From contig NZ_CP049861.1 in assembly GCF_011299615.1 (NCBI RefSeq), positions 1,054,001-1,118,000 on the forward strand: a DNA stretch of 64,000 bases, written 5' to 3'. Origin of the DNA: Erysipelothrix sp. HDW6C (GTDB taxonomy: Bacteria > Bacillota_I > Bacilli_A > Erysipelotrichales > Erysipelotrichaceae). Below are positions 1-64,000 of the stretch, piece after piece (position 1 is the stretch's first letter; each line of letters opens with the position of its first letter). The position numbers and the translations under genes were made by a program. Under the pieces are notes generated by a model that had not been told where the DNA came from, ran no database searches, and saw only the letters and a program-made list of their open reading frames with translations.

Positions 1-210
1 TTCTTTGTCGATGATCTTTGTGTCAATGAAGCACTGCGTGGTCAGCGAATTGGTCATCAACTCATGGAACATCTAGAACAAACGGTACACGCCAAAGAAA
101 TTCGTTTGAATGTGTGGTTGCGCAATACCGCAGCTGTACGATTTTACGAAAGGGAAGGGTATACACCCTTGAAACAGGTACTCGTAAAAAAAGTAGGCAA
201 CACGCATTAG
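1..210 (+). CDS. GNAT-family N-acetyltransferase, C-terminal part
   Basis: This is an open frame that runs in from the left edge and ends at TAG. The 69 visible residues hold the GNAT motif A (R-G-Q-R-I-G-H-Q-L, the acetyl-CoA pyrophosphate loop). They also hold the late motif N-T-A-A-V-R-F-Y-E-R-E-G-Y typical of the family's last helix. The enzyme would transfer an acetyl group from acetyl-CoA to an amine; the substrate cannot be told. The N-terminal half lies outside the window. The stop codon is inside a hairpin shared with the convergent glucosidase gene. Confidence 0.85.
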   Translation, partial: FFVDDLCVNEALRGQRIGHQLMEHLEQTVHAKEIRLNVWLRNTAAVRFYEREGYTPLKQVLVKKVGNTH

Positions 211-232
211 AATGCGCGTCGTCTACTTTTTT
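186..232. terminator. Bidirectional terminator containing both stop codons
   Basis: An imperfect inverted repeat (AGTAGGCAACACGCATT against AATGCGCGTCGTCTACT) is flanked by an A-run on the left and a T-run on the right, so it can work on both strands. The stop codons of the two convergent genes lie in its loop. Confidence 0.8.
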
Positions 233-2120
233 CTTTTATCTTAAAGATGTTGATTTCATATGGTTGCATAAGTGTCAGATGGTGGGTGTAATTTGAAAGG
301 ATTGGCTGATAGTTTCCTGTTCTTTGGTGACGCTTGATGGCAAGATTTGAAAGGTTGGCCTGAATGAAAAAGGTCTCATTTCCAAGTTTGCGATAATATC
401 CAAGATAGTGTTTCTCCTTAGGGTAAACAAAGGATGTTTCACCATAAATCATGGCATCGTTATCTTTTCGGAGTGCAATTAGCTGACGGTAGAAGCTAAG
501 GATTGAGTGGGGATCGATGGATTGATCTTCGACATTGTATCGAACGCAATCATCATCGGAAAGAATCCACGGTGTATTCTGGGAGAATCCGCCGGTTGCA
601 TTCCATTGGACGGGAGTCCGCGCATGATCGCGAGAACCAGCTAAAACAAGGTGGAATGCATCATGGTGACTCATGCCTTGATCAATGAGTTCGTGGTACT
701 TATTGATCGATTCGACATCACGAAGATCATCAAGTGATCGAAACTGTTGGTTTACCATACCAATTTCCTGCCCTTGAAAGATGAATGGAGTCCCCTTAAG
801 TGTCAATTGAATTCCTGCCAGTAGTTTACCCAGGACATCACGAAATAGCGGATTCGGATCGATTTTGGAAATCATGCGCGGGTTGTCGTGATTCTCATAA
901 AAGAGTGACATCCAGTAGTGGTTGCCGTAATTATTTTGGTAATCCATAATGTAAGATTTGTAGTAGTTTAAGTCATAACGATATTCATTAAAGCGAACAT
1001 GTCCGGGTGTTTCGAGATGGTCAAAGTTGAAAACCATATCCAATTCCTCGCGATAGTCACCCGTTAACAGTTTTGCCATTTCCATACCAATTCCGGGGGT
1101 TTCACCCACAGAGAAGGCATTAAAAGGTTTAAAGGCCTCTTGATTGAGTTGATGCAGGTATGTGTGTAATTTCGGTCCATAGAAATATTGCTCAATACCT
1201 GTAAATTCCATCATCTCACCAATCAATGTACTGCCATTTGGAAGCACCTCGCGTTTTGAAATGTAATTTATCACATCAAGGCGGAAGCCATCGACGCCCA
1301 TTTCAAGCCACCATTTTACCATTGTGATGATATCTTGGCGCAAGTTGGAATTATCCCAATTGAGGTCCATTTGTTTTTTTGAAAATAGATGCATTCCCCA
1401 TAAGTCTTGCTCTGGATAGTAATTCCATGCCGATCCACTGAAAAATGAAGTCCAATTGTTCGGTGGGGTTCCATCGGTGTTTGGACGCAGAAAATAGTAA
1501 TCACGATAGGGTGAATGAGTATCTTCTAATGCCGACTGAAACCAAGGGTGTTCATCAGAGGTGTGGTTGACAACCAAATCCATGATGATGCGCATATCGC
1601 GTTTGTGTACTTCTTCGAGAAGTTTTTTGAAATCGTCAAGAGTACCAAAATCAGCCATGATATCGTGATAGTTGCGGATATCATATCCATTGTCGTCATT
1701 TGGAGAATCATAGATAGGAGATAACCAAAGAGCGTCAATGCCAAGAAACTTAAGGTAATCAAGTTTCGCAATAATACCATTAATATCGCCAATACCATCA
1801 CCGTTACTATCCATAAACGAGCGTGGATAAATTTGATAAAAGACGGCTTCTTTCCACCACTTTCTTTCAACTGCAATCACATCATTTCGTGGCTCAAGAT
1901 GCTCAGTATTAAGAAGTTCGAGTGCTTTTATAAAGAAATCGTCATCAACATTCTTACCGCCAATTTTTTTGAGCGTATTCAGTTTCATATTACCAACTAC
2001 GGGGTTTTGAACTAGAGTTCTGGGTAATCCAAGTTGTAGCAGGACCTTATTGATGACATCTTTTCCAATCGGGCTTGCTAAAACATCTTTGACTTTACTG
2101 TCTAATGTAAATGTATTCAT
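207..2120 (-). CDS. Oligo-1,6-glucosidase-type alpha-glucosidase (GH13) with N-terminal extension
   Basis: A cytoplasmic glycoside hydrolase family 13 enzyme predicted to remove glucose from alpha-1,6-linked (isomalto- or dextran-derived) oligosaccharides. The catalytic barrel starts near residue 88 (K-E-A-V-F-Y-Q-I-Y-P-R-S-F). Visible conserved regions are D-L-V-V-N-H-T-S, Q-M-D-L-N-W, G-F-R-L-D-V-I-N (nucleophile Asp), F-S-V-G-E-T-P (acid/base Glu) and Y-E-N-H-D-N-P-R. Val after the nucleophile Asp is the residue associated with alpha-1,6 preference in this subfamily. At 637 residues it is longer than the usual 550-560, because about 85 residues precede the barrel. No signal peptide is seen. 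It is monocistronic, with an AGGTGG ribosome site before the ATG. The stop overlaps the convergent GNAT stop. Confidence 0.92.
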   Translation of the reverse strand: MNTFTLDSKVKDVLASPIGKDVINKVLLQLGLPRTLVQNPVVGNMKLNTLKKIGGKNVDDDFFIKALELLNTEHLEPRNDVIAVERKWWKEAVFYQIYPRSFMDSNGDGIGDINGIIAKLDYLKFLGIDALWLSPIYDSPNDDNGYDIRNYHDIMADFGTLDDFKKLLEEVHKRDMRIIMDLVVNHTSDEHPWFQSALEDTHSPYRDYYFLRPNTDGTPPNNWTSFFSGSAWNYYPEQDLWGMHLFSKKQMDLNWDNSNLRQDIITMVKWWLEMGVDGFRLDVINYISKREVLPNGSTLIGEMMEFTGIEQYFYGPKLHTYLHQLNQEAFKPFNAFSVGETPGIGMEMAKLLTGDYREELDMVFNFDHLETPGHVRFNEYRYDLNYYKSYIMDYQNNYGNHYWMSLFYENHDNPRMISKIDPNPLFRDVLGKLLAGIQLTLKGTPFIFQGQEIGMVNQQFRSLDDLRDVESINKYHELIDQGMSHHDAFHLVLAGSRDHARTPVQWNATGGFSQNTPWILSDDDCVRYNVEDQSIDPHSILSFYRQLIALRKDNDAMIYGETSFVYPKEKHYLGYYRKLGNETFFIQANLSNLAIKRHQRTGNYQPILSNYTHHLTLMQPYEINIFKIKEKSRRRAF

Positions 2121-2140
2121 ATGCCACCTGCCTTCATTAA

Positions 2141-2146
2141 ATTATA
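2141..2146 (-). promoter_or_regulatory. Extended -10 promoter of the glucosidase gene
   Basis: Read on the minus strand, TGGTATAAT lies about 20 bases upstream of the start codon. It is a perfect TATAAT with an upstream TG. I see no good -35 box. Confidence 0.55.
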
Positions 2147-2186
2147 CCATAGAGGTAAAAAGAAAAAGCCATGAGTATGACTTTCC

Positions 2187-2579
2187 TTAGATAAACTTGA
2201 ATGCACGATTCATTTGCCATCGTTTCTCTTCGATCAATTGTGTTTCATCGGTGATGGCTTTCAGAGCGTATGTTGCTGCATGAATTGCGTGATCCTTAAC
2301 GTGGACCGTTGCAGCTGCATGGCCCACGCTACGAGCGACCTTTATGGAAGGTGCATCCGGGGCATCTCGGGCTATGGCGTGTGCTTTAAAAGCGAGCTGG
2401 CGCGCTTCAGGAACAGATAAGTTGCCATCGAGCCAAAGTAAGGCACTGTCAAGTATTTCTTTTAAGTCATCGAGCTGAGTGCCGTGATAGTAACAGAGTA
2501 CATTTTCAGAACAAGAAACGGCCCACCGTAATGCTTCTTGATGGGATAAACTTTGAATTGTTTTTTCGATTTCTTTCAT
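2187..2579 (-). CDS. Imm-5-like putative immunity protein
   Basis: A 130-residue soluble, mainly helical protein. The middle holds the pattern A-R-Q-L-A-F-K-A-H-A-I-A-R followed by A-R-S-V-G-H-A-A-A-T-V-H-V-K-D-H-A. This is the signature I know from proteins annotated as Imm-5-like putative immunity proteins. Its molecular role is unknown. It is preceded by a good AGAGGTG ribosome site. No toxin gene is adjacent, so a role in toxin immunity here rests only on the family name. Confidence 0.65.
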   Translation of the reverse strand: MKEIEKTIQSLSHQEALRWAVSCSENVLCYYHGTQLDDLKEILDSALLWLDGNLSVPEARQLAFKAHAIARDAPDAPSIKVARSVGHAAATVHVKDHAIHAATYALKAITDETQLIEEKRWQMNRAFKFI

Positions 2580-2682
2580 CTTATCACCTCTTAGGAGTAT
2601 TATACAGAAACATTCTTTTAACGTGTGTTAAATATTCTTGAAATGTTCGGTCATATTCTCACACAATGATAGCGCACTCACT

Positions 2683-2688
2683 TATAAT
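2683..2688 (+). promoter_or_regulatory. -10 box of the FAD oxidase gene
   Basis: A perfect TATAAT lies 25 bases before the ATG at 2714. It is downstream of the earlier in-frame ATG at 2666, which rules that codon out as the start on this transcript. Confidence 0.5.
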
Positions 2689-2713
2689 ATCTGTGTACTT
2701 GGAGGTTAGTGAA

Positions 2714-4075
2714 ATGACACTTAACGAAGTAATTAAGGATAAAAGCCGAATTTATACGGGTGACAATGTCCCCCATGATTATTTATACGATGAATATGTA
2801 GGAACCGCTCCATCTGTACATGCGGTTGTCTTACCCATCAATCATGATGAGGTCGTTGCCGCAGTAAAGTATGCCAACGATCATGATTTAAAAATCATCG
2901 CTCGTGGAGCAGGAACTGGGCTGTCTGGTGCTACAGCACCCCAGTTCAATGAACTCATCATTGATTTGTCATTGATGAATCGTATTCATGGACTTGATGA
3001 AAAAACAATGACATTAACAGTTGAGCCAGGTGTCTTGCTACATGAAATTCAAGAATATGTCGAGAGCCGACGTTTCTTCTATCCACCCGATCCAGGGTCT
3101 AAAAATTCATCGATTGGTGGGAATGTTGCGACCAATGCCGGAGGTATGCGTGCTGTAAAATATGGTGTCACGCGTAACTATGTAAAAGAAATGACGGTTG
3201 TTCTTGCGACTGGTGAAACGATGGTCTTGGGGAGTTTGAATGTTAAATCAAGCTCAGGTTATGATTTGAAAGACTTGTTTATTGGGTCAGAAGGAACCTT
3301 GGGAATCACGACACTGATTCGATTGAAAGTTATTCCATTGCCAATGCACAAATTATCATACGTGCTCGCATTTGAAGATTTGCAAGAAGCAACACGAACC
3401 GTTGCTGCCATCTTACAAGAGGGGATTGACCCAACATCACTTGAGTTTTTCGAACGTGAAATGATTGAGATTAGTGTAAAAGAAACAGGAATTGCGTTTC
3501 CAACTGAAAAAGGAAAATCATTCTTACTTATGACAATTGATGGTGATAGTATGGACCATATTTACGCACGTGGTGCACGTTTGGAAACGGTTGCCAATGC
3601 GCACGGCGTGGTTGATTTTCTAACGCTTGAGTCAGCACAACTTGAATCTGATGTTTGGAAACTGCGAGACAGTCTGCTCAGTGCTGTTGTAAATTATACG
3701 GAGCAAGTGACAATGGATGAGACTGTGCCTATCAATCATGTTGCAACGCTTTACGCGTATACAAAAGATCTCGAAGCAGAGTATGGTGTTCAACTGATGA
3801 GTTTTGGCCATGCGGGAGATGGAAATCTTCACACATGTGTCATGCGTGGTAATCTGGACCAAGCAACGTGGGATGAAAAACGCCATCTTATATTGGATAA
3901 ACTCTATGCAAAAATTGCTGAACTTGGCGGACTTCCGTCGGCAGAACATGGTATTGGTTTAATAAAGAAACCATATTTCGAAGCCATGACAGCACCCGTC
4001 AACCTGGAAGCGATGCGTGCTATCAAAAATGCCTTCGATCCACACCATCGTTTAAATCCAAATAAAGTACTTTAA
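2714..4075 (+). CDS. GlcD-type FAD-linked oxidase (2-hydroxyacid dehydrogenase)
   Basis: A 453-residue flavoprotein of the glycolate oxidase GlcD / D-lactate dehydrogenase family. It should oxidise a 2-hydroxyacid such as glycolate or D-lactate to the 2-oxoacid. The FAD-binding PCMH domain shows A-R-G-A-G-T-G-L-S-G-A, then S-S-I-G-G-N-V-A-T-N-A-G-G and G-S-E-G-T-L-G-I. The C-terminal FAD-oxidase domain shows the metal-site pattern H-A-G-D-G-N-L-H and a late A-E-H-G-I-G. The start at 2714 is chosen because GGAGG precedes it by 8 bases and the promoter -10 lies downstream of the alternative ATG at 2666. No GlcE/GlcF partners are adjacent, so the electron acceptor is unknown. Confidence 0.9.
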   Translation: MTLNEVIKDKSRIYTGDNVPHDYLYDEYVGTAPSVHAVVLPINHDEVVAAVKYANDHDLKIIARGAGTGLSGATAPQFNELIIDLSLMNRIHGLDEKTMTLTVEPGVLLHEIQEYVESRRFFYPPDPGSKNSSIGGNVATNAGGMRAVKYGVTRNYVKEMTVVLATGETMVLGSLNVKSSSGYDLKDLFIGSEGTLGITTLIRLKVIPLPMHKLSYVLAFEDLQEATRTVAAILQEGIDPTSLEFFEREMIEISVKETGIAFPTEKGKSFLLMTIDGDSMDHIYARGARLETVANAHGVVDFLTLESAQLESDVWKLRDSLLSAVVNYTEQVTMDETVPINHVATLYAYTKDLEAEYGVQLMSFGHAGDGNLHTCVMRGNLDQATWDEKRHLILDKLYAKIAELGGLPSAEHGIGLIKKPYFEAMTAPVNLEAMRAIKNAFDPHHRLNPNKVL

Positions 4076-4113
4076 AACAAAACCCCGTTGGAAATGAAAC
4101 GGGGTTTTGTTTA
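4076..4113. terminator. Bidirectional terminator
   Basis: AAAACCCCGTT pairs with AACGGGGTTTT around a short loop, with A and T runs on the two sides. It serves the oxidase gene on the plus strand and the peptidase gene on the minus strand. Confidence 0.88.
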
Positions 4114-5133
4114 TTTTAGATATGCGATACCAAGATTTACAGTTGCCTCAATTGCTTCAATGTGTGTACGCTCGAAACTGTGTGATGCGTCAACACCGGG
4201 GCCGATGAGACCAACACGAATATCATGCCCTGCTCGCAATGCTGCAGAACCATCGGATCCGTAAAATGGATAAATATCGATTTTATAGTTAATGTTATTA
4301 TCTTTTGCAAGTTTAACCAAGCGCTTCTTGAGTTCATAGTCATAGGGACCAGAACTATCTTTGGCACAGATTGTTACAGAGAACTCATCCGATGTTTGTC
4401 CGGAACCCGGAGCAGCCATATCCACGGCAATGAATTCAACGGTCTTTTCAGGAATTGCTGCAGATGCGCCATGGCCAACTTCCTCGTAATTTGAAATAAA
4501 GAAGTTTGTTGTATGTGAAGGTTTGACGTTGTTATTGACAAAGTACTCTGCCATTCCGAACAATGAAACAATGCAGGCTTTATCATCAAGATGGCGGGAT
4601 TTGATAAATCCTGAATCTGTTACAACGGTGCGTGGATCGAGGTGGACAAAATCTCCGACATTGATTCCAAGCTTCTGAACATCCTTTGCATTGCTGACGC
4701 GTTGGTCAATACGAACACGGAGGGTTGCTTCATTGCGTTCAGTACTGTTGGTTTTGCCACCATGAACATGCGATGAAGCAACAATCGTAATAATTGTTCC
4801 AGAGTAGAATGTACCATCCATTGTTTCAATAGATACGTGCTCTCCTTCAATGGTTGTCCAAGCATAACCACCAATTTGTGTAAGCTTCAGCATTCCATCA
4901 GCAGTTATTTCTTTAACTTGACAGCCTAAGGTGTCAACGTGAGCGGATAAAGTATATTCTTCAGAAGTATTCTCTCCCTCAAGCGTCGCAATCAATGCAC
5001 CTTTGTTGGTGCGACGTGTTGCAAGTCCAAGCTCCTTAAAGCGTGTTTCGACAAAGTCTACAGCGAGCCCTGAGTGTCCCGTTGGACTCTTAATATTTAA
5101 AAGTGTTTCCAAATCATTGATTAAATGTTTCAT
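4111..5133 (-). CDS. M42-family metallopeptidase (glutamyl/deblocking aminopeptidase type)
   Basis: A cytoplasmic binuclear zinc or cobalt aminopeptidase of 340 residues, normal for the FrvX/PepA M42 family. These enzymes assemble as large tetrahedral complexes and trim peptides. Expected metal and catalytic positions are visible in order: S-A-H-V-D-T-L, S-R-H-L-D-D-K-A, S-N-Y-E-E-V-G-H-G (catalytic Glu pair), A-V-D-M-A and a late S-H-S-F-E-R-T-H. AAGGAG lies before the ATG. The gene stands alone between two terminators. Which peptides it trims cannot be read from the sequence. Confidence 0.92.
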   Translation of the reverse strand: MKHLINDLETLLNIKSPTGHSGLAVDFVETRFKELGLATRRTNKGALIATLEGENTSEEYTLSAHVDTLGCQVKEITADGMLKLTQIGGYAWTTIEGEHVSIETMDGTFYSGTIITIVASSHVHGGKTNSTERNEATLRVRIDQRVSNAKDVQKLGINVGDFVHLDPRTVVTDSGFIKSRHLDDKACIVSLFGMAEYFVNNNVKPSHTTNFFISNYEEVGHGASAAIPEKTVEFIAVDMAAPGSGQTSDEFSVTICAKDSSGPYDYELKKRLVKLAKDNNINYKIDIYPFYGSDGSAALRAGHDIRVGLIGPGVDASHSFERTHIEAIEATVNLGIAYLK

Positions 5134-5186
5134 CGTATTCTCCTTCTCTTGATAATATTATAGTCCGTAATATATAAAATCACAAA

Positions 5187-5213
5187 CACAAAAAAGAAGG
5201 CAATAAGCCTTCT
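5187..5213 (-). terminator. Terminator of the ogt-msrB operon
   Basis: On the minus strand AGAAGGC and GCCTTCT form a short stem followed by a T-run. The msrB stop codon lies in the first arm. Confidence 0.75.
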
Positions 5214-5622
5214 AAACAAACTTCAAATACTCACCGTAACCCGCTGCTTCCATTTCCTCTTTAGGAATAAAGCGAAGGGCCGCAGAATTGATGCAGTAGC
5301 GTAAACCGCCTTCGTCACGAGGGCCATCATTGAATACATGGCCCAAATGGGAGTTAGCATCCACTGAGCGCACCTCAATGCGGTGCATGTTGTGAGAGAC
5401 GTCTTCAATTTCTGTTACATTATTAATTGGTTTTGTGAAAGATGGCCAGCCGCAACCTGCGTCGTATTTATCTTTCGAAGAGAAGAGTGCCTCACCGCTG
5501 ACAATATCAACATAGATTCCTTTATCATAGAAATCATCGTACTCGCCGGTGAAAGGGCGCTCTGTAGCATTGTTTTGTGTAACCTCATACTGAATGTCTG
5601 TTAATGTGTCTTTTAAATCCAT
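5212..5622 (-). CDS. msrB: Peptide-methionine (R)-S-oxide reductase MsrB
   Basis: Repairs oxidised methionine by reducing the R-sulfoxide, using thioredoxin. The 136 residues cover the whole family domain: D-A-G-C-G-W-P-S-F near residue 54, then [10 protein letters not shown] and the catalytic cysteine in [11 protein letters not shown]. The two CxxC zinc pairs found in many MsrB proteins are absent, so this is the zinc-free form. It lies 12 bases behind ogt with its own GGAGG site, so the two form a protein and DNA repair operon. Confidence 0.95.
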
Positions 5623-5634
5623 AGCGTACCTCCA

Positions 5635-6105
5635 CTAATGTGTTATTGATTCGTGATTGAGTAGTGTTGACTTCATTGCGAGACCGCCTCGGAATCCATG
5701 GAGTTTGCCATCTTTTCCAAGCACACGGTGACAAGGCGTTATAATCATAATTGGGTTTTTACCAATTGCACTTGCTACAGCTCTCACTTTTTTCTTGTCG
5801 CCTAATTTTTCCGCAACATCACTGTATGTAACGGCAGTTCCAAATGGGATGCTATTGAGAATGTTCCACACAGACTCTTGGAAGGCAGTTCCTTTTGGTT
5901 GCAAGTCCAAGGTGAATGCCTTGCGTTTTCCATCAAAATACTCAGTTAATTGTTCGCACTCGATTTGAAACGCGTCGGAAGAAACAAGGGCATTGGGGAA
6001 CATAGTATGCATTTCATCAATGTCATTGCCTAAATAGCACAGCGCGTCGCCATCTTTTACCAAATAGAGTATCAGATCACCATGTTTAAACTCTGTATAT
6101 TTCAT
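5635..6105 (-). CDS. ogt: Methylated-DNA--protein-cysteine methyltransferase
   Basis: A suicide repair protein that moves the methyl group from O6-methylguanine (or O4-methylthymine) to its own cysteine. The 156 residues show the Ada-like N-terminal ribonuclease-fold part and the conserved active-site P-C-H-R-V near residue 125, followed by G-F-R-G-G-L-A-M-K. F-Q-E-S-V-W and the Y-S-D-V-A helix are also visible. It is the first gene of a two-gene operon with msrB. An AGAGGTG site precedes the ATG. Confidence 0.93.
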   Translation of the reverse strand: MKYTEFKHGDLILYLVKDGDALCYLGNDIDEMHTMFPNALVSSDAFQIECEQLTEYFDGKRKAFTLDLQPKGTAFQESVWNILNSIPFGTAVTYSDVAEKLGDKKKVRAVASAIGKNPIMIITPCHRVLGKDGKLHGFRGGLAMKSTLLNHESITH

Positions 6106-6253
6106 ATGCTCACCTCTGAGGATATTATAGCATAATCACGAACTGTAAAACCTTTTATTAGACTCTGTAACGGGAGGTCTTTTTTATTGAAACACAGTGT
6201 TTGAGATCAACGCAATGCATACGTTTTCGGTTTATAAATGTAGTTTCACTACT

Positions 6254-6297
6254 TTGTCACACAGTAATATACTATTGTCACACAGAAGGAGTATAAT
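6254..6297 (+). promoter_or_regulatory. Direct-repeat operator and -10 box upstream of dps
   Basis: TTGTCACACAG occurs at 6254-6264 and again at 6275-6285, exactly 21 bases apart (two helical turns). A perfect TATAAT follows at 6292-6297. The second repeat is only 11 bases from the -10, so it is not a normally spaced -35. I read the pair as a regulator site rather than a core promoter element. It does not match the PerR box. Confidence 0.5.
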
Positions 6298-6319
6298 ATA
6301 AGTACAAGGAGGCAATGAT

Positions 6320-6757
6320 ATGAATAATCTATATGAAGCTTTGAATACATTCCTAGCGGACCAAGTAGTTGTAGGAATGAAAATACACAATATCCACTGG
6401 TTTATGAAGGGACAAGGATTCTTCCCAATGCACAAACAAATGGACGAATTTTATGAAGAGGCTGAAGAACGTATTGACACAGTCGCAGAACGTTTATTAG
6501 TTATTGGTGACAAGCCTTTAGGAAGTCTAAAAGCAATTTTGGACCGAACAACAATTGAAGAGTTAGGGGAACATGAAATTACCGCATTTGATGGGGTATC
6601 GAAATTAATCGTTGATTTCGAGTCATTGAATAACCTAGCACTTCATATTATTAAACTTGCTGAAGAGGACAACGATCCAGGTACAGCCGATCACTTCACA
6701 TCGATTTCTCAAGATTTGGGAAAATCATTGTGGATGATGAAATCGTATATCAAATAA
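6320..6757 (+). CDS. dps: Dps-family ferritin-like protein
   Basis: A 145-residue four-helix protein of the Dps/starvation ferritin family. It forms a 12-subunit shell that oxidises Fe(II) with peroxide, stores iron and protects DNA. The intersubunit ferroxidase site is visible: H-N-I-H-W-F near residue 23, followed by M-D-E-F-Y-E-E-A-E-E-R-I-D. There is no long basic N-terminal tail, so direct DNA binding is less likely. It is monocistronic, with AAGGAGG before the ATG and a strong terminator after it. The direct repeats upstream suggest stress or metal control. Confidence 0.93.
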   Translation: MNNLYEALNTFLADQVVVGMKIHNIHWFMKGQGFFPMHKQMDEFYEEAEERIDTVAERLLVIGDKPLGSLKAILDRTTIEELGEHEITAFDGVSKLIVDFESLNNLALHIIKLAEEDNDPGTADHFTSISQDLGKSLWMMKSYIK

Positions 6758-6760
6758 TGT

Positions 6761-6784
6761 AAGACCGGATATCCGGTCTTTTTT
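6761..6784 (+). terminator. Terminator of dps
   Basis: AAGACCGGATATCCGGTCTT is a perfect palindrome followed by a T-run. Confidence 0.88.
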
Positions 6785-6947
6785 GTTGGTACAAATTTGA
6801 AATTTCTTTGTGAAAAATGGTGTCAATTTACCTAAAAAATTATCATTTTCACAAGTTTTAATACATTTTACACGCTAACTTTCCTGATATTTAAGAATCA
6901 AGTAGTATTCCCTCATATTTTGTGATAGAACTCGCAAACATAAATGT

Positions 6948-6976
6948 TGCAAATAACAACCTACGGTGGTAATATT
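6948..6976 (+). promoter_or_regulatory. Promoter of the SipW operon
   Basis: TTGCAA, a 17-base spacer and TAATAT with an upstream TGG lie about 35 bases before the first gene. Confidence 0.5.
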
Positions 6977-7011
6977 GGTCAGTACGAAATTTTTGAGGGA
7001 GAATTTAGAAG

Positions 7012-7551
7012 ATGAAGAATTCAAAAAAAGTTAGTTTAGTCGTGCTAGTATTGCTTGCATTTCTACTAACAGGTTTTACTTGGTCGTACTGGAGTGCAGG
7101 AAATGTCGAGACTGCAACTTATAACTTGGATGCTAACACAATTGTGTTGGGTGCATCAAAGGGACAATCTGTTGCAACATCAGTTGTAACTGCAAAGATT
7201 GACTCAACAACACCACTTGTACCTGCAGGTCGTGCAATCTACTCAAAGGATGGAAGTCAGGAATCCGTCACGATGTCACATAAAGTAAAATGGGACACAA
7301 AAAACTTAGCACAAGGAGTTAAAGGTACCTTGACTGTTAAGATAGTAGAAATCAAAATTGATGACAAGTTAGAAAATGCAAATCTTGTTGTGCCAAATGT
7401 TAGAGAACAAGTACTTGCAATCGATGGTGATGGCAGTGTTGACTTTAACTTTGCATTTACACTTACAGAACCAAGTTCAAAAGCAGTGTATGACGCAATT
7501 GCTGGTAAGAAAATCACTTACAAACTTGAACTAACAGTAAAACCAAACTAG
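7012..7551 (+). CDS. TasA/camelysin-like exported protein, likely SipW substrate
   Basis: A 179-residue secreted protein. It starts with two lysine pairs, a hydrophobic segment (about residues 8-23) and the short motif T-W-S-Y-W-S-A-G, a plausible SipW-type cleavage region like the Y-A-Y-F motif of TasA and camelysin. The rest is predicted beta-rich with no cysteines, which fits a surface or fibre protein, but I see no sequence match strong enough to name it TasA. It is the first gene of an operon with the CBM-repeat protein and sipW. The same S-Y-W signature in the next protein supports shared processing. GAGGGAG lies upstream with an AGAAG directly before the ATG. Confidence 0.6.
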   Translation: MKNSKKVSLVVLVLLAFLLTGFTWSYWSAGNVETATYNLDANTIVLGASKGQSVATSVVTAKIDSTTPLVPAGRAIYSKDGSQESVTMSHKVKWDTKNLAQGVKGTLTVKIVEIKIDDKLENANLVVPNVREQVLAIDGDGSVDFNFAFTLTEPSSKAVYDAIAGKKITYKLELTVKPN

Positions 7552-7560
7552 TAACACACA

Positions 7561-8361
7561 ATGCGGAAGATTATTGTACTCTTCGCATTACTTGTGTTAG
7601 GGCTTCTCTTAACTTCGATTACATACAGTTACTGGGAAGAAACCAAAGCAGGTGATGCAAGTAGCATTGTGAGTGAGAACACAATAAAGATTGGATATTA
7701 CGAGGTAAAGGCGTCGCATCCAATCGGTGCTGAAGATTATAATCCAAGTACGCAATACTTGAGAAACGCTATTGTGTTCCACAATGATGAATATTATGTC
7801 CGTTTTTTAGATAACAGTTGGCAAAAGGTTACTCCAGATGATCCCAATGTTGGACCATGGAATAACCCATTCCACATTTACACGAATCGTTACATCTACG
7901 GTATGCGATATTTTGATAATGACCTTGTCATTATGAACGATGTCATTTACTTTGCTGAAAACGGAGGTGCATCCAATATAACACCTGAGCAATCAGACGG
8001 TTACAATGGATGGAAAAAGAAAGGCACCACTGCTGAGCTTTCGTGGAAAAACAACACAGTCTATAAACAAGGCAGTGTTGTCTATTATAACGACAATATT
8101 TATGTTGCTAATAAAGATATGAGTGCTCAAGGATCGGTAGAACCTGGAACTGGCTATGGATGGAATTTGAAGAATCGCCTGCATGCAGATGCCTATTCAA
8201 TTTACACCAAGCATCCAAATATGCCTATCATCGTAGCAGCTAATGACGAACAAGGAATTGATCGTCTGTATTTACTTAAAGGAGAGACGAATGTGGTCAA
8301 TGGTGTAATTTATGCGCCGGGAACAAACAATCAAGTTTGGTCTGCATACCCATTCAAATAA
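7561..8361 (+). CDS. Exported protein with CBM5/12-like repeats, likely SipW substrate
   Basis: A 266-residue protein with an N-terminal hydrophobic segment (residues 3-20) and T-Y-S-Y-W-E-E-T-K-A-G-D, the same S-Y-W signature as the upstream protein. The body contains related units at about residues 65-101, 113-151, 161-201 and a shorter one at 235-260. Each has a pattern like V-x-Y-N-D-x-I-Y-V-A followed by a G-x-G-W or G-P-W end. This resembles chitin-binding CBM5/12 modules, the third unit most clearly. The ligand is unknown; a cell-wall or environmental glycan is an inference. No Shine-Dalgarno sequence is visible in the 9 bases after the upstream stop, so translation is probably coupled to the first gene. 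Confidence 0.6.
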   Translation: MRKIIVLFALLVLGLLLTSITYSYWEETKAGDASSIVSENTIKIGYYEVKASHPIGAEDYNPSTQYLRNAIVFHNDEYYVRFLDNSWQKVTPDDPNVGPWNNPFHIYTNRYIYGMRYFDNDLVIMNDVIYFAENGGASNITPEQSDGYNGWKKKGTTAELSWKNNTVYKQGSVVYYNDNIYVANKDMSAQGSVEPGTGYGWNLKNRLHADAYSIYTKHPNMPIIVAANDEQGIDRLYLLKGETNVVNGVIYAPGTNNQVWSAYPFK

Positions 8362-8367
8362 GGGATT

Positions 8368-8892
8368 ATGCGTAAAGGTAGAGATATTGGGTCGGTAGTG
8401 TTTTTCACAGTTGTGGGAATTATTGCATTATTTATTGGTGCGATGATGTTTTTTCCTCAACAGATGTCGCACTTCTTCCACTTTCGCCATTATGTTGTAA
8501 TCAGTAACAGTATGGAACCGGTGATCAACGTTAACGATGCTGTTATTGTCCAAAAAGTCGAACCGAGCTCACTTAATGTGGGTGATATTATTACCTTTAA
8601 GATGAACATTGATGAAGACGAAGACGAAGAGTATGTAACACATTATATTGCTGAGATAGAAAATGACAAATTTCGTACAAAACCAAATATCAGCAATTCA
8701 TGGGACAGATGGATAGTACCGTCCGAAAAAATAGAAGGAAAAGTCGTTTTGGTCATTCCTAAAATTGGCGCTCTTCTTATTCTAATGTATAACAATGCCG
8801 TACCATTGCTCCTTGTAGCAAATGCGTTGGTAATTATTACGATCATTCGTGTTTATTTTGATAAAGACGAAAAGGAAGCAGATGAATCATAA
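8368..8892 (+). CDS. sipW: ER-type signal peptidase I (SipW family)
   Basis: A membrane-bound signal peptidase of 174 residues. A first membrane segment (about 9-29) is followed by the nucleophile motif I-S-N-S-M-E-P (Ser48). H92 in V-T-H-Y-I stands where bacterial-type enzymes have lysine, which marks the ER/SipW type. A conserved Asp lies in the N-S-W-D-R segment, and a second membrane helix spans about 140-160. The acidic D-E-D-E-D-E-E loop before the His is unusual. It is the last gene of the operon, 6 bases after the CBM-repeat gene. By analogy with Bacillus SipW it should process the two upstream proteins. Confidence 0.88.
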   Translation: MRKGRDIGSVVFFTVVGIIALFIGAMMFFPQQMSHFFHFRHYVVISNSMEPVINVNDAVIVQKVEPSSLNVGDIITFKMNIDEDEDEEYVTHYIAEIENDKFRTKPNISNSWDRWIVPSEKIEGKVVLVIPKIGALLILMYNNAVPLLLVANALVIITIIRVYFDKDEKEADES

Positions 8893-8905
8893 CTGCTTCC
8901 TTTTT
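8871..8905 (+). terminator. Terminator of the sipW operon
   Basis: AAGGAAGCAG pairs with CTGCTTCCTT and is followed by a T-run. The sipW stop codon lies in the loop. Confidence 0.82.
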
Positions 8906-8910
8906 ATATG

Positions 8911-8932
8911 CAAAAACAGCCCGGAGGCTGTT
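8911..8932 (-). terminator. Terminator of the RluD-family gene
   Basis: On the minus strand AACAGCC and GGCTGTT form a stem followed by a T-run. Confidence 0.8.
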
Positions 8933-9806
8933 AAATGTCTTCTTCTTGCTTTTGTGTAACTTTTGTAAGGCGTTTGAATTTTGGAGGAAGCGGTGAAACA
9001 AAGTCCATTACTTTATGTGTTTTTGGATTCTTAATGGTTAAACGGTATGCATGCAAACCCATACGCTTGATGGGGTTGGTTTTGGCATCGTATTTGCGAT
9101 CTCCGATAATGGGATGGCCAATATCATTCATATGAACCCGAATTTGGTTCTTACGTCCGGTATCCAAATTTACTTTGAGTACAGAAAGGTTTTCTGTTTT
9201 CTTAATAACTTTATAGTGGGTAATTGCTTCTTGCCCTGTTGTTGTTGAATACATGTGCGTTGTTTTGTTTTCACGAAGGAATGAACGTATTGTGTCCTCG
9301 TCTTTAACGACCTTTCCTTCAACAATTGCAACATAAGTTCTATCGAGTACCAAATTATTCCAATCGTCTTGGTATGCCTTCTTAACAGCCTCGCTCTTGG
9401 CGAACATGAGAACCCCAGAAGTGTCTTGATCCAAGCGGTGTACAATGAAAATTCGCTTCTTGGAGTCTTGAGTCTTGATATAGTCACTTGCCAAACGGTA
9501 TGCAGTAAGCTCTTCATTTTTATTTGTAGCGACTGTCAGTAGTTTATAGGGCTTATCAATAACTAAAATGTCACGGTCTTCATAGATAATTGTGAGCGGC
9601 GTATCACGTTGTTGATTGTGCGATACAATGGTAATGGTTTGTCCTGCATGCACTTGATCATCAAACTGAGTTGTCACCTCATTATCGATTGAGATACATT
9701 CATGTTTGAGTAATGATTTAATTTTTGAACGACTGTAAGGAAGGTCAGCGTTGAGCACGACGTTCAGAACTTCATCGTCTTTTTGTACGGTTATTGTATG
9801 TTTCAT
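8931..9806 (-). CDS. RluA/RluD-family pseudouridine synthase with S4 domain
   Basis: Converts specific uridines in structured RNA, usually 23S rRNA, to pseudouridine. An N-terminal S4 RNA-binding domain covers about residues 10-65. The RluA catalytic domain follows, with H-R-L-D-Q-D-T-S-G (catalytic Asp) and later T-G-R-K-N-Q-I-R-V-H. The length of about 291 residues is normal. The ATG at 9806 is preferred over 9812 because GAGG is 7 bases from the former but only one base from the latter. The target uridine cannot be told from the sequence. It is monocistronic. Confidence 0.9.
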   Translation of the reverse strand: MKHTITVQKDDEVLNVVLNADLPYSRSKIKSLLKHECISIDNEVTTQFDDQVHAGQTITIVSHNQQRDTPLTIIYEDRDILVIDKPYKLLTVATNKNEELTAYRLASDYIKTQDSKKRIFIVHRLDQDTSGVLMFAKSEAVKKAYQDDWNNLVLDRTYVAIVEGKVVKDEDTIRSFLRENKTTHMYSTTTGQEAITHYKVIKKTENLSVLKVNLDTGRKNQIRVHMNDIGHPIIGDRKYDAKTNPIKRMGLHAYRLTIKNPKTHKVMDFVSPLPPKFKRLTKVTQKQEEDI

Positions 9807-9975
9807 ATTCATACCTCATTTCAACTACATATTATGACAGAAAACATGCTTAAATGGTAGCGAAATGTTAGTGTATCGTCTCAGTGCTTTAAGAATTGTC
9901 TTGAATATGAATCAACTAAGCATCAACGCAATCGATATCTTTGTTACAATATTTACAAGAATAACACAGAAAGTC

Positions 9976-10006
9976 TTGACTCTCCCCTTTGGGGAGGGAT
10001 GAAAAT
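9976..10006 (+). promoter_or_regulatory. MerR-type promoter with palindromic operator
   Basis: TTGACT (9976-9981) and a weak GAAAAT (10001-10006) are separated by 19 bases. The palindrome CTCCCCTTTGGGGAG fills the spacer at 9982-9996. A long 19-base spacer with a central palindrome is the classic layout for promoters that MerR-family activators untwist, which points to autoregulation by the next gene. Confidence 0.75.
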
Positions 10007-10025
10007 AAGAGGGAAAGGAGGAAAT

Positions 10026-10691
10026 ATGAATTCATTATATACGGTGAGTCAAGTAGCGAAGGAGACAGGTGTGACAATTAAGACACTTCACCACTACCAA
10101 ACAATTAAATTACTCCTGCCGTCGAAAATCGGTGAAAATGGATACCGTTACTATTCTGAGGCAGACATTAAGCTTCTTCAAGAAATCCTTTTGTATCGAA
10201 CGATGGGGTTTTCACTTCATGACATTAATGGTCTGCTTTCGACCGAAGGATATTCAACACGAATCCAAAGACTTGAACACCAGTTAACAATACTTAATGC
10301 ATCGATTGAAAAGACGCAGGGAATGATTAAAACTATAAATGCTTCGCTTTTAGCAGAAAGGAAGGAACAAAATATGAAACACCAAGAAATGTTTGAACAT
10401 GTCGATAAGCAAGATGACTCTATTTACAGAACGATGCAAAATATAACCATTCTATTAAGCAAACCCTTTACGCTAGTATTCTTTGTTTTAGGGATTGCAA
10501 TGACAATTGCTTATGCAAGAGCGCTCATTATCGACACGCCAATTTTTGGCGCAGGAACAGAAGGCAATATCGTCAGTGTAATTTTTCTAATACTTGGAAT
10601 TAGTTGTAGTATAGTTTCTGGCTATAACCTTTTCTTTGTAAAAACAAAAGACATGCTCAATACGCTCAACCAAAAATATAGAGTAAAATGA
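10026..10691 (+). CDS. MerR-family regulator with C-terminal membrane anchor
   Basis: The N-terminal 75 residues are a MerR winged helix (Y-T-V-S-Q-V-A-K-E-T-G-V, then G-Y-R-Y-Y-S-E-A-D-I). A coiled-coil region covers about 78-115. The usual ligand-binding domain is replaced by two hydrophobic helices at about 146-166 and 182-204, so the protein should be held in the membrane. The start at 10026 has AGGAGG 5 bases upstream, unlike the earlier in-frame ATG at 9999. The MerR-type promoter directly upstream implies autoregulation. What it senses is unknown; a membrane or drug signal is an inference. The next gene, 58 bases on, may be co-transcribed. Confidence 0.82.
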   Translation: MNSLYTVSQVAKETGVTIKTLHHYQTIKLLLPSKIGENGYRYYSEADIKLLQEILLYRTMGFSLHDINGLLSTEGYSTRIQRLEHQLTILNASIEKTQGMIKTINASLLAERKEQNMKHQEMFEHVDKQDDSIYRTMQNITILLSKPFTLVFFVLGIAMTIAYARALIIDTPIFGAGTEGNIVSVIFLILGISCSIVSGYNLFFVKTKDMLNTLNQKYRVK

Positions 10692-10749
10692 ATGACGAGG
10701 ACACGTCTGTGACCCTCATTATCGAAAACTGGAGGACAAAACTAAAACT

Positions 10750-11523
10750 ATGAAGAATTCTAAAGTCCAATTACAGGGTGGGAATATTTCCAGCGTATTT
10801 CGCGATGCGGATACAGTCATTCGAACAAGAAAAAAAGAAACACCCACGATCCATCGTTTTCTAAATCATCTTCAATCCAAAGGATTCACAGCTTCCCCGC
10901 GAGTTATCGCGCTTGAAGCGGAAACTGAGATTCTTAGTTATATGGATGGCGATATCTTAAAGGACTACCCACATGCATTTACGATTGAGCAAAGAATAGC
11001 CATCGTGAAATCTGTTGCAACATTGCTTCGAGAATTTCATGATAAAGGGCAGGATTTTGAAGTCATGCCTTCTGATTCTTTTTTTCTAAGATACGAAGGT
11101 CCCAAAGATGACTGTGTAATGTGTCACAATGACATAGCACCCTATAATATGACATTTAAGGGAACAAGTGCACATGGCATTTTTGATTTTGACACAATAT
11201 GCCCTGCCCCTCGAAAGTGGGATATCGCTTACGCTGTATATCGTTTCGCTTCACTTGGGAACGAGTATCTCGCGATTTATAACAGCAAAGAACACGAAAA
11301 TCGTATTCACCTTGTGAAGGTGTTTTGTGATGCGTATGGTTGGGAAGCACAGGGAATTATCAAAGATGTTTGTGCGCGTCTGCAGGCACTTGTTGATTTG
11401 TTTGATAGGGAAGTTGAGAGGAACACCCAGGCATTTATAGATATGAAAAAGGCGGGTCATCAAGATTTCTATAAAAAAGAGATTGTCTTCCTAAAATCTG
11501 CATACAAAAATGACTTTATTTAA
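10750..11523 (+). CDS. APH-family phosphotransferase
   Basis: A 257-residue protein of the aminoglycoside phosphotransferase / choline kinase fold. It shows the catalytic loop C-H-N-D-I-A-P-Y-N near residue 124 and the metal-binding F-D-F-D near 145, then W-D-I-A-Y-A-V. These residues bind ATP and magnesium and provide the catalytic Asp. Members phosphorylate small hydroxyl compounds; nothing here proves antibiotic resistance. GGAGG lies 13 bases before the ATG, a long spacing. It follows the MerR gene and may be its target. Confidence 0.85.
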   Translation: MKNSKVQLQGGNISSVFRDADTVIRTRKKETPTIHRFLNHLQSKGFTASPRVIALEAETEILSYMDGDILKDYPHAFTIEQRIAIVKSVATLLREFHDKGQDFEVMPSDSFFLRYEGPKDDCVMCHNDIAPYNMTFKGTSAHGIFDFDTICPAPRKWDIAYAVYRFASLGNEYLAIYNSKEHENRIHLVKVFCDAYGWEAQGIIKDVCARLQALVDLFDREVERNTQAFIDMKKAGHQDFYKKEIVFLKSAYKNDFI

Positions 11524-11870
11524 GTTTATCAAGACCGGCTCACAACCATCACAAAAAACTAACGAAAACCATAGGGATTGTTGAAAAAGTTTCAGGTTTA
11601 CTGCAAGCATTATCATCGTGTGGGGAGTGACTTTAAACGTATTTTATTAATTCCAATTCCTCTCAAATACCTTAACTTTACAAAAATCAATGAAAACGCT
11701 TAGATAATCGGCAAAAAGGTTTGACACAGGAAGTATTAGGTGATAATATTCAATTGTAATAAGAATGTTTATGATTTTATATCGTATCAACTCAATGTGT
11801 CTTATAAACTGAAGTAATGAGGTTTGCAATTTACGTTTGAGTACATCTTATTCTGATAGGAGGTACTAGC
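11524..11870 (+). other. Intergenic region upstream of the cold shock gene
   Basis: This 347-base gap is AT-rich. I see no convincing gene or terminator. The last part is probably the long 5' leader and promoter of the cold shock gene, but no clean -35/-10 pair stands out (TTGCAA near 11825 with TATTCT 19 bases on is the best). Confidence 0.4.
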
Positions 11871-12071
11871 ATGAGTACAGGTAAAGTGAAATTCTTTAAC
11901 GCTGAAAAAGGTTACGGATTCATTACTATCGATGGTGGGCAAGATGTGTTTGTTCATTTTTCAGCAATCGAAGCAGAAGGCTACAAGTCATTAGATGAAG
12001 GACAAGAAGTCAGCTTTGAAGTTGTTGAAGGTCCACGCGGTGAGCAAGCAGCAAACGTTAGAGCTATCTAA
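11871..12071 (+). CDS. Cold shock protein (CspA family)
   Basis: A 66-residue single-domain nucleic-acid-binding protein that melts RNA secondary structure. Both RNA-binding motifs are intact: G-Y-G-F-I and V-F-V-H-F. Length and the start [10 protein letters not shown] are typical. A strong AGGAGG site precedes the ATG and a terminator follows. Csp genes are often controlled through a structured leader, and the long leader here would fit. Confidence 0.97.
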
Positions 12072-12082
12072 TTATGATGCTA

Positions 12083-12111
12083 AAAACAGTGATTCAATCA
12101 CTGTTTTTTTT
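12083..12111 (+). terminator. Terminator of the cold shock gene
   Basis: AAAACAGTGATT and AATCACTGTTTT pair around one base, followed by a T-run. Confidence 0.9.
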
Positions 12112-12209
12112 ATGCAAGCATTGCGATAATCTTCGTCCCAACACATAGCAATGTACTTAGATATAGTCTATAATAGTCTCAGAGTTTAGTCGAAATTTGG
12201 AGGAGTATT

Positions 12210-12968
12210 ATGATTTCAACATTAAAATTTATCGCTATTGGAGTGAGTTTACTCATAGTATTGGCTTTACCGATTGTCAGTTATATGAAGTTTCGAAAAG
12301 ATAAGTCAATGTTCAAGGCAGTATTGTTTGGCTTGTTGGTTTATTTTGCTATGAATATTCTTTATGGTGTCATGCAATCAACAATTGCCAATCCCCAAAC
12401 AATGGAAAATCCAATTATGGTCGGAGCGACATATGGCATATTTATGTCTGTTGGTTTTGTTTTAGCAGCCCTTGCGGTTTTATCGTTTGTTATAAAACGA
12501 AATGAAGTGAGTTATAAATTCCCAGCAATGATGGCTTTAGGGTTTATGCTCTTATTCTTTGTTTCCAGTATTTCGGCACTCATGAATCAATTTATGTTTG
12601 GTTTTGCTATAAATAGCGGCTCAACTGCGTCGGCAGTAAATCCAAGTGCAACACCTGAACAAGTTCAAGCGTTTATTGATTCACTCGTCAACGCGCCATT
12701 GATTTTCTTTATCAACAGTGCCCTAACACGCGTGTTTGAATATGCAGTCTATATGATGAGTTTTATCTTAGTGTTCCGAGGAATCAAAGAGAATTCATTT
12801 GTTAAAACAATCCTCCCTGCAGTGTTGGCAATATTCTTGCTTTATGCGATACCGGGTCTGTTGAATAGTCTTCCATTTGGAATTTATTTAGCGATGATTG
12901 CGCAAGGTCTCATTGCAGGTGCAAGTGGCTATTTTGTTTATAACTATTTAAAAGGCGAAAAAGCATAA
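12210..12968 (+). CDS. Multi-pass membrane protein, possibly YhfC-like
   Basis: A 252-residue protein with about seven hydrophobic segments, starting at residue 6. The layout and the helix T-R-V-F-E-Y-A-V-Y-M-M loosely recall the YhfC family of putative intramembrane proteases, but I do not see that family's G-H-G motif. The function is therefore open. GGAGGAG precedes the ATG, and a TATAAT lies at 12169-12174. It is followed 17 bases later by a GNAT gene and is probably co-transcribed with it. Confidence 0.7.
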   Translation: MISTLKFIAIGVSLLIVLALPIVSYMKFRKDKSMFKAVLFGLLVYFAMNILYGVMQSTIANPQTMENPIMVGATYGIFMSVGFVLAALAVLSFVIKRNEVSYKFPAMMALGFMLLFFVSSISALMNQFMFGFAINSGSTASAVNPSATPEQVQAFIDSLVNAPLIFFINSALTRVFEYAVYMMSFILVFRGIKENSFVKTILPAVLAIFLLYAIPGLLNSLPFGIYLAMIAQGLIAGASGYFVYNYLKGEKA

Positions 12969-12985
12969 TACATTGAGGTGATTTC

Positions 12986-13396
12986 ATGAAACTGAAATTA
13001 GTAGATATAACAGATGAGTTTGATCACAACGGAGTGGAAACACTTTTGTTCGATATTTTTGTCCCGGAAATGGATCGGTATGTAGGTCGTTGCGAATACC
13101 GAAATGAATCGGGGCGAGACTTAAGATTTTATGGCAACATAGGGTATGTGATTTATCCACCCTATCGTGGTCATGGCATTGCCTATCATGCGTGTCTGGA
13201 TCTTTTCTCAATTCTGAAAGAAACAAAAAAGGGAATGCATGAAGTAATTTTGACATGCAATCCTGATAATATACCTTCACAAAAAACAATTGCGAAGCTA
13301 GGTGGTCAATACATCGAAACTGTAGTTATCGATGCGGACCATGAGCTTCGCACATTTGGTGAAACGATGAAAGAAATCTATACAATTAAACTGTAA
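12986..13396 (+). CDS. GNAT-family N-acetyltransferase
   Basis: A 136-residue acetyltransferase. The acetyl-CoA loop is P-Y-R-G-H-G-I-A-Y-H-A near residue 54, and N-P-D-N-I-P-S-Q-K-T-I-A-K-L-G-G is the typical C-terminal element. The substrate is unknown. A GAGGTG ribosome site sits before the ATG. It shares a transcript with the membrane protein upstream. Its 3' end overlaps the convergent cofE-like gene by 11 bases. Confidence 0.88.
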   Translation: MKLKLVDITDEFDHNGVETLLFDIFVPEMDRYVGRCEYRNESGRDLRFYGNIGYVIYPPYRGHGIAYHACLDLFSILKETKKGMHEVILTCNPDNIPSQKTIAKLGGQYIETVVIDADHELRTFGETMKEIYTIKL

Positions 13397-14090
13397 CTTT
13401 GCGGATAATTCCAATAGGGGTCGATTGTGACTTTTGACCTAGGGGGTTATCCTTTAATATTTTAACCATCAAATCAAGGTTAACACTTGGACTGCTTGAA
13501 CCTAGGATGTTACCACCAAGATCGTTGATATCGACAACAATCACCTCGATGTCTTGATCAAATTTCGCTTTAAGTTCTTTAGCGACTTCATTTGGACGTT
13601 CTGGTCCGAGTACAACATATTCGTTATATGGTGGAATTGTGTGGGGTGTTGGACCGTCAATAGAGCGGGCTTTATAACCGGCAACGCGGTAAAAATCCCC
13701 TTTACGTCCAAAGATTTTTGAAACTGCGGCAACACCAGCGGCAAAGATGATGCGTGGTGTACCACATTCACGCAGTGCCATTTCCATTGTTTCAGGCATT
13801 CCGAGACCAATACCATGTGGGGTCTTGGTTACATAGTTTGACAGTGTGTAAGCAAGTTTGCGTGGTTTGACCTCCTTGATTGGATAGGCACGCCCTTGAG
13901 TAATTGCGACGATTTTCTCTGTGACAAACAAGATGTCGCCATCTTGAAGGTACTCCGTAGCAGCATCTTTAATGACAGTCTCGAGGATGTCGTTTGGCAT
14001 TACAAGCTTTGTTTTAATCGGTAAACGTTGGAATGTTTCATTATTTATTGTTACATTAAGTTCTTTATTTTCGTTTGGTTTCATTGTCAT
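13386..14090 (-). CDS. CofE-like coenzyme F420-0:L-glutamate ligase family protein
   Basis: A 234-residue protein of the F420-0:gamma-glutamyl ligase family. Visible family features are I-K-T-K-L-V near the start, D-I-L-F-V-T-E-K-I-V-A-I-T-Q-G-R and later the loop V-V-D-I-N-D-L-G-G-N-I-L-G. In actinobacteria and archaea CofE adds glutamate to F420. No other F420 biosynthesis gene is seen here, and Firmicutes generally lack the cofactor, so the substrate is probably a different one. It is monocistronic and overlaps the convergent GNAT gene by 11 bases. Confidence 0.8.
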   Translation of the reverse strand: MTMKPNENKELNVTINNETFQRLPIKTKLVMPNDILETVIKDAATEYLQDGDILFVTEKIVAITQGRAYPIKEVKPRKLAYTLSNYVTKTPHGIGLGMPETMEMALRECGTPRIIFAAGVAAVSKIFGRKGDFYRVAGYKARSIDGPTPHTIPPYNEYVVLGPERPNEVAKELKAKFDQDIEVIVVDINDLGGNILGSSSPSVNLDLMVKILKDNPLGQKSQSTPIGIIRKVTV

Positions 14091-14155
14091 AAGTATAAGG
14101 TTCCCTTCTTATTCCTATATCATAGCGATACAGGCGTTCATAATCAAGAGATAAC

Positions 14156-14185
14156 TTGCAATAACAATTATGAATCAAGTATAAT
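14156..14185 (+). promoter_or_regulatory. Promoter of the cardiolipin synthase gene
   Basis: TTGCAA and a perfect TATAAT are separated by 18 bases, about 20 bases before the ATG. Confidence 0.6.
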
Positions 14186-14205
14186 TTATTTAGAAAAGAG
14201 AAACG

Positions 14206-15735
14206 ATGAAAACACTATTACGCTTATTTACCAATAAAATCTTTGTAGTCGGTCTGTTAGTTGTGACAGAATTTTTTTTGTTGCTTGCATTGGTATGGAA
14301 TTTATCCATTAACTATGCGGTAATTTATGGTGTTTTAATGTTTTTGGCAATCTTGTTGATTATCTACATTATCAACCGTAATGACAATCCAGTTTACCGT
14401 CTTGCGTGGACAATCATTATCTTAGTTTTTCCACCTATTGGTGCAGTTTTATATCTTGTATTTGGAGGGAAACAAGTTCCGAAGAAACTTCGAGAACGGA
14501 TAACGGATGCTTACTCTAATGAGTCATTTTTGGATATCGATTATTTTCAAACACTTGAAGAAGCAGGAGAAAAGCGCCCCCATTGGAATCGGATGTTGCG
14601 CTATGTCATGAATACGTCCCATTATCCTGTTTTACAGAACACCAAAAGCACATATCTTGCGTCGGGTGAAGTGAAATTTGAAGTCATGAAAGAGCAGTTA
14701 CGACAAGCTAAAAAGTTTATTTTCCTTGAGTACTTTATCATCAAAGATGGCGTTATGTGGCAAGGTGTTTTAGACATTTTGCGTGAGAAGGTCAAAGAGG
14801 GTGTTGATGTTCGTTTACTTTACGATGATTGGGGTTGTGCATTGTTCGCAGATTTGCAAGAACAATGTGACGAAGCGGGAATTCGCGCGATTTCATTCAA
14901 TCCACTTGTCGCACGACTCGCAATACAAATGAACAATCGAAATCACCGTAAAATTTGTATCGTCGATGGTCGTAGTGGCATTGTTGGTGGTATGAACCTT
15001 GCTGATGAGTATATAAATATTGGCAGCAAGTTTGGTCATTGGAAAGATACTGCGGTCATGATTGAAGGCGATGGTGTCCATTCCCTTACAATGATGTTCC
15101 TTCAGTTCTGGCGTTATTATACTGAACGCATTGAAGACCCCATTAATTTCAAATATGACTTCAATCATGCTCATGATCAGGAGACAGGATATGTGTTGCC
15201 ATTTTCAGATGCTCCGACCGATAATGTCGACATGGGATTGGATGCACATATGTTTATGATAAATAACGCTCAACATTATGTTTATATTCAAACACCGTAT
15301 TTAATTATTGGGTATGAGTTGATTACTGCTCTTAAAATGGCGGCACGTTCGGGTGTTGATGTACGGATTGTTGTTCCGCATATTCCCGATAAGAAAATTG
15401 TGAACCAAGTTACGAAATCAAACTATCAAGAATTACTGGAAAATGGTGTTCGTATTTATGAATATGAGCCAGGGTTTGTACATTCGAAAACTGTGGTTGT
15501 AGATGATGAAATTGCCATGGTAGGTACAACCAACATGGATTATCGCAGTTACTACTTGCACTATGAATGTAGTATCCTGTTCCTTAACAATGATGTTGTG
15601 CATCAATGTTACCTGGATTCAATGGACACGATTGAAAATAAAAGTATTGAAATCAGCTTAGAAGACGCATTAGCGGTACCGGCTCCCGTGCGATTGTTCC
15701 GTTCAATTGTACGCGTATTTAGCGGTTTGATGTAG
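14206..15735 (+). CDS. cls: Cardiolipin synthase
   Basis: A membrane enzyme that joins two phosphatidylglycerol molecules to cardiolipin and glycerol. The 509 residues begin with two membrane helices (about 8-30 and 38-58). Two phospholipase-D HKD motifs follow: H-R-K-I-C-I-V-D near 247 and H-S-K-T-V-V-V-D near 426, each with the downstream G-x-x-N element. The length matches bacterial Cls. The ribosome site is weak (AAGAG). It is followed 11 bases later by the patatin gene, so two phospholipid enzymes share a transcript. Confidence 0.95.
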   Translation: MKTLLRLFTNKIFVVGLLVVTEFFLLLALVWNLSINYAVIYGVLMFLAILLIIYIINRNDNPVYRLAWTIIILVFPPIGAVLYLVFGGKQVPKKLRERITDAYSNESFLDIDYFQTLEEAGEKRPHWNRMLRYVMNTSHYPVLQNTKSTYLASGEVKFEVMKEQLRQAKKFIFLEYFIIKDGVMWQGVLDILREKVKEGVDVRLLYDDWGCALFADLQEQCDEAGIRAISFNPLVARLAIQMNNRNHRKICIVDGRSGIVGGMNLADEYINIGSKFGHWKDTAVMIEGDGVHSLTMMFLQFWRYYTERIEDPINFKYDFNHAHDQETGYVLPFSDAPTDNVDMGLDAHMFMINNAQHYVYIQTPYLIIGYELITALKMAARSGVDVRIVVPHIPDKKIVNQVTKSNYQELLENGVRIYEYEPGFVHSKTVVVDDEIAMVGTTNMDYRSYYLHYECSILFLNNDVVHQCYLDSMDTIENKSIEISLEDALAVPAPVRLFRSIVRVFSGLM

Positions 15736-15746
15736 AGGAGATAGTT

Positions 15747-16607
15747 ATGGATAAAATTGGATTAGTTTTAGAAGGCGGCGGCATGCGTGGTGCGTATACT
15801 GCAGGTGTCTTACATTGGTTGTTAGAAAATGACTTACATTTTGACTATGTGGTTGGAATTTCATCAGGAGCATTGTACGCAGGTATGTATGTTCTCAATA
15901 AACCAGATGCTCTTGAAGATGCGTCGATTCGTGTTGCGGCCGATCCCCGAAATATTGGGTTAAAGGCAATTCTTAATGAGCGTACAATTGTTGGGTACGA
16001 ATATTTGTACCGTGAAATTTCCGAAGAAATGGATTATCCCATGACGAAAATGGATACCATTCCCGGTGATATCGAAGTTGGTGTTTATGATATTGAAGGT
16101 GAAAAGACCGTGTGGAAAAATAAATACGATATTGCTGAAAATCCCCGGTATATTCAAGCTGCATGTACGCTTCCAATTGTTGGAAAACGTGTTCGCATTG
16201 ATGGTAGGGACTATATGGATGGCGGTATAACCACCATGATTCCTGTGGAACGAAGCATTGCTGCTGGTTGTGCAAAACACATGATTGTAACGACAAAATC
16301 TAAAGATTATGTTCGTAAGCCACAAGGTGCTTTCACAGGCACACTTCTTAAACTTGTTTATCGTAAATTTCCAAAGTTAGTTGCCGACTTCTCAAATCGC
16401 GTTAACGTATATTACAAAGAACGCAAACTCATTGACGAACTCGTTGATGACGGAAAAGCGCTCTACATGTACCCAAGTAAGGAACTTGGTGTAGGGCGCT
16501 TCAAGGGTTCTACAGAACAATTTACGGAACTGTTTGCAATTGCACATCAAGATTGTGATGCGCGTCGTGATGAAATTGTTTCATTCTATCGTAGTGTAAA
16601 AGGATAA
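15747..16607 (+). CDS. Patatin-like phospholipase
   Basis: A 286-residue serine lipase of the patatin family. The oxyanion glycine loop L-E-G-G-G-M-R-G-A-Y-T-A-G is near residue 8. The nucleophile elbow G-I-S-S-G-A-L and the dyad Asp in Y-M-D-G-G-I complete the Ser-Asp catalytic pair. No signal peptide is seen. It should hydrolyse acyl esters of membrane lipids. It lies just after cls with GAGGAG before the ATG. Its 3' end overlaps the convergent pseudouridine synthase gene by 22 bases. Confidence 0.9.
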   Translation: MDKIGLVLEGGGMRGAYTAGVLHWLLENDLHFDYVVGISSGALYAGMYVLNKPDALEDASIRVAADPRNIGLKAILNERTIVGYEYLYREISEEMDYPMTKMDTIPGDIEVGVYDIEGEKTVWKNKYDIAENPRYIQAACTLPIVGKRVRIDGRDYMDGGITTMIPVERSIAAGCAKHMIVTTKSKDYVRKPQGAFTGTLLKLVYRKFPKLVADFSNRVNVYYKERKLIDELVDDGKALYMYPSKELGVGRFKGSTEQFTELFAIAHQDCDARRDEIVSFYRSVKG

Positions 16608-17245
16608 GTATCGGGCGTATGACTGTTAAAGGTCATGCGCTCTTTTGTTGTTGGGTGTTCAAATGTCAATGCAGTAGCCCATAATGCAATTTGCTGGCCT
16701 GGCTTCGATGTTGTGTTGTAGCGCGCATCACCCCATAATGCATGATTGCGAGATGCGAATTGGACGCGAATTTGGTGAGAACGCCCTGTAATGAGCTTGA
16801 TTGTGACCCGTGATAGATTCTCATTTGGATAAAATTGTGCATCAAGGATGTGCAGTTCAGCATGTTTGGCATCGGGGAAATCCTTTGCAACAGTCCGAGA
16901 CATATTTGTCTTTTTATTTTTCACCATATAGTCATGATAACGGGCAACTTCAACATATCCTGTCGCAATTGCAGTGTAGGTTTTATCGAGCTTCCGGGTT
17001 CGAACTTGATCGCTCAGACGGCTCGCTGCCTTCGATGTCTTTGCAAACACCATAACACCACCAACAGGTCGGTCAAGGCGGTGTACAAGCCCTACAAAAA
17101 CATTACCTGGTTTCTCATATGTCACACGAATATATTCGCGGACTTCACTGAGTAAGTCCAAATCACCCGAGCTATCTTCTTGCGTCGGTTGGTTGGGCTT
17201 TTTTTCAACAACGATAATGTGATTATCCTCAAAATAAATCTTCAC
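16586..17245 (-). CDS. RluA-family pseudouridine synthase (no S4 domain)
   Basis: A 219-residue synthase that consists of the catalytic domain only. H-R-L-D-R-P-V-G-G-V-M-V-F-A-K holds the catalytic Asp, and T-G-R-S-H-Q-I-R-V-Q-F-A-S follows. It lacks the N-terminal S4 domain present in the other pseudouridine synthase of this window, so it probably has a different RNA target. It overlaps the end of the methyltransferase gene by 17 bases, making a likely three-gene RNA-modification operon. Confidence 0.9.
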   Translation of the reverse strand: MKIYFEDNHIIVVEKKPNQPTQEDSSGDLDLLSEVREYIRVTYEKPGNVFVGLVHRLDRPVGGVMVFAKTSKAASRLSDQVRTRKLDKTYTAIATGYVEVARYHDYMVKNKKTNMSRTVAKDFPDAKHAELHILDAQFYPNENLSRVTIKLITGRSHQIRVQFASRNHALWGDARYNTTSKPGQQIALWATALTFEHPTTKERMTFNSHTPDTYPFTLR

Positions 17246-18089
17246 GATAGCACCACCTTGTTGTTACACCACAGTTTAGTTTTTGTTGCATCGTAGTGAT
17301 GGGCAAACCAATCTCTTCACTGTGAATGTGTGCAGGAAAACCTGTATTGTTTAATGCATTTTGTAATGTAAAATGAACCCGCTTTGGTTCAAGATTTGTT
17401 GTGTAGGTATTGATGACCATAAAGAGTGCTTCGGGGTCAAGTATCGCCAATGCAGCTTCCATAAGCGGTTGAAGTTGGTTCTCAATTTTCCAACGTTCCC
17501 CCTTGGGGCCACGGCCGTAACTGGGCGGATCCATAATAATGCCATGATACGTACGACCACGTCGTTTCTCACGTTCTAAAAACTTCATGACATCTTCAGT
17601 GATGGTGCGAATTTTCTTGTCACCTAAATCATTCAATGCGACGTTTTCTTGTGCCCACTCATTTAAAGATTTTAACGCATCGATATGAACGACTTCTTCG
17701 ACATTATCCTCCATTGCACAAGCAATCGTCGCACCCCCTGTGTATCCAAATAAGTTAAGAATACGTAAAGGTTTCTCGCTTGTTTGAATAACGGTACGCA
17801 TCCAATCCCAGTTTACAGCCTGCTCAGGAAAGATTCCTGTGTGTTTAAACGTGGTTGGGCGGACAAGAAATGATAAATCTTTGTAGCGAATAGTCCAATC
17901 GGTTGGAAGCTTCTTATAGAATCTCCAAGTTTCATTGAATGCAGCATCAACGTGCATTTGTGGTGCCATCGGAGCCCATGTTGCCACCGGCTCTGGGCGT
18001 TTCAGTGTAATATCATTGTAGCGTTCAATCTTGGTTCCGTTTCCGGCATCGATGACTTCAAAGTCACGCCAGTCATTTGTAAATCTCAT
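17229..18089 (-). CDS. Class I SAM-dependent RNA methyltransferase (COG1092-like)
   Basis: A 286-residue methyltransferase of the RlmI/YccW-like group, which methylates rRNA cytosines. The SAM-binding loop N-L-F-G-Y-T-G-G-A-T is near residue 115, and the catalytic motif I-M-D-P-P-S-Y-G-R-G follows near 193. An N-terminal PUA domain is not evident, so the exact rRNA target is uncertain. The start at 18089 is chosen because it overlaps the stop of the upstream small gene (TGATG), a sign of translational coupling. Longer in-frame starts up to 18161 would lie inside that gene. Confidence 0.85.
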   Translation of the reverse strand: MRFTNDWRDFEVIDAGNGTKIERYNDITLKRPEPVATWAPMAPQMHVDAAFNETWRFYKKLPTDWTIRYKDLSFLVRPTTFKHTGIFPEQAVNWDWMRTVIQTSEKPLRILNLFGYTGGATIACAMEDNVEEVVHIDALKSLNEWAQENVALNDLGDKKIRTITEDVMKFLEREKRRGRTYHGIIMDPPSYGRGPKGERWKIENQLQPLMEAALAILDPEALFMVINTYTTNLEPKRVHFTLQNALNNTGFPAHIHSEEIGLPITTMQQKLNCGVTTRWCYREDLF

Positions 18090-18415
18090 CAGTTTTCCTC
18101 GGTATCTAAGAGTTGTTGGTGTGTTTGTTGGGGTTCGTAGGATGTTTGGTAATATGCGCAATCGTCGTGAATATATAAGTCATACGACGTGTCTACGTGA
18201 TAGTCTCCCACCATGACAGTGGTGTTTCCTTTTCTGAATTGAACGGAATCCGTTTGAAATCCATAGTTAATTAAAGTTTCAGAAAGCATGGGTGTTTGGT
18301 CCATTGGTATGTAAAGGGCACTAGTATTGCCGCCATCATACGATAAAACGGGAATCACCATGTAAGCTTCATTCAAAAACTGAGTAATTGCGATAAAATC
18401 TGGAAAGTTTTCCAT
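18089..18415 (-). CDS. Small protein of unknown function
   Basis: A 108-residue protein I do not recognise. It is acidic, probably alpha/beta, with no membrane segment and no cysteine motif. The ATG at 18415 has GAGG 6 bases upstream; a GTG at 18454 would add 13 residues but has no ribosome site. It is translationally coupled to the RNA methyltransferase and heads the RNA-modification operon, so an accessory role there is possible but only inferred. Confidence 0.6.
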   Translation of the reverse strand: MENFPDFIAITQFLNEAYMVIPVLSYDGGNTSALYIPMDQTPMLSETLINYGFQTDSVQFRKGNTTVMVGDYHVDTSYDLYIHDDCAYYQTSYEPQQTHQQLLDTEEN

Positions 18416-18519
18416 ACGAACCTCACTCTCTTGGATACTATTATAAAGTATCACTGCATGCTTCGCAATTTAAGTCTTCTTTATATAGAAATCTCACAAT
18501 GAAAGAGGGGTCTCTATGG

Positions 18520-18525
18520 TATAAT
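18520..18525 (+). promoter_or_regulatory. Extended -10 promoter of the pcrA operon
   Basis: TGGTATAAT ends 15 bases before the ATG at 18541. No clear -35 is present. The position excludes the earlier in-frame ATG at 18499 as a start. Confidence 0.6.
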
Positions 18526-18540
18526 ATTGACGGTGATAAA

Positions 18541-23815
<5,275 letters not shown>

Positions 23816-23823
23816 GAGGCAAT

Positions 23824-24120
23824 ATGAAATCGTTAGATAAAGATACAATTACAAAACTTGCATCTGATTTAATGTTAGAACTTACTGACACTGAAACAGC
23901 GCAAATTGAAAAAGATGCTGTGCTTTTTGCACAGCAGGTTGCAGCCTTGCATCATATTGATACTGCAGGTGTCACGCCGATGTCTTACCCTTTTGAGGAA
24001 GAAACACAATGGCTTCGTGATGATGTCGCCAATCATGTGATTTCACAAGAACTGGCGTTTGAGAATGCACCACGCATTGAAGGTGACTATTTTGAGATTG
24101 TGAAGGTGGTTAATAAGTAA
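23824..24120 (+). CDS. gatC: Asp-tRNA(Asn)/Glu-tRNA(Gln) amidotransferase subunit C
   Basis: The 98-residue small subunit that holds GatA and GatB together in the amidotransferase making Gln-tRNA(Gln) and Asn-tRNA(Asn). The helical N-terminus, the H-H-I-D-T-A-G-V-T-P-M segment and the L-R-D-D motif are typical. AGGAGG lies before the ATG. Its stop overlaps the gatA start (TAATG). Confidence 0.93.
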   Translation: MKSLDKDTITKLASDLMLELTDTETAQIEKDAVLFAQQVAALHHIDTAGVTPMSYPFEEETQWLRDDVANHVISQELAFENAPRIEGDYFEIVKVVNK

Positions 24121-25460
24121 TGAATACAAAAATTGATGAACTAAAAAAAATAAATGCATCACTAAATGCAGTCGTAAGTTTTGTAGAACCCAATCTCGGG
24201 GGAACAGGTAAAATATCCGGATGGGATATTGCACTTAAAGATAATTTCAACATGGTTGGCACATTGACAACTGCAAGTTGTAATTTATTGAGTAATCATA
24301 AATCAATTTACAATGCCCATGCGGTTGATCGCATGTTGGCTGAAGGTGCTGTTGTTCTTGCAAAGACATCAATGGATGAACTTGGGATGGGTGGTACAAA
24401 CTTATCCGCAGTAACTGGACCTGTTAAAAATCCATACGATGCAACCCGCATTTCAGGTGGATCTTCAGGTGGGAGTGCGGCGCTTGTTGGTGCTCGCGCG
24501 ATTCGTGTTGCAATGGGTTCTGATACGGGTGATAGTGTTCGCAAACCGGCCGCTTTCTGTGGTGCGGTAGGAGTGAAACCGACATACGGTCGTATTTCGC
24601 GATACGGTGTTATCCCATACGCATCCTCTTTGGACCATGTTGGATATTTTACACAAAATATTGCCGATGCTGCGGTCATGTTGGAAGTCTTAGCAGGGCG
24701 TGATGATCGTGATATGACAAGCTCATTCGCACCTGTTGATACATACAGTGAAAATCTTACGATGGATTTAAAAGGAAAACGTATCGGTGTGTTTAAAAGT
24801 GTTCATGATACCATCAGTAACACAGCGTTTACCGATGCATTTGCTGCTTTCGCAAAACACGTGGAGGCACAAGGTGCCATCCTTGTTGAAAAAGAAATGG
24901 ACTTGGAATTGCTGCGTGCAGTACTGCCGGTTTATAGTGTCATTTCAAATTCAGAAGCTGTTGCTAACCATGCAAATCTTGATGGTGTGCGTTATGGATT
25001 ATCACAAGATGGAGAAACACTCGAAGAAATCATGAAACGTACACGAACCAATGGATTCAGTTCAATGATTAAGAAACGCTTTGTATACGGTGCGTATGCT
25101 TTGGATGACATTCATCAAGAAGAAGTATTTAACCAAGCAAAACGTGTCCGTCGCGTTATTGTTGATGCATACCGCTCATTATTCGCCGATGTTGATGCGA
25201 TGGTAGTATTGGCGTCAGGTCAAATTGCACCCAAAATTGAAGGACCCTTTATGGACGAATCCAGCGATGAATATCTCATTGCTGAAAATCACATGGTTAT
25301 CAATAACTTTGCAGGATTCCCAAGTTTAACATTGCCTTTAGGTCTTGTAGAAGGAATGCCAATTGGTCTGAATGTTACGACCCTTCCATTTACGGAATCA
25401 ACCATGTTCGCATATGCTCATGAATTTGAGAAACTTATTAATTGGAAAGGAGCCTTCTAA
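24120..25460 (+). CDS. gatA: Asp-tRNA(Asn)/Glu-tRNA(Gln) amidotransferase subunit A
   Basis: The glutaminase/amidase subunit. The amidase signature is complete: the catalytic Lys segment near residue 39, then G-G-S-S-G-G-S-A-A near 117, with the Ser-cis-Ser pair continuing in T-G-D-S-V-R-K-P-A. Most bacteria have T-G-G-S at that last site; the Asp form resembles what I recall from mollicutes. The 446 residues are shorter than the usual 485. It is translationally coupled to gatC and gatB by one-base overlaps. Confidence 0.95.
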   Translation: MNTKIDELKKINASLNAVVSFVEPNLGGTGKISGWDIALKDNFNMVGTLTTASCNLLSNHKSIYNAHAVDRMLAEGAVVLAKTSMDELGMGGTNLSAVTGPVKNPYDATRISGGSSGGSAALVGARAIRVAMGSDTGDSVRKPAAFCGAVGVKPTYGRISRYGVIPYASSLDHVGYFTQNIADAAVMLEVLAGRDDRDMTSSFAPVDTYSENLTMDLKGKRIGVFKSVHDTISNTAFTDAFAAFAKHVEAQGAILVEKEMDLELLRAVLPVYSVISNSEAVANHANLDGVRYGLSQDGETLEEIMKRTRTNGFSSMIKKRFVYGAYALDDIHQEEVFNQAKRVRRVIVDAYRSLFADVDAMVVLASGQIAPKIEGPFMDESSDEYLIAENHMVINNFAGFPSLTLPLGLVEGMPIGLNVTTLPFTESTMFAYAHEFEKLINWKGAF

Positions 25461-26878
25461 TGAATTACGAAGCAGTGATTGGAATTGAGATTCATTGTGA
25501 GCTCAAAACAGAAACTAAAATGTTTTCCGGGGCACCCCTTGGATATGGACAGCGTCCAAATACGGCAATTAACGAAATTGACATTAGTATGCCAGGAACC
25601 CTTCCTCAAGTTAACAAGCAAGCTGTTGCACATGGTGTGAAACTTGCCCAGGCTTTGAATTGTGATATTGATACACTGGTACGGTTCGATCGTAAAAACT
25701 ATTTTTATTCAGATCTTCCTAAAGGCTATCAAATCACGCAACAATTCTACCCGTTAGGTCGTGATGGATTGTTTAATATTTTGGTTAATGATGACATCAA
25801 AACAGTTCGCATTAATCGCCTTCACATGGAAGAAGATACGGCCAAACAATTTCATGAAGGTGAAAATACGCTGATTGATTTCAATCGCGCTGGAACGCCT
25901 CTTTTAGAAATTGTTACGGAGGCTGACTTTAGAACTGGTGAAGAAGCAGCAGCTTACGTTGACGCATTGAGGTTGTTAGTGGTTTATCTGGGAATATCGG
26001 ATGGTCGCATGGATGAAGGATCGTTGCGATGTGATGTTAACATTTCAATTCGGCCCGTGGGTCAAGAAGCATTTGGTACAAAAGTTGAAATCAAGAATCT
26101 CAACTCAATTAGTAACGTTCAAAAGTCAATTGAATACGAAATCAAACGTCAAACAGAAGTTGTTGAAAGTGGCGAAGCAGTCATTACAGAAACACGTCGT
26201 TTTGATGAAAAGCATCAATCAACGGTATCGATGCGTGTGAAAGAATCGGTTGTCGATTATCGCTACTTTGTAGAGCCCAACATCGCTCCAATTCGATTGG
26301 GAGCAGGGATTATGGACCAACAAGAGATTGAGCTACCAGTCGCTCGTATTATGCGTTACAACGAGTCTTTGGGTTTGAGTATGTATGATGCCAGTGTTTT
26401 GGTAAAAAACAAGGAACTTACAGACTATTTTGAACTGTTAATTCAAGATACATCGGAGTACAAGCTCGTTGTAAACTGGCTGACGCAAGATATTCTTTCG
26501 GTTTTAGACAAGAAAGAAGGTCGCCCATTCGAAGTATGGATTCAACCCAAGTATTTTATCGAGCTCATCGATGCCATTAAAACAGATACAATTTCGTCAA
26601 AACAAGCGAAAGAGGTTTTTGCGAAAATGGTCGAAGGAGAATCTCCAAAAGCAGTCATTGAGAAGTCGGGCATGGTTCAGATTAACGATGAACCAACAAT
26701 TCTAGCGTGGATTGAAGAGGCGCTTGAAGCCAACCCACAAGTGATTGATGACTATCGTAATGGTTCAAATAAATCCCTTAAATTCGTTGTCGGTCAAGTT
26801 ATGAAGTTGTCGAAGGGTCAAGTAAACCCTCGCATCGCAAATGAACTTGTTGTGCGTACGCTTGATAAGAAGATTTAA
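25460..26878 (+). CDS. gatB: Asp-tRNA(Asn)/Glu-tRNA(Gln) amidotransferase subunit B
   Basis: The 472-residue subunit that binds and phosphorylates the mischarged tRNA end and receives ammonia from GatA. The start G-I-E-I-H-C-E-L, the D-I-S-M-P-G-T-L-P segment, F-D-R-K-N-Y-F-Y-S-D-L-P-K-G-Y and the C-terminal YqeY-like helical domain are all present. The ATG overlaps the gatA stop (TAATG) and has AAAGGAG upstream; the longer frame from 25442 is not needed. It ends the core operon. Confidence 0.96.
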   Translation: MNYEAVIGIEIHCELKTETKMFSGAPLGYGQRPNTAINEIDISMPGTLPQVNKQAVAHGVKLAQALNCDIDTLVRFDRKNYFYSDLPKGYQITQQFYPLGRDGLFNILVNDDIKTVRINRLHMEEDTAKQFHEGENTLIDFNRAGTPLLEIVTEADFRTGEEAAAYVDALRLLVVYLGISDGRMDEGSLRCDVNISIRPVGQEAFGTKVEIKNLNSISNVQKSIEYEIKRQTEVVESGEAVITETRRFDEKHQSTVSMRVKESVVDYRYFVEPNIAPIRLGAGIMDQQEIELPVARIMRYNESLGLSMYDASVLVKNKELTDYFELLIQDTSEYKLVVNWLTQDILSVLDKKEGRPFEVWIQPKYFIELIDAIKTDTISSKQAKEVFAKMVEGESPKAVIEKSGMVQINDEPTILAWIEEALEANPQVIDDYRNGSNKSLKFVVGQVMKLSKGQVNPRIANELVVRTLDKKI

Positions 26879-26913
26879 ATAATATACAATTTACACGTAC
26901 AAGGAGGATCGAG

Positions 26914-27594
26914 ATGACAACAAAACAAGATCCAAAAAAAGTAAACACAAAAACTAAAAACAAAAATAAAAAACGTGATTGGTCATTTTATGCCATAATC
27001 GTCTGTTCAATTCTACTTTTAATTCCAGCAGTATTTCTTGGTTATAATATCTTGCAAGCGACTAAAGGAACAGGGAAACCCTTGTTTGGTCATCGCTTTG
27101 ATGGAGATTTAGAACCGAAGATTGATGATGCGAAACTAGCAGCTATTAATGAGAAAATAAAAGGAGTTGCCCATGTTGAAACAGTCTCAAGTGATGTTAA
27201 ATCCGCTACAGTTCGTTTCACAGTGAAAGTTGCTGAAACCACAGAGAAAGACGCATATCCAGAAATTGCGAATGCAATCTATGAAGTGATTACTGCCGAC
27301 TTGCCTGTTGATCAATACTTTAAGCGCACGGATACTCAGAAGATGTACGATGTGGAAATTAATGTCTACAATATCTTGACACCAACTGAAGCACAACGTC
27401 CGAATTTCCTTTATTATCTCTTTAACAAAAATTCAAATGTTGAAGAAGCGATTGGGAACTTTGTCTCAGAACCACTCTCACCAGAACTTGTTGAGAAGTT
27501 GATTGCCGCTGAACAAAAAGCCGATGAAAAACCTGAAACTACGCCATCAGAAGAAACTCCTGAAGGTGAAGCAGAAGGCGAAACTACCGAATAA
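26914..27594 (+). CDS. Membrane-anchored protein of unknown function with acidic tail
   Basis: A 226-residue protein I do not recognise. A strongly basic N-terminus of about 20 residues is followed by one membrane helix (about 25-45), so the rest should be outside the cell. The outer part is a small alpha/beta-looking domain up to about residue 195. It ends in a low-complexity tail rich in Glu, Pro, Thr and Gly. AAGGAGG lies before the ATG. It is 35 bases after gatB and may be the last gene of that transcript, before a terminator. Confidence 0.75.
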   Translation: MTTKQDPKKVNTKTKNKNKKRDWSFYAIIVCSILLLIPAVFLGYNILQATKGTGKPLFGHRFDGDLEPKIDDAKLAAINEKIKGVAHVETVSSDVKSATVRFTVKVAETTEKDAYPEIANAIYEVITADLPVDQYFKRTDTQKMYDVEINVYNILTPTEAQRPNFLYYLFNKNSNVEEAIGNFVSEPLSPELVEKLIAAEQKADEKPETTPSEETPEGEAEGETTE

Positions 27595-27601
27595 TCAAAA
27601 G

Positions 27602-27632
27602 AAAGTGACACTATTGTTATAGTCGTCACTTT
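27602..27632 (+). terminator. Terminator after the pcrA-gatCAB region
   Basis: AAGTGACACTAT and ATAGTCGTCACTT pair with one mismatch, followed by a T-run. Confidence 0.85.
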
Positions 27633-27652
27633 TTCTTGTGGTAAACTAATAG

Positions 27653-28834
27653 ATGATGAATCCATTACGCATACACATGCAGCGCGTGATCAGCACTCTT
27701 AAAGAATATCAATTGTTTCTTTTGATTTTCATGCTGTTCTTGCCAAATTATCTCATGTATCCGGCACTTATAGTTGGCGGAGTTTTCATATTCTACGAAC
27801 TCATCAAATATCGTGATGTAAAGTGGTCATTTATTTGGTTGCTCGTTGTGTACGTATTGATCGTAGCGTGGCTCAATAACAATGTTCTGGGAATTGTTGC
27901 AGGATTATTCCTTTTATACCTTATTGCCTATGTAGCCGCCATCAAGCGTCGTATGACGCCGCGAAATTACATGAAGTTGCAGTATTATATTGTTTGGAGC
28001 TCGTTGTTCAATTTTTTCTTTATATTTATTCGTTTTCGACCACAGTGGTTTGAGGATATCCTGGCCGCTATTATGAAGTTTTTAAATATTGGACATTTGC
28101 CAGCGTGGCAACTACCCTATTATGGTCAGGGATATTTCCGTGCTTATTCGACATTTGATAATCCGAATTTTTATGCGTTCATTCTGCTCATTGTATTGTT
28201 AGTTTGTTTTAACCAATTACAGTTCCAACTTACCTTTAAGAATTACAAACTATTTTCATTTTATGCAGGTGCTTTTATTATTAATACCTATGCATTGTTA
28301 CTGACGGGAACACGATCAATCCTTTTTGCTTTAGCAATTGGTCTTGTCGTCATTATCCTTGTCCAAAGGAAGTGGCTCCAGCTGAAGATACTAATCCTTT
28401 TGGGTGCGTTGGCAGGAATCTTTATCCTAACCAACCCATCTGTGTTTCCGCGGTTTATGCAGGTTGCAGAGCACTCATCCATACGCTTCAATATATGGGA
28501 AAACGCATTGCATCAAATTAACAAGGAACCTTTATGGGGTAAAGGGCTTCTAACCTATGCATTTCTCTTTGATAATACCCATGCTCACAATATCTACATC
28601 GAAAGTTTCTTAAGTCTTGGTGTTGTTGGAACAATGCTTCTTGTGGCGTTTGTTATGGAACGGTTTTATGATATCTACAAAAATGCCTACTATCTTGATT
28701 ATCCATTGGCTCTCTCATTAATGGCAGCATTCTTCTTGTATGGAATCTTTGATGTACCAATCTATTACTTCCAAACAAGCTTGCTATTTGTTGCTGTATT
28801 CTGCATTCCAAATCGTAACAATAGCACTTCATAA
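27653..28834 (+). CDS. O-antigen ligase-like polysaccharide polymerase
   Basis: A 393-residue integral membrane protein with about ten helices, of the Wzy/WaaL O-antigen ligase-like superfamily. The family marker L-T-G-T-R-S near residue 220 is clear. The large outer loop with S-S-I-R-F-N-I-W-E-N-A and the H-A-H-N-I-Y-I-E motif (the conserved His region) follows. Such proteins polymerise or transfer undecaprenyl-linked glycans on the outer membrane face. No glycosyltransferase genes lie nearby, so the glycan is unknown. No strong ribosome site is visible. Confidence 0.85.
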   Translation: MMNPLRIHMQRVISTLKEYQLFLLIFMLFLPNYLMYPALIVGGVFIFYELIKYRDVKWSFIWLLVVYVLIVAWLNNNVLGIVAGLFLLYLIAYVAAIKRRMTPRNYMKLQYYIVWSSLFNFFFIFIRFRPQWFEDILAAIMKFLNIGHLPAWQLPYYGQGYFRAYSTFDNPNFYAFILLIVLLVCFNQLQFQLTFKNYKLFSFYAGAFIINTYALLLTGTRSILFALAIGLVVIILVQRKWLQLKILILLGALAGIFILTNPSVFPRFMQVAEHSSIRFNIWENALHQINKEPLWGKGLLTYAFLFDNTHAHNIYIESFLSLGVVGTMLLVAFVMERFYDIYKNAYYLDYPLALSLMAAFFLYGIFDVPIYYFQTSLLFVAVFCIPNRNNSTS

Positions 28835-28842
28835 GTTAATCG

Positions 28843-28880
28843 TAACCCATGCCCTTGAGAGCGGTATGGGTTCTTATTTT
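28843..28880 (+). terminator. Terminator of the polymerase gene
   Basis: AACCCATGCC pairs with GGTATGGGTT around a nine-base loop, followed by a T-rich stretch. Confidence 0.78.
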
Positions 28881-29020
28881 GTGTGAGAATAATCTCTTAA
28901 CTTAGACCGTATTATAGTCCTATATTAGACATTTTTTGATGGGATAAAATGTAATATTAGCCACTTAAAAGCCGTTCTCGTACAACTTTCACAAAAAAGA
29001 CATTTATTTCAATAAAAGGC

Positions 29021-29049
29021 TTGCGTTAGATAATGTTGTATGGTATATT
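29021..29049 (+). promoter_or_regulatory. Promoter of the first tRNA-Asn/tRNA-Glu set
   Basis: TTGCGT, a 17-base spacer and the extended -10 TGGTATATT lie directly before the tRNA. The same -10 region recurs upstream of the second tRNA-Asn. Confidence 0.7.
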
Positions 29050-29064
29050 TTATAAGCGCTTGAT

Positions 29065-29140
29065 GCTTGTTTAGCTCAGTAGGTAGAGCAATTGGCTGTT
29101 AACCAATGGGTCGTAGGTTCGAGTCCTACAACAAGCGCCA
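29065..29140 (+). tRNA. tRNA-Asn (GUU), copy 1
   Basis: A 76-base cloverleaf. Acceptor GCTTGTT pairs with AACAAGC, the anticodon loop is C-T-G-T-T-A-A with anticodon GTT, the T-arm is G-G-T-T-C-G-A and the 3' end carries an encoded CCA. It is identical to the copy at 29510. Confidence 0.97.
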
Positions 29141-29148
29141 TTATTTTT

Positions 29149-29224
29149 GGCCCGTTGGAGAAACGGTTAACTCACATGCCTTTCACGCATGCACTCACGG
29201 GTTCGAATCCCGTACGGGTCACCA
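29149..29224 (+). tRNA. tRNA-Glu (UUC), copy 1
   Basis: A 76-base tRNA. Acceptor GGCCCGT pairs with ACGGGTC, the anticodon loop C-T-T-T-C-A-C gives anticodon TTC, and CCA is encoded. It is 8 bases after tRNA-Asn and is surely co-transcribed with it. It is identical to the copy at 29774. Confidence 0.96.
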
Positions 29225-29239
29225 TACAATAAAACACAG

Positions 29240-29258
29240 GATGCTTCGGCATCTTTTT
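29240..29258 (+). terminator. Terminator of the first tRNA set
   Basis: GATGC-TTCG-GCATC is a stable tetraloop hairpin followed by five T. Confidence 0.88.
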
Positions 29259-29460
29259 ATTTTATCTATACAAACAACGGAATATTTTCGTACCTACAGA
29301 ACACAGTTTGGTTGCGTGCGCCCAATCAATATTGCTACACGTTTTGGATTAAATAATGGCTGGCGTTAGATTATGATTGCGAAAATTACTGCTTTGTAGA
29401 ATCACGATAATAGAATTGTCCAAACAATTGAAATTATGTCACCAAAATTGCTTTTTGATA

Positions 29461-29489
29461 TTGCACGGTTCGTGAATGTATGGTATATT
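29461..29489 (+). promoter_or_regulatory. Promoter of the second tRNA-Asn
   Basis: TTGCAC, a 17-base spacer and the extended -10 TGGTATATT. An 18-base block around the -10 (TGTATGGTATATTTTATA) is identical to the one before the first tRNA-Asn. Confidence 0.7.
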
Positions 29490-29509
29490 TTATAGGCGTT
29501 AAAAATACT

Positions 29510-29585
29510 GCTTGTTTAGCTCAGTAGGTAGAGCAATTGGCTGTTAACCAATGGGTCGTAGGTTCGAGTCCTACAACAAGCGCCA
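29510..29585 (+). tRNA. tRNA-Asn (GUU), copy 2
   Basis: Identical in sequence to the copy at 29065, with the same encoded CCA. Here it is followed by its own terminator rather than by tRNA-Glu. Confidence 0.97.
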
Positions 29586-29597
29586 TTTAACTATCAG

Positions 29598-29619
29598 ACT
29601 TCCTTAGGGAAGTTTTTCT
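29598..29619 (+). terminator. Terminator of the second tRNA-Asn
   Basis: ACTTCC-TTAG-GGAAGT hairpin followed by a T-run. Confidence 0.82.
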
Positions 29620-29693
29620 TTACGATCAAAGTCCCTTATAAGTACGTTTAAGAAAGTGTTTGTGAATTAATCTTATATTTTAAGCAAAAAGGC

Positions 29694-29722
29694 TTTACAT
29701 GCTAATTGTAAGTTGGTATAAT
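29694..29722 (+). promoter_or_regulatory. Promoter of the second tRNA-Glu
   Basis: TTTACA, a 17-base spacer and TATAAT with upstream TGG. It lies about 50 bases before the tRNA and gives it separate transcription. Confidence 0.65.
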
Positions 29723-29773
29723 ACAAAAGCAATCGGGAAAGGAATCGTAATTCTGGACTTAAGATTGGAAACT

Positions 29774-29849
29774 GGCCCGTTGGAGAAACGGTTAACTCAC
29801 ATGCCTTTCACGCATGCACTCACGGGTTCGAATCCCGTACGGGTCACCA
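29774..29849 (+). tRNA. tRNA-Glu (UUC), copy 2
   Basis: Identical in sequence to the copy at 29149, with encoded CCA. It has its own promoter and terminator. Confidence 0.96.
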
Positions 29850-29860
29850 TGATAAAATTC

Positions 29861-29890
29861 AAATCATCTCACACTGAGGTGATTTTTTTT
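29861..29890 (+). terminator. Terminator of the second tRNA-Glu
   Basis: AATCATCTC and GAGGTGATT form a hairpin followed by eight T. Confidence 0.85.
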
Positions 29891-29968
29891 GTATGTTTCG
29901 TCGTGTTATTTTATGGTAAAATAGATGCAATGGGAATGACATCCCACAATAGAATAAGAGGTGTGACA

Positions 29969-31768
29969 ATGTCAGAAAAATTTGAATTACCACTTCGTTC
30001 TGAAGTGGCCGAGAAAGACACATGGGATTTAACGCCGATGTTCGAAAACGATGCGGCATGGGATCAGGAATTTGATGCAATTGCTGCAAGTCTGTCTGAA
30101 GTTGAAAACTTTAAAGGGACTTTGGGTAAAAATGCTGAATCATTGTTAGCGGGATTAAAATTTCGTGATGAATTAAGCTACCGACTTGAATTGCTTTATG
30201 TATATGCGCATCTTAGCTTTGATGTTGATACTACAAATCCAACGTATCAAGCGATGAATGCACGTGTTCAATCACTGGCGGCACAATTTGGATCGAGTTT
30301 CTCTTTCTATAATGCTGAAATATTGGCTGTTGACGAATCTGTGATTCGTGGATACTTAGCTGAAAATGAAGCGTTGGGTCTTTACCAACACGAGTTTGAT
30401 GGTTTGTTTAAATCACGTCAACATATTCTCAGTGACAAGGAAGAACGTATCCTTGCCTCAGCAGGAGAAATCTTCCAAGGTCCATCACAAACCTTTGGAA
30501 TGATTAACAATGCAGACATTCAATTTCCGAAAATTAAAGACGAAAATGGCGCTGATGTACAATTATCACATGGCCGCTATGCGCTGCTTATGGAGTCTGC
30601 AGACCGTGGCGTTCGCGAACGTGCTTTTAAAGGCATGCAAACAACATTCGGTGACTTGAAGAATACATTGGCAAGCACATTATCAGGAAATGTGAAAATT
30701 CATAATTTCAATGCAACAATTCGTGGTTACAATTCAGCGCGTCATGCTGCTTTATTTGGGAATGATATTGACGAAGATGTACACGCATCGCTCATTGATG
30801 GCATCCACAACAATATTGGCTTGCTGCATGATTATGTGGCCTTACGCCAAGATGCATTAAAAGTTGATGATATTCAAATGTACGACATCTATGTACCGAT
30901 GGTTGAAGATGTTGATCTTAAATTCAGCTATGAAGAAGCACAAGCAATCATTCTTGATGCGTTAAGTGTTTTAGGCGAAGAGTACTGTGCAGTCTTAAAA
31001 CGCGCCTTCAATGAGCGTTGGATTGATGTTGTAGAGAACAAAGGGAAGCGTTCAGGTGCATACTCATCCGGAACCTATGGTTCAGCTCCTTACATCCTTC
31101 TAAACTGGCAAGAGAACATTGATAATATGTTTACACTTGCGCACGAGTTGGGTCACTCGGTACACTCTTACTTCACACGTAAGTACCAACCTTATATTTA
31201 TGGGGACTACTCAATTTTCGTAGCGGAAGTGGCTTCAACAACAAACGAAAACTTACTGCTCAACTACATGCTTGATCAGTACGATGATCCGCAAATTCGT
31301 GCGTATCTCTTGAATCACTATTTGGACACCGTGAAGGGTACTGTATTCCGTCAAACCCAATTTGCTGAGTTTGAACACCTTATCCATGTTGCTGACCAAG
31401 AAGGGACTGCTCTAACGGCAGACTACCTTATTGATACCTACTACAAGTTGAATCAATTCTATTATGGTGATTCAATATCAACACAGGAAATTGGTTATGA
31501 GTGGGCGCGCATTCCGCACTTCTACTACAATTACTATGTTTATCAATATGCTACTGGATTCAGCGCAGCGACATTGTTTGCTGAAACAATTTATGGTGGT
31601 GGCGATGCAACACCATACTTGGATTTCTTAAAATCAGGAAGCAGCGACTATCCAATCAATGTCTTGCAAAAGGCGGGTGTTGATATGAAGGATACCAAAG
31701 CCATTGATACAACGCTTGCCAAGTTTGGCGAACGAATGGCCGAACTTCGCACTCTTATTGTTAAATAA
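29969..31768 (+). CDS. pepF: Oligoendopeptidase F
   Basis: A 599-residue cytoplasmic zinc peptidase of family M3 that cuts oligopeptides of about 7-17 residues. The zinc motif H-E-L-G-H (in T-L-A-H-E-L-G-H-S-V-H-S) is near residue 386, and the third ligand region E-V-A-S-T-T-N-E follows. The start at 29969 has AGAGGTG upstream. The same frame is open back through the tRNA-Glu gene, but those upstream starts lie in or before the tRNA and are not real. It is monocistronic with a strong terminator. Confidence 0.95.
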   Translation: MSEKFELPLRSEVAEKDTWDLTPMFENDAAWDQEFDAIAASLSEVENFKGTLGKNAESLLAGLKFRDELSYRLELLYVYAHLSFDVDTTNPTYQAMNARVQSLAAQFGSSFSFYNAEILAVDESVIRGYLAENEALGLYQHEFDGLFKSRQHILSDKEERILASAGEIFQGPSQTFGMINNADIQFPKIKDENGADVQLSHGRYALLMESADRGVRERAFKGMQTTFGDLKNTLASTLSGNVKIHNFNATIRGYNSARHAALFGNDIDEDVHASLIDGIHNNIGLLHDYVALRQDALKVDDIQMYDIYVPMVEDVDLKFSYEEAQAIILDALSVLGEEYCAVLKRAFNERWIDVVENKGKRSGAYSSGTYGSAPYILLNWQENIDNMFTLAHELGHSVHSYFTRKYQPYIYGDYSIFVAEVASTTNENLLLNYMLDQYDDPQIRAYLLNHYLDTVKGTVFRQTQFAEFEHLIHVADQEGTALTADYLIDTYYKLNQFYYGDSISTQEIGYEWARIPHFYYNYYVYQYATGFSAATLFAETIYGGGDATPYLDFLKSGSSDYPINVLQKAGVDMKDTKAIDTTLAKFGERMAELRTLIVK

Positions 31769-31772
31769 TATC

Positions 31773-31806
31773 AACGTGTTGCCTTCGGGTGACACGTTTT
31801 TTTTGT
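31773..31806 (+). terminator. Terminator of pepF
   Basis: AACGTGTTGCC-TTCG-GGTGACACGTT with a long T-run; one internal mismatch. Confidence 0.88.
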
Positions 31807-31855
31807 ATTTGTAATCACGAGAATCAAACGGTATAATCGAATCAGAGGTAAAACT

Positions 31856-32377
31856 ATGACGATAACAGAAAAGAAAGTATTTGCATTACAGCAGTATCAC
31901 CAAGAAATCAAGTATCTCGAACAGATGTCTTCTAAAGGGAAAATGTTAGTAGCGTTTGATGGCGATGTGTATACATTTGCAGATAGCGAGATTGAATGGA
32001 TCTATGAGGTTGAGTTTCGAATTGAGTTAGACAAACAGGCACTTATTGATGCTTATATGCAAGAAGGTTATGAATACATAACAACCTATACATCCAGCAA
32101 GGGTGGAACATACGCTTATTTTAGACGCCCTAAATCAGTCGTAATGGAACGTAAGCGCAATCTTGAAGACAGAACGCAAGTCTTAAAACTTAACGTGAAT
32201 CGAATCGAACGCTTTACGTTAGTAATTCTTGTCGCTGTTATTGGGTTTTATGGATATCAATACATCACGAATGGAAATTTGCTTTACCTTGTGATAATCG
32301 GCCTCGCACTCACGATGGCGGGGTATGTTGCGCTGCAACGCCGAAAAATGTTGAATATTATCAAGGAATTGAAGTAA
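31856..32377 (+). CDS. DUF2812 domain membrane protein
   Basis: A 173-residue protein of unknown function. The first 100 residues match the DUF2812 pattern: an early Y-H-Q-E-I-K-Y-L-E-Q-M-S-S-K-G-K-M-L-V, then Y-T-F, a middle W-I-Y-E-V-E-F and G-Y-E-Y-I followed by Y-F-R-R-P. Two membrane helices lie at about 117-138 and 142-160. In other Firmicutes such genes often sit next to PadR regulators, but none is here. It has AGAGGT before the ATG and TATAAT at 31832-31837. It lies upstream of the broken lacI-family gene. Confidence 0.75.
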   Translation: MTITEKKVFALQQYHQEIKYLEQMSSKGKMLVAFDGDVYTFADSEIEWIYEVEFRIELDKQALIDAYMQEGYEYITTYTSSKGGTYAYFRRPKSVVMERKRNLEDRTQVLKLNVNRIERFTLVILVAVIGFYGYQYITNGNLLYLVIIGLALTMAGYVALQRRKMLNIIKELK

Positions 32378-32388
32378 ATGTCTGGTAA

Positions 32389-33450
<1,062 letters not shown>

Positions 33451-33459
33451 TAAATGCTG

Positions 33460-33488
33460 TTGACAAAAGCGCTTACATTAGATATTAT
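33460..33488 (+). promoter_or_regulatory. Promoter of the mgl-gal operon with overlapping cre-like site
   Basis: A consensus TTGACA, a 17-base spacer and TATTAT. The sequence CAAAAGCGCTTACA at 33464-33477 matches the CcpA cre consensus except for its first two bases, and overlaps the -35 and spacer. This predicts carbon catabolite repression. Confidence 0.78.
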
Positions 33489-33498
33489 TGACTTACAC

Positions 33499-33516
33499 CT
33501 AGTAAATATTTACTAG
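33499..33516 (+). promoter_or_regulatory. Operator of the mgl-gal operon
   Basis: CTAGTAAATATTTACTAG is a perfect 18-base palindrome starting 10 bases after the -10, over or just after the start of transcription. It shares the AGTAAA-N2-TTTACT core with the operator at 32389. Confidence 0.82.
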
Positions 33517-33538
33517 AGTTTTATCGGGAGGACAAACG

Positions 33539-34615
33539 ATGAAAAGAATGAGTAAGTTGATTTTAGTATCTTTGTTGGCGCTTTCTTTAGTAGCCTGTTC
33601 CAATAAATCGGAAGGTGGCGGTTCTGGGGATGGTAAAACATACAATGTCGGAGTTGCAATCTATAAGTTTGATGACAACTTCATGACATTATACCGTCAA
33701 GAGCTTGAAAGCTATTTTGGGGAATTAGGTAAGGCAGATGGCAATACTTATAAGATTGATATCCAAGATGGAAAACAAGATCAAGCAAACCAAACTGAGC
33801 AAATTAATAACTTTATCGCACAAGGTAAAGACATAATCATTGCAAACCTTGTCGATCCAACAGCCGCGGGTGCAGTTATCAATGCAACCAAAGCGAAAGA
33901 AATTCCTGTTGTATTCATCAACCGTGAACCAGAACCAAGCGAACTTGAAATTTGGCCAGGAAAAACTACGTATGTTGGTGCTGATGCAACACAATCAGGA
34001 ACACTTCAAGGAACGATTATTTCTGAACTCGCAAATAAAGGTGATATCAACGGAGATGGTCAAGTATCCTATATTACACTCATGGGAGACCCAGCAAACG
34101 TCGATGCACAGCAACGTACTGAATTCTCAATCAAAGGTCTTGAAGCAGCAGGTATGAAAACAAATCCACTCTCAAGTCCATATCAAGCGAACTGGGAAGC
34201 TTCAAAAGGTCAAGAGTTTACAGCCAACGCACTCGAACAATTTGGGGATAAACTTGAAGTCATATTTTCAAATAATGATGGAATGGCAACAGGTGCTGTT
34301 ACCGCAATCAAAGCAGCTGGACGTAAAATCAATGAAGATATCTTCGTCGTTGGAGTTGATGCGATTCCAGATGCAATTGAATTATTAAAGAATGGTGAAC
34401 TGACGGGAACGGTTCTTAATGACCACTTCAATCAATCACACACTGCAGTGGATGTTGCAGTTAAACTGTTGAATGGTGAAGATGTCGCGTCTTACTACTG
34501 GCATGACTATGTAGCTGTACGTAAACCTGAAGATGCTGAACTTAAGAAAGCAGATGCACGTACGGAAACAGTTGAAGAAATTGTAAAACGTTATGCAGAG
34601 CGCGCAGCACAATAA
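33539..34615 (+). CDS. mglB: Galactose/glucose ABC transporter substrate-binding lipoprotein MglB
   Basis: A 358-residue lipoprotein with signal peptide and lipobox (L-V-A-C, Cys20) that catches galactose or glucose outside the cell for the MglA/MglC importer. The mature part is a periplasmic-binding fold. The segment D-I-N-G-D-G-Q-V-S matches the EF-hand-like calcium loop of MglB proteins. GGGAGG lies before the ATG. It is the first gene of mglBAC-galKM, behind a promoter with an operator and cre-like site. Confidence 0.93.
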   Translation: MKRMSKLILVSLLALSLVACSNKSEGGGSGDGKTYNVGVAIYKFDDNFMTLYRQELESYFGELGKADGNTYKIDIQDGKQDQANQTEQINNFIAQGKDIIIANLVDPTAAGAVINATKAKEIPVVFINREPEPSELEIWPGKTTYVGADATQSGTLQGTIISELANKGDINGDGQVSYITLMGDPANVDAQQRTEFSIKGLEAAGMKTNPLSSPYQANWEASKGQEFTANALEQFGDKLEVIFSNNDGMATGAVTAIKAAGRKINEDIFVVGVDAIPDAIELLKNGELTGTVLNDHFNQSHTAVDVAVKLLNGEDVASYYWHDYVAVRKPEDAELKKADARTETVEEIVKRYAERAAQ

Positions 34616-34635
34616 TAAAAACTGAATGAGTCTCA

Positions 34636-34659
34636 CAAGTGTGCTTAACGGCACACTTG
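34636..34659 (+). terminator. Hairpin between mglB and mglA
   Basis: CAAGTGTGC and GCACACTTG pair around six bases, followed by only four T. It is probably a partial terminator or mRNA stabiliser that gives more binding protein than transporter. Confidence 0.6.
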
Positions 34660-34688
34660 AATTTTAAGTGGATAAGGATGGTGTTACT

Positions 34689-36188
34689 ATGACAGAATAT
34701 ATCTTAACGATGAAGGGTATTGAGAAGTCATTTCCAGGTGTAAAGGCACTTGATAATGTGCAACTAAGTTTAAGACCGGGAACAGTTCATGCTCTCATGG
34801 GTGAGAATGGAGCGGGGAAATCGACGTTGATGAAATGCCTGTATGGTATTTATCATCGCGACGCTGGTGAAGTCATGTTTAATGGTAACCTTGTGGAATT
34901 TAAAGATGTGAAGGAAGCGATTGATTCGGGAATATCGATGATTCATCAAGAACTTCAGCCCATTAAAATGATGACAATCGGAGAGAATATCTTTTTGGGT
35001 AACTACCCAATGACAAAATTTGGGACAGTAGATCACAAAACAATGTATCGCAACACGCAAGCATTGCTTGATGAAGTTGGGCTTGAAGTGAGTCCTAAGA
35101 CCTTGTTGAACGACCTAACGGTATCACAGATGCAATCGGTTGAAATCGCTAAGGCAATTTCTCATAAGGCGAAAATTGTAATTATGGATGAGCCAACCTC
35201 ATCGCTTACGGCATCGGAAGTCGAAAAACTTTTCTCGATTATTCATAAACTCCGAGAGCGTGATATTGCAATTATTTATATCTCGCACAAAATGGATGAG
35301 ATTTTACGAATCTCTGATGAAATTACCATAATGCGTGATGGTGCCTATGTCGGAACATGGCCAGCACATGAAATGACAACCAATTCAATTATTAAGTACA
35401 TGGTTGGACGTGAACTTACAAGTCTATTTCCAGAAAAAATGAGTCATCCGCAAGAAGAGACAGTACTTCGCGTTGAAAATCTAACATCTACCAATCCACT
35501 ATCATTTAAAGAGTGTTTCTTTGAGTTGAAAAAAGGAGAAATTTTAGGGGTTGGGGGTTTGGTTGGAGCACAACGTACAGAGCTGATGGAAGCCATTTAT
35601 GGTATGCGTGCGGTAAGTCAAGGTCTTGTATATTTGAATGGGGAACAAATCACGATTACGCGCCCACAAGATGCTATTAAACATGGACTTGCATTGGTTA
35701 CTGAAGACCGTCGCGGCAATGGAATCTTTGGAGTTTTATCGGTTAGCGATAATATCGTGATTGCATCCATCGACCATTATGTAACGCATGGTTTATTGGA
35801 TACAATGAAAATCAACAACGTGGTTGATGAAAGTGTGGCGATGCTTAACATTAAAACAGCAAGTGTAAAAACAAAAATTGAGAGTCTCTCGGGTGGAAAC
35901 CAACAAAAGGTTATCTTGGCACGATGGCTTGCAAACAATCCAGATATTCTAATTTTGGATGAGCCAACACGTGGTATTGATGTTGGAGCGAAGTTTGAAA
36001 TCTATCAAATTATTAATCAACTTGCTGCTGAAGGTAAGAGTATCATTATGATTACCTCGGAAATGTCGGAACTCTTGGGTGTATCCGATCGCGTCATGGT
36101 GATGTGTGAGGGACGGATCTCAGGATTCTTAAATCGTGAAGAAGCAAATCAAGAAAGTGTCATGGCTTTAGCCACGAAGTTTATGTAA
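34689..36188 (+). CDS. mglA: Galactose/glucose ABC transporter ATP-binding protein MglA
   Basis: A 499-residue protein with two fused ATPase domains, as usual for carbohydrate (CUT2) importers. The first has Walker A G-E-N-G-A-G-K-S-T and Walker B I-V-I-M-D-E-P-T. The second has a degenerate Walker A (G-G-L-V-G-A-Q-R-T) but a normal signature L-S-G-G-N-Q-Q-K and L-I-L-D-E-P-T-R-G-I-D-V. This asymmetry is typical of the family. The ATG at 34689 is preferred, with AAGGA upstream, over a GTG at 34668. Confidence 0.95.
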   Translation: MTEYILTMKGIEKSFPGVKALDNVQLSLRPGTVHALMGENGAGKSTLMKCLYGIYHRDAGEVMFNGNLVEFKDVKEAIDSGISMIHQELQPIKMMTIGENIFLGNYPMTKFGTVDHKTMYRNTQALLDEVGLEVSPKTLLNDLTVSQMQSVEIAKAISHKAKIVIMDEPTSSLTASEVEKLFSIIHKLRERDIAIIYISHKMDEILRISDEITIMRDGAYVGTWPAHEMTTNSIIKYMVGRELTSLFPEKMSHPQEETVLRVENLTSTNPLSFKECFFELKKGEILGVGGLVGAQRTELMEAIYGMRAVSQGLVYLNGEQITITRPQDAIKHGLALVTEDRRGNGIFGVLSVSDNIVIASIDHYVTHGLLDTMKINNVVDESVAMLNIKTASVKTKIESLSGGNQQKVILARWLANNPDILILDEPTRGIDVGAKFEIYQIINQLAAEGKSIIMITSEMSELLGVSDRVMVMCEGRISGFLNREEANQESVMALATKFM

Positions 36189-36200
36189 GGGAGAAACAAA

Positions 36201-37208
36201 ATGACTACAAAACTATTTAAAAAAGAAAAGAAATTCGATATTCAAGAATTCTTAACAAACTATTCGATGTATATTGTCGTTGCTGTGATGATTCTGTTTA
36301 CAGGTTTCACCCAAGACAACTTCTTTACAATCGGGAATATGTCTAATATTCTTGCGAATACATCCGTGCGTTTCATTATTGCTTTAGGGGTATCAGGGAC
36401 ACTGATTATACGAGGGACTGATTTGTCTGCAGGACGTATCGTCGGTTTATCGGCGCTGATTTCCGGAACTCTTGTACAGAAACCTGATTTTGTAGGAAAG
36501 TTCTTTCCAGGATTGATGGATATGCCACTTATTGTTCCGTTGTTAATCGTTATCGGTGTCTGTGCGATTCTGGGGTTGCTAAATGGGATCATCGTTGCGT
36601 ATCTTAATGTACCACCTTTCCTTGCAACATTAGGTACACAGATTATGATTTACGGTTTAAACATGCTCTACAGCCAAAACAAACCAATTGGGACATTCAA
36701 GGATTCGTATGTGCAAATTGGCCAAGGTAAAATCGGTAACTTCTTGCCATATCTCACAATCATCGCAATTATTATTGGAATCCTTATGTGGATTCTTTAT
36801 ACGAAGACAAAGTATGGAAAAAACATGTACGCAATTGGTGGAAACGAACATGCTGCCGAAGTATCAGGGGTTAACGTATCACAGTCAAAACTAAAAATTT
36901 TCATGCTTGCAGGAGCTTTATATGGGCTTGCTGGATTCTTACTATCTGCTAAAACGGGTTCGGTTGGGCCATCAGCAGGACAAGGATATGAACTGGAGGC
37001 TATTGCTTCAGCGACGATTGGTGGTGTATCAACTGCTGGGGGGCAAGGAAGTGTTCCCGGAATTCTCTTAGGGGTATTTGTATTTGAACTGTTAAAAGTG
37101 TGTCTCTCATATCTTGGTGTTTCACCAGATATGACCAACGTAATTCAAGGACTTGTCATCGTGATTGCCGTTGCTCTTGATATTCGTAAGACAACGAGAA
37201 AGAAATAA
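36201..37208 (+). CDS. mglC: Galactose/glucose ABC transporter permease MglC
   Basis: The 335-residue membrane channel of the CUT2 importer, with about ten helices and the conserved inner loop V-S-G-V-N-V-S-Q-S-K-L-K-I-F that contacts the ATPase. The pattern G-G-V-S-T-A-G-G-Q-G-S near the end is typical of RbsC/MglC. GGGAG lies before the ATG. It is 12 bases after mglA and 3 bases before galK. Confidence 0.94.
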   Translation: MTTKLFKKEKKFDIQEFLTNYSMYIVVAVMILFTGFTQDNFFTIGNMSNILANTSVRFIIALGVSGTLIIRGTDLSAGRIVGLSALISGTLVQKPDFVGKFFPGLMDMPLIVPLLIVIGVCAILGLLNGIIVAYLNVPPFLATLGTQIMIYGLNMLYSQNKPIGTFKDSYVQIGQGKIGNFLPYLTIIAIIIGILMWILYTKTKYGKNMYAIGGNEHAAEVSGVNVSQSKLKIFMLAGALYGLAGFLLSAKTGSVGPSAGQGYELEAIASATIGGVSTAGGQGSVPGILLGVFVFELLKVCLSYLGVSPDMTNVIQGLVIVIAVALDIRKTTRKK

Positions 37209-37211
37209 ACT

Positions 37212-38378
37212 ATGAAGTATGCTGACTTAAATGCTGCTTTCGAAACAGTTTTCGAAAGCCAACCCAGTGCAACGTATTTCGCACCGGGGCGAATCAATTT
37301 GATTGGGGAACATATTGATTATAACGGTGGTCACGTATTCCCATGCGCAATCACATTTGGGACGTATGCACTGATACGAAAACGTGATGATCAAATCTGT
37401 AACTTTTATTCAATGAATTTTGAATCATTAGGGGTTATAAGTGTATCTTTAGATGCAATATCCTATGATGAAACGGATGATTGGGTTAATTATCCCAAAG
37501 GGGTGATTAAAATGTTAGCAGACACTGGACATCCCATTGAATCGGGGTTTGATGTACTCTATTACGGAAACATTCCCAATGGTGCAGGATTATCAAGCAG
37601 CGCTTCCCTAGAAGTGCTGACCGCAACCTTTATCAATGAAATGTATCAATTGGGTGTATCGCGTCTGGACACGATAAAATTATCCCAGCGCGCCGAGAAT
37701 GAGTTCGTTGGTGTTAATTCTGGAATTATGGATCAATTTGCAGTCGGGATGGGTCAAAAAGATGCAGCAATCCTATTGAATACAAACACACTCGATTATG
37801 AGATTGTTCCCGTAATTCTAGAAGATGCATCAATTGTAATTATGAATACAAATAAGCGTCGCGGATTGATTGATTCTGCTTACAACACACGGCGGGAAGA
37901 ATGCGATGCGGCATTCCGTATTATCAAAGAATACTATGATGTTCAATTTATTTGTGACCTTTCAATGAAGCAATTACTTGCGATTCAAACTGCTTTTGCA
38001 GATGATGTTATTTGGCGTCGTGCGAAGCATGCTGTGAGTGAAAATGAGCGAACACTTGAAGCAACCTCAGTCTTAAAGGCAGGGAATATCAACCGATTTG
38101 GGGAACTCATGAACGAAAGCCATGTTTCGTTACGTGATGATTATGAGGTAACAGGCTTGGAACTTGACACCTTGGTTGAGAAAGCATGGCGTGTCCCTGG
38201 AACAATTGGGGCACGTGTAACCGGTGCAGGTTTTGGGGGATGTGCCATTGCGATTGTACCAAACGATGCTATTGCGGCATTTAAAGACCAAGTCGGTGAA
38301 CATTATCGTAGCGTTGTTGGTTATGATGCTACGTTCCATGTTGCGACAATTGGACAAGGAGTGCATCGTCTTGATTGA
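37212..38378 (+). CDS. galK: Galactokinase
   Basis: Phosphorylates galactose to galactose-1-phosphate with ATP, the first step of the Leloir pathway. The 388 residues show the galactokinase signature G-R-I-N-L-I-G-E-H-I-D-Y-N-G-G, the GHMP ATP loop P-N-G-A-G-L-S-S-S-A-S and the C-terminal G-A-G-F-G-G-C-A. It follows mglC by 3 bases with a poor ribosome site, so translation may be coupled. galT and galE are not in this window. Confidence 0.96.
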   Translation: MKYADLNAAFETVFESQPSATYFAPGRINLIGEHIDYNGGHVFPCAITFGTYALIRKRDDQICNFYSMNFESLGVISVSLDAISYDETDDWVNYPKGVIKMLADTGHPIESGFDVLYYGNIPNGAGLSSSASLEVLTATFINEMYQLGVSRLDTIKLSQRAENEFVGVNSGIMDQFAVGMGQKDAAILLNTNTLDYEIVPVILEDASIVIMNTNKRRGLIDSAYNTRREECDAAFRIIKEYYDVQFICDLSMKQLLAIQTAFADDVIWRRAKHAVSENERTLEATSVLKAGNINRFGELMNESHVSLRDDYEVTGLELDTLVEKAWRVPGTIGARVTGAGFGGCAIAIVPNDAIAAFKDQVGEHYRSVVGYDATFHVATIGQGVHRLD

Positions 38379-38388
38379 AGCTAAAAGG

Positions 38389-39357
38389 ATGGAAACAGTG
38401 ACGCTCAATAATGGTATTATTGAGGCAGTTTTTCTAAATTATGGCGCAACGGTTATTTCGTTGCGCTTTCTCCCTTTGAACCGCAATTTGATTGTATCTT
38501 ACAAAAATCTTGAAGCATATAAAGAAAATCCTGTTTATCTTGGGAGTACTGTGGGTCCTTTAGCGGGTCGCATGAGCGGCCCAAGTATCATGAGTGCTGG
38601 AACAGAACATCTGTTATCAAAGCACCAGAACGGTGAACATTTACACGGGGGAATTCATGGAACTACACATCAATATTTTGACACCACTACTGCAAATAAT
38701 AGTGTTTTATTTCATGGAACCTTTGACCATCGCGAGGACGGCTATCCTGGCAAGGTAACTTATGAAATCGGTTATCGGTTGGATGGAAATACCTTAGTGA
38801 TGACGCAGACAGCCAGTCCCGAATACCCAATGCCGCTCAATCTTACCAACCATATGTATTTTAATCTTGCAGGGAGTGATTGTTTGGATGATCATTGGCT
38901 CAAGATTGATTCGGATAAGGTTGCTGAAGTAGGGGAAGATAAGGTTAATTCTGGAGTGATGCTTTCTGTGGATGCAACCGTTTTTGACTTTAGGACTTTA
39001 CAAAAACTAAGTGAAATTCTAAAAGCAAGTCATGAGCAATTTGCAATCACAGGTCATATCGATCATGCGTTCCTGTTTAACTCAAAGCATCACCTCACAC
39101 TCAAGTGTGATGATATGGCGATGACACTGACAACGACATGTCCAGCCGTACAGATATATCTTGCCAACTATTTTGATGCATCATTTACAAATCAAAATGG
39201 TACATACGCACAGAATCACAGTGCAATTGCACTGGAACCCCAGCATATTCCCAATGAATGGAACTATGATCAAACATATCAAAATTACACTTCAAAACGC
39301 GGATATCGTGAAACGACGCATTACACGTTCACGGCACTAAAAAACCAAAATCCTTAG
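38389..39357 (+). CDS. galM: Aldose 1-epimerase (galactose mutarotase)
   Basis: Interconverts alpha and beta anomers of galactose so that galactokinase can use it. The first conserved block is L-N-Y-G-A-T-V-I-S-L. Catalytic His regions are visible as H-L-H-G-G-I-H-G and N-L-T-N-H-M-Y-F-N-L-A-G, and the late A-I-A-L-E-P-Q-H holds the catalytic Glu. The start is uncertain: ATG at 38389 fits the family N-terminus but has a weak ribosome site, while TTG at 38371 overlaps galK and has AAGGAG 9 bases upstream. It is the last gene of the galactose operon. Confidence 0.92.
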   Translation: METVTLNNGIIEAVFLNYGATVISLRFLPLNRNLIVSYKNLEAYKENPVYLGSTVGPLAGRMSGPSIMSAGTEHLLSKHQNGEHLHGGIHGTTHQYFDTTTANNSVLFHGTFDHREDGYPGKVTYEIGYRLDGNTLVMTQTASPEYPMPLNLTNHMYFNLAGSDCLDDHWLKIDSDKVAEVGEDKVNSGVMLSVDATVFDFRTLQKLSEILKASHEQFAITGHIDHAFLFNSKHHLTLKCDDMAMTLTTTCPAVQIYLANYFDASFTNQNGTYAQNHSAIALEPQHIPNEWNYDQTYQNYTSKRGYRETTHYTFTALKNQNP

Positions 39358-39376
39358 AAAGATTTTGGTTTTTTAT
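39339..39376. terminator. Terminator between galM and the TrmB-type regulator
   Basis: AAAACCAAAATC and GATTTTGGTTTT form a stem with A-run and T-run flanks, usable on both strands. It overlaps both gene ends. Confidence 0.85.
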
Positions 39377-40149
39377 TTTAATTTTGACTCGAATGCGTCA
39401 ACAATGGTTTGTAAGTCACCGTTGTATCGCGTTTTGATTTCATCTGCAAAGTCGTGACTTAATTGTGTAATTATAAGATCGTGTTGGTACTCAGAAATGA
39501 CTTTCTTCACAATTGCCGGGTGGCGTGTTTCGACGGCTGATGCAACCACGGATTCATCCAAACTTCCAACAATTGCTTTTTCATAATCGCATAGAATTGA
39601 AAAGTCACTGAGCGCCTTAGCGGCCCGTCCCTTAGTATCAACCACTACATTATGAAGTGTCGTTGTAATGGGGTTAAATGTAATCAGAACAACCTTAACC
39701 CCACGTTCTTGTGCTTCTTCCAAGTAGGGTAAAATAATTGGTAGATCTTGAGGCCATACATCGGCAATAACACTTGCGTTAGCGTGTGCAATTGAACGCT
39801 GAATGACCATTTGAATCGCATCATCCCCGGTTGTTGTGAAGAAGTTGAAGGTATCGCGTTTGCGTCGCCGTAGTTGACGCTTTAAAGCGCGCGCAGATTG
39901 CTTAAATTCTTGACTTAGCTTTTCCAAGACATCATCAATAGAGACAGCGGTATAGGTTGTTGTCTTGCCTTCTGTAACAACACAACAACCTTTCTTATGC
40001 AATGAAGCCAGTGATGCATAGACATTAGATCGTGAGACGCCAATTGTCTTTGCAACTTCATACCCTGTTTGGTTTGGGGTTTCATAAAGGGCGAGATAGC
40101 ATTTTGCTTCAATCTCGGTTAATCCTATAGCTTTAAGTTGTTCAATCAT
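39373..40149 (-). CDS. TrmB-family transcriptional regulator
   Basis: A 258-residue regulator. The N-terminal winged helix (L-T-E-I-E-A-K-C-Y-L-A-L-Y, then V-S-R-S-N-V-Y-A-S-L) is typical of TrmB. The C-terminal part (F-N-F-F-T-T-T-G onwards) looks like the PLD-like effector domain of this family. The ATG at 40149 is chosen because AAGGAGG lies 6 bases upstream; the frame from 40176 would overlap the transporter gene. It follows the ABC exporter by 10 bases and probably represses the shared promoter. Confidence 0.88.
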   Translation of the reverse strand: MIEQLKAIGLTEIEAKCYLALYETPNQTGYEVAKTIGVSRSNVYASLASLHKKGCCVVTEGKTTTYTAVSIDDVLEKLSQEFKQSARALKRQLRRRKRDTFNFFTTTGDDAIQMVIQRSIAHANASVIADVWPQDLPIILPYLEEAQERGVKVVLITFNPITTTLHNVVVDTKGRAAKALSDFSILCDYEKAIVGSLDESVVASAVETRHPAIVKKVISEYQHDLIITQLSHDFADEIKTRYNGDLQTIVDAFESKLK

Positions 40150-40159
40150 GGTGACCTCC

Positions 40160-41890
40160 TTATTTAAATTGGGCATTGTAAATCTCAGAATAGCGTTGTG
40201 ACAGTTCTAAGAGTTCAAGATGGGTTCCTTGTTCTACTATTCTACCATTTTCCAGGACTAAAATTGTATCAGCATTTTGAATTGTAGAGAGACGGTGTGC
40301 AATCACAAGACTCGTTTTGGTTGCGATAAGGGTATCGAGGGAAGCTTGGATGTAGCGTTCGGATTCGTTATCCAATGAGGCAGTGGCTTCATCAAGGATA
40401 AGGATTGGTGCATTTTTTAAGAATACGCGCGCCAAGGCAATGCGTTGTTTTTGCCCGCCGGATAGTTTCATACCACGCTCACCAACCTGTGTATCGAAAC
40501 CGTGTGGGAGTCCCTTGATGAAGGTCAGAATATTCGCGCTCTGTGCAGCTTGAGTTAATGCAGCGTCACTGACATCAATGGCTCCATAGGTGATGTTATC
40601 GCGGATTGTGCCGTCAATGAGGTCAACATCTTGACTGACAACGCCAATGTGGGAGCGGAGTGAGCCGATGCTGTAATCTTTGATGTTGGTGTCATTAATG
40701 AGTATTTGACCAAAGTCGGCTTCGTAAAGTCGGGTTAATAATTTGGTGATGGTTGTTTTCCCAGAACCCGAGGATCCGACCAGTGCAGTGACTTTTCCCG
40801 ATGGAATGGTAAATGAAATATCTGAAAGAACAGGTTGTGCTTCTTCGTATTGGAAGAACACATCGTTGAAGGCGATATCGTTCTTTTCTGAAGAAACTTC
40901 ATATGCCTTGTCATTATTCAGTATTTTTGGATTCACTTGGAGTAATTCTTGAATCCGTTCAAATGAGACGGAAGCTTGTTGGAAACGATTCACCATTGAA
41001 CTGAATGTCTTCATTGGACGCTGTAACAGGTTGAGGTAAGACAGGTATGTCACAACAATCCCAACAGTCATGCTGCCATTCATAACCATAGTTGCTCCAT
41101 AACCCAGCACAATGATTTTTCCCAATGTATCAATTAATGAAATGGATGGACTGTGCAACGCTTGAAGTTCCGTTGCTTTTTCCTGCAGTGCATCATTTTC
41201 TAAAGTGAATGTTCGAAAGCGTTTGGCCTCAAAGTCTTCAGTGACAAAGTTTTTTATCAAAGGAATAATTGTGAGTGTTGTTTGCAAGTGGTGGGTAATC
41301 TTTGAAGAAGATTGTCGTACTTTGCGAAATGCACCTTTAATACGACGATTAAAGAAGCGGTTGGTAAGGTAGAGAAGGGGGAATGTAACACTGATTAATA
41401 AGATCAAGCGCCAATCATTTATTAGAATGAATACGAATACCCATACAAATGTGATGATGTTACCAAGAATAGAAAAGGTGCTCGTTGATATTAAACCTTG
41501 CAATGCACCAATATCGCTGTTGAGTCGGTCCATTATGTCTCCGGTCTTTTGATCTTCAAAGAATTCGAAGTCAAGACTCAAGACATGTTGGTAGAGTTCG
41601 TTGCGTAAGTCACCAACGGTCTTTTGGCTGGCTCGGCTAATGAGAATGGTAGAAAAATAATCAGCGACAGACATAAGGAGTGTAAAACCTCCAAGCATAA
41701 TTAGTTGTGTAACTAAGGCACTAAAGTCCTTGTTGGGAATAACTTTATCGATAATCGTTTGGGTTATTTGTGGAATTTGAAATTGAATTAAGGCAACAAA
41801 TAAGAGGAGTCCGATGGCAATTACAATCGGGAAACTGTATTTGCGTGCTCTTTTATAGGTGTAGTTAATCATGTTTTTTGTAGTCTTCAT
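40160..41890 (-). CDS. ABC exporter (fused permease-ATPase)
   Basis: A 576-residue half-transporter that works as a dimer. Six membrane helices lie in residues 20-310, and the ATPase domain starts near 340 with Walker A G-S-S-G-S-G-K-T, the signature L-S-G-G-Q-K-Q-R, Walker B I-L-I-L-D-E-A-T and the H-loop V-I-A-H-R-L-S. It belongs to the BmrA/MsbA multidrug and lipid group. The substrate is unknown. It is co-transcribed with the TrmB-type regulator. Confidence 0.93.
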   Translation of the reverse strand: MKTTKNMINYTYKRARKYSFPIVIAIGLLLFVALIQFQIPQITQTIIDKVIPNKDFSALVTQLIMLGGFTLLMSVADYFSTILISRASQKTVGDLRNELYQHVLSLDFEFFEDQKTGDIMDRLNSDIGALQGLISTSTFSILGNIITFVWVFVFILINDWRLILLISVTFPLLYLTNRFFNRRIKGAFRKVRQSSSKITHHLQTTLTIIPLIKNFVTEDFEAKRFRTFTLENDALQEKATELQALHSPSISLIDTLGKIIVLGYGATMVMNGSMTVGIVVTYLSYLNLLQRPMKTFSSMVNRFQQASVSFERIQELLQVNPKILNNDKAYEVSSEKNDIAFNDVFFQYEEAQPVLSDISFTIPSGKVTALVGSSGSGKTTITKLLTRLYEADFGQILINDTNIKDYSIGSLRSHIGVVSQDVDLIDGTIRDNITYGAIDVSDAALTQAAQSANILTFIKGLPHGFDTQVGERGMKLSGGQKQRIALARVFLKNAPILILDEATASLDNESERYIQASLDTLIATKTSLVIAHRLSTIQNADTILVLENGRIVEQGTHLELLELSQRYSEIYNAQFK

Positions 41891-41901
41891 AGCACACCTC
41901 C

Positions 41902-41957
41902 TTTAGTAGTTCTGTGAAGTACTACTAAATAATATTTGATTTCTTAAGGCTTGTCAA
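41902..41957 (-). promoter_or_regulatory. Promoter and operator of the ABC exporter-TrmB operon
   Basis: On the minus strand TTGACA (41952-41957), a 17-base spacer and TATTAT (41929-41934) form a near-consensus promoter. Directly downstream, TTTAGTAGT and ACTACTAAA at 41902-41929 form an inverted repeat over the start of transcription, a good repressor site for the TrmB-type protein. Confidence 0.78.
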
Positions 41958-41989
41958 ATAGTTGACATAAATTTCAAGAAAATTTAAGA

Positions 41990-42017
41990 AGAAAAAAACT
42001 ACCAGGATTCTGGTAGT
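41990..42017 (-). terminator. Terminator of the ECF sigma operon
   Basis: On the minus strand ACTACCAG and CTGGTAGT pair around four bases and are followed by a long T-run. Confidence 0.85.
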
Positions 42018-42027
42018 TCTCGTGTCA

Positions 42028-43041
42028 TTAACGTTTATTTCTGTCTTTGAAGTTTTCGATATGAACGTCATCTGGGGCGCCATTAATCATAATTGGCATT
42101 GAAAGTGTGTCATATCCAGTCTGAAGATAGACTTTGAAAATGGGGATAATATAGTCGTTGTCGTTACTGTTTTGATACGCAAAGTGAACAGCTCCAACCG
42201 TATTATTGATATTGGTGTTCGCAAATTCATCATGGATTTGCGTTTGAATTGCTTGTTCAAGTCCGTTTGGAGTGAGTAGGTTCACTTCGCTTTCAACTTC
42301 AAATGGAGCAGGAAGGTCAACCCAAAGGGCGTCTTCAGAATAATAGATCACAACACTTTCTAAAGCAGCGTCATAGGTTGGATTGTTGGGAACAAGTGTG
42401 CGCATATTCATGTCAGCATCGTATTGCTCAGTATAATCCGCGAAATTGACAAAATGAGACAACCAGAGGGGAATGTCTGATTCAGATAGATTGGATAATG
42501 TATCACGAATATGCAGTCCGCCATAAGCATCAATTCTGAGTGATGCGGTTTCGTTGATAATGGCTGTAATATGGCTGAGCTCGGTGTAGCGCATATCGAT
42601 GGATTCAATTTCTTTGTCAATGACCGCAGGGTTGAATCCCATTCGTTCAAGTGTAGTATCTGCTAACGCAATCAAAGCTTCATCAGATAGTCTTTCTTTT
42701 TTGAAAATATACGCAGTTTTTGGATGTTCTTTGGAATCTACAGCATTGGCCTTAATAGTGAGTCCGCCACCCATTCCACTGGGCATGTCGTAATAGATGT
42801 ATTGTGGTTCTTGAGGTGGTGATTTCTTGGGTGGCACATTCTTTACGGGTGGCTCTAAAACAAACTGCCGTCCATCTTGGTTTGTGTTTTGAAACGCCCA
42901 GACAAGGACAATGAGAACAAGTGGAATGAGGACCCAAGCGAGTCGGTAAACATGTTTTGGTTTGCGATCTGCAGTGAGAATGCGATTTTTAAGTGTATCA
43001 TCGGGTTTAATTTCCGAAAATACTCTGAATTTATCCTTCAT
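42028..43041 (-). CDS. Putative anti-sigma factor, membrane-anchored
   Basis: A 337-residue protein I infer to be the anti-sigma factor of the adjacent ECF sigma factor. A cytoplasmic N-terminus of about 31 residues is followed by one membrane helix (32-50), a Pro/Lys-rich linker and a large outer domain. The N-terminus is short and has no zinc-binding ZAS motif. Near its end it has the pattern D-Y-I-I-P-I-F-K-V then I-N-G-A-P-D-D, shared with the protein at 43550. It overlaps the sigma gene by 11 bases. The ATG at 43041 has AAGGAG 9 bases upstream; a TTG at 43050 is the alternative. Confidence 0.72.
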   Translation of the reverse strand: MKDKFRVFSEIKPDDTLKNRILTADRKPKHVYRLAWVLIPLVLIVLVWAFQNTNQDGRQFVLEPPVKNVPPKKSPPQEPQYIYYDMPSGMGGGLTIKANAVDSKEHPKTAYIFKKERLSDEALIALADTTLERMGFNPAVIDKEIESIDMRYTELSHITAIINETASLRIDAYGGLHIRDTLSNLSESDIPLWLSHFVNFADYTEQYDADMNMRTLVPNNPTYDAALESVVIYYSEDALWVDLPAPFEVESEVNLLTPNGLEQAIQTQIHDEFANTNINNTVGAVHFAYQNSNDNDYIIPIFKVYLQTGYDTLSMPIMINGAPDDVHIENFKDRNKR

Positions 43042-43501
43042 GTGTTTCAACTCCTTCCAATGTTTCTTTGAGATAGTCGCGTCCCCGTACCATGCGCTTT
43101 TTTACAGCATCAATTGATAGATTCAAAAGTTGTGCAATCTCCGCTTGTGAATAATCTTCATAGTAATAGAGATACAGAACTTCGCGGTATTTTTGTGGGC
43201 AGCTTAGAATAAGTGAAAAATCATCCTTATTTTCATGCATCGAAAACTGTGCAATCAAGTCATCATCAATGATTGTCTTGCGCCAACTAAAGCGTAAGAG
43301 TTGAAGGCATTCGCGCCGTGCGACAACATAGAGCCAATTTTTGATGTGATCACGGTTATCAATCTTTTGTTTGTACAGTTTAATAAAGGTATCCTGTGTG
43401 CAATCTTGTGCATCGTGATGGTTCTTTACATAGAGTACACAAAAACGATAGATTGCATCTGTATGGAGTTCCACCATTTCGGTGAAGAGTGTTTCATTCA
43501 T
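43031..43501 (-). CDS. ECF-family RNA polymerase sigma factor
   Basis: A 156-residue sigma-70 family protein with only regions 2 and 4. Region 2 shows A-Q-D-C-T-Q-D-T-F-I-K-L-Y (the -10 binding helix) and W-L-Y-V-V-A-R-R. Region 4 shows Y-R-E-V-L-Y-L-Y-Y-Y-E-D-Y-S-Q-A-E-I-A-Q-L-L, the helix-turn-helix that reads the -35. The ATG at 43501 has AAGGTGG upstream. It sits between two membrane proteins and should be released by an outside signal. The ECF group is not clear by eye. Confidence 0.92.
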   Translation of the reverse strand: MNETLFTEMVELHTDAIYRFCVLYVKNHHDAQDCTQDTFIKLYKQKIDNRDHIKNWLYVVARRECLQLLRFSWRKTIIDDDLIAQFSMHENKDDFSLILSCPQKYREVLYLYYYEDYSQAEIAQLLNLSIDAVKKRMVRGRDYLKETLEGVETHEG

Positions 43502-43549
43502 CGGAAGTACCACCTTTATCATAGTATAAGTCATCAACGTGCAATTGTG

Positions 43550-44437
43550 TTAACGTTTTTCGCCCGATTCATCACTCCAAGCACCATTGGAACAAAGCTT
43601 AAGCTCACAGTCTTCTGGTGCGGCATTAACAAGCAAAGTCGAAAGTGTATCTGCCAAAGTGTCACGAACACGAACTGCATAGACAGGAACAATCATGTCA
43701 TTGTACGGAACATCAATGTATTGTAGTTCACTGTCAATGATTTGGAAATCATCAGGGAGATATCCGATGCCAATAGATTCAAAAGCACCCGATTCTAGAG
43801 CATCTTGAATCTTGCTGGGGTCGAGACCTGCAACAGTTGTTTGTGCGACAATTTGGCCAGGGATACTTATCGTGAAATGATTTTCTTGATCGTTATGGGA
43901 AATGACGATTTTTCGCTCAAGTATTGTGTTTTCATTAGATATTTCTTTAATAAGGTACTCTTGATAACCATTGTCAAACGACTCAACAATCTCAAAATCA
44001 TCAAAGAGGTAGGTTTGTACCCATTTTTCTTCGAAAATTGTATTCAGTGATACGCGACGGTCCATCAGTTCTTTACGAATTGAGAAGCTTCCATCGCGAT
44101 TTACTGTGATACTGTCTTGTGCTTCAAGTTCTGGTAAGACAACTGAGATAGGCTCGGGATCCAAGGTGCCCGGTTCAATTCTTCGCACATTGTTGAAATA
44201 TTGTAAGTCACACTCAGACGTATAGATCCGCAAATCCGCCGCTTCACCGAGTTCATAGAGACGGTCAATCATCGCTTCTGCTTTCAGAACTTCCTTGTGA
44301 TAAATGATAATGTCTTCTTGTTGGGTCTCTGCTTCTGTTGCGGGGTCAAGAAGAAAGCAAAATGAAGTTAGAATAATTGCAATCAGAATGCAAAAACAAA
44401 GAATTCGAGGGGCATGAAACTGTTGTTTTTCTTTCAT
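43550..44437 (-). CDS. Membrane-anchored protein of the ECF operon, paralogue of the anti-sigma outer domain
   Basis: A 295-residue protein I do not recognise. A hydrophobic segment at about 11-30 is a signal anchor, and the rest should be extracytoplasmic. The end carries M-I-V-P-V-Y-A-V then T-L-S-T-L-L-V-N-A-A-P-E-D, which resembles D-Y-I-I-P-I-F-K-V ... T-L-S-M-P-I-M-I-N-G-A-P-D-D in the protein at 42028. Both also hold an R-D-T-L-(S/A)-x-T/N-L-S-like piece. AAGGAG lies before the ATG. It is the first gene of the operon, 48 bases before the sigma gene, and may be part of the signal-sensing complex. Confidence 0.68.
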   Translation of the reverse strand: MKEKQQFHAPRILCFCILIAIILTSFCFLLDPATEAETQQEDIIIYHKEVLKAEAMIDRLYELGEAADLRIYTSECDLQYFNNVRRIEPGTLDPEPISVVLPELEAQDSITVNRDGSFSIRKELMDRRVSLNTIFEEKWVQTYLFDDFEIVESFDNGYQEYLIKEISNENTILERKIVISHNDQENHFTISIPGQIVAQTTVAGLDPSKIQDALESGAFESIGIGYLPDDFQIIDSELQYIDVPYNDMIVPVYAVRVRDTLADTLSTLLVNAAPEDCELKLCSNGAWSDESGEKR

Positions 44438-44486
44438 AACTAATCTCCTTTATACCCTTACTATGCATACGGATATAAAAAAGTGC

Positions 44487-44516
44487 CAAAAAAAAGAGAA
44501 GTTTTATAACTTCTCT
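44487..44516 (-). terminator. Terminator of the dioxygenase operon
   Basis: On the minus strand AGAGAAGTT and AACTTCTCT form a stem followed by a T-run. Confidence 0.82.
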
Positions 44517-44526
44517 AAAAAATATT

Positions 44527-44922
44527 CTATTTTGATTCGTTTCGGGCATATACAGCAAGGACACAGTCTTCGACAACATTCAATCCAATGTCATTCGCTT
44601 TTTTAACTAACGCGTCGCTTACAGTTCCAGGTTGTAACCAGATTGTATGGATGCCTTTTGCTTTAACGGCATCGAGATAATCATAACCAATGGTTGGGTT
44701 GACAACAAATACTGCAACGTCAATATCGTGGTCAATTGCTTCAATGGAATCGTAGACAACTTCATCACCCAATGTTCCCAACGTAGGATGAACTCCAAAT
44801 GAACGTTTTCCTTTGTTCTTTAAAAGTTCATGAATGCGATTTGAGAATTTGGTTTGATCGTTTGTTAAACCAATAACAGCATAGTTCTTATTACTTAAAA
44901 GTACATCATATGGATTATTCAT
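44527..44922 (-). CDS. CoA-binding domain protein (YccU-like)
   Basis: A 131-residue Rossmann-fold protein of the CoA-binding family. The start Y-A-V-I-G-L-T-N-D, the middle V-A-V-F-V-V-N-P and W-L-Q-P-G are typical, as is the late E-D-C-V-L-A-V with a conserved Cys. The function in the cell is not established. It is the last of three genes and overlaps the hydrolase gene by 8 bases. Confidence 0.85.
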   Translation of the reverse strand: MNNPYDVLLSNKNYAVIGLTNDQTKFSNRIHELLKNKGKRSFGVHPTLGTLGDEVVYDSIEAIDHDIDVAVFVVNPTIGYDYLDAVKAKGIHTIWLQPGTVSDALVKKANDIGLNVVEDCVLAVYARNESK

Positions 44923-45523
44923 TTTCTAGCTCCTTTTCAAACCATTGTTTGATATCGTCGAGTTCGAATTGACGCATGCGATGATCGAGATCGTATATCT
45001 TGTGCGTTACATCTGCACCGTTGGCTTGCAAACGTTGCTCAAGTGCCAAAGCTCCCTCAAATGGAATTATATCATCAAAACGTCCGGAGTGGATAAGGAT
45101 GGTCATATCTTTCAAAGGAAGTTCACGTGTCGCAATCTCCATATTCATCGGTCTGAGTAAAATTGCTTTTTCAAAAGGTGTTTCAACTTCTAAAAGCATT
45201 GCTTCAATGGTGTTTGCACCATTTGAGAACCCTAAGGCCCACATTTCACCGAGGTTGTATTGTTTTTTTAAGGTGTTCACAACGTCAAGTAAGTTTGGAA
45301 CACGATCCAACATATCTTGCTCATCCATGAGCTGTGTTTCATTGGAAACTTTGCAAAAGCGACGCATGCCATTGACGACAACATCACCGCGTAATGAAAG
45401 ATGATTCATTGTAGGTGCGACCATCCGGGCTACTGGTAAAAGCACCGTCTCATCACCACCCGTACCGTGAAAAAGGACTAGGGTTTTGTCACTTCCGTTA
45501 TCAAAAAATACATGTTCTATCAT
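44915..45523 (-). CDS. Alpha/beta hydrolase, carboxylesterase type (MhqD-like)
   Basis: A 202-residue esterase of the phospholipase/carboxylesterase group. It shows the oxyanion region L-F-H-G-T-G-G-D-E near residue 18, the nucleophile elbow G-F-S-N-G-A-N (Ser), a catalytic Asp in G-R-F-D-D-I-I-P and the His in D-L-D-H-R-M. It lies 12 bases after the ring-cleaving dioxygenase gene. In Bacillus subtilis mhqO and mhqD form such a pair that handles quinones and related electrophiles, and I infer the same here. Confidence 0.85.
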   Translation of the reverse strand: MIEHVFFDNGSDKTLVLFHGTGGDETVLLPVARMVAPTMNHLSLRGDVVVNGMRRFCKVSNETQLMDEQDMLDRVPNLLDVVNTLKKQYNLGEMWALGFSNGANTIEAMLLEVETPFEKAILLRPMNMEIATRELPLKDMTILIHSGRFDDIIPFEGALALEQRLQANGADVTHKIYDLDHRMRQFELDDIKQWFEKELENE

Positions 45524-45535
45524 AAATTTATAACC

Positions 45536-46504
45536 TTACTTTCTATAGTTTACGCGTTTGGTATTAAAAGGACTGACTGTTTCTTCAATCTCTAAGCGTT
45601 GATCTTCGAGAAATGGTGGAAGACTTAATTTCTCACCCAGAGTCTCGAGTGGTTCGTCTACTGTGAAACCGGGGGTATCGGTTGCAAATTCAAAGAGTAT
45701 GCGTCCGACCCGTGTATACAATGATTGAAAGTAGTGACGTTCCACAAAACCAGAGTTTGGATACATGTTCTTACGCATCTGTTCCGCGCGCATATCTAAT
45801 TGTACACGGTCTTCAACGCGAAGTGCAATATGGTGCACGCTTCCGTATCCTGGCAGTTCATCTTGAGACCTTTGATCAATAATTACATGGATGGATGATG
45901 AGTTTCCACCATCAGCGGTTTCAAAGCGTGTGATGCCATCTTCCATGCCGACATTCTTAAATCCAAGCATATCTACAAGGAATTGTTCTTGTGTTTCAAT
46001 ATGACGTACTGTTACTTCTACAGTACCCAGGCCAACAATTGCATATGCATCGGGAACATCACTCCATTGGTTTGCCACTCCCGGCGCAAAGCCACCTTTG
46101 TTGCCTTCATCTGAAAGCAAACGCAGACGCAAACCGTCAATGTCTTCAAAGCGGAGTCCTTTGGTACCAAATAACGTATCAATGGGTTGATGAGGCACTC
46201 CAAATTCTTCAAAACGAGTTTGCCAATAGGTTAATGCAGCGTCGCTTGGAACCCGTAAACCAATTGATGTGACGGCATTGGTGCCGCGAATTGTTTTTCG
46301 TGTATTCGGGAAGTCAAAAAATGTGATATCATTTCCCGCTGATGCGTTTTCATCACCAAAGAAAGTATGGTAGGCGGTGACGTCATCTTGGTTGACAGTT
46401 TTCTTTAAGAGTCGCATTCCCATGACTTTGGTATAAAAATCATAGTTTGCCTGTGCATTGCTTGTTACATTTGTTATGTGGTGATAACCGGATATTGTTT
46501 TCAT
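45536..46504 (-). CDS. Ring-cleaving dioxygenase (MhqO-like, glyoxalase fold)
   Basis: A 322-residue protein of the vicinal oxygen chelate family with two glyoxalase-like modules. The first metal His is in G-Y-H-H-I-T-N near residue 8. Others are in V-H-H-I-A-L-R near 225, and a Glu in I-L-F-E-F-A-T near 275. These bind iron for cleavage of hydroquinone-type rings. The sequence is close to MhqO. It is the first gene of a three-gene operon with GGAGA before the ATG. A quinone-sensing MarR regulator (MhqR) is not in the window. Confidence 0.9.
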   Translation of the reverse strand: MKTISGYHHITNVTSNAQANYDFYTKVMGMRLLKKTVNQDDVTAYHTFFGDENASAGNDITFFDFPNTRKTIRGTNAVTSIGLRVPSDAALTYWQTRFEEFGVPHQPIDTLFGTKGLRFEDIDGLRLRLLSDEGNKGGFAPGVANQWSDVPDAYAIVGLGTVEVTVRHIETQEQFLVDMLGFKNVGMEDGITRFETADGGNSSSIHVIIDQRSQDELPGYGSVHHIALRVEDRVQLDMRAEQMRKNMYPNSGFVERHYFQSLYTRVGRILFEFATDTPGFTVDEPLETLGEKLSLPPFLEDQRLEIEETVSPFNTKRVNYRK

Positions 46505-46762
46505 AGTGTGGATCTCCTTTTAAGTATAGATGTATCATATCGTGTTCAAAAAACACCTTCAAGCAATATGACCTAGTTAATAAGTATGTTAAAGATGAAA
46601 ATCTAATGTTAAGCGTTTCACAGAGTTCGCCATAACGATAAACGTTAAATAATTGATGTTACACTGTTACATTTCGGAATTTGTGGTTAAAATGATGTTT
46701 TTGAGGCGAAGTCATTTCTTAGATATGTTTTAATTAGAATAGATTTGAAGGGTGGTGGGTTT

Positions 46763-47128
46763 ATGCTCGTTGTTTTTGATAGCCTAACGGGTCAAGGGGA
46801 AAGATTTGCGTCACGTTTAAACGAAGATACAATAAATATTCTTGATTATAATGGTGAAGATGACGAATTGTTTTTAGTAACACGATCATGGGATTTTGGA
46901 AAAGTCACAGACGAAGCCATAGAATTTCTTGATCAGTATGCCAACAAAGTTGTTGGAATGGCTGTTAGCGGAAATCGCAATTGGGGTACCAATTATGGTG
47001 CAGCAGGAGATAAAATTCACGCACAATATGGCGTGAAACTCGTGCTAAAGTTCGAAGGATCGGGCTTTAGTAAGGACGTTGAATACGTTCAAGACTGGAT
47101 TCATAATTATAAGGAGGGAAATGTATGA
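46763..47128 (+). CDS. nrdI: Class Ib ribonucleotide reductase flavodoxin NrdI
   Basis: A 121-residue FMN flavodoxin that delivers oxidant to build the manganese-tyrosyl radical in NrdF. The FMN loop D-S-L-T-G-Q-G-E-R-F and the later A-V-S-G-N-R-N-W-G-T-N-Y-G are the NrdI signature. The ATG at 46763 is chosen by family length; six extra residues from 46745 have no better ribosome site. It overlaps nrdE by 4 bases. Confidence 0.94.
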   Translation: MLVVFDSLTGQGERFASRLNEDTINILDYNGEDDELFLVTRSWDFGKVTDEAIEFLDQYANKVVGMAVSGNRNWGTNYGAAGDKIHAQYGVKLVLKFEGSGFSKDVEYVQDWIHNYKEGNV

Positions 47129-49239
47129 CAGTACAATCAAAATCAAATCAAATACCTGAGTGGGTAATTCTAAATAATCAAATCCTAGATGGCGATGGAA
47201 ACATCAAAGATCTTAATAAAGATAAGGAAGCTGTGCGTTCTTATTTCTTAAACTACGTAAATAAACACACACAATTCTTCCATTCATTGGAAGAGAAAAT
47301 CGATTATATGTTGGAAAATGAATATTATGAGCGCGAGTTCTTTGAAAAATATTCATTTGATCAAGTTAAGGCCATTTATGACCTTGCATATGCTGCGAAA
47401 TTCCGTTTCCCAACATACATGGGGGCATTCAAGTTCTACAATGACTATGCAATGAAGTCCAACGATGAACGTCGTGTATTCTTGGAACGCTATGAAGATC
47501 GTTTATCAGTAATTGCACTTTATCATGCCGATGGTGATTTTGAGCTTGCCCAACGTTTGATCAAGTCGTTGATAGCACAAGATTTTACACCTGCTACACC
47601 AACATTACTTAATACTGGAAAGAAAAAACGCGGTGAGTTTGTGTCATGTTTCCTCCTCGAGGTCGATGACTCATTGAATGATATTGCGCGTGTTCAAGAA
47701 TTTGCAATGCAACTTTCGAAATTAGGTGGTGGTGTTTCTATTAACCTTACGAACCTTCGTGCTAAGAGTGAAACAATCAAAGATATACCCGGTGTTGCTA
47801 AAGGTGTTGTTGGGGTTGCGAAGCTTCTTGATAATGCGTTCCGTTATGCGGATCAAATGGGACAACGTCAAGGTGCCGGTGCTGTATATTTGAATGTGTT
47901 CCACAGTGATATTGAAGACTTCTTGTCGACAAAGAAACTGAATGCGGATGATGATGTTCGTGTTAAAACATTATCAATGGGTGTTGTTATGCCCGATAAG
48001 ATGGTTGAGTTGGCACGTGAAGATAAAGATATGTACGTATTCTATCCACACACAGTTCAAAAAGAATATGGATTGAATTTCGCAGATATCGCAATTGACA
48101 TGGACAAATGGTATGACAAACTTGTTGATAATCCTAAAGTTCGCAAACGTAAAATTAATCCACGTAAACTCTTTGATATGATTGCTCAACTTCAAGGGGA
48201 ATCGGGTTACCCATACATTATGTATGCAGACAACGTAAACAAAGAAAATCCTCTTGCAGATCCAATTAAGTTCTCAAACTTGTGTACTGAAATTCTTCAA
48301 CCATCAATCGTCTCCAGTTATGCAGACTACAACGATCGTGAGAATGATCAAATTGGTTTGGATATTTCATGTAACCTTGCTAGTGGTCATATGGGAAATA
48401 TGATCAAAAATAATACAATTCAAGAAACTGTATACGCTGCTATGGAAATCATGAACTCTGTTTCAAACAAAACAAACATTGCTCATGTTCCAGCAGTTGC
48501 CCGTGCAAACAATATTATGCGCTCAGTTGGTTTTGGTATCATGGGTCACCATGGCTTCATTGCTGAGAACTATATTGCATATGGAAGTCCTGAAGATATT
48601 GATTTAATTGATGTATTCTTTAGCTTAATTAACTTCTACAGCTTGAAACATTCAATGGAAAAAGCAAAAGAAACAGGATTGCGCTTCTATGGCTTTGAAC
48701 GTTCGAAATATGCTGATGGATCATACTTTGAGGACCGTGGTCCTGTACTTCCAACACTAGATGTTGTGAAAGAGATTCTTGCCGATGTTGTGATTCCAAC
48801 CCAAGAAGAATGGACACAATTAAAAGATGATGTGATGACTTTTGGTCTTTACAACTCTAACCGCCTTGCAGTTGCTCCAAATGGTTCGATTGCTTATGTT
48901 ATGAGTGCAACACCATCGTTAACACCTATCAAGCAAATTGTTGAAGAACGTACCTATGGAAACTCAAAAACATATTTCCCAATGCCAGCATCGGATGTTG
49001 CAGGATTTATGTATGAATCAGCCTACGCAATGGATAATTACAAAGTTATCGATGTCATTGCGACAGCGCAAAAACATGTTGACCAAGGAATTTCATTTGA
49101 ACTTTGCATTCAATCCGATGAAACAACACGTAACTTACAAAAATACTATCTCTACGCACACTACCAAGGGATAAAGACACTATACTACACACGTACACAA
49201 AAACTTCGTATTGAAGAGTGCGAAAGCTGTGCGGTTTAA
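47125..49239 (+). CDS. nrdE: Class Ib ribonucleoside-diphosphate reductase large subunit
   Basis: Reduces ribonucleoside diphosphates to deoxy forms. The 704 residues contain the substrate-site cysteines (F-V-S-C-F-L-L and I-S-C-N-L), the P-N-G-S-I-A-Y loop and a C-terminal C-E-S-C pair that is reduced by NrdH. There is no N-terminal ATP cone, as usual for NrdE. ATGA overlap with nrdI gives coupled translation. Confidence 0.97.
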   Translation: MTVQSKSNQIPEWVILNNQILDGDGNIKDLNKDKEAVRSYFLNYVNKHTQFFHSLEEKIDYMLENEYYEREFFEKYSFDQVKAIYDLAYAAKFRFPTYMGAFKFYNDYAMKSNDERRVFLERYEDRLSVIALYHADGDFELAQRLIKSLIAQDFTPATPTLLNTGKKKRGEFVSCFLLEVDDSLNDIARVQEFAMQLSKLGGGVSINLTNLRAKSETIKDIPGVAKGVVGVAKLLDNAFRYADQMGQRQGAGAVYLNVFHSDIEDFLSTKKLNADDDVRVKTLSMGVVMPDKMVELAREDKDMYVFYPHTVQKEYGLNFADIAIDMDKWYDKLVDNPKVRKRKINPRKLFDMIAQLQGESGYPYIMYADNVNKENPLADPIKFSNLCTEILQPSIVSSYADYNDRENDQIGLDISCNLASGHMGNMIKNNTIQETVYAAMEIMNSVSNKTNIAHVPAVARANNIMRSVGFGIMGHHGFIAENYIAYGSPEDIDLIDVFFSLINFYSLKHSMEKAKETGLRFYGFERSKYADGSYFEDRGPVLPTLDVVKEILADVVIPTQEEWTQLKDDVMTFGLYNSNRLAVAPNGSIAYVMSATPSLTPIKQIVEERTYGNSKTYFPMPASDVAGFMYESAYAMDNYKVIDVIATAQKHVDQGISFELCIQSDETTRNLQKYYLYAHYQGIKTLYYTRTQKLRIEECESCAV

Positions 49240-49258
49240 TCAAAGGGGGCAACAAAGA

Positions 49259-50332
49259 ATGATTGATGAAATACTAAAGAAAAGTGCTGTTCGTGACTAT
49301 GATGGTGCAAACTGGAATGGTCATGAAGATAACTTTACACAAACATTTTACGAACAAAACTTAAGTCAATTTTGGCGTCCGGAAGACATTAGCTTGCAAC
49401 CAGACCTTAATCTTTGGGCAACACTCTCACCTGAGATTCGTAAAGCCTACTCACAAAATTTGGCTGTATTAACGTTCCTTGATACCTATCAAGGAGATAT
49501 TGGAATGCCAGTTGTTTCACGCTCAATTGATGATTCATTTCACCAACGTAAAGCGGTCTTGAACTTTATGGCAGCCATGGAAAATGCGGTCCATGCAAAG
49601 TCTTACTCAAACATTTTCATGACATACCTTGCGAATGATGAAATTGATGATATGTTTTCATGGACAGAGAATCACAAAAACATGCAACGCCTCTTGGCAC
49701 TTATTGTTGGATATTACGAAGACTTGGATCAGTTAACCTACCGTCGTCGTTATGACAAGTTGGGTGACCCTGTTGATGAACAAGAGTTCCGGATTGCACA
49801 ATGGAAAGCAATGGTTGCTTCTGTATTCCTTGAATCTTGCCTCTTCTACAGTGGCTTCTACTACCCATTGTACTTCTATGGTCAAGGGAAGTTAATGCAA
49901 GCTGGAGAAATCATCAACTTAATTCTTCGCGATGAAAGCATTCATGGATTATACATTGGAAACCTTTCGATGGAAATCTACAATAGTTTCGATAAACCAT
50001 TGCAAGCTGAACTGTATCAATGGCTTACAACGTATTTGGATGAAATCTATAAAGAAGAAGTTGAGTTGATTGAATCCATATATGATGCGGTTGACTTGTC
50101 ACACGATGTTAAAATATTTGTACGCTATAATGCAAACAAAGCAATGATGAACTTGGGATTTGATCCCTATTATGATTATGAAGAAGTAAACCCTGTTGTC
50201 TTGAATGGTTTAAACACAGAAACAAAGACAATGGATAACTTCTCAATGAAAGGAAATGGGTATCAAAAGATGAAATCAGAATCATTAGCAGATGATGACT
50301 TCCACTTTGATGCACCGCGGATAAGCCGATGA
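49259..50332 (+). CDS. nrdF: Class Ib ribonucleoside-diphosphate reductase small subunit
   Basis: The 357-residue radical-bearing subunit. Metal ligands are visible: the Asp/Glu region L-D-T-Y-Q-G-D, M-E-N-A-V-H-A-K-S-Y, F-L-E-S-C-L-F-Y-S-G-F and D-E-S-I-H-G. The radical Tyr is expected just after the second block (H-A-K-S-Y). AAAGGGGGC lies before the ATG at 49259; the frame from 49211 lies within nrdE. It overlaps nrdH by 4 bases. Confidence 0.97.
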   Translation: MIDEILKKSAVRDYDGANWNGHEDNFTQTFYEQNLSQFWRPEDISLQPDLNLWATLSPEIRKAYSQNLAVLTFLDTYQGDIGMPVVSRSIDDSFHQRKAVLNFMAAMENAVHAKSYSNIFMTYLANDEIDDMFSWTENHKNMQRLLALIVGYYEDLDQLTYRRRYDKLGDPVDEQEFRIAQWKAMVASVFLESCLFYSGFYYPLYFYGQGKLMQAGEIINLILRDESIHGLYIGNLSMEIYNSFDKPLQAELYQWLTTYLDEIYKEEVELIESIYDAVDLSHDVKIFVRYNANKAMMNLGFDPYYDYEEVNPVVLNGLNTETKTMDNFSMKGNGYQKMKSESLADDDFHFDAPRISR

Positions 50333-50583
50333 GTAAAGTAAAAATGTTAACACAAGACAACTGTCCCAAATGTGTGGCTTTAAAAAGCTTTTTAGAAATG
50401 GGATTGCGTAATAAGTATGCTGAGGATATTGAAATCGTGAAACGTGAAGACAATCCAAAAGCATTTATGGAACTTGTTGAAAAGCACGATTTGATGGCAA
50501 CACCAGTCCTTATTGCTGGTGATGATGTCCTGCTTGATACAACACCTTCAAAAGTCTCTGTTTTCTTGGAGCGAAACATTTAG
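50329..50583 (+). CDS. nrdH: Glutaredoxin-like protein NrdH
   Basis: An 84-residue redoxin with the active pair C-P-K-C near residue 13 and the late T-P-V-L-I segment holding the cis-proline. It should pass electrons to NrdE. The position as the last gene of nrdIEFH supports this. It could also be called a general glutaredoxin. ATGA overlap with nrdF; terminator follows. Confidence 0.9.
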   Translation: MSKVKMLTQDNCPKCVALKSFLEMGLRNKYAEDIEIVKREDNPKAFMELVEKHDLMATPVLIAGDDVLLDTTPSKVSVFLERNI

Positions 50584-50595
50584 TATTGAACAAAG

Positions 50596-50626
50596 AGCAT
50601 CAAGTCACAGGACTTGATGCTTTTAT
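50596..50626 (+). terminator. Terminator of the nrd operon
   Basis: AGCATCAAGTC and GACTTGATGCT pair around ACAG, followed by a T-rich run. Confidence 0.87.
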
Positions 50627-50700
50627 TTGTAGCAATAAGGAGAAAGAGTGGTAATAAGGCCGTTTTTTTGCTATCGTTAAAGAAGAAGAGGGGTGTGTTT

Positions 50701-51489
50701 GTGCGCAAAACATTTCAGAAAGTAGCTCAGGTCTATGAGATGATTACTTCCAGTGAAGGAACACTGTTTACGAATGCATTTGCCTATGCACTCGTTGTGG
50801 GGATCGCCCCATTTTTAATTATATTTGTACTATTTATTGGAACCTATGTTTACGAGGTTGATCAAGTCGTGTCATTACTCGCGCGATATATTCCCGCCGA
50901 TTTAATTCTTCCGTTTGTAGAGTATATCTCAACCTCACAACCAAGCAACTTGGGTCTGATTGGGTCATTGCTTGGTGTAAGTATTTGGGTTGGATCAAAA
51001 AGTATTTATTCCTTTCTCTTATTAAGCAGTGAAAATGATGAAGTCTATATTAACCATATTCTTTTAAGAATATTATCAATTGTCTATCTCATATTTTTAA
51101 TCGCTGCAATTGTGGGTATTGCAATTGTGATGGGATTTTTCAATATGACAAATAGACTGTTGATTGCGCCGATACTCTTAGCGTTTTTCACACTATTCTA
51201 TCGCTTGACATCTTTTCGATATACACGCATTCGCGATGTATTGCCAGGAGCAATTAGCACGACAATTATCATTCTCTTACTGGGCCAATTATTCTTTGTC
51301 TATATAAATGGCTTTACGAATTATCAAACAATCTACGGTCCTCTTGCATCGGTAATGATTTTGCTGATCTCAGGATGGCTTATTGCATGGGTTATTTTCT
51401 TAGGGTATTCGATTAACTTTGTGGCCCGTGATACACAAGGACCAATTAAAGAAAAAGATAAACTCATTCGTTTTCTTGGAAAGTATTAA
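50701..51489 (+). CDS. YihY/BrkB-family membrane protein
   Basis: A 262-residue protein with about six membrane helices of the YihY/virulence factor BrkB family, whose transport role is unsettled. The F-A-Y-A-L-V-V-G-I-A-P-F start and the late I-Y-G-P-L-A-S-V-M-I-L-L-I segment are family hallmarks. The start is taken as GTG at 50701, with AGAGGGG 8 bases upstream; GTG at 50695 is an alternative. It is followed by mscS after 22 bases and may be co-transcribed. Confidence 0.85.
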   Translation: MRKTFQKVAQVYEMITSSEGTLFTNAFAYALVVGIAPFLIIFVLFIGTYVYEVDQVVSLLARYIPADLILPFVEYISTSQPSNLGLIGSLLGVSIWVGSKSIYSFLLLSSENDEVYINHILLRILSIVYLIFLIAAIVGIAIVMGFFNMTNRLLIAPILLAFFTLFYRLTSFRYTRIRDVLPGAISTTIIILLLGQLFFVYINGFTNYQTIYGPLASVMILLISGWLIAWVIFLGYSINFVARDTQGPIKEKDKLIRFLGKY

Positions 51490-51511
51490 ACCATAAGTGG
51501 AGGAAAAGTTT

Positions 51512-52282
51512 ATGGAATCCGTATTTAGATTTTTAAGAACATCATTGTTTGCACCGCGTGTTCTGACAGTGATTATTGTATTTGCGATTCTCTATTTTAT
51601 TAATACCGCGATCAAGAAGACAATTCAGAGACTGATTTCCGTTGATGTTATCAGCGCAAATAAAAAGACAATCTATTTACTCATCGCCAAGATAATTCGC
51701 TATGTACTCTATGTCATTGCGGGAACGTTCGCCTTGGAAATTTTTGGCGTCTCTACGACCCCACTGTTGGCGATTGGTTCAGCAATCAGTGTCGCAGTTG
51801 GTTTGGGTGCCCAAAAGATCGTTAAGGATGTCATAGCAGGATTTATCATCCTTACAGATAACCAGTATGTTTTGGGCGACAATGTCGAGATAGAAGGCTA
51901 CGCTGGTGAAGTTATTGATGTGACACTTTTATCAACTGTATTGCGTAATGCGCAGACAGGGGCTGTTTACTCGATTCCCAACGGCGAAGTAAAAGTCGTG
52001 ACGAATTACTCTCGTGATTATATGATTGCTGTTGTTGATATTCCCGTGCTACCAACCTTGGATAGTGCAGAAGTACTTGCGATCGTTGCTGAGATTGTTG
52101 CACCATTACAAGATGAAATGATGCTTGAACCCATTCATGTTGATGGCGTAGTTGCCATTACGAATTTGATGCTTACAGTTCGTGTGAGTGTTAAGACCAA
52201 GCCTTCAGATTTTGTGATTGTTGAGCGTAAATTAAGAAACATTATTCAAACAGAACTAAATCATCGTAAAATGGGGATTTAA
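51512..52282 (+). CDS. Small-conductance mechanosensitive channel (MscS family)
   Basis: A 256-residue channel that opens under membrane tension to release solutes after hypo-osmotic shock. Three membrane helices are followed by the pore helix A-V-G-L-G-A-Q-K-I-V-K-D-V-I-A-G-F and the beta domain G-D-N-V-E-I-E-G-Y-A-G. The ATG at 51512 has GGAGG 8 bases upstream, which is better than the GTG at 51497. It lies just after the BrkB gene. Confidence 0.92.
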   Translation: MESVFRFLRTSLFAPRVLTVIIVFAILYFINTAIKKTIQRLISVDVISANKKTIYLLIAKIIRYVLYVIAGTFALEIFGVSTTPLLAIGSAISVAVGLGAQKIVKDVIAGFIILTDNQYVLGDNVEIEGYAGEVIDVTLLSTVLRNAQTGAVYSIPNGEVKVVTNYSRDYMIAVVDIPVLPTLDSAEVLAIVAEIVAPLQDEMMLEPIHVDGVVAITNLMLTVRVSVKTKPSDFVIVERKLRNIIQTELNHRKMGI

Positions 52283-52401
52283 TATAAATTTCACGTACGA
52301 ATTCTTGTCTAAAACCACTGCGTGTGTAACAATATCATTAATAATATCAAGATTTAATGTGATATATGATTAAAGTGGATATTTCGTGTGAGGTAAGACA
52401 T

Positions 52402-54297
52402 GTGGACGACTATAAAAAATTTATAACAATATTCTCTAATGGAGGTATTGTAACAATTGAAGAAATACTTGAGAAATCGGGATTTTCGGAACGTAAAGCA
52501 CGAACTTACTTACGACACTGCCGAGCAATTGGAAAATACAATGGATTTGAGATAACGACCCTTCACACGCAAGGGTATCTTTTCCGTGTTTTTGATGAAG
52601 CGTTGTTTGATACATACATGCATGACTTTGATGAAAAAGATGGACGAATATCTATGCCGCTTGAGCAACGTATATTCTCCATTTGTACACAAATTATTAT
52701 GCGATCCACCAATGCTCTTTTAGATAGTGATTACATTACATACGATGAAATAGCGCAGTTCTCTGGTATCTCCCGCAGTGATGTTGTGGCTGATATGCCA
52801 GAAGTTAAAAAGACTTTGGCACGATTCAAACTTAAATTGACAAGCAAACAATATTTTGGTGTTACGGTAGTAGGCGATGAATACGATAAACGTGACGCAT
52901 TAAGAGTTGCAATGGAAAATGGAGTACCAGTCGGAGATTTTAGCCCAGAAACGGATATTCATTTGAAAGGTATTGTTCGCACCGTGCTTATTCGCAATGA
53001 ATTAACGTTCCACCGCACTGCTGTAGATATCATTACGAATTTGGTTAAGGTAACACTGTTGAGACGCCAAGGTGAGCAAGTCATCACATCGACAATGGTG
53101 AACATGCTTTTACTTGATTATCGCTGTGAAGCGGCCGCAACTGAGATATTCAATGAAATCGGTAAAGAGGTAGAGTTTACATATACACCATTAGAACGCA
53201 ATTTAATGGCATGGCTTATTTATACACTGATTTCCACAAAAGATACACCGGATGCTGATGTATCCAGTTTGAAATACCATAATAGCGAAGCCCTTCGCGT
53301 TGTTGATATGACATTCAATACCAATTATCGCTACGAAACAGAACTCAGAAAGCATCTTTTACAACAGGTTTATGACTTAAAACATCAACCACGTTCAACC
53401 CAAAACTCTGATACGGTTATTCAGGATTTATCTTTAAGTAGTACATATACCTCTTTAGTTGCAATTACATTCATACGCAACAATCCGATTTTGAATCGGT
53501 TGAATCTTACAAAAGTTGAAGTCCAAAATATTATCATGTTCTTCTATTCAACGATGGCATCCTATAGAAAAAAATTACGCGATAAAGTAAAACACATTCT
53601 TATCGCATCAAACTCTGTTATCAGCCATAAGCTCTATCTTCAAAGCAAACTTGAAACTATTTTCCCTTCAGCGACCATCCATATTTCAATGGGAAGTTAT
53701 ATTGAGTACAATGACTTGAAGGATTTTGATCTTATTATTACGACGGAGCATCTATACATTGACACAACAATCCCAACATTTGCAATTACATCCTTACCAG
53801 ATGAAACGCTTTTTAGACACATTAAAAATGATGTTATCTTTTTTAAAGAATTCTCACAACTTAACGATTTGCGATTACGTGATATCATAACTGAAGATAC
53901 AGTATCCTTTGATAGTACGAAGTATGAGAGCTACGAATCATTGATTGCTCATTATGGCGCACTGATCTTTGAACAAGGATATACAAGTCAAAATCCAACC
54001 GACTCCATTCTTGCTCATGATGAATACGTAAGTTCTGGATACAGTAACACAGCAATCGTAACAGCTCCCATTGATCCCATGACGACAGAGTCCAGCATCC
54101 ATATGATTTTCCTTGAACATCCTGTGATGTACGAGGAGGAGTTGTATTCTCATGTCTTTATTGTTAATATCAAAGTTGACCAGTTCTTTCTTTACCAAGA
54201 ACTTTTTGAGTTCTTGAGTGAGTTAGCACGCTATCGTCATATTTTAAATGCGAAGTCATACAAAGAATTCCGTATGTATGCTCAAGACATGCTTTAA
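52402..54297 (+). CDS. PRD-containing transcriptional regulator (BglG/MtlR/Mga-like)
   Basis: A large regulator of about 631 residues. It starts with a helix-turn-helix (T-I-E-E-I-L-E-K-S-G-F-S-E-R-K-A-R-T) and a second HTH near residue 110. Helical PRD-like regions follow, then an EIIB-like segment near residue 400 (H-I-L-I-A-S-N-S-V-I-S-H), and the end resembles an EIIA-type domain. Such proteins are controlled by phosphotransferase-system phosphorylation, but I cannot place the histidines with confidence. GTG at 52402 has GAGGT 7 bases upstream; ATG at 52366 has no ribosome site. Its targets are not evident. Confidence 0.75.
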   Translation: MDDYKKFITIFSNGGIVTIEEILEKSGFSERKARTYLRHCRAIGKYNGFEITTLHTQGYLFRVFDEALFDTYMHDFDEKDGRISMPLEQRIFSICTQIIMRSTNALLDSDYITYDEIAQFSGISRSDVVADMPEVKKTLARFKLKLTSKQYFGVTVVGDEYDKRDALRVAMENGVPVGDFSPETDIHLKGIVRTVLIRNELTFHRTAVDIITNLVKVTLLRRQGEQVITSTMVNMLLLDYRCEAAATEIFNEIGKEVEFTYTPLERNLMAWLIYTLISTKDTPDADVSSLKYHNSEALRVVDMTFNTNYRYETELRKHLLQQVYDLKHQPRSTQNSDTVIQDLSLSSTYTSLVAITFIRNNPILNRLNLTKVEVQNIIMFFYSTMASYRKKLRDKVKHILIASNSVISHKLYLQSKLETIFPSATIHISMGSYIEYNDLKDFDLIITTEHLYIDTTIPTFAITSLPDETLFRHIKNDVIFFKEFSQLNDLRLRDIITEDTVSFDSTKYESYESLIAHYGALIFEQGYTSQNPTDSILAHDEYVSSGYSNTAIVTAPIDPMTTESSIHMIFLEHPVMYEEELYSHVFIVNIKVDQFFLYQELFEFLSELARYRHILNAKSYKEFRMYAQDML

Positions 54298-54321
54298 ACG
54301 CTAGAATCGAGTAGGTAATTT

Positions 54322-55149
54322 ATGAAACGATTAATAAATGGTATTCTCATTATTGTCTTAATGGTTACGACCTTTACACTGACATCAACATTTTTTATTG
54401 ATACAACCTCAAAGGAAGTAAGTACTGCCGTTGTTCACCAACAACTTGAAAAGCAAGTATACAAACTTGTCGATACAATTCAAGAAATCATTCCAATTCA
54501 AAACGATGCTGCAGTTGAAACATTGATCAAACGCATGGAAGAAGATCCCGAAGTGTCAGAGACCATCGATAAATATGCCAAACAGTTTGTGCATGATTTA
54601 GCTGTTGCTCCCGATGCAATTACTATTGATATGAACGAAGAAGTTCAGACGCTACTCTTGAACTATTCCAATGATTTGGGAGATGTCATGGGAGATGTCA
54701 TCAATGATAAATATAAGGAAGTAATTATTCAAGAAATTGTCCGCCGTATTGATTTCAATGACTATTACAAACAAGGTTTGGGATACGTCAAAGACAGCAT
54801 GTCACCATCCCAATTAAGTGGTGTAAAGCTGGTGAATACGGTATTTGAGAACAATGAAACAATCCGTATGATGTCATTGATTGTTGCGGTTGTCACTGTT
54901 GTACTTATGATCATAATTAACATCCGAAAGGTTTGGGGTTTTGGTACCCTTGGACTGGGATTGATACTTTCTGGAATCCTCCATCTTATCTTCAAACCAA
55001 TCGCAAATCCACTGATTGTTCGACAAATAAGTCAGTTAGCAGGAACATTAAACTATGGTGTTTATACGACATTTGGGTTGGGATTCTTAATTGTTGGCGG
55101 ATTATTGATGATCGTGTTTTTGATTTTCAAACCACGTTTTAAATCTTAA
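54322..55149 (+). CDS. Membrane protein of unknown function
   Basis: A 275-residue protein I do not recognise. One hydrophobic helix at about 5-27 is followed by an outer helical domain of about 155 residues rich in charged residues, then three membrane helices at about 186-205, 210-228 and 248-270. A weak ribosome site is present. It starts 24 bases after the PRD-type regulator and is probably on the same transcript, so it may be controlled together with it. Confidence 0.7.
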   Translation: MKRLINGILIIVLMVTTFTLTSTFFIDTTSKEVSTAVVHQQLEKQVYKLVDTIQEIIPIQNDAAVETLIKRMEEDPEVSETIDKYAKQFVHDLAVAPDAITIDMNEEVQTLLLNYSNDLGDVMGDVINDKYKEVIIQEIVRRIDFNDYYKQGLGYVKDSMSPSQLSGVKLVNTVFENNETIRMMSLIVAVVTVVLMIIINIRKVWGFGTLGLGLILSGILHLIFKPIANPLIVRQISQLAGTLNYGVYTTFGLGFLIVGGLLMIVFLIFKPRFKS

Positions 55150-55158
55150 GAATGAATC

Positions 55159-55182
55159 ACGGACCTTTGGGTTCGTTTTTTT
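55159..55182 (+). terminator. Terminator after the membrane protein gene
   Basis: ACGGACC-TTTG-GGTTCGT, one wobble pair, followed by a T-run. Confidence 0.75.
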
Positions 55183-56983
55183 ATGTTTTGTTACCGAGGA
55201 CACTGTAACGCGTGGTGAGGAGTGTGACGCTATAGTAGACAAGATAAATGACGCCACAGAGTGCCAACGAAATTTGCAACGGTGCATTTGAGATGGATTG
55301 GAACCCTCCTTGAACTAAGTTTATTTCCATGACTTGCAAACCAACGAATGTATGAACAGAAGCGATACAAAGCGGTAAGCCAAAATAAAGAGTGACTTGG
55401 AATATCAGAGCCCATGATTGACTTGAATGCGATGCTCCAAGGTTTGTTAAAATAATGGCATCGTGGATGCGCTCCTCATTTGAGAAAAGTTGCTGAAGGG
55501 ACAAGACGACAAGCGCTGATAGCATAAACACAAAGCCTACAAAAAAACCAATGTATGTAAAGAGTAAAATCACGCCTTGAAGTTCTTGAATGACTTGATC
55601 GTGTGTAAATGTTGTCGTCGTAATCGTCGATTCATAACGGGTGTCAAGATCCACAGAAGTGGCATAATTATGGATTGTCATTTGCGTTTCAATGAAATCT
55701 TCGCTGTCAATGACGACGAGGATTCCATCAAAGAGACCACTATTAGCAAGTGAGGGAATTGTTGTTTCATAATGTTGGGGCAATAACTGTTTATTACCGT
55801 AAAAAAAATGTGTCGGAATGGCAGCTCCTTTTTGTGAACCTGTCTCAACTACAAACGGAGTCTGAGGAATTTGCTGTGAATTGCCATGGAATGCTATGAA
55901 TGACTCGAAGTCGTCGCGAGACATGACATTAACGTGTTGACCGTCAACTTCCATAAAATCAATGTTTAAAATGAGCGCATCCCCAAAGTTTTCCAAGGAA
56001 TCAGAACTGATCGTTGAAGATTCATACAGTGTATTCTGGATGCGTGATTGAATCGTTGCACTCAGATTTGATGAAGTCGCAAATGCTCCCATACCTAAAA
56101 GTAACATAATGGAAATGACCGATAGCATTCGTGATGTCGTGAAAAGTTGTGCACCAAGTTGTCGAAATGCAACTGGACCCAAACTTCGCATGAATATTTT
56201 CGAATGACGATTCATCCATCGTGAGAATAACGCAGCGAGACTCGAAAAAAATCCGAAAGTTGCAGTGGTTCCCAAAATTATAATAAAGGGCATGTATTTT
56301 AAGATTGCAAAAGGTTGAAGTGCCCACCAATAGGCATACATCAAGCCAATAACAGATACAAAACCAATAGCAAGGGCACGCCAAAGCGGTTGTGTTTTAG
56401 ACATGGTTTTTCTTGGAGATTTAAGAAGTTCAACGATCGGTTTATTGCGTAAAATGAGTGCTGAGATGCACGTCACAACTAAAAAAATCATTGTGAATGT
56501 TATTATCGTATGTTGTAAGCTATACAGTGAAAAAAGAAAGGGTGTGCCTGGGGAATGTGTCATCAAAGTTTGGGATAATTGATCAACCAAAAATGACAAG
56601 CCAGTACCGAAAGTAATACCTGTTAGAATTGCCAAAGTCCCAATCATCAGATTCTCTACAAACAACAGGGTGAAAGTAAAGGAATACGGTGACCCCAGTA
56701 GTTGATACAAAGCCATTTCCTGTTTTCGTTTGCGCATAATAAATTGATTTGAGTAAAGAATCAAACTAAACAGTACCCCAGCAATGACTGTTGAAATTAG
56801 GGCAACAATGCGAATAAAAGCACTCACTATTGATCCTTTAGTGGGATCCAAAGATTGAACAACGGATTGTGATTCAAAAGCATTAAACGCGTAGAATAGA
56901 GCGATAGCAAATACTAACGTTATAAAGTAAAGTGCGTAATTACGGAAACTTTTTGTGATGTTTCGAAATGCAATTTTTATCAT
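55181..56983 (-). CDS. FtsX-type ABC transporter permease, no partner ATPase nearby
   Basis: A 600-residue integral membrane protein of the BceB/FtsX permease family, which in other Firmicutes senses and resists peptide antibiotics. The N-terminus F-R-N-I-T-K-S-F-R-N-Y-A-L-Y-F is typical. Helices follow at about 17-35, 60-80, 105-130, 150-175 and 205-260. A large outer domain at about 310-470 and final helices complete the BceB layout. The usual ATPase gene (BceA) is not next to it on either side, nor is a two-component system. It is monocistronic. Confidence 0.82.
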   Translation of the reverse strand: MIKIAFRNITKSFRNYALYFITLVFAIALFYAFNAFESQSVVQSLDPTKGSIVSAFIRIVALISTVIAGVLFSLILYSNQFIMRKRKQEMALYQLLGSPYSFTFTLLFVENLMIGTLAILTGITFGTGLSFLVDQLSQTLMTHSPGTPFLFSLYSLQHTIITFTMIFLVVTCISALILRNKPIVELLKSPRKTMSKTQPLWRALAIGFVSVIGLMYAYWWALQPFAILKYMPFIIILGTTATFGFFSSLAALFSRWMNRHSKIFMRSLGPVAFRQLGAQLFTTSRMLSVISIMLLLGMGAFATSSNLSATIQSRIQNTLYESSTISSDSLENFGDALILNIDFMEVDGQHVNVMSRDDFESFIAFHGNSQQIPQTPFVVETGSQKGAAIPTHFFYGNKQLLPQHYETTIPSLANSGLFDGILVVIDSEDFIETQMTIHNYATSVDLDTRYESTITTTTFTHDQVIQELQGVILLFTYIGFFVGFVFMLSALVVLSLQQLFSNEERIHDAIILTNLGASHSSQSWALIFQVTLYFGLPLCIASVHTFVGLQVMEINLVQGGFQSISNAPLQISLALCGVIYLVYYSVTLLTTRYSVLGNKT

Positions 56984-57070
56984 AGGACACCTCTTGTTTG
57001 TATTCAGTGTAGTTTTTTATAAGAATGAATACCATCGAAGTCTACAACATTTCGCTTACATTATTGTAAG

Positions 57071-57096
57071 AAAAAAGACTGAATGATCAGTCTTTT
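57071..57096 (-). terminator. Terminator of the alpha/beta hydrolase gene
   Basis: On the minus strand AAGACTGA and TTCAGTCTT pair around a three-base loop, followed by a T-run. The stop codon lies in the hairpin. Confidence 0.8.
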
Positions 57097-58010
57097 AAGG
57101 TTGAAAGGAAGGTGCCAATTGTTTCTTTATACTTATTGGGGTTTCGATTGTAGGAGGCACCATGTACCGCGTCAGGTACTGTGTAGCGCATTTTTTGCCC
57201 TCCTGCAGCTTGATAGACAGTGTCGAACATGGTGTATGGAACAAAGTCATCGGCCTCACCATGAATCATCAAGATCGGCAAGGTGTTCTTTTTAACTTGT
57301 TCAAGGGCACTTGCTTCTCGGAAAGTATACCCTGCTTTGTGCTTGGTATAAAGGCTTGTTAAAGGTATGAGGGGAAACGGGGGAATCTTGAATATTTTCT
57401 TCAATTGAAATGTGACCTCATCTTCAACACTTGTGTAACCACAGTCTTCGATAATTCCTTTAATATTGGGTGGCAATTTCTCACCTGAAACCATCATTAC
57501 AGTTGCACCGCCCATACTAATTCCGTAGAGCAGTATCTCAACATCTTGACCATAAACGTTTATGATACGTTCAATCCATTGGATAATATCCAAGCGATCT
57601 GGCCATCCAAAACCTAAGTAGTCACCGTCACTTTTCCCATGTCCGCGTGCATCCGGTAGAACACCATCATAGCCGAACTCAGCCAGTAAGTTATAAAATG
57701 GAGACATATCCAAAGACGTCCCCATGTAGCCATGACAGAATAACGCCACTTTATGGTTGTTAGGTTTTGTTCGCACACAACTTGCGCTAAGTTTGAGACC
57801 ATCATTTGATGTCAGAGTCCATGGCTCCTCCCGCAGTCTTTCCTCAAAAATCGATCGCGCTTGTGCACTGGACTCACTCATTTGGAAGGTTCCAAATAAT
57901 TTATGGAATGTTTCCCGACTGCGGCTGTCAATCGCAAGTTTATAGAAATAACGGACTGCCAAATAAAGTATAATGAAAATCACCATAAGGCCTACTAGCA
58001 ACCAAACCAT
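57087..58010 (-). CDS. Membrane-anchored alpha/beta hydrolase
   Basis: A 307-residue hydrolase with an N-terminal membrane helix (about 4-24), so the domain is probably held at the membrane. The oxyanion region is F-C-H-G-Y-M-G-T near residue 91. The nucleophile elbow is G-I-S-M-G-G (Ser), the Asp is in H-G-E-A-D-D-F-V-P and the His in A-V-H-G-A-S-Y-N. It resembles YqkD-type serine hydrolases. The substrate is unknown. It stands alone with its own terminator. Confidence 0.87.
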   Translation of the reverse strand: MVWLLVGLMVIFIILYLAVRYFYKLAIDSRSRETFHKLFGTFQMSESSAQARSIFEERLREEPWTLTSNDGLKLSASCVRTKPNNHKVALFCHGYMGTSLDMSPFYNLLAEFGYDGVLPDARGHGKSDGDYLGFGWPDRLDIIQWIERIINVYGQDVEILLYGISMGGATVMMVSGEKLPPNIKGIIEDCGYTSVEDEVTFQLKKIFKIPPFPLIPLTSLYTKHKAGYTFREASALEQVKKNTLPILMIHGEADDFVPYTMFDTVYQAAGGQKMRYTVPDAVHGASYNRNPNKYKETIGTFLSTLKD

Positions 58011-58060
58011 ATTACCATCTCCTATTCTGTTTTCATTGTATCATTATTCGTTTTTCAACA

Positions 58061-58087
58061 TAAAAAAATTGCACATAAAGTGCAATT
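58061..58087 (-). terminator. Terminator of fabV
   Basis: On the minus strand ATTGCAC and GTGCAAT pair around five bases and are followed by a T-run. Confidence 0.8.
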
Positions 58088-59246
58088 AAATGATGTCATC
58101 ATAATTGACCCCATCAATGTCGAATCCATTGATGGCTAAGAACTCATGACGGAAAGCATCAAAATCCACAATTTCTTTGAAGTTATCCGGTGTTACGGCA
58201 TCCATGAGAATATTCACATTATTTTGTGTCTCATCATCCAATTCAAAAGCATCCAAACGGTAACGACCCTCATCATCGATAAGCGGTGAATCACCATAAA
58301 TCATGTCGTGATAGAGGCGGTATTTGTGCTCGATAATTGACTCATGGGTCCCTTGTTGTTTCATAACCTTAAACAAGGCACTTGCATACAAGGCAACAGT
58401 TGGGATAAAGACTGAAGCTTTAGTTACAACTGTCTTTGATGAACTGATGATTGCCTGTCCGTTCAAGGGTTTGAGTAAGGCATTGATTTGTTGATTGGTA
58501 TGCTCAAGGTCACGTTTTGCATGCCCAATCGTTCCATCTTTATAAATCGCATATGTAATGGGTGAACCAATGTAGGTATAGGTAACAACACGGCAATCTT
58601 GATTTAACATATCTGCTTCAAGTAGGGCTTCGACCCATAATTTATAGTCTTCACCACCCATTACCTTTTCGGTGTTCCGAATGTCGTCAAAACTTGCGAT
58701 ATCAACACTTTCTTCACGAATTGTTTCTTTCGCAATATCAACAGAATACCCTTTAAATGGTGTGTCAATTGGTTTGAGCGCCGAGACAAACTTTTCTTGG
58801 GTATCCGGGTCGATTCGAATGCCGCTGGCAACCGAGTACACAACAAGATCAATCTTGCGATCCATCGCTTTAAAATCATCGATGACCGTTTGTTTGATCT
58901 CATGGCTGAATGCATCCCCGTTGAGATCATAGCTTTGCAATCCGTGTTCGAGTGCAAAATGCTGGAAGTATTCGTTATTGTAGTATCCTGCGCTAGCAGT
59001 GTTTCGACCGCGCGCTGCACGCTCAAAACTAACATTGTAGGTAAAGGCTCCTGCGTTGAATGCGAGCGCGATGCGTGTCGCCAGTCCATAACCCGAGCTT
59101 CCACCGATAATGAGCACATTTAAGGGTTTGTCAGTAATTTTAGGTAAGTGAATCACTTCTTGAATTTGATTTTTTATATTTTTTTTGCACCCTTGAGGAT
59201 GCGCATTTAGGGCGATATTGTCGCGAATCATTGGTTTGATTGTCAT
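58086..59246 (-). CDS. fabV: Trans-2-enoyl-ACP/CoA reductase (FabV type)
   Basis: Reduces the trans-2-enoyl intermediate with NADH, the last step of each fatty acid elongation round. The 386 residues start T-I-K-P-M-I-R-D-N and A-H-P-Q-G-C, typical of FabV. The nucleotide loop is G-G-S-S-G-Y-G-L-A, and the active site Y-x8-K is seen as Y-K-D-G-T-I-G-H-A-K. The start at 59246 has AAGGAG 10 bases upstream; the open frame beyond it crosses the divergent promoter. It is divergent from the acc-fabH operon and shares a FabT-like box with it, which suggests a role in type II fatty acid synthesis. A CoA-linked reductase role is the alternative. Confidence 0.9.
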   Translation of the reverse strand: MTIKPMIRDNIALNAHPQGCKKNIKNQIQEVIHLPKITDKPLNVLIIGGSSGYGLATRIALAFNAGAFTYNVSFERAARGRNTASAGYYNNEYFQHFALEHGLQSYDLNGDAFSHEIKQTVIDDFKAMDRKIDLVVYSVASGIRIDPDTQEKFVSALKPIDTPFKGYSVDIAKETIREESVDIASFDDIRNTEKVMGGEDYKLWVEALLEADMLNQDCRVVTYTYIGSPITYAIYKDGTIGHAKRDLEHTNQQINALLKPLNGQAIISSSKTVVTKASVFIPTVALYASALFKVMKQQGTHESIIEHKYRLYHDMIYGDSPLIDDEGRYRLDAFELDDETQNNVNILMDAVTPDNFKEIVDFDAFRHEFLAINGFDIDGVNYDDII

Positions 59247-59264
59247 ATCTTCAGTTCTCCTTTG

Positions 59265-59293
59265 TTGACTTACAAATTCCATTATATTATTAT
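59265..59293 (+). promoter_or_regulatory. Promoter of the accB operon
   Basis: TTGACT (59265-59270), a 17-base spacer and TATTAT (59288-59293). The FabT-like box begins two bases after the -10. Confidence 0.75.
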
Positions 59294-59309
59294 TTACTTT
59301 GATAATCAA
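59281..59309 (-). promoter_or_regulatory. Promoter of fabV
   Basis: On the minus strand TTGATT (59304-59309), a 17-base spacer and a perfect TATAAT (59281-59286). The -35 lies inside the FabT-like box. Confidence 0.75.
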
Positions 59310-59313
59310 ACTA
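59295..59313. promoter_or_regulatory. FabT-like operator between fabV and accB
   Basis: TACTTTGATAATCAAACTA is an inverted repeat (TTTGA-N3-TCAAA, one mismatch in the outer arms). It matches the FabT (MarR-family) box known from streptococci. It overlaps the -35 of fabV and follows the -10 of accB, so one bound repressor could shut both directions. Confidence 0.8.
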
Positions 59314-59331
59314 TTTATTTGGAGGTTACAC

Positions 59332-59739
59332 ATGAATACGAAAGATATCAAACAATTAATTGAAATTTTGGAAACATCAGGATTAGAAGAACTTAACTAT
59401 AAAACAGACGGATTTGAAATCAAACTTAAGAAGCCCAGTGTTGTCGTGCAGAGTGCACCAGTTACAGTGAGCCAGCCTGCATTGATAAAGCCAAGTGCTT
59501 CAACTGAAAATGCCGTAAAGTCACCCTTAGTTGGAGTGTACTATGCGAAGCCATCTCCAGAAGCGAGTGACTTTGTACGTATTGGAGATAGTGTATCACA
59601 AGGTGATGTGTTGTGCATCATTGAAGCAATGAAAGTTATGAATGAGATTAAAGCACCACAGTCTGGTGTTGTCAAAGAAATCATGATTCAAGAAGGGGAT
59701 ACGGTCGATTTTGATCAACCGCTCTTCGTTATCGAATGA
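59332..59739 (+). CDS. accB: Biotin carboxyl carrier protein of acetyl-CoA carboxylase
   Basis: The 135-residue carrier whose lysine holds biotin and moves CO2 between the carboxylase and transferase parts. The biotin site E-A-M-K-V-M has Lys101. The hinge region contains Pro and Ala, as usual. GGAGG lies before the ATG. It is the first gene of accBCDA-fabH and overlaps accC by 4 bases. Confidence 0.95.
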   Translation: MNTKDIKQLIEILETSGLEELNYKTDGFEIKLKKPSVVVQSAPVTVSQPALIKPSASTENAVKSPLVGVYYAKPSPEASDFVRIGDSVSQGDVLCIIEAMKVMNEIKAPQSGVVKEIMIQEGDTVDFDQPLFVIE

Positions 59740-61088
59740 AAATGATTCAAAAAGTATTGATTGCGAATCGTGGCGAAATCGCAGTACGCATTATTCGTGC
59801 ATGCCGTGAACTCAACATTAAGACTGTTGCTGTATATGCAAATGTTGATAAAGAATCACTGCATGTTGCTTTGGCCGATGAGGCTGTCTGTATTGGAAAT
59901 CATAAACTTGAAAATTCATACTTGAATCAAAATGCAATTCTTCAAGCGGCTGTGAACACCCAGGCACAAGCAATTCATCCAGGATTTGGTTTTCTGAGTG
60001 AAAATGAATCCTTCGTACGCGCTTGTGAACGTTTGGGAATCAAGTTTATTGGTCCATCAGCAGATCTTATCCAAACAATGGGAGATAAGCAAACTGCGCG
60101 TGAAACTATGATAGCGGCAGGTGTGCCAGTAGTGCCGGGATCAAAAGATTTGGTTGATACCTATGAAGCTGCGATTGAGATCGCTGAAACCATTGGCTAT
60201 CCTGTACTTATTAAAGCAACAGCAGGTGGTGGTGGAAAAGGGATGCGCGTGAGTTATGCTCCCTCAACCCTCAAAGATGCCTACAATCAAGCCCGCCAAG
60301 AGGCAAAGAACGCTTTCAATAACTCGGCTGTCTACATTGAGAAGTTTGTTGAAGGACCCCGTCATATTGAAGTTCAGATTATTGGTGATTCTCATGGTAA
60401 TGTTGCGCATCTCTTTGAGCGTGAATGCTCAGTACAGCGCAACAATCAAAAAATGATCGAAGAAGCACCTGTGCAGAATCTCTCATCAAAAACACGTCAA
60501 AAACTCTTGGATGTTGCACTTAAAGCAGCATCCAGTGTTGGTTATGAATCCGCAGGAACTCTAGAGTTTATTATGGACAAGCAGGAAAATTTTTACTTTA
60601 TTGAAATGAATACACGAATTCAAGTAGAGCATCCTGTTACGGAAGCAATCACAGGTGTTGATATCGTTAAAGAACAAATTCGCATTGCAGAAGGACGTCG
60701 TTTATCGTTTAAACAAAAAGATCTTCGTGTAAATGGACATGCAATTGAAGTCCGTATTAATGCTGAAGATCCATCGGATAGTTTTAAACCCATGGCGGGG
60801 CGTATTGATGGGCTTCATTTTCCAGGTGGTAATGGCGTTCGCATTGATTCCTTTGTTTATCAAGGGTACCAGATTCAGCCGTTCTATGATTCGATGATTG
60901 CGAAAGTGATTGTGCATGGACGTACCCGTGATGAGGCTATGGAAAAGGCAATTCGTTGTTTGGAAGAAATTGACTTGGATGGTTTAACATCAAATGTTGA
61001 ATTCCAACTCGAAATTCTTTTAAACGAAGCCTTCCAAGATAATGTGTACGATACATCCCTTGTATCTACACTCTTGAAAAGAGGTTAA
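59736..61088 (+). CDS. accC: Biotin carboxylase of acetyl-CoA carboxylase
   Basis: Carboxylates biotin on AccB with ATP and bicarbonate. The 450 residues match the family: V-L-I-A-N-R-G-E-I-A at the start, the ATP-grasp glycine loop A-G-G-G-G-K-G-M-R, and E-M-N-T-R-I-Q-V-E-H with catalytic residues. The start overlaps accB (ATGA); an ATG two codons later (59742) would also fit. Confidence 0.96.
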   Translation: MKMIQKVLIANRGEIAVRIIRACRELNIKTVAVYANVDKESLHVALADEAVCIGNHKLENSYLNQNAILQAAVNTQAQAIHPGFGFLSENESFVRACERLGIKFIGPSADLIQTMGDKQTARETMIAAGVPVVPGSKDLVDTYEAAIEIAETIGYPVLIKATAGGGGKGMRVSYAPSTLKDAYNQARQEAKNAFNNSAVYIEKFVEGPRHIEVQIIGDSHGNVAHLFERECSVQRNNQKMIEEAPVQNLSSKTRQKLLDVALKAASSVGYESAGTLEFIMDKQENFYFIEMNTRIQVEHPVTEAITGVDIVKEQIRIAEGRRLSFKQKDLRVNGHAIEVRINAEDPSDSFKPMAGRIDGLHFPGGNGVRIDSFVYQGYQIQPFYDSMIAKVIVHGRTRDEAMEKAIRCLEEIDLDGLTSNVEFQLEILLNEAFQDNVYDTSLVSTLLKRG

Positions 61089-61090
61089 TT

Positions 61091-61945
61091 ATGTTTAAAA
61101 AACTACAATCAAAAAAGAATAAAGTAGATGCACTGAAGGGATTCGAAAGTGTGATGGCTCCAACTGAAGTCCCTGACGGAATGTATGAAAAGTGCCCAGG
61201 ATGTGGTGCAACACTACCACTCCAAGCACTTCAAGATAATCTTTGGGTATGTCCCCATTGCGATCATCATTATCGTATGCACGCTGCGGATCGTATTGCC
61301 GCTACCTTTGACACATTTAACGTGTTTAACCACATTATAAAGACAAAAGACCCACTAAATTTCCCTGGATATCAACAGAAAATAGACAGTTTAAGTGAAT
61401 CAATGGGTGTCTATGACGCCGTCGTTTGCGGTGAAGCAACCATTGCTGATAAACAGGTTATTGCTGTTATCATGGATACCAATTTTTTAATGGGATCAAT
61501 GGGGAGTGTTGTTGGGGAAAAAGTAACCCGCGCCTTTGAACGTGCATTAAAACAAAAGAAACCCGTGTTATTGTTCAGTGCTTCGGGTGGAGCGCGCATG
61601 CAAGAGGGTTTAATCAGTCTCATGCAAATGGCCAAGACAAGTGGTGCGGTTGGGAAGTTTGATCAAGCAGGGGGATTGTATATCAATGTGATTACCGATC
61701 CTACAACAGGTGGCGTAACGGCAAGCTTTGCAATGCTTGCGGATATTATTCTTGCAGAACCCAATGCTCTTATTGGTTTCGCCGGTCCACGTGTCATTGA
61801 ACAAACGATGAAGAAGCCGTTACCGGAAGGATTTCAACGATCGGAGTTTCTCCAAGATAAAGGCTTTGTTGATGCGATTGTAAATCGCGTGGATATGAAA
61901 GCGACCTTATTAAAACTATTGGAACTTCACGAGGTGAAATCATGA
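61091..61945 (+). CDS. accD: Acetyl-CoA carboxylase carboxyltransferase subunit beta
   Basis: The 284-residue beta subunit that, with AccA, moves CO2 from biotin to acetyl-CoA to make malonyl-CoA. A four-cysteine zinc finger is near residue 35 (C-P-G-C ... C-P-H-C), and the crotonase fold shows the oxyanion segment S-A-S-G-G-A-R-M-Q. It is 2 bases after accC and overlaps accA by 4. Confidence 0.96.
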   Translation: MFKKLQSKKNKVDALKGFESVMAPTEVPDGMYEKCPGCGATLPLQALQDNLWVCPHCDHHYRMHAADRIAATFDTFNVFNHIIKTKDPLNFPGYQQKIDSLSESMGVYDAVVCGEATIADKQVIAVIMDTNFLMGSMGSVVGEKVTRAFERALKQKKPVLLFSASGGARMQEGLISLMQMAKTSGAVGKFDQAGGLYINVITDPTTGGVTASFAMLADIILAEPNALIGFAGPRVIEQTMKKPLPEGFQRSEFLQDKGFVDAIVNRVDMKATLLKLLELHEVKS

Positions 61946-62844
61946 ATACACGCATAAAGCATCTTGAAAAAGAAATTAAAGAATTAAAAAAGCAAAAGTT
62001 TAATACAGAACATCTTGAAATGTCGCTAAGTATTCTCAAACAAGAATATCACTCGCAACTTTCTTCATGGGATAAAGTTCAATTGGCCCGTGCAAAAGAC
62101 CGTGCGGGTTCCAAGCAGTTCATCGAAGCAATTTTTACTGATTTTACCGAATTGCATGGTGATCGCAATTATGGTGATGACGGTGCAATCCTCGGTGGTA
62201 TTGCACATCTTCATGATATGCCTGTTACCGTTATTGGTGTTGTAAAAGGCCAGACTACAGAGGAAAATCTCAAATCAAACTTTGGGATGGTCCATCCTGA
62301 AGGGTATCGCAAGGCCTTACGTTTGATGAAGCAAGCGGAAAAGTTTAACCGTCCAATCATTACCCTCATTGACACCCCCGGAGCGTATCCTGGGATTGGA
62401 GCAGAGGAGCGCGGCCAAGGGCAGGCAATCGCTCAAAATTTGGTTAGTATGATGGATCTTAAAGTTCCGGTAATTGCCATAATTCTTGGTGAAGCAGGAA
62501 GTGGTGGTGCCCTTGCCTTAGCAGTTGCCAATCAAGTCTGGATGATGGAGCATGCGATTTACAGTATCCTTTCACCCGAAGGGTTTGCCTCAATTTTATA
62601 CAAAGACGCTTCAAAAGCGCCCGAGATTGTCGATGATATGAAAATTACCAGTGATCATCTCTTTGCGCTTGGATTGATTGATGAAGTGATTGAAGAGAAA
62701 GATGATTTTGTACCCGTTGCAAAATATCTCAAAGCACGACTGTATCGTGAACTGAGCGCTATGAAAAAAATGAAAGCAAAACAAATCCAAAAACAGCGGT
62801 ACGAGAGATTCCGTAACATTGGGGAGGTAATCCATGAAAAGTAG
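61942..62844 (+). CDS. accA: Acetyl-CoA carboxylase carboxyltransferase subunit alpha
   Basis: The 300-residue alpha subunit. Family blocks include F-T-D-F-T-E-L-H-G-D-R and T-P-G-A-Y-P-G-I-G-A-E-E-R-G, the biotin-binding G-E-A-G-S-G-G-A-L and the I-L-S-P-E-G-F-A-S segment. It overlaps accD (ATGA) and shares 11 bases with fabH. Confidence 0.96.
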   Translation: MNTRIKHLEKEIKELKKQKFNTEHLEMSLSILKQEYHSQLSSWDKVQLARAKDRAGSKQFIEAIFTDFTELHGDRNYGDDGAILGGIAHLHDMPVTVIGVVKGQTTEENLKSNFGMVHPEGYRKALRLMKQAEKFNRPIITLIDTPGAYPGIGAEERGQGQAIAQNLVSMMDLKVPVIAIILGEAGSGGALALAVANQVWMMEHAIYSILSPEGFASILYKDASKAPEIVDDMKITSDHLFALGLIDEVIEEKDDFVPVAKYLKARLYRELSAMKKMKAKQIQKQRYERFRNIGEVIHEK

Positions 62845-63802
62845 CATTATCAGTACTGGGAGTTATCGTCCCAAACAGGTTGTAAGTAATTTTGATTTTG
62901 AAGGTATTATGGAGACCAGTGATGCGTGGATCGTTCAAAGAACGGGGATAAGGCAGCGCTTGTTTGAAGACGAATCATCCGTCCGTATGGCAACTGAAGC
63001 CGCACGCAATGCTTTAGAAAATTTGGATGCATCCAGTATCGATTGCATCATTGTTGCAACCTATACGCCTGACTCATTCATTCCGACCATTGCCAATCAA
63101 GTTCGAGCGCACTTAGGAATTACGAACCCAATTCCGTCGTTTGATATCAATGCCGCATGTTCGGGGTTTGTTTACGCTTACCAAACAGCACATGCTTATA
63201 TTGCATCTGGAATTTACAAACGTATTCTTGTGGTTGGGGTCGATTTTAACTCGCGTTATTTGGATTTTTCAGATCGCGCAACGTCAATTCTTTTTGGAGA
63301 TGGTGCCGGAGCAATCGTGATGGAAGCAGGAATCACAGGCTCCATCGATTGTATTCTGGGCGGAGAAACAGACACTCTTGAAACAATTCGTATGCAGAAC
63401 ATGAGTGATCATGGTAATCCATTTGTATCCCGTCCATTGACCGATTCATCATACTTTGAAATGAAGGGAGCAGAAGTCTTCAAATTTGCCGTCCGCGTCA
63501 TGGAGTCATCTGTGCATGCTATTCTTGAACGTAACAAATTGACAAGTGAAGATGTTGATCTTGTAATTTCCCATCAAGCAAACCAGCGGATCCTCGACAG
63601 TGGTGCCCGTGCACTTAAAATGCCCAAAGAAAAATTTTTAAGCAATGTTGCTGAAGTTGGGAACACCTCTTCAGCAAGTGTCCCTCTTTTGTTGGATGAA
63701 GCCAATCGAAAGGGACAATTGAAGCCTGGCATGAAGATAATCCTTGTTGCCTTTGGTGGTGGTTTGACCTATGGAACGGCACTCTTGGAGTGGGTTGCAT
63801 AA
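62834..63802 (+). CDS. fabH: Beta-ketoacyl-ACP synthase III
   Basis: Starts each fatty acid by condensing an acyl-CoA primer with malonyl-ACP. The 322 residues show the catalytic Cys109 in N-A-A-C-S-G-F, the His in S-H-Q-A-N-Q-R-I and the Asn in V-G-N-T-S-S-A-S. All three triad residues are present. GGGGAGG lies upstream within accA. The primer (acetyl or branched) cannot be told. It is the last gene before the separate acpP promoter. Confidence 0.96.
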   Translation: MKSSIISTGSYRPKQVVSNFDFEGIMETSDAWIVQRTGIRQRLFEDESSVRMATEAARNALENLDASSIDCIIVATYTPDSFIPTIANQVRAHLGITNPIPSFDINAACSGFVYAYQTAHAYIASGIYKRILVVGVDFNSRYLDFSDRATSILFGDGAGAIVMEAGITGSIDCILGGETDTLETIRMQNMSDHGNPFVSRPLTDSSYFEMKGAEVFKFAVRVMESSVHAILERNKLTSEDVDLVISHQANQRILDSGARALKMPKEKFLSNVAEVGNTSSASVPLLLDEANRKGQLKPGMKIILVAFGGGLTYGTALLEWVA

Positions 63803-63803
63803 C

Positions 63804-63847
63804 TTGACAATTTAAAGATAAAAATATATAGTTTGAACATCAAACTA
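63804..63847 (+). promoter_or_regulatory. acpP promoter with FabT-like operator
   Basis: TTGACA (63804-63809), a 17-base spacer and TATAGT (63827-63832). The 19-base perfect inverted repeat TAGTTTGAACATCAAACTA at 63829-63847 overlaps the -10. It is the same TTTGA-N3-TCAAACTA form as the box between fabV and accB. Confidence 0.82.
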
Positions 63848-63864
63848 ATTAAGGAGAAAATAAA

Positions 63865-64000
63865 ATGAACGACAAAATTAAAAACATAGTAGCAGAAATC
63901 TTAGATATTGAAGCAGGTACAATTGCTGAAGATGCATCAATTCTTGATGATCTTGGCGCCGATTCAATCGCAGTTATGGAAATCGTAATGGAACTTGAAG
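63865..64000 (+). CDS. acpP: Acyl carrier protein, N-terminal part
   Basis: The frame runs off the right edge after 45 residues. It carries the phosphopantetheine site G-A-D-S-I (Ser), the attachment point for growing acyl chains. Ile replaces the more common Leu after that Ser. AAGGAG lies before the ATG. Its own promoter and operator give separate control from accBCDA-fabH. Confidence 0.95.
   Translation, partial: MNDKIKNIVAEILDIEAGTIAEDASILDDLGADSIAVMEIVMELE

Follow-up and report, generated by a model that had tools for sequence, protein, structure and literature searches.

Erysipelothrix sp. HDW6C carries a real, conserved operon for two secreted proteins, here called P1 and P2, and an ER-type signal peptidase, and this operon is a variant of the SipW-linked fibre systems. 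It lies in a 64,000-nucleotide stretch of DNA that was analysed as a whole (the window), from a 2.36 Mb genome in a single contig. We lean, by a small step, towards a reading in which the peptidase releases both proteins, P1 forms a fibre by strand donation, and P2 is an initiator or cap that carries CBM modules.

The operon and its surroundings

The genes of the locus and the terminator that precedes them are as follows (window positions).

6761..6780, + strand: terminator of the dps-like gene upstream of the operon, an 8-pair stem with a T tail
7012..7551, + strand: P1, 179 aa by ORF call, a secreted, predicted beta-sandwich protein and probable major fibre subunit
7561..8361, + strand: P2, 266 aa by ORF call, a secreted protein of predicted CBM5/12-like units
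8368..8892, + strand: ER-type (SipW-like) signal peptidase, 174 aa, Ser48/His92/Asp113, identified by Pfam, NCBIfam and SEC11 alignment

The three-gene SipW operon proposed by an earlier note on this DNA is borne out. All three open reading frames are on the same strand, with gaps of 9 bases between P1 and P2 and 6 bases between P2 and sipW, and the strong terminator sets them apart from the dps-like gene. No Rfam elements were found near the operon, and a promoter scan at the operon was uninformative, giving about as many sites as shuffled sequence. The modules of the window, E. anatis and E. aquatica share an insertion site between dps and rluD. E. sp. HDW6A has this site without the module and carries the module elsewhere in its genome. 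Since rluD is flanked by other genes in most module-free species, we do not draw a clean empty site. A MerR-like regulator with a hydrophobic C-terminal part is encoded 3' of the rluD-like gene (window 9999-10691).

The signal peptidase is of the ER type

The window peptidase scores above the curated cut-offs of Pfam Peptidase_S26 (PF10502) and of NCBIfam TIGR02228 (62.4 bits for the latter, cut-off 51.85). The ER-type class (S26B, the SipW/Sec11 kind) is recognized by a Ser-His pair with a downstream Asp, as opposed to Ser-Lys. Ser48, His92 and Asp113 are invariant in an alignment of 12 sequences, and the peptidase profile aligns with human SEC11A/C at an E value of about 1e-16 with the catalytic residues matched. 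Because these invariant residues align with those of SEC11A/C, we assign the peptidase to the ER type, as had been claimed for the last gene of the operon. It falls below the cut-off of the Bacillus SipW equivalog NF046067 (40.4 bits vs 190).

We built a tree of 90 SipW sequences, 30 of which were labelled as P1-linked. A single supported clade (98/86) with 36 members contains all 30, and its six unlabelled members come from short or cut contigs. The KGD motif is present in 0/30 P1-linked SipWs vs 35/60 of the others in the tree. The SipW clade co-evolves with P1.

P1 and P2 share a SipW-type signal and an N-terminal motif

The earlier note had seen an S-Y-W signature in both upstream proteins, and it does adjoin the hydrophobic segment in each, at residues 25-27 of P1 and 23-25 of P2. 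The predicted signal peptides are listed below (arrow, cut).

7012..7086, + strand: P1 signal peptide, residues 1-25, predicted cut TWS↓YW, parallel to the TasA site TWA↓AFND, with W27 conserved
7561..7629, + strand: P2 signal peptide, residues 1-23, predicted cut TYS↓YW, motif as in P1

Around the predicted cut, P1 reads TWS↓YWSA and P2 reads TYS↓YWEE, and W27 of P1 is invariant in 21 relatives. In TasA, the site from P3 to P4' is TWA↓AFND, with an aromatic residue at P2', and the tryptophan at site position P2 together with the phenylalanine at P2' means that E. coli LepB cleaves this site poorly (PMC10269814). The SYW motif fits a SipW cleavage site, and we infer the exact cut from the parallel with TasA.

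A search for the motif beside sipW genes, which the earlier note had suggested, found it enriched there. On retrieved loci around 73 SipW genes, picked irrespective of P1 and P2, [SA][YF]W follows an N-terminal hydrophobic stretch in 43/208 near ORFs vs 1/158 far ORFs (odds ratio 41, Fisher p=1e-10). Outside Erysipelothrix the counts are 32/188 near vs 1/135 far (p=2.5e-7). Across the genome, nothing matches the SipW-cognate signal family TIGR04088, a short model from which the variant motif departs. It is very probable that P1 and P2 are secreted through the action of SipW.

Downstream of the tryptophan, both window proteins contain W-x14-NTIxxG.

7135..7152, + strand: P1 motif NTIVLG, residues 42-47, candidate part of a donated strand (W-x14-NTIVLG; predicted strand 43-46 after a disordered stretch)
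7678..7695, + strand: P2 motif NTIKIG, residues 40-45, at the same spacing from W as in P1

Nearly all relatives of P1 and P2, and most of the small CBM partners, have a motif of this type 11-16 residues past the W. By script, the spacing is found in 20/21 P1 and 9/10 P2 relatives, and in both misses an earlier F was located. The motif was picked after inspection of the sequences. Mature TasA (8aur) starts AFNDIKSKDATFASGTLDLS, and its F-x12-GTLDLS is comparable to W-x14-NTIxxG.

The donor strand by which TasA polymerises is formed by its N-terminal residues 28-38; TapA, which has TasA's N-terminus, is the proposed giver of the first strand (PMC9674648, PMC10151520). By analogy, P1 would be the main fibre subunit, its freed N-terminus supplying the next subunit with a strand in the manner of TasA, and we consider it fairly likely that P1 does form a fibre. 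P2 would carry the same N-terminal element as a strand donor but would offer no acceptor, because its body appears to consist of complete CBM5/12-fold units with no open beta-sandwich. As a donor only, it would sit at one end of the fibre, in TapA's role of initiator or cap, displaying glycan- or surface-binding modules; we give this placement an even chance.

A different account is that SipW frees two independent surface proteins, with P1 monomeric or coat-forming, P2 an adhesin, the shared N-terminus a recognition signal, and no fibre. The P1 and P2 families can be aligned over their first 48 residues only (hhalign E 3.5e-9), and when the signals are removed, the best alignment of the mature profiles falls in the NTIxxG register and is not significant (E 0.27). 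Profile similarity that is significant only with the signal included is what this account expects, and the weak fold match of P1 to TasA (below) suits it too. It is harder to reconcile with an NTIxxG motif held 15-20 residues past the cut, at fixed spacing in nearly all relatives, and with the characterised SipW operons in the literature covered (TasA/TapA, TasA/CalY, BsaA), which all make filaments. We regard it as unlikely.

The core of P1 and its relation to TasA

An AlphaFold2 model of P1, made with 21 relatives, has a mean pLDDT of 76 and an all-beta core, laid out as a signal helix, a disordered stretch (27-40), a strand (43-46) and then a beta-sandwich. A Foldseek search with this model returns generic beta-sandwiches, among which TasA (5of2) has rank 34 and a probability of 0.41. 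Many other matches, to chaperone-usher proteins and viral coats, are middling, and we trust none of them.

P1 has no family match in Pfam or NCBIfam. Profile comparison of P1 with mature TasA by hhalign gives E=0.06 and a probability of 0.9%. Primary-sequence kinship of P1 and TasA was rejected, as the PDB profile search, Pfam and hhalign were all negative. We also sought camelysins for profile comparison; neither 295 genomes of the phylum nor plasmids yielded any.

P1 might still be a diverged but ordinary member of the TasA/camelysin family (PF12389), given the same signal type, the gene context and the beta-sandwich prediction. P1 itself has no match to PF12389, however, and the best of its 21 relatives reaches E=0.32; the sole PF12389 match in the genome (E=0.02) belongs to a different locus. 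TasA is matched better by the classical-type proteins of related species (E 0.001) than by P1 (E 0.06). We hold this origin to be improbable. The earlier description of P1 as TasA-like stands for the signal, cleavage site, N-terminal strand and gene context, and is not borne out for the core, which is unmatched in sequence and has a weak fold match. "TasA-like" therefore refers to the N-terminus and gene context, and TasA kinship of P1 is unproven.

P2 is a predicted row of CBM5/12-fold units

The predicted structure of P2 (pLDDT 78) divides as follows.

7726..7878, + strand: unit 1, about residues 56-106; with unit 2 it aligns to the tandem CBMs of a Vibrio chitin deacetylase (Z 5.5, 92 residues, rmsd 3.0)
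7879..8034, + strand: unit 2, about residues 107-158; matches the chitinase C CBM 1wvv (Z 3.0, 47 residues, rmsd 1.7)
8038..8184, + strand: unit 3, about residues 160-208; Pfam CBM_5_12 E=7.6e-4 over residues 162-183, chitinase B CBM over 44-46 residues, rmsd 1.6-3.0
8185..8358, + strand: degenerate fourth unit, about residues 209-266; predicted strands 224-228, 234-239 and 260-262, spanned by few fold matches

Three successive stretches of the model match CBM5/12 domains of chitinases and chitin deacetylases, including a chitinase C CBM over 44-45 columns at rmsd 1.3-1.4. Against CBM_5_12 (PF02839), P2 scores 19.9 bits, under the gathering cut-off of 26.2. These comparisons model P2 as a row of CBM5/12-fold units and agree with the claim of three to four such units, three matched by fold and the fourth degenerate. 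P2 has no NCBIfam match at E<=10, and so none to the TapA/YqxM profile. With its body built of CBM units, P2 is, as the earlier note had held, unlike TapA.

Whether the units bind glycan is less certain, because the paired aromatics of CBM5/12 appear to be absent. Compared with the solved chitin-binding domain 2rts, the small CBM relatives have "kd" at the position of its "YW", and the P2 units read YFAEN and YVANK at the chitin-binding aromatic site, so the pair seems to be missing in P2. The units could instead be structural or protein-binding, with P2 anchoring the fibre to the cell or capping it without binding glycan. These residues would be expected in that case, and phage tail fibres and baseplates of the same fold are among the top matches in the P2 fold search. 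Most solved relatives, on the other hand, are chitinases and chitin deacetylases, and a long homolog in another genus (L095) retains the aromatic pair in one unit (AKYYTQG). We treat this structural or protein-binding role as a possibility somewhat short of even. The earlier claim of glycan binding thus keeps its fold and appears to lose its paired binding aromatics; "glycan-binding" is meant by fold only, and the chances that P2 binds glycan look balanced.

In the named species, identity to the window protein is 41-54% for SipW, 29-42% for P1 and 21-35% for in-operon P2. In-operon P2 thus diverges faster than its neighbours, which one expects of an adhesin and which is no proof of one.

Distribution of the module

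Five more named Erysipelothrix assemblies contain P1-P2-sipW, namely E. anatis, E. aquatica, E. inopinata, E. urinaevulpis and sp. HDW6A. No significant match to P1, P2 or SipW was found in 6/13 genomes of the genus. E. anatis and E. aquatica have a second P1-P2 pair 3' of sipW, plus an orphan P2 elsewhere (L071 3769-4569 and L072 3635-4435) with no adjoining P1 or SipW. These orphans are 42-43% identical to the window P2, vs 21-25% for the in-operon copies of the same two species. In one Erysipelothrix MAG (L070 45-251), a P2 remnant with a stop codon precedes an intact SipW, either through decay or as an artefact of the contig edge.

Beyond the genus, the module was found in two more genera of the Erysipelotrichaceae (L094, L095), as well as in genomes or MAGs that carry the labels Acholeplasma, Izemoplasma, Mollicutes and Bacillota. 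The CBM partner outside Erysipelothrix is 95-103 aa with one CBM5/12 unit, and 7/7 aligned partners match PF02839; in L095 it is a 546 aa repeat protein that passes the CBM_5_12 cut-off (E=4e-28, 97.6 bits). P1 homologs stand beside SipW at 20 loci, 14 of which have a profile-detected CBM partner. Among the other six, L165 has a probable partner by eye. The order P1-CBM-SipW is conserved beyond chance, since it is met again in further Erysipelothrix species and in further classes and the motif is enriched near sipW. No P1 was found on plasmids, and no P2 in phages.

In Mollicutes, a gene of about 195 aa with SAFAYW (gene A) upstream of P1 is a P1 homolog over 165 columns (E 3e-16). This family (SAFAYW...LVPxGY...; L106-L120, L095), encoded directly 5' of P1, may provide the fibre with a minor or second subunit. 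Mollicutes often carry the SipW gene in two copies (L106, L108-L112, L117, L118, L120), and between these is encoded a SipW-like membrane protein of ~190-230 aa in which the catalytic serine seems to be missing. Locus L113 has two P1 copies with identical scores (5198-5887 and 8809-9498), ~3.6 kb apart with a SipW near each, the result of either a recent duplication or an error in the assembly.

Another SipW locus elsewhere in the genome

A second SipW, 28% identical to that of the window, is encoded at 740-750 kb (L077, C1:740000-752000). Tandem repetitive proteins of 495-707 aa that start GTLAWQDVSQHKTNKF lie on one side of it. On the other side is a protein of 885 aa that has the related start HGWFDDSQHKTNRF and contains Cna_B, SpaA and FctA domains. 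Both partners have one post-cleavage N-terminal tag in common, different from the window tag. A shared, locus-specific tag fits the pairing of a subunit and an adhesin at each locus.

Comparison with known systems

Like tapA-sipW-tasA of B. subtilis, the window operon sets an ER-type peptidase beside its substrates, has a TW[AS]↓x[FW] site, and has two substrates with a common N-terminus. Unlike that system, the P1 core is not recognisably TasA, P2 has predicted CBM5/12 units where TapA has an Ig domain, the SipW clade is without the KGD motif, and the gene order is P1-P2-sipW. The B. cereus sipW-tasA-calY system with CapP likewise makes SipW-linked, sortase-independent extracellular filaments (PMC13082335), but it uses two camelysins and the helical/repeat protein CapP, and a CBM protein is undescribed there. 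By description, sipW-bsaABCRSD of C. perfringens is a SipW operon too, coding for BsaA, which forms filaments, and for other secreted proteins (PMC7395162); it has its own two-component system, and the part of that source consulted does not mention a CBM protein. The CBM5/12 modules of chitinases and chitin oligosaccharide deacetylases have the fold predicted for the P2 units, whereas P2 is not attached to an enzyme, seems to lack the paired aromatics, and has a SipW-type signal in front. The earlier suggestion of an undescribed system holds, as the open-access literature searched has no description of a SipW-CBM pair.

The fibre reading draws its strength from the invariant catalytic residues of SipW, the cleavage-site parallel, the motif enrichment, the N-terminal similarity of P1 and P2, the CBM fold of P2, the donor-strand precedent of TasA and TapA, the conserved gene order, the SipW clade and the parallel at L077. 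It is weakened by the generic fold of P1 and its core without TasA homology, by the post hoc choice of the NTIxxG motif, by the loss of significance of the P1-P2 profile match once the signals are removed, by the 6/20 P1 loci without a profile-detected CBM partner, and by the apparent absence of the P2 aromatics. More tentatively, we propose that SipW-dependent fibres built by strand donation form a class of their own, widespread and present in Erysipelotrichales and wall-less Mollicutes, with subunits unrelated to TasA in sequence and a CBM5/12 initiator or cap bearing the subunit's N-terminal strand.

Most of what is known of SipW/TasA fibres comes from Bacillus and Clostridium. Relatives of the gene set in wall-less bacteria suggest an unstudied kind of bacterial surface fibre. 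If the proposed class exists, it would be the Gram-positive equivalent of lectin-tipped pili. The gene set would offer a simple test of a lectin end on strand-donated fibres outside chaperone-usher pili. A conserved SipW clade, an unnamed beta-sandwich family and a CBM partner would together give their carriers, the wall-less ones included, a defined surface-attachment apparatus.
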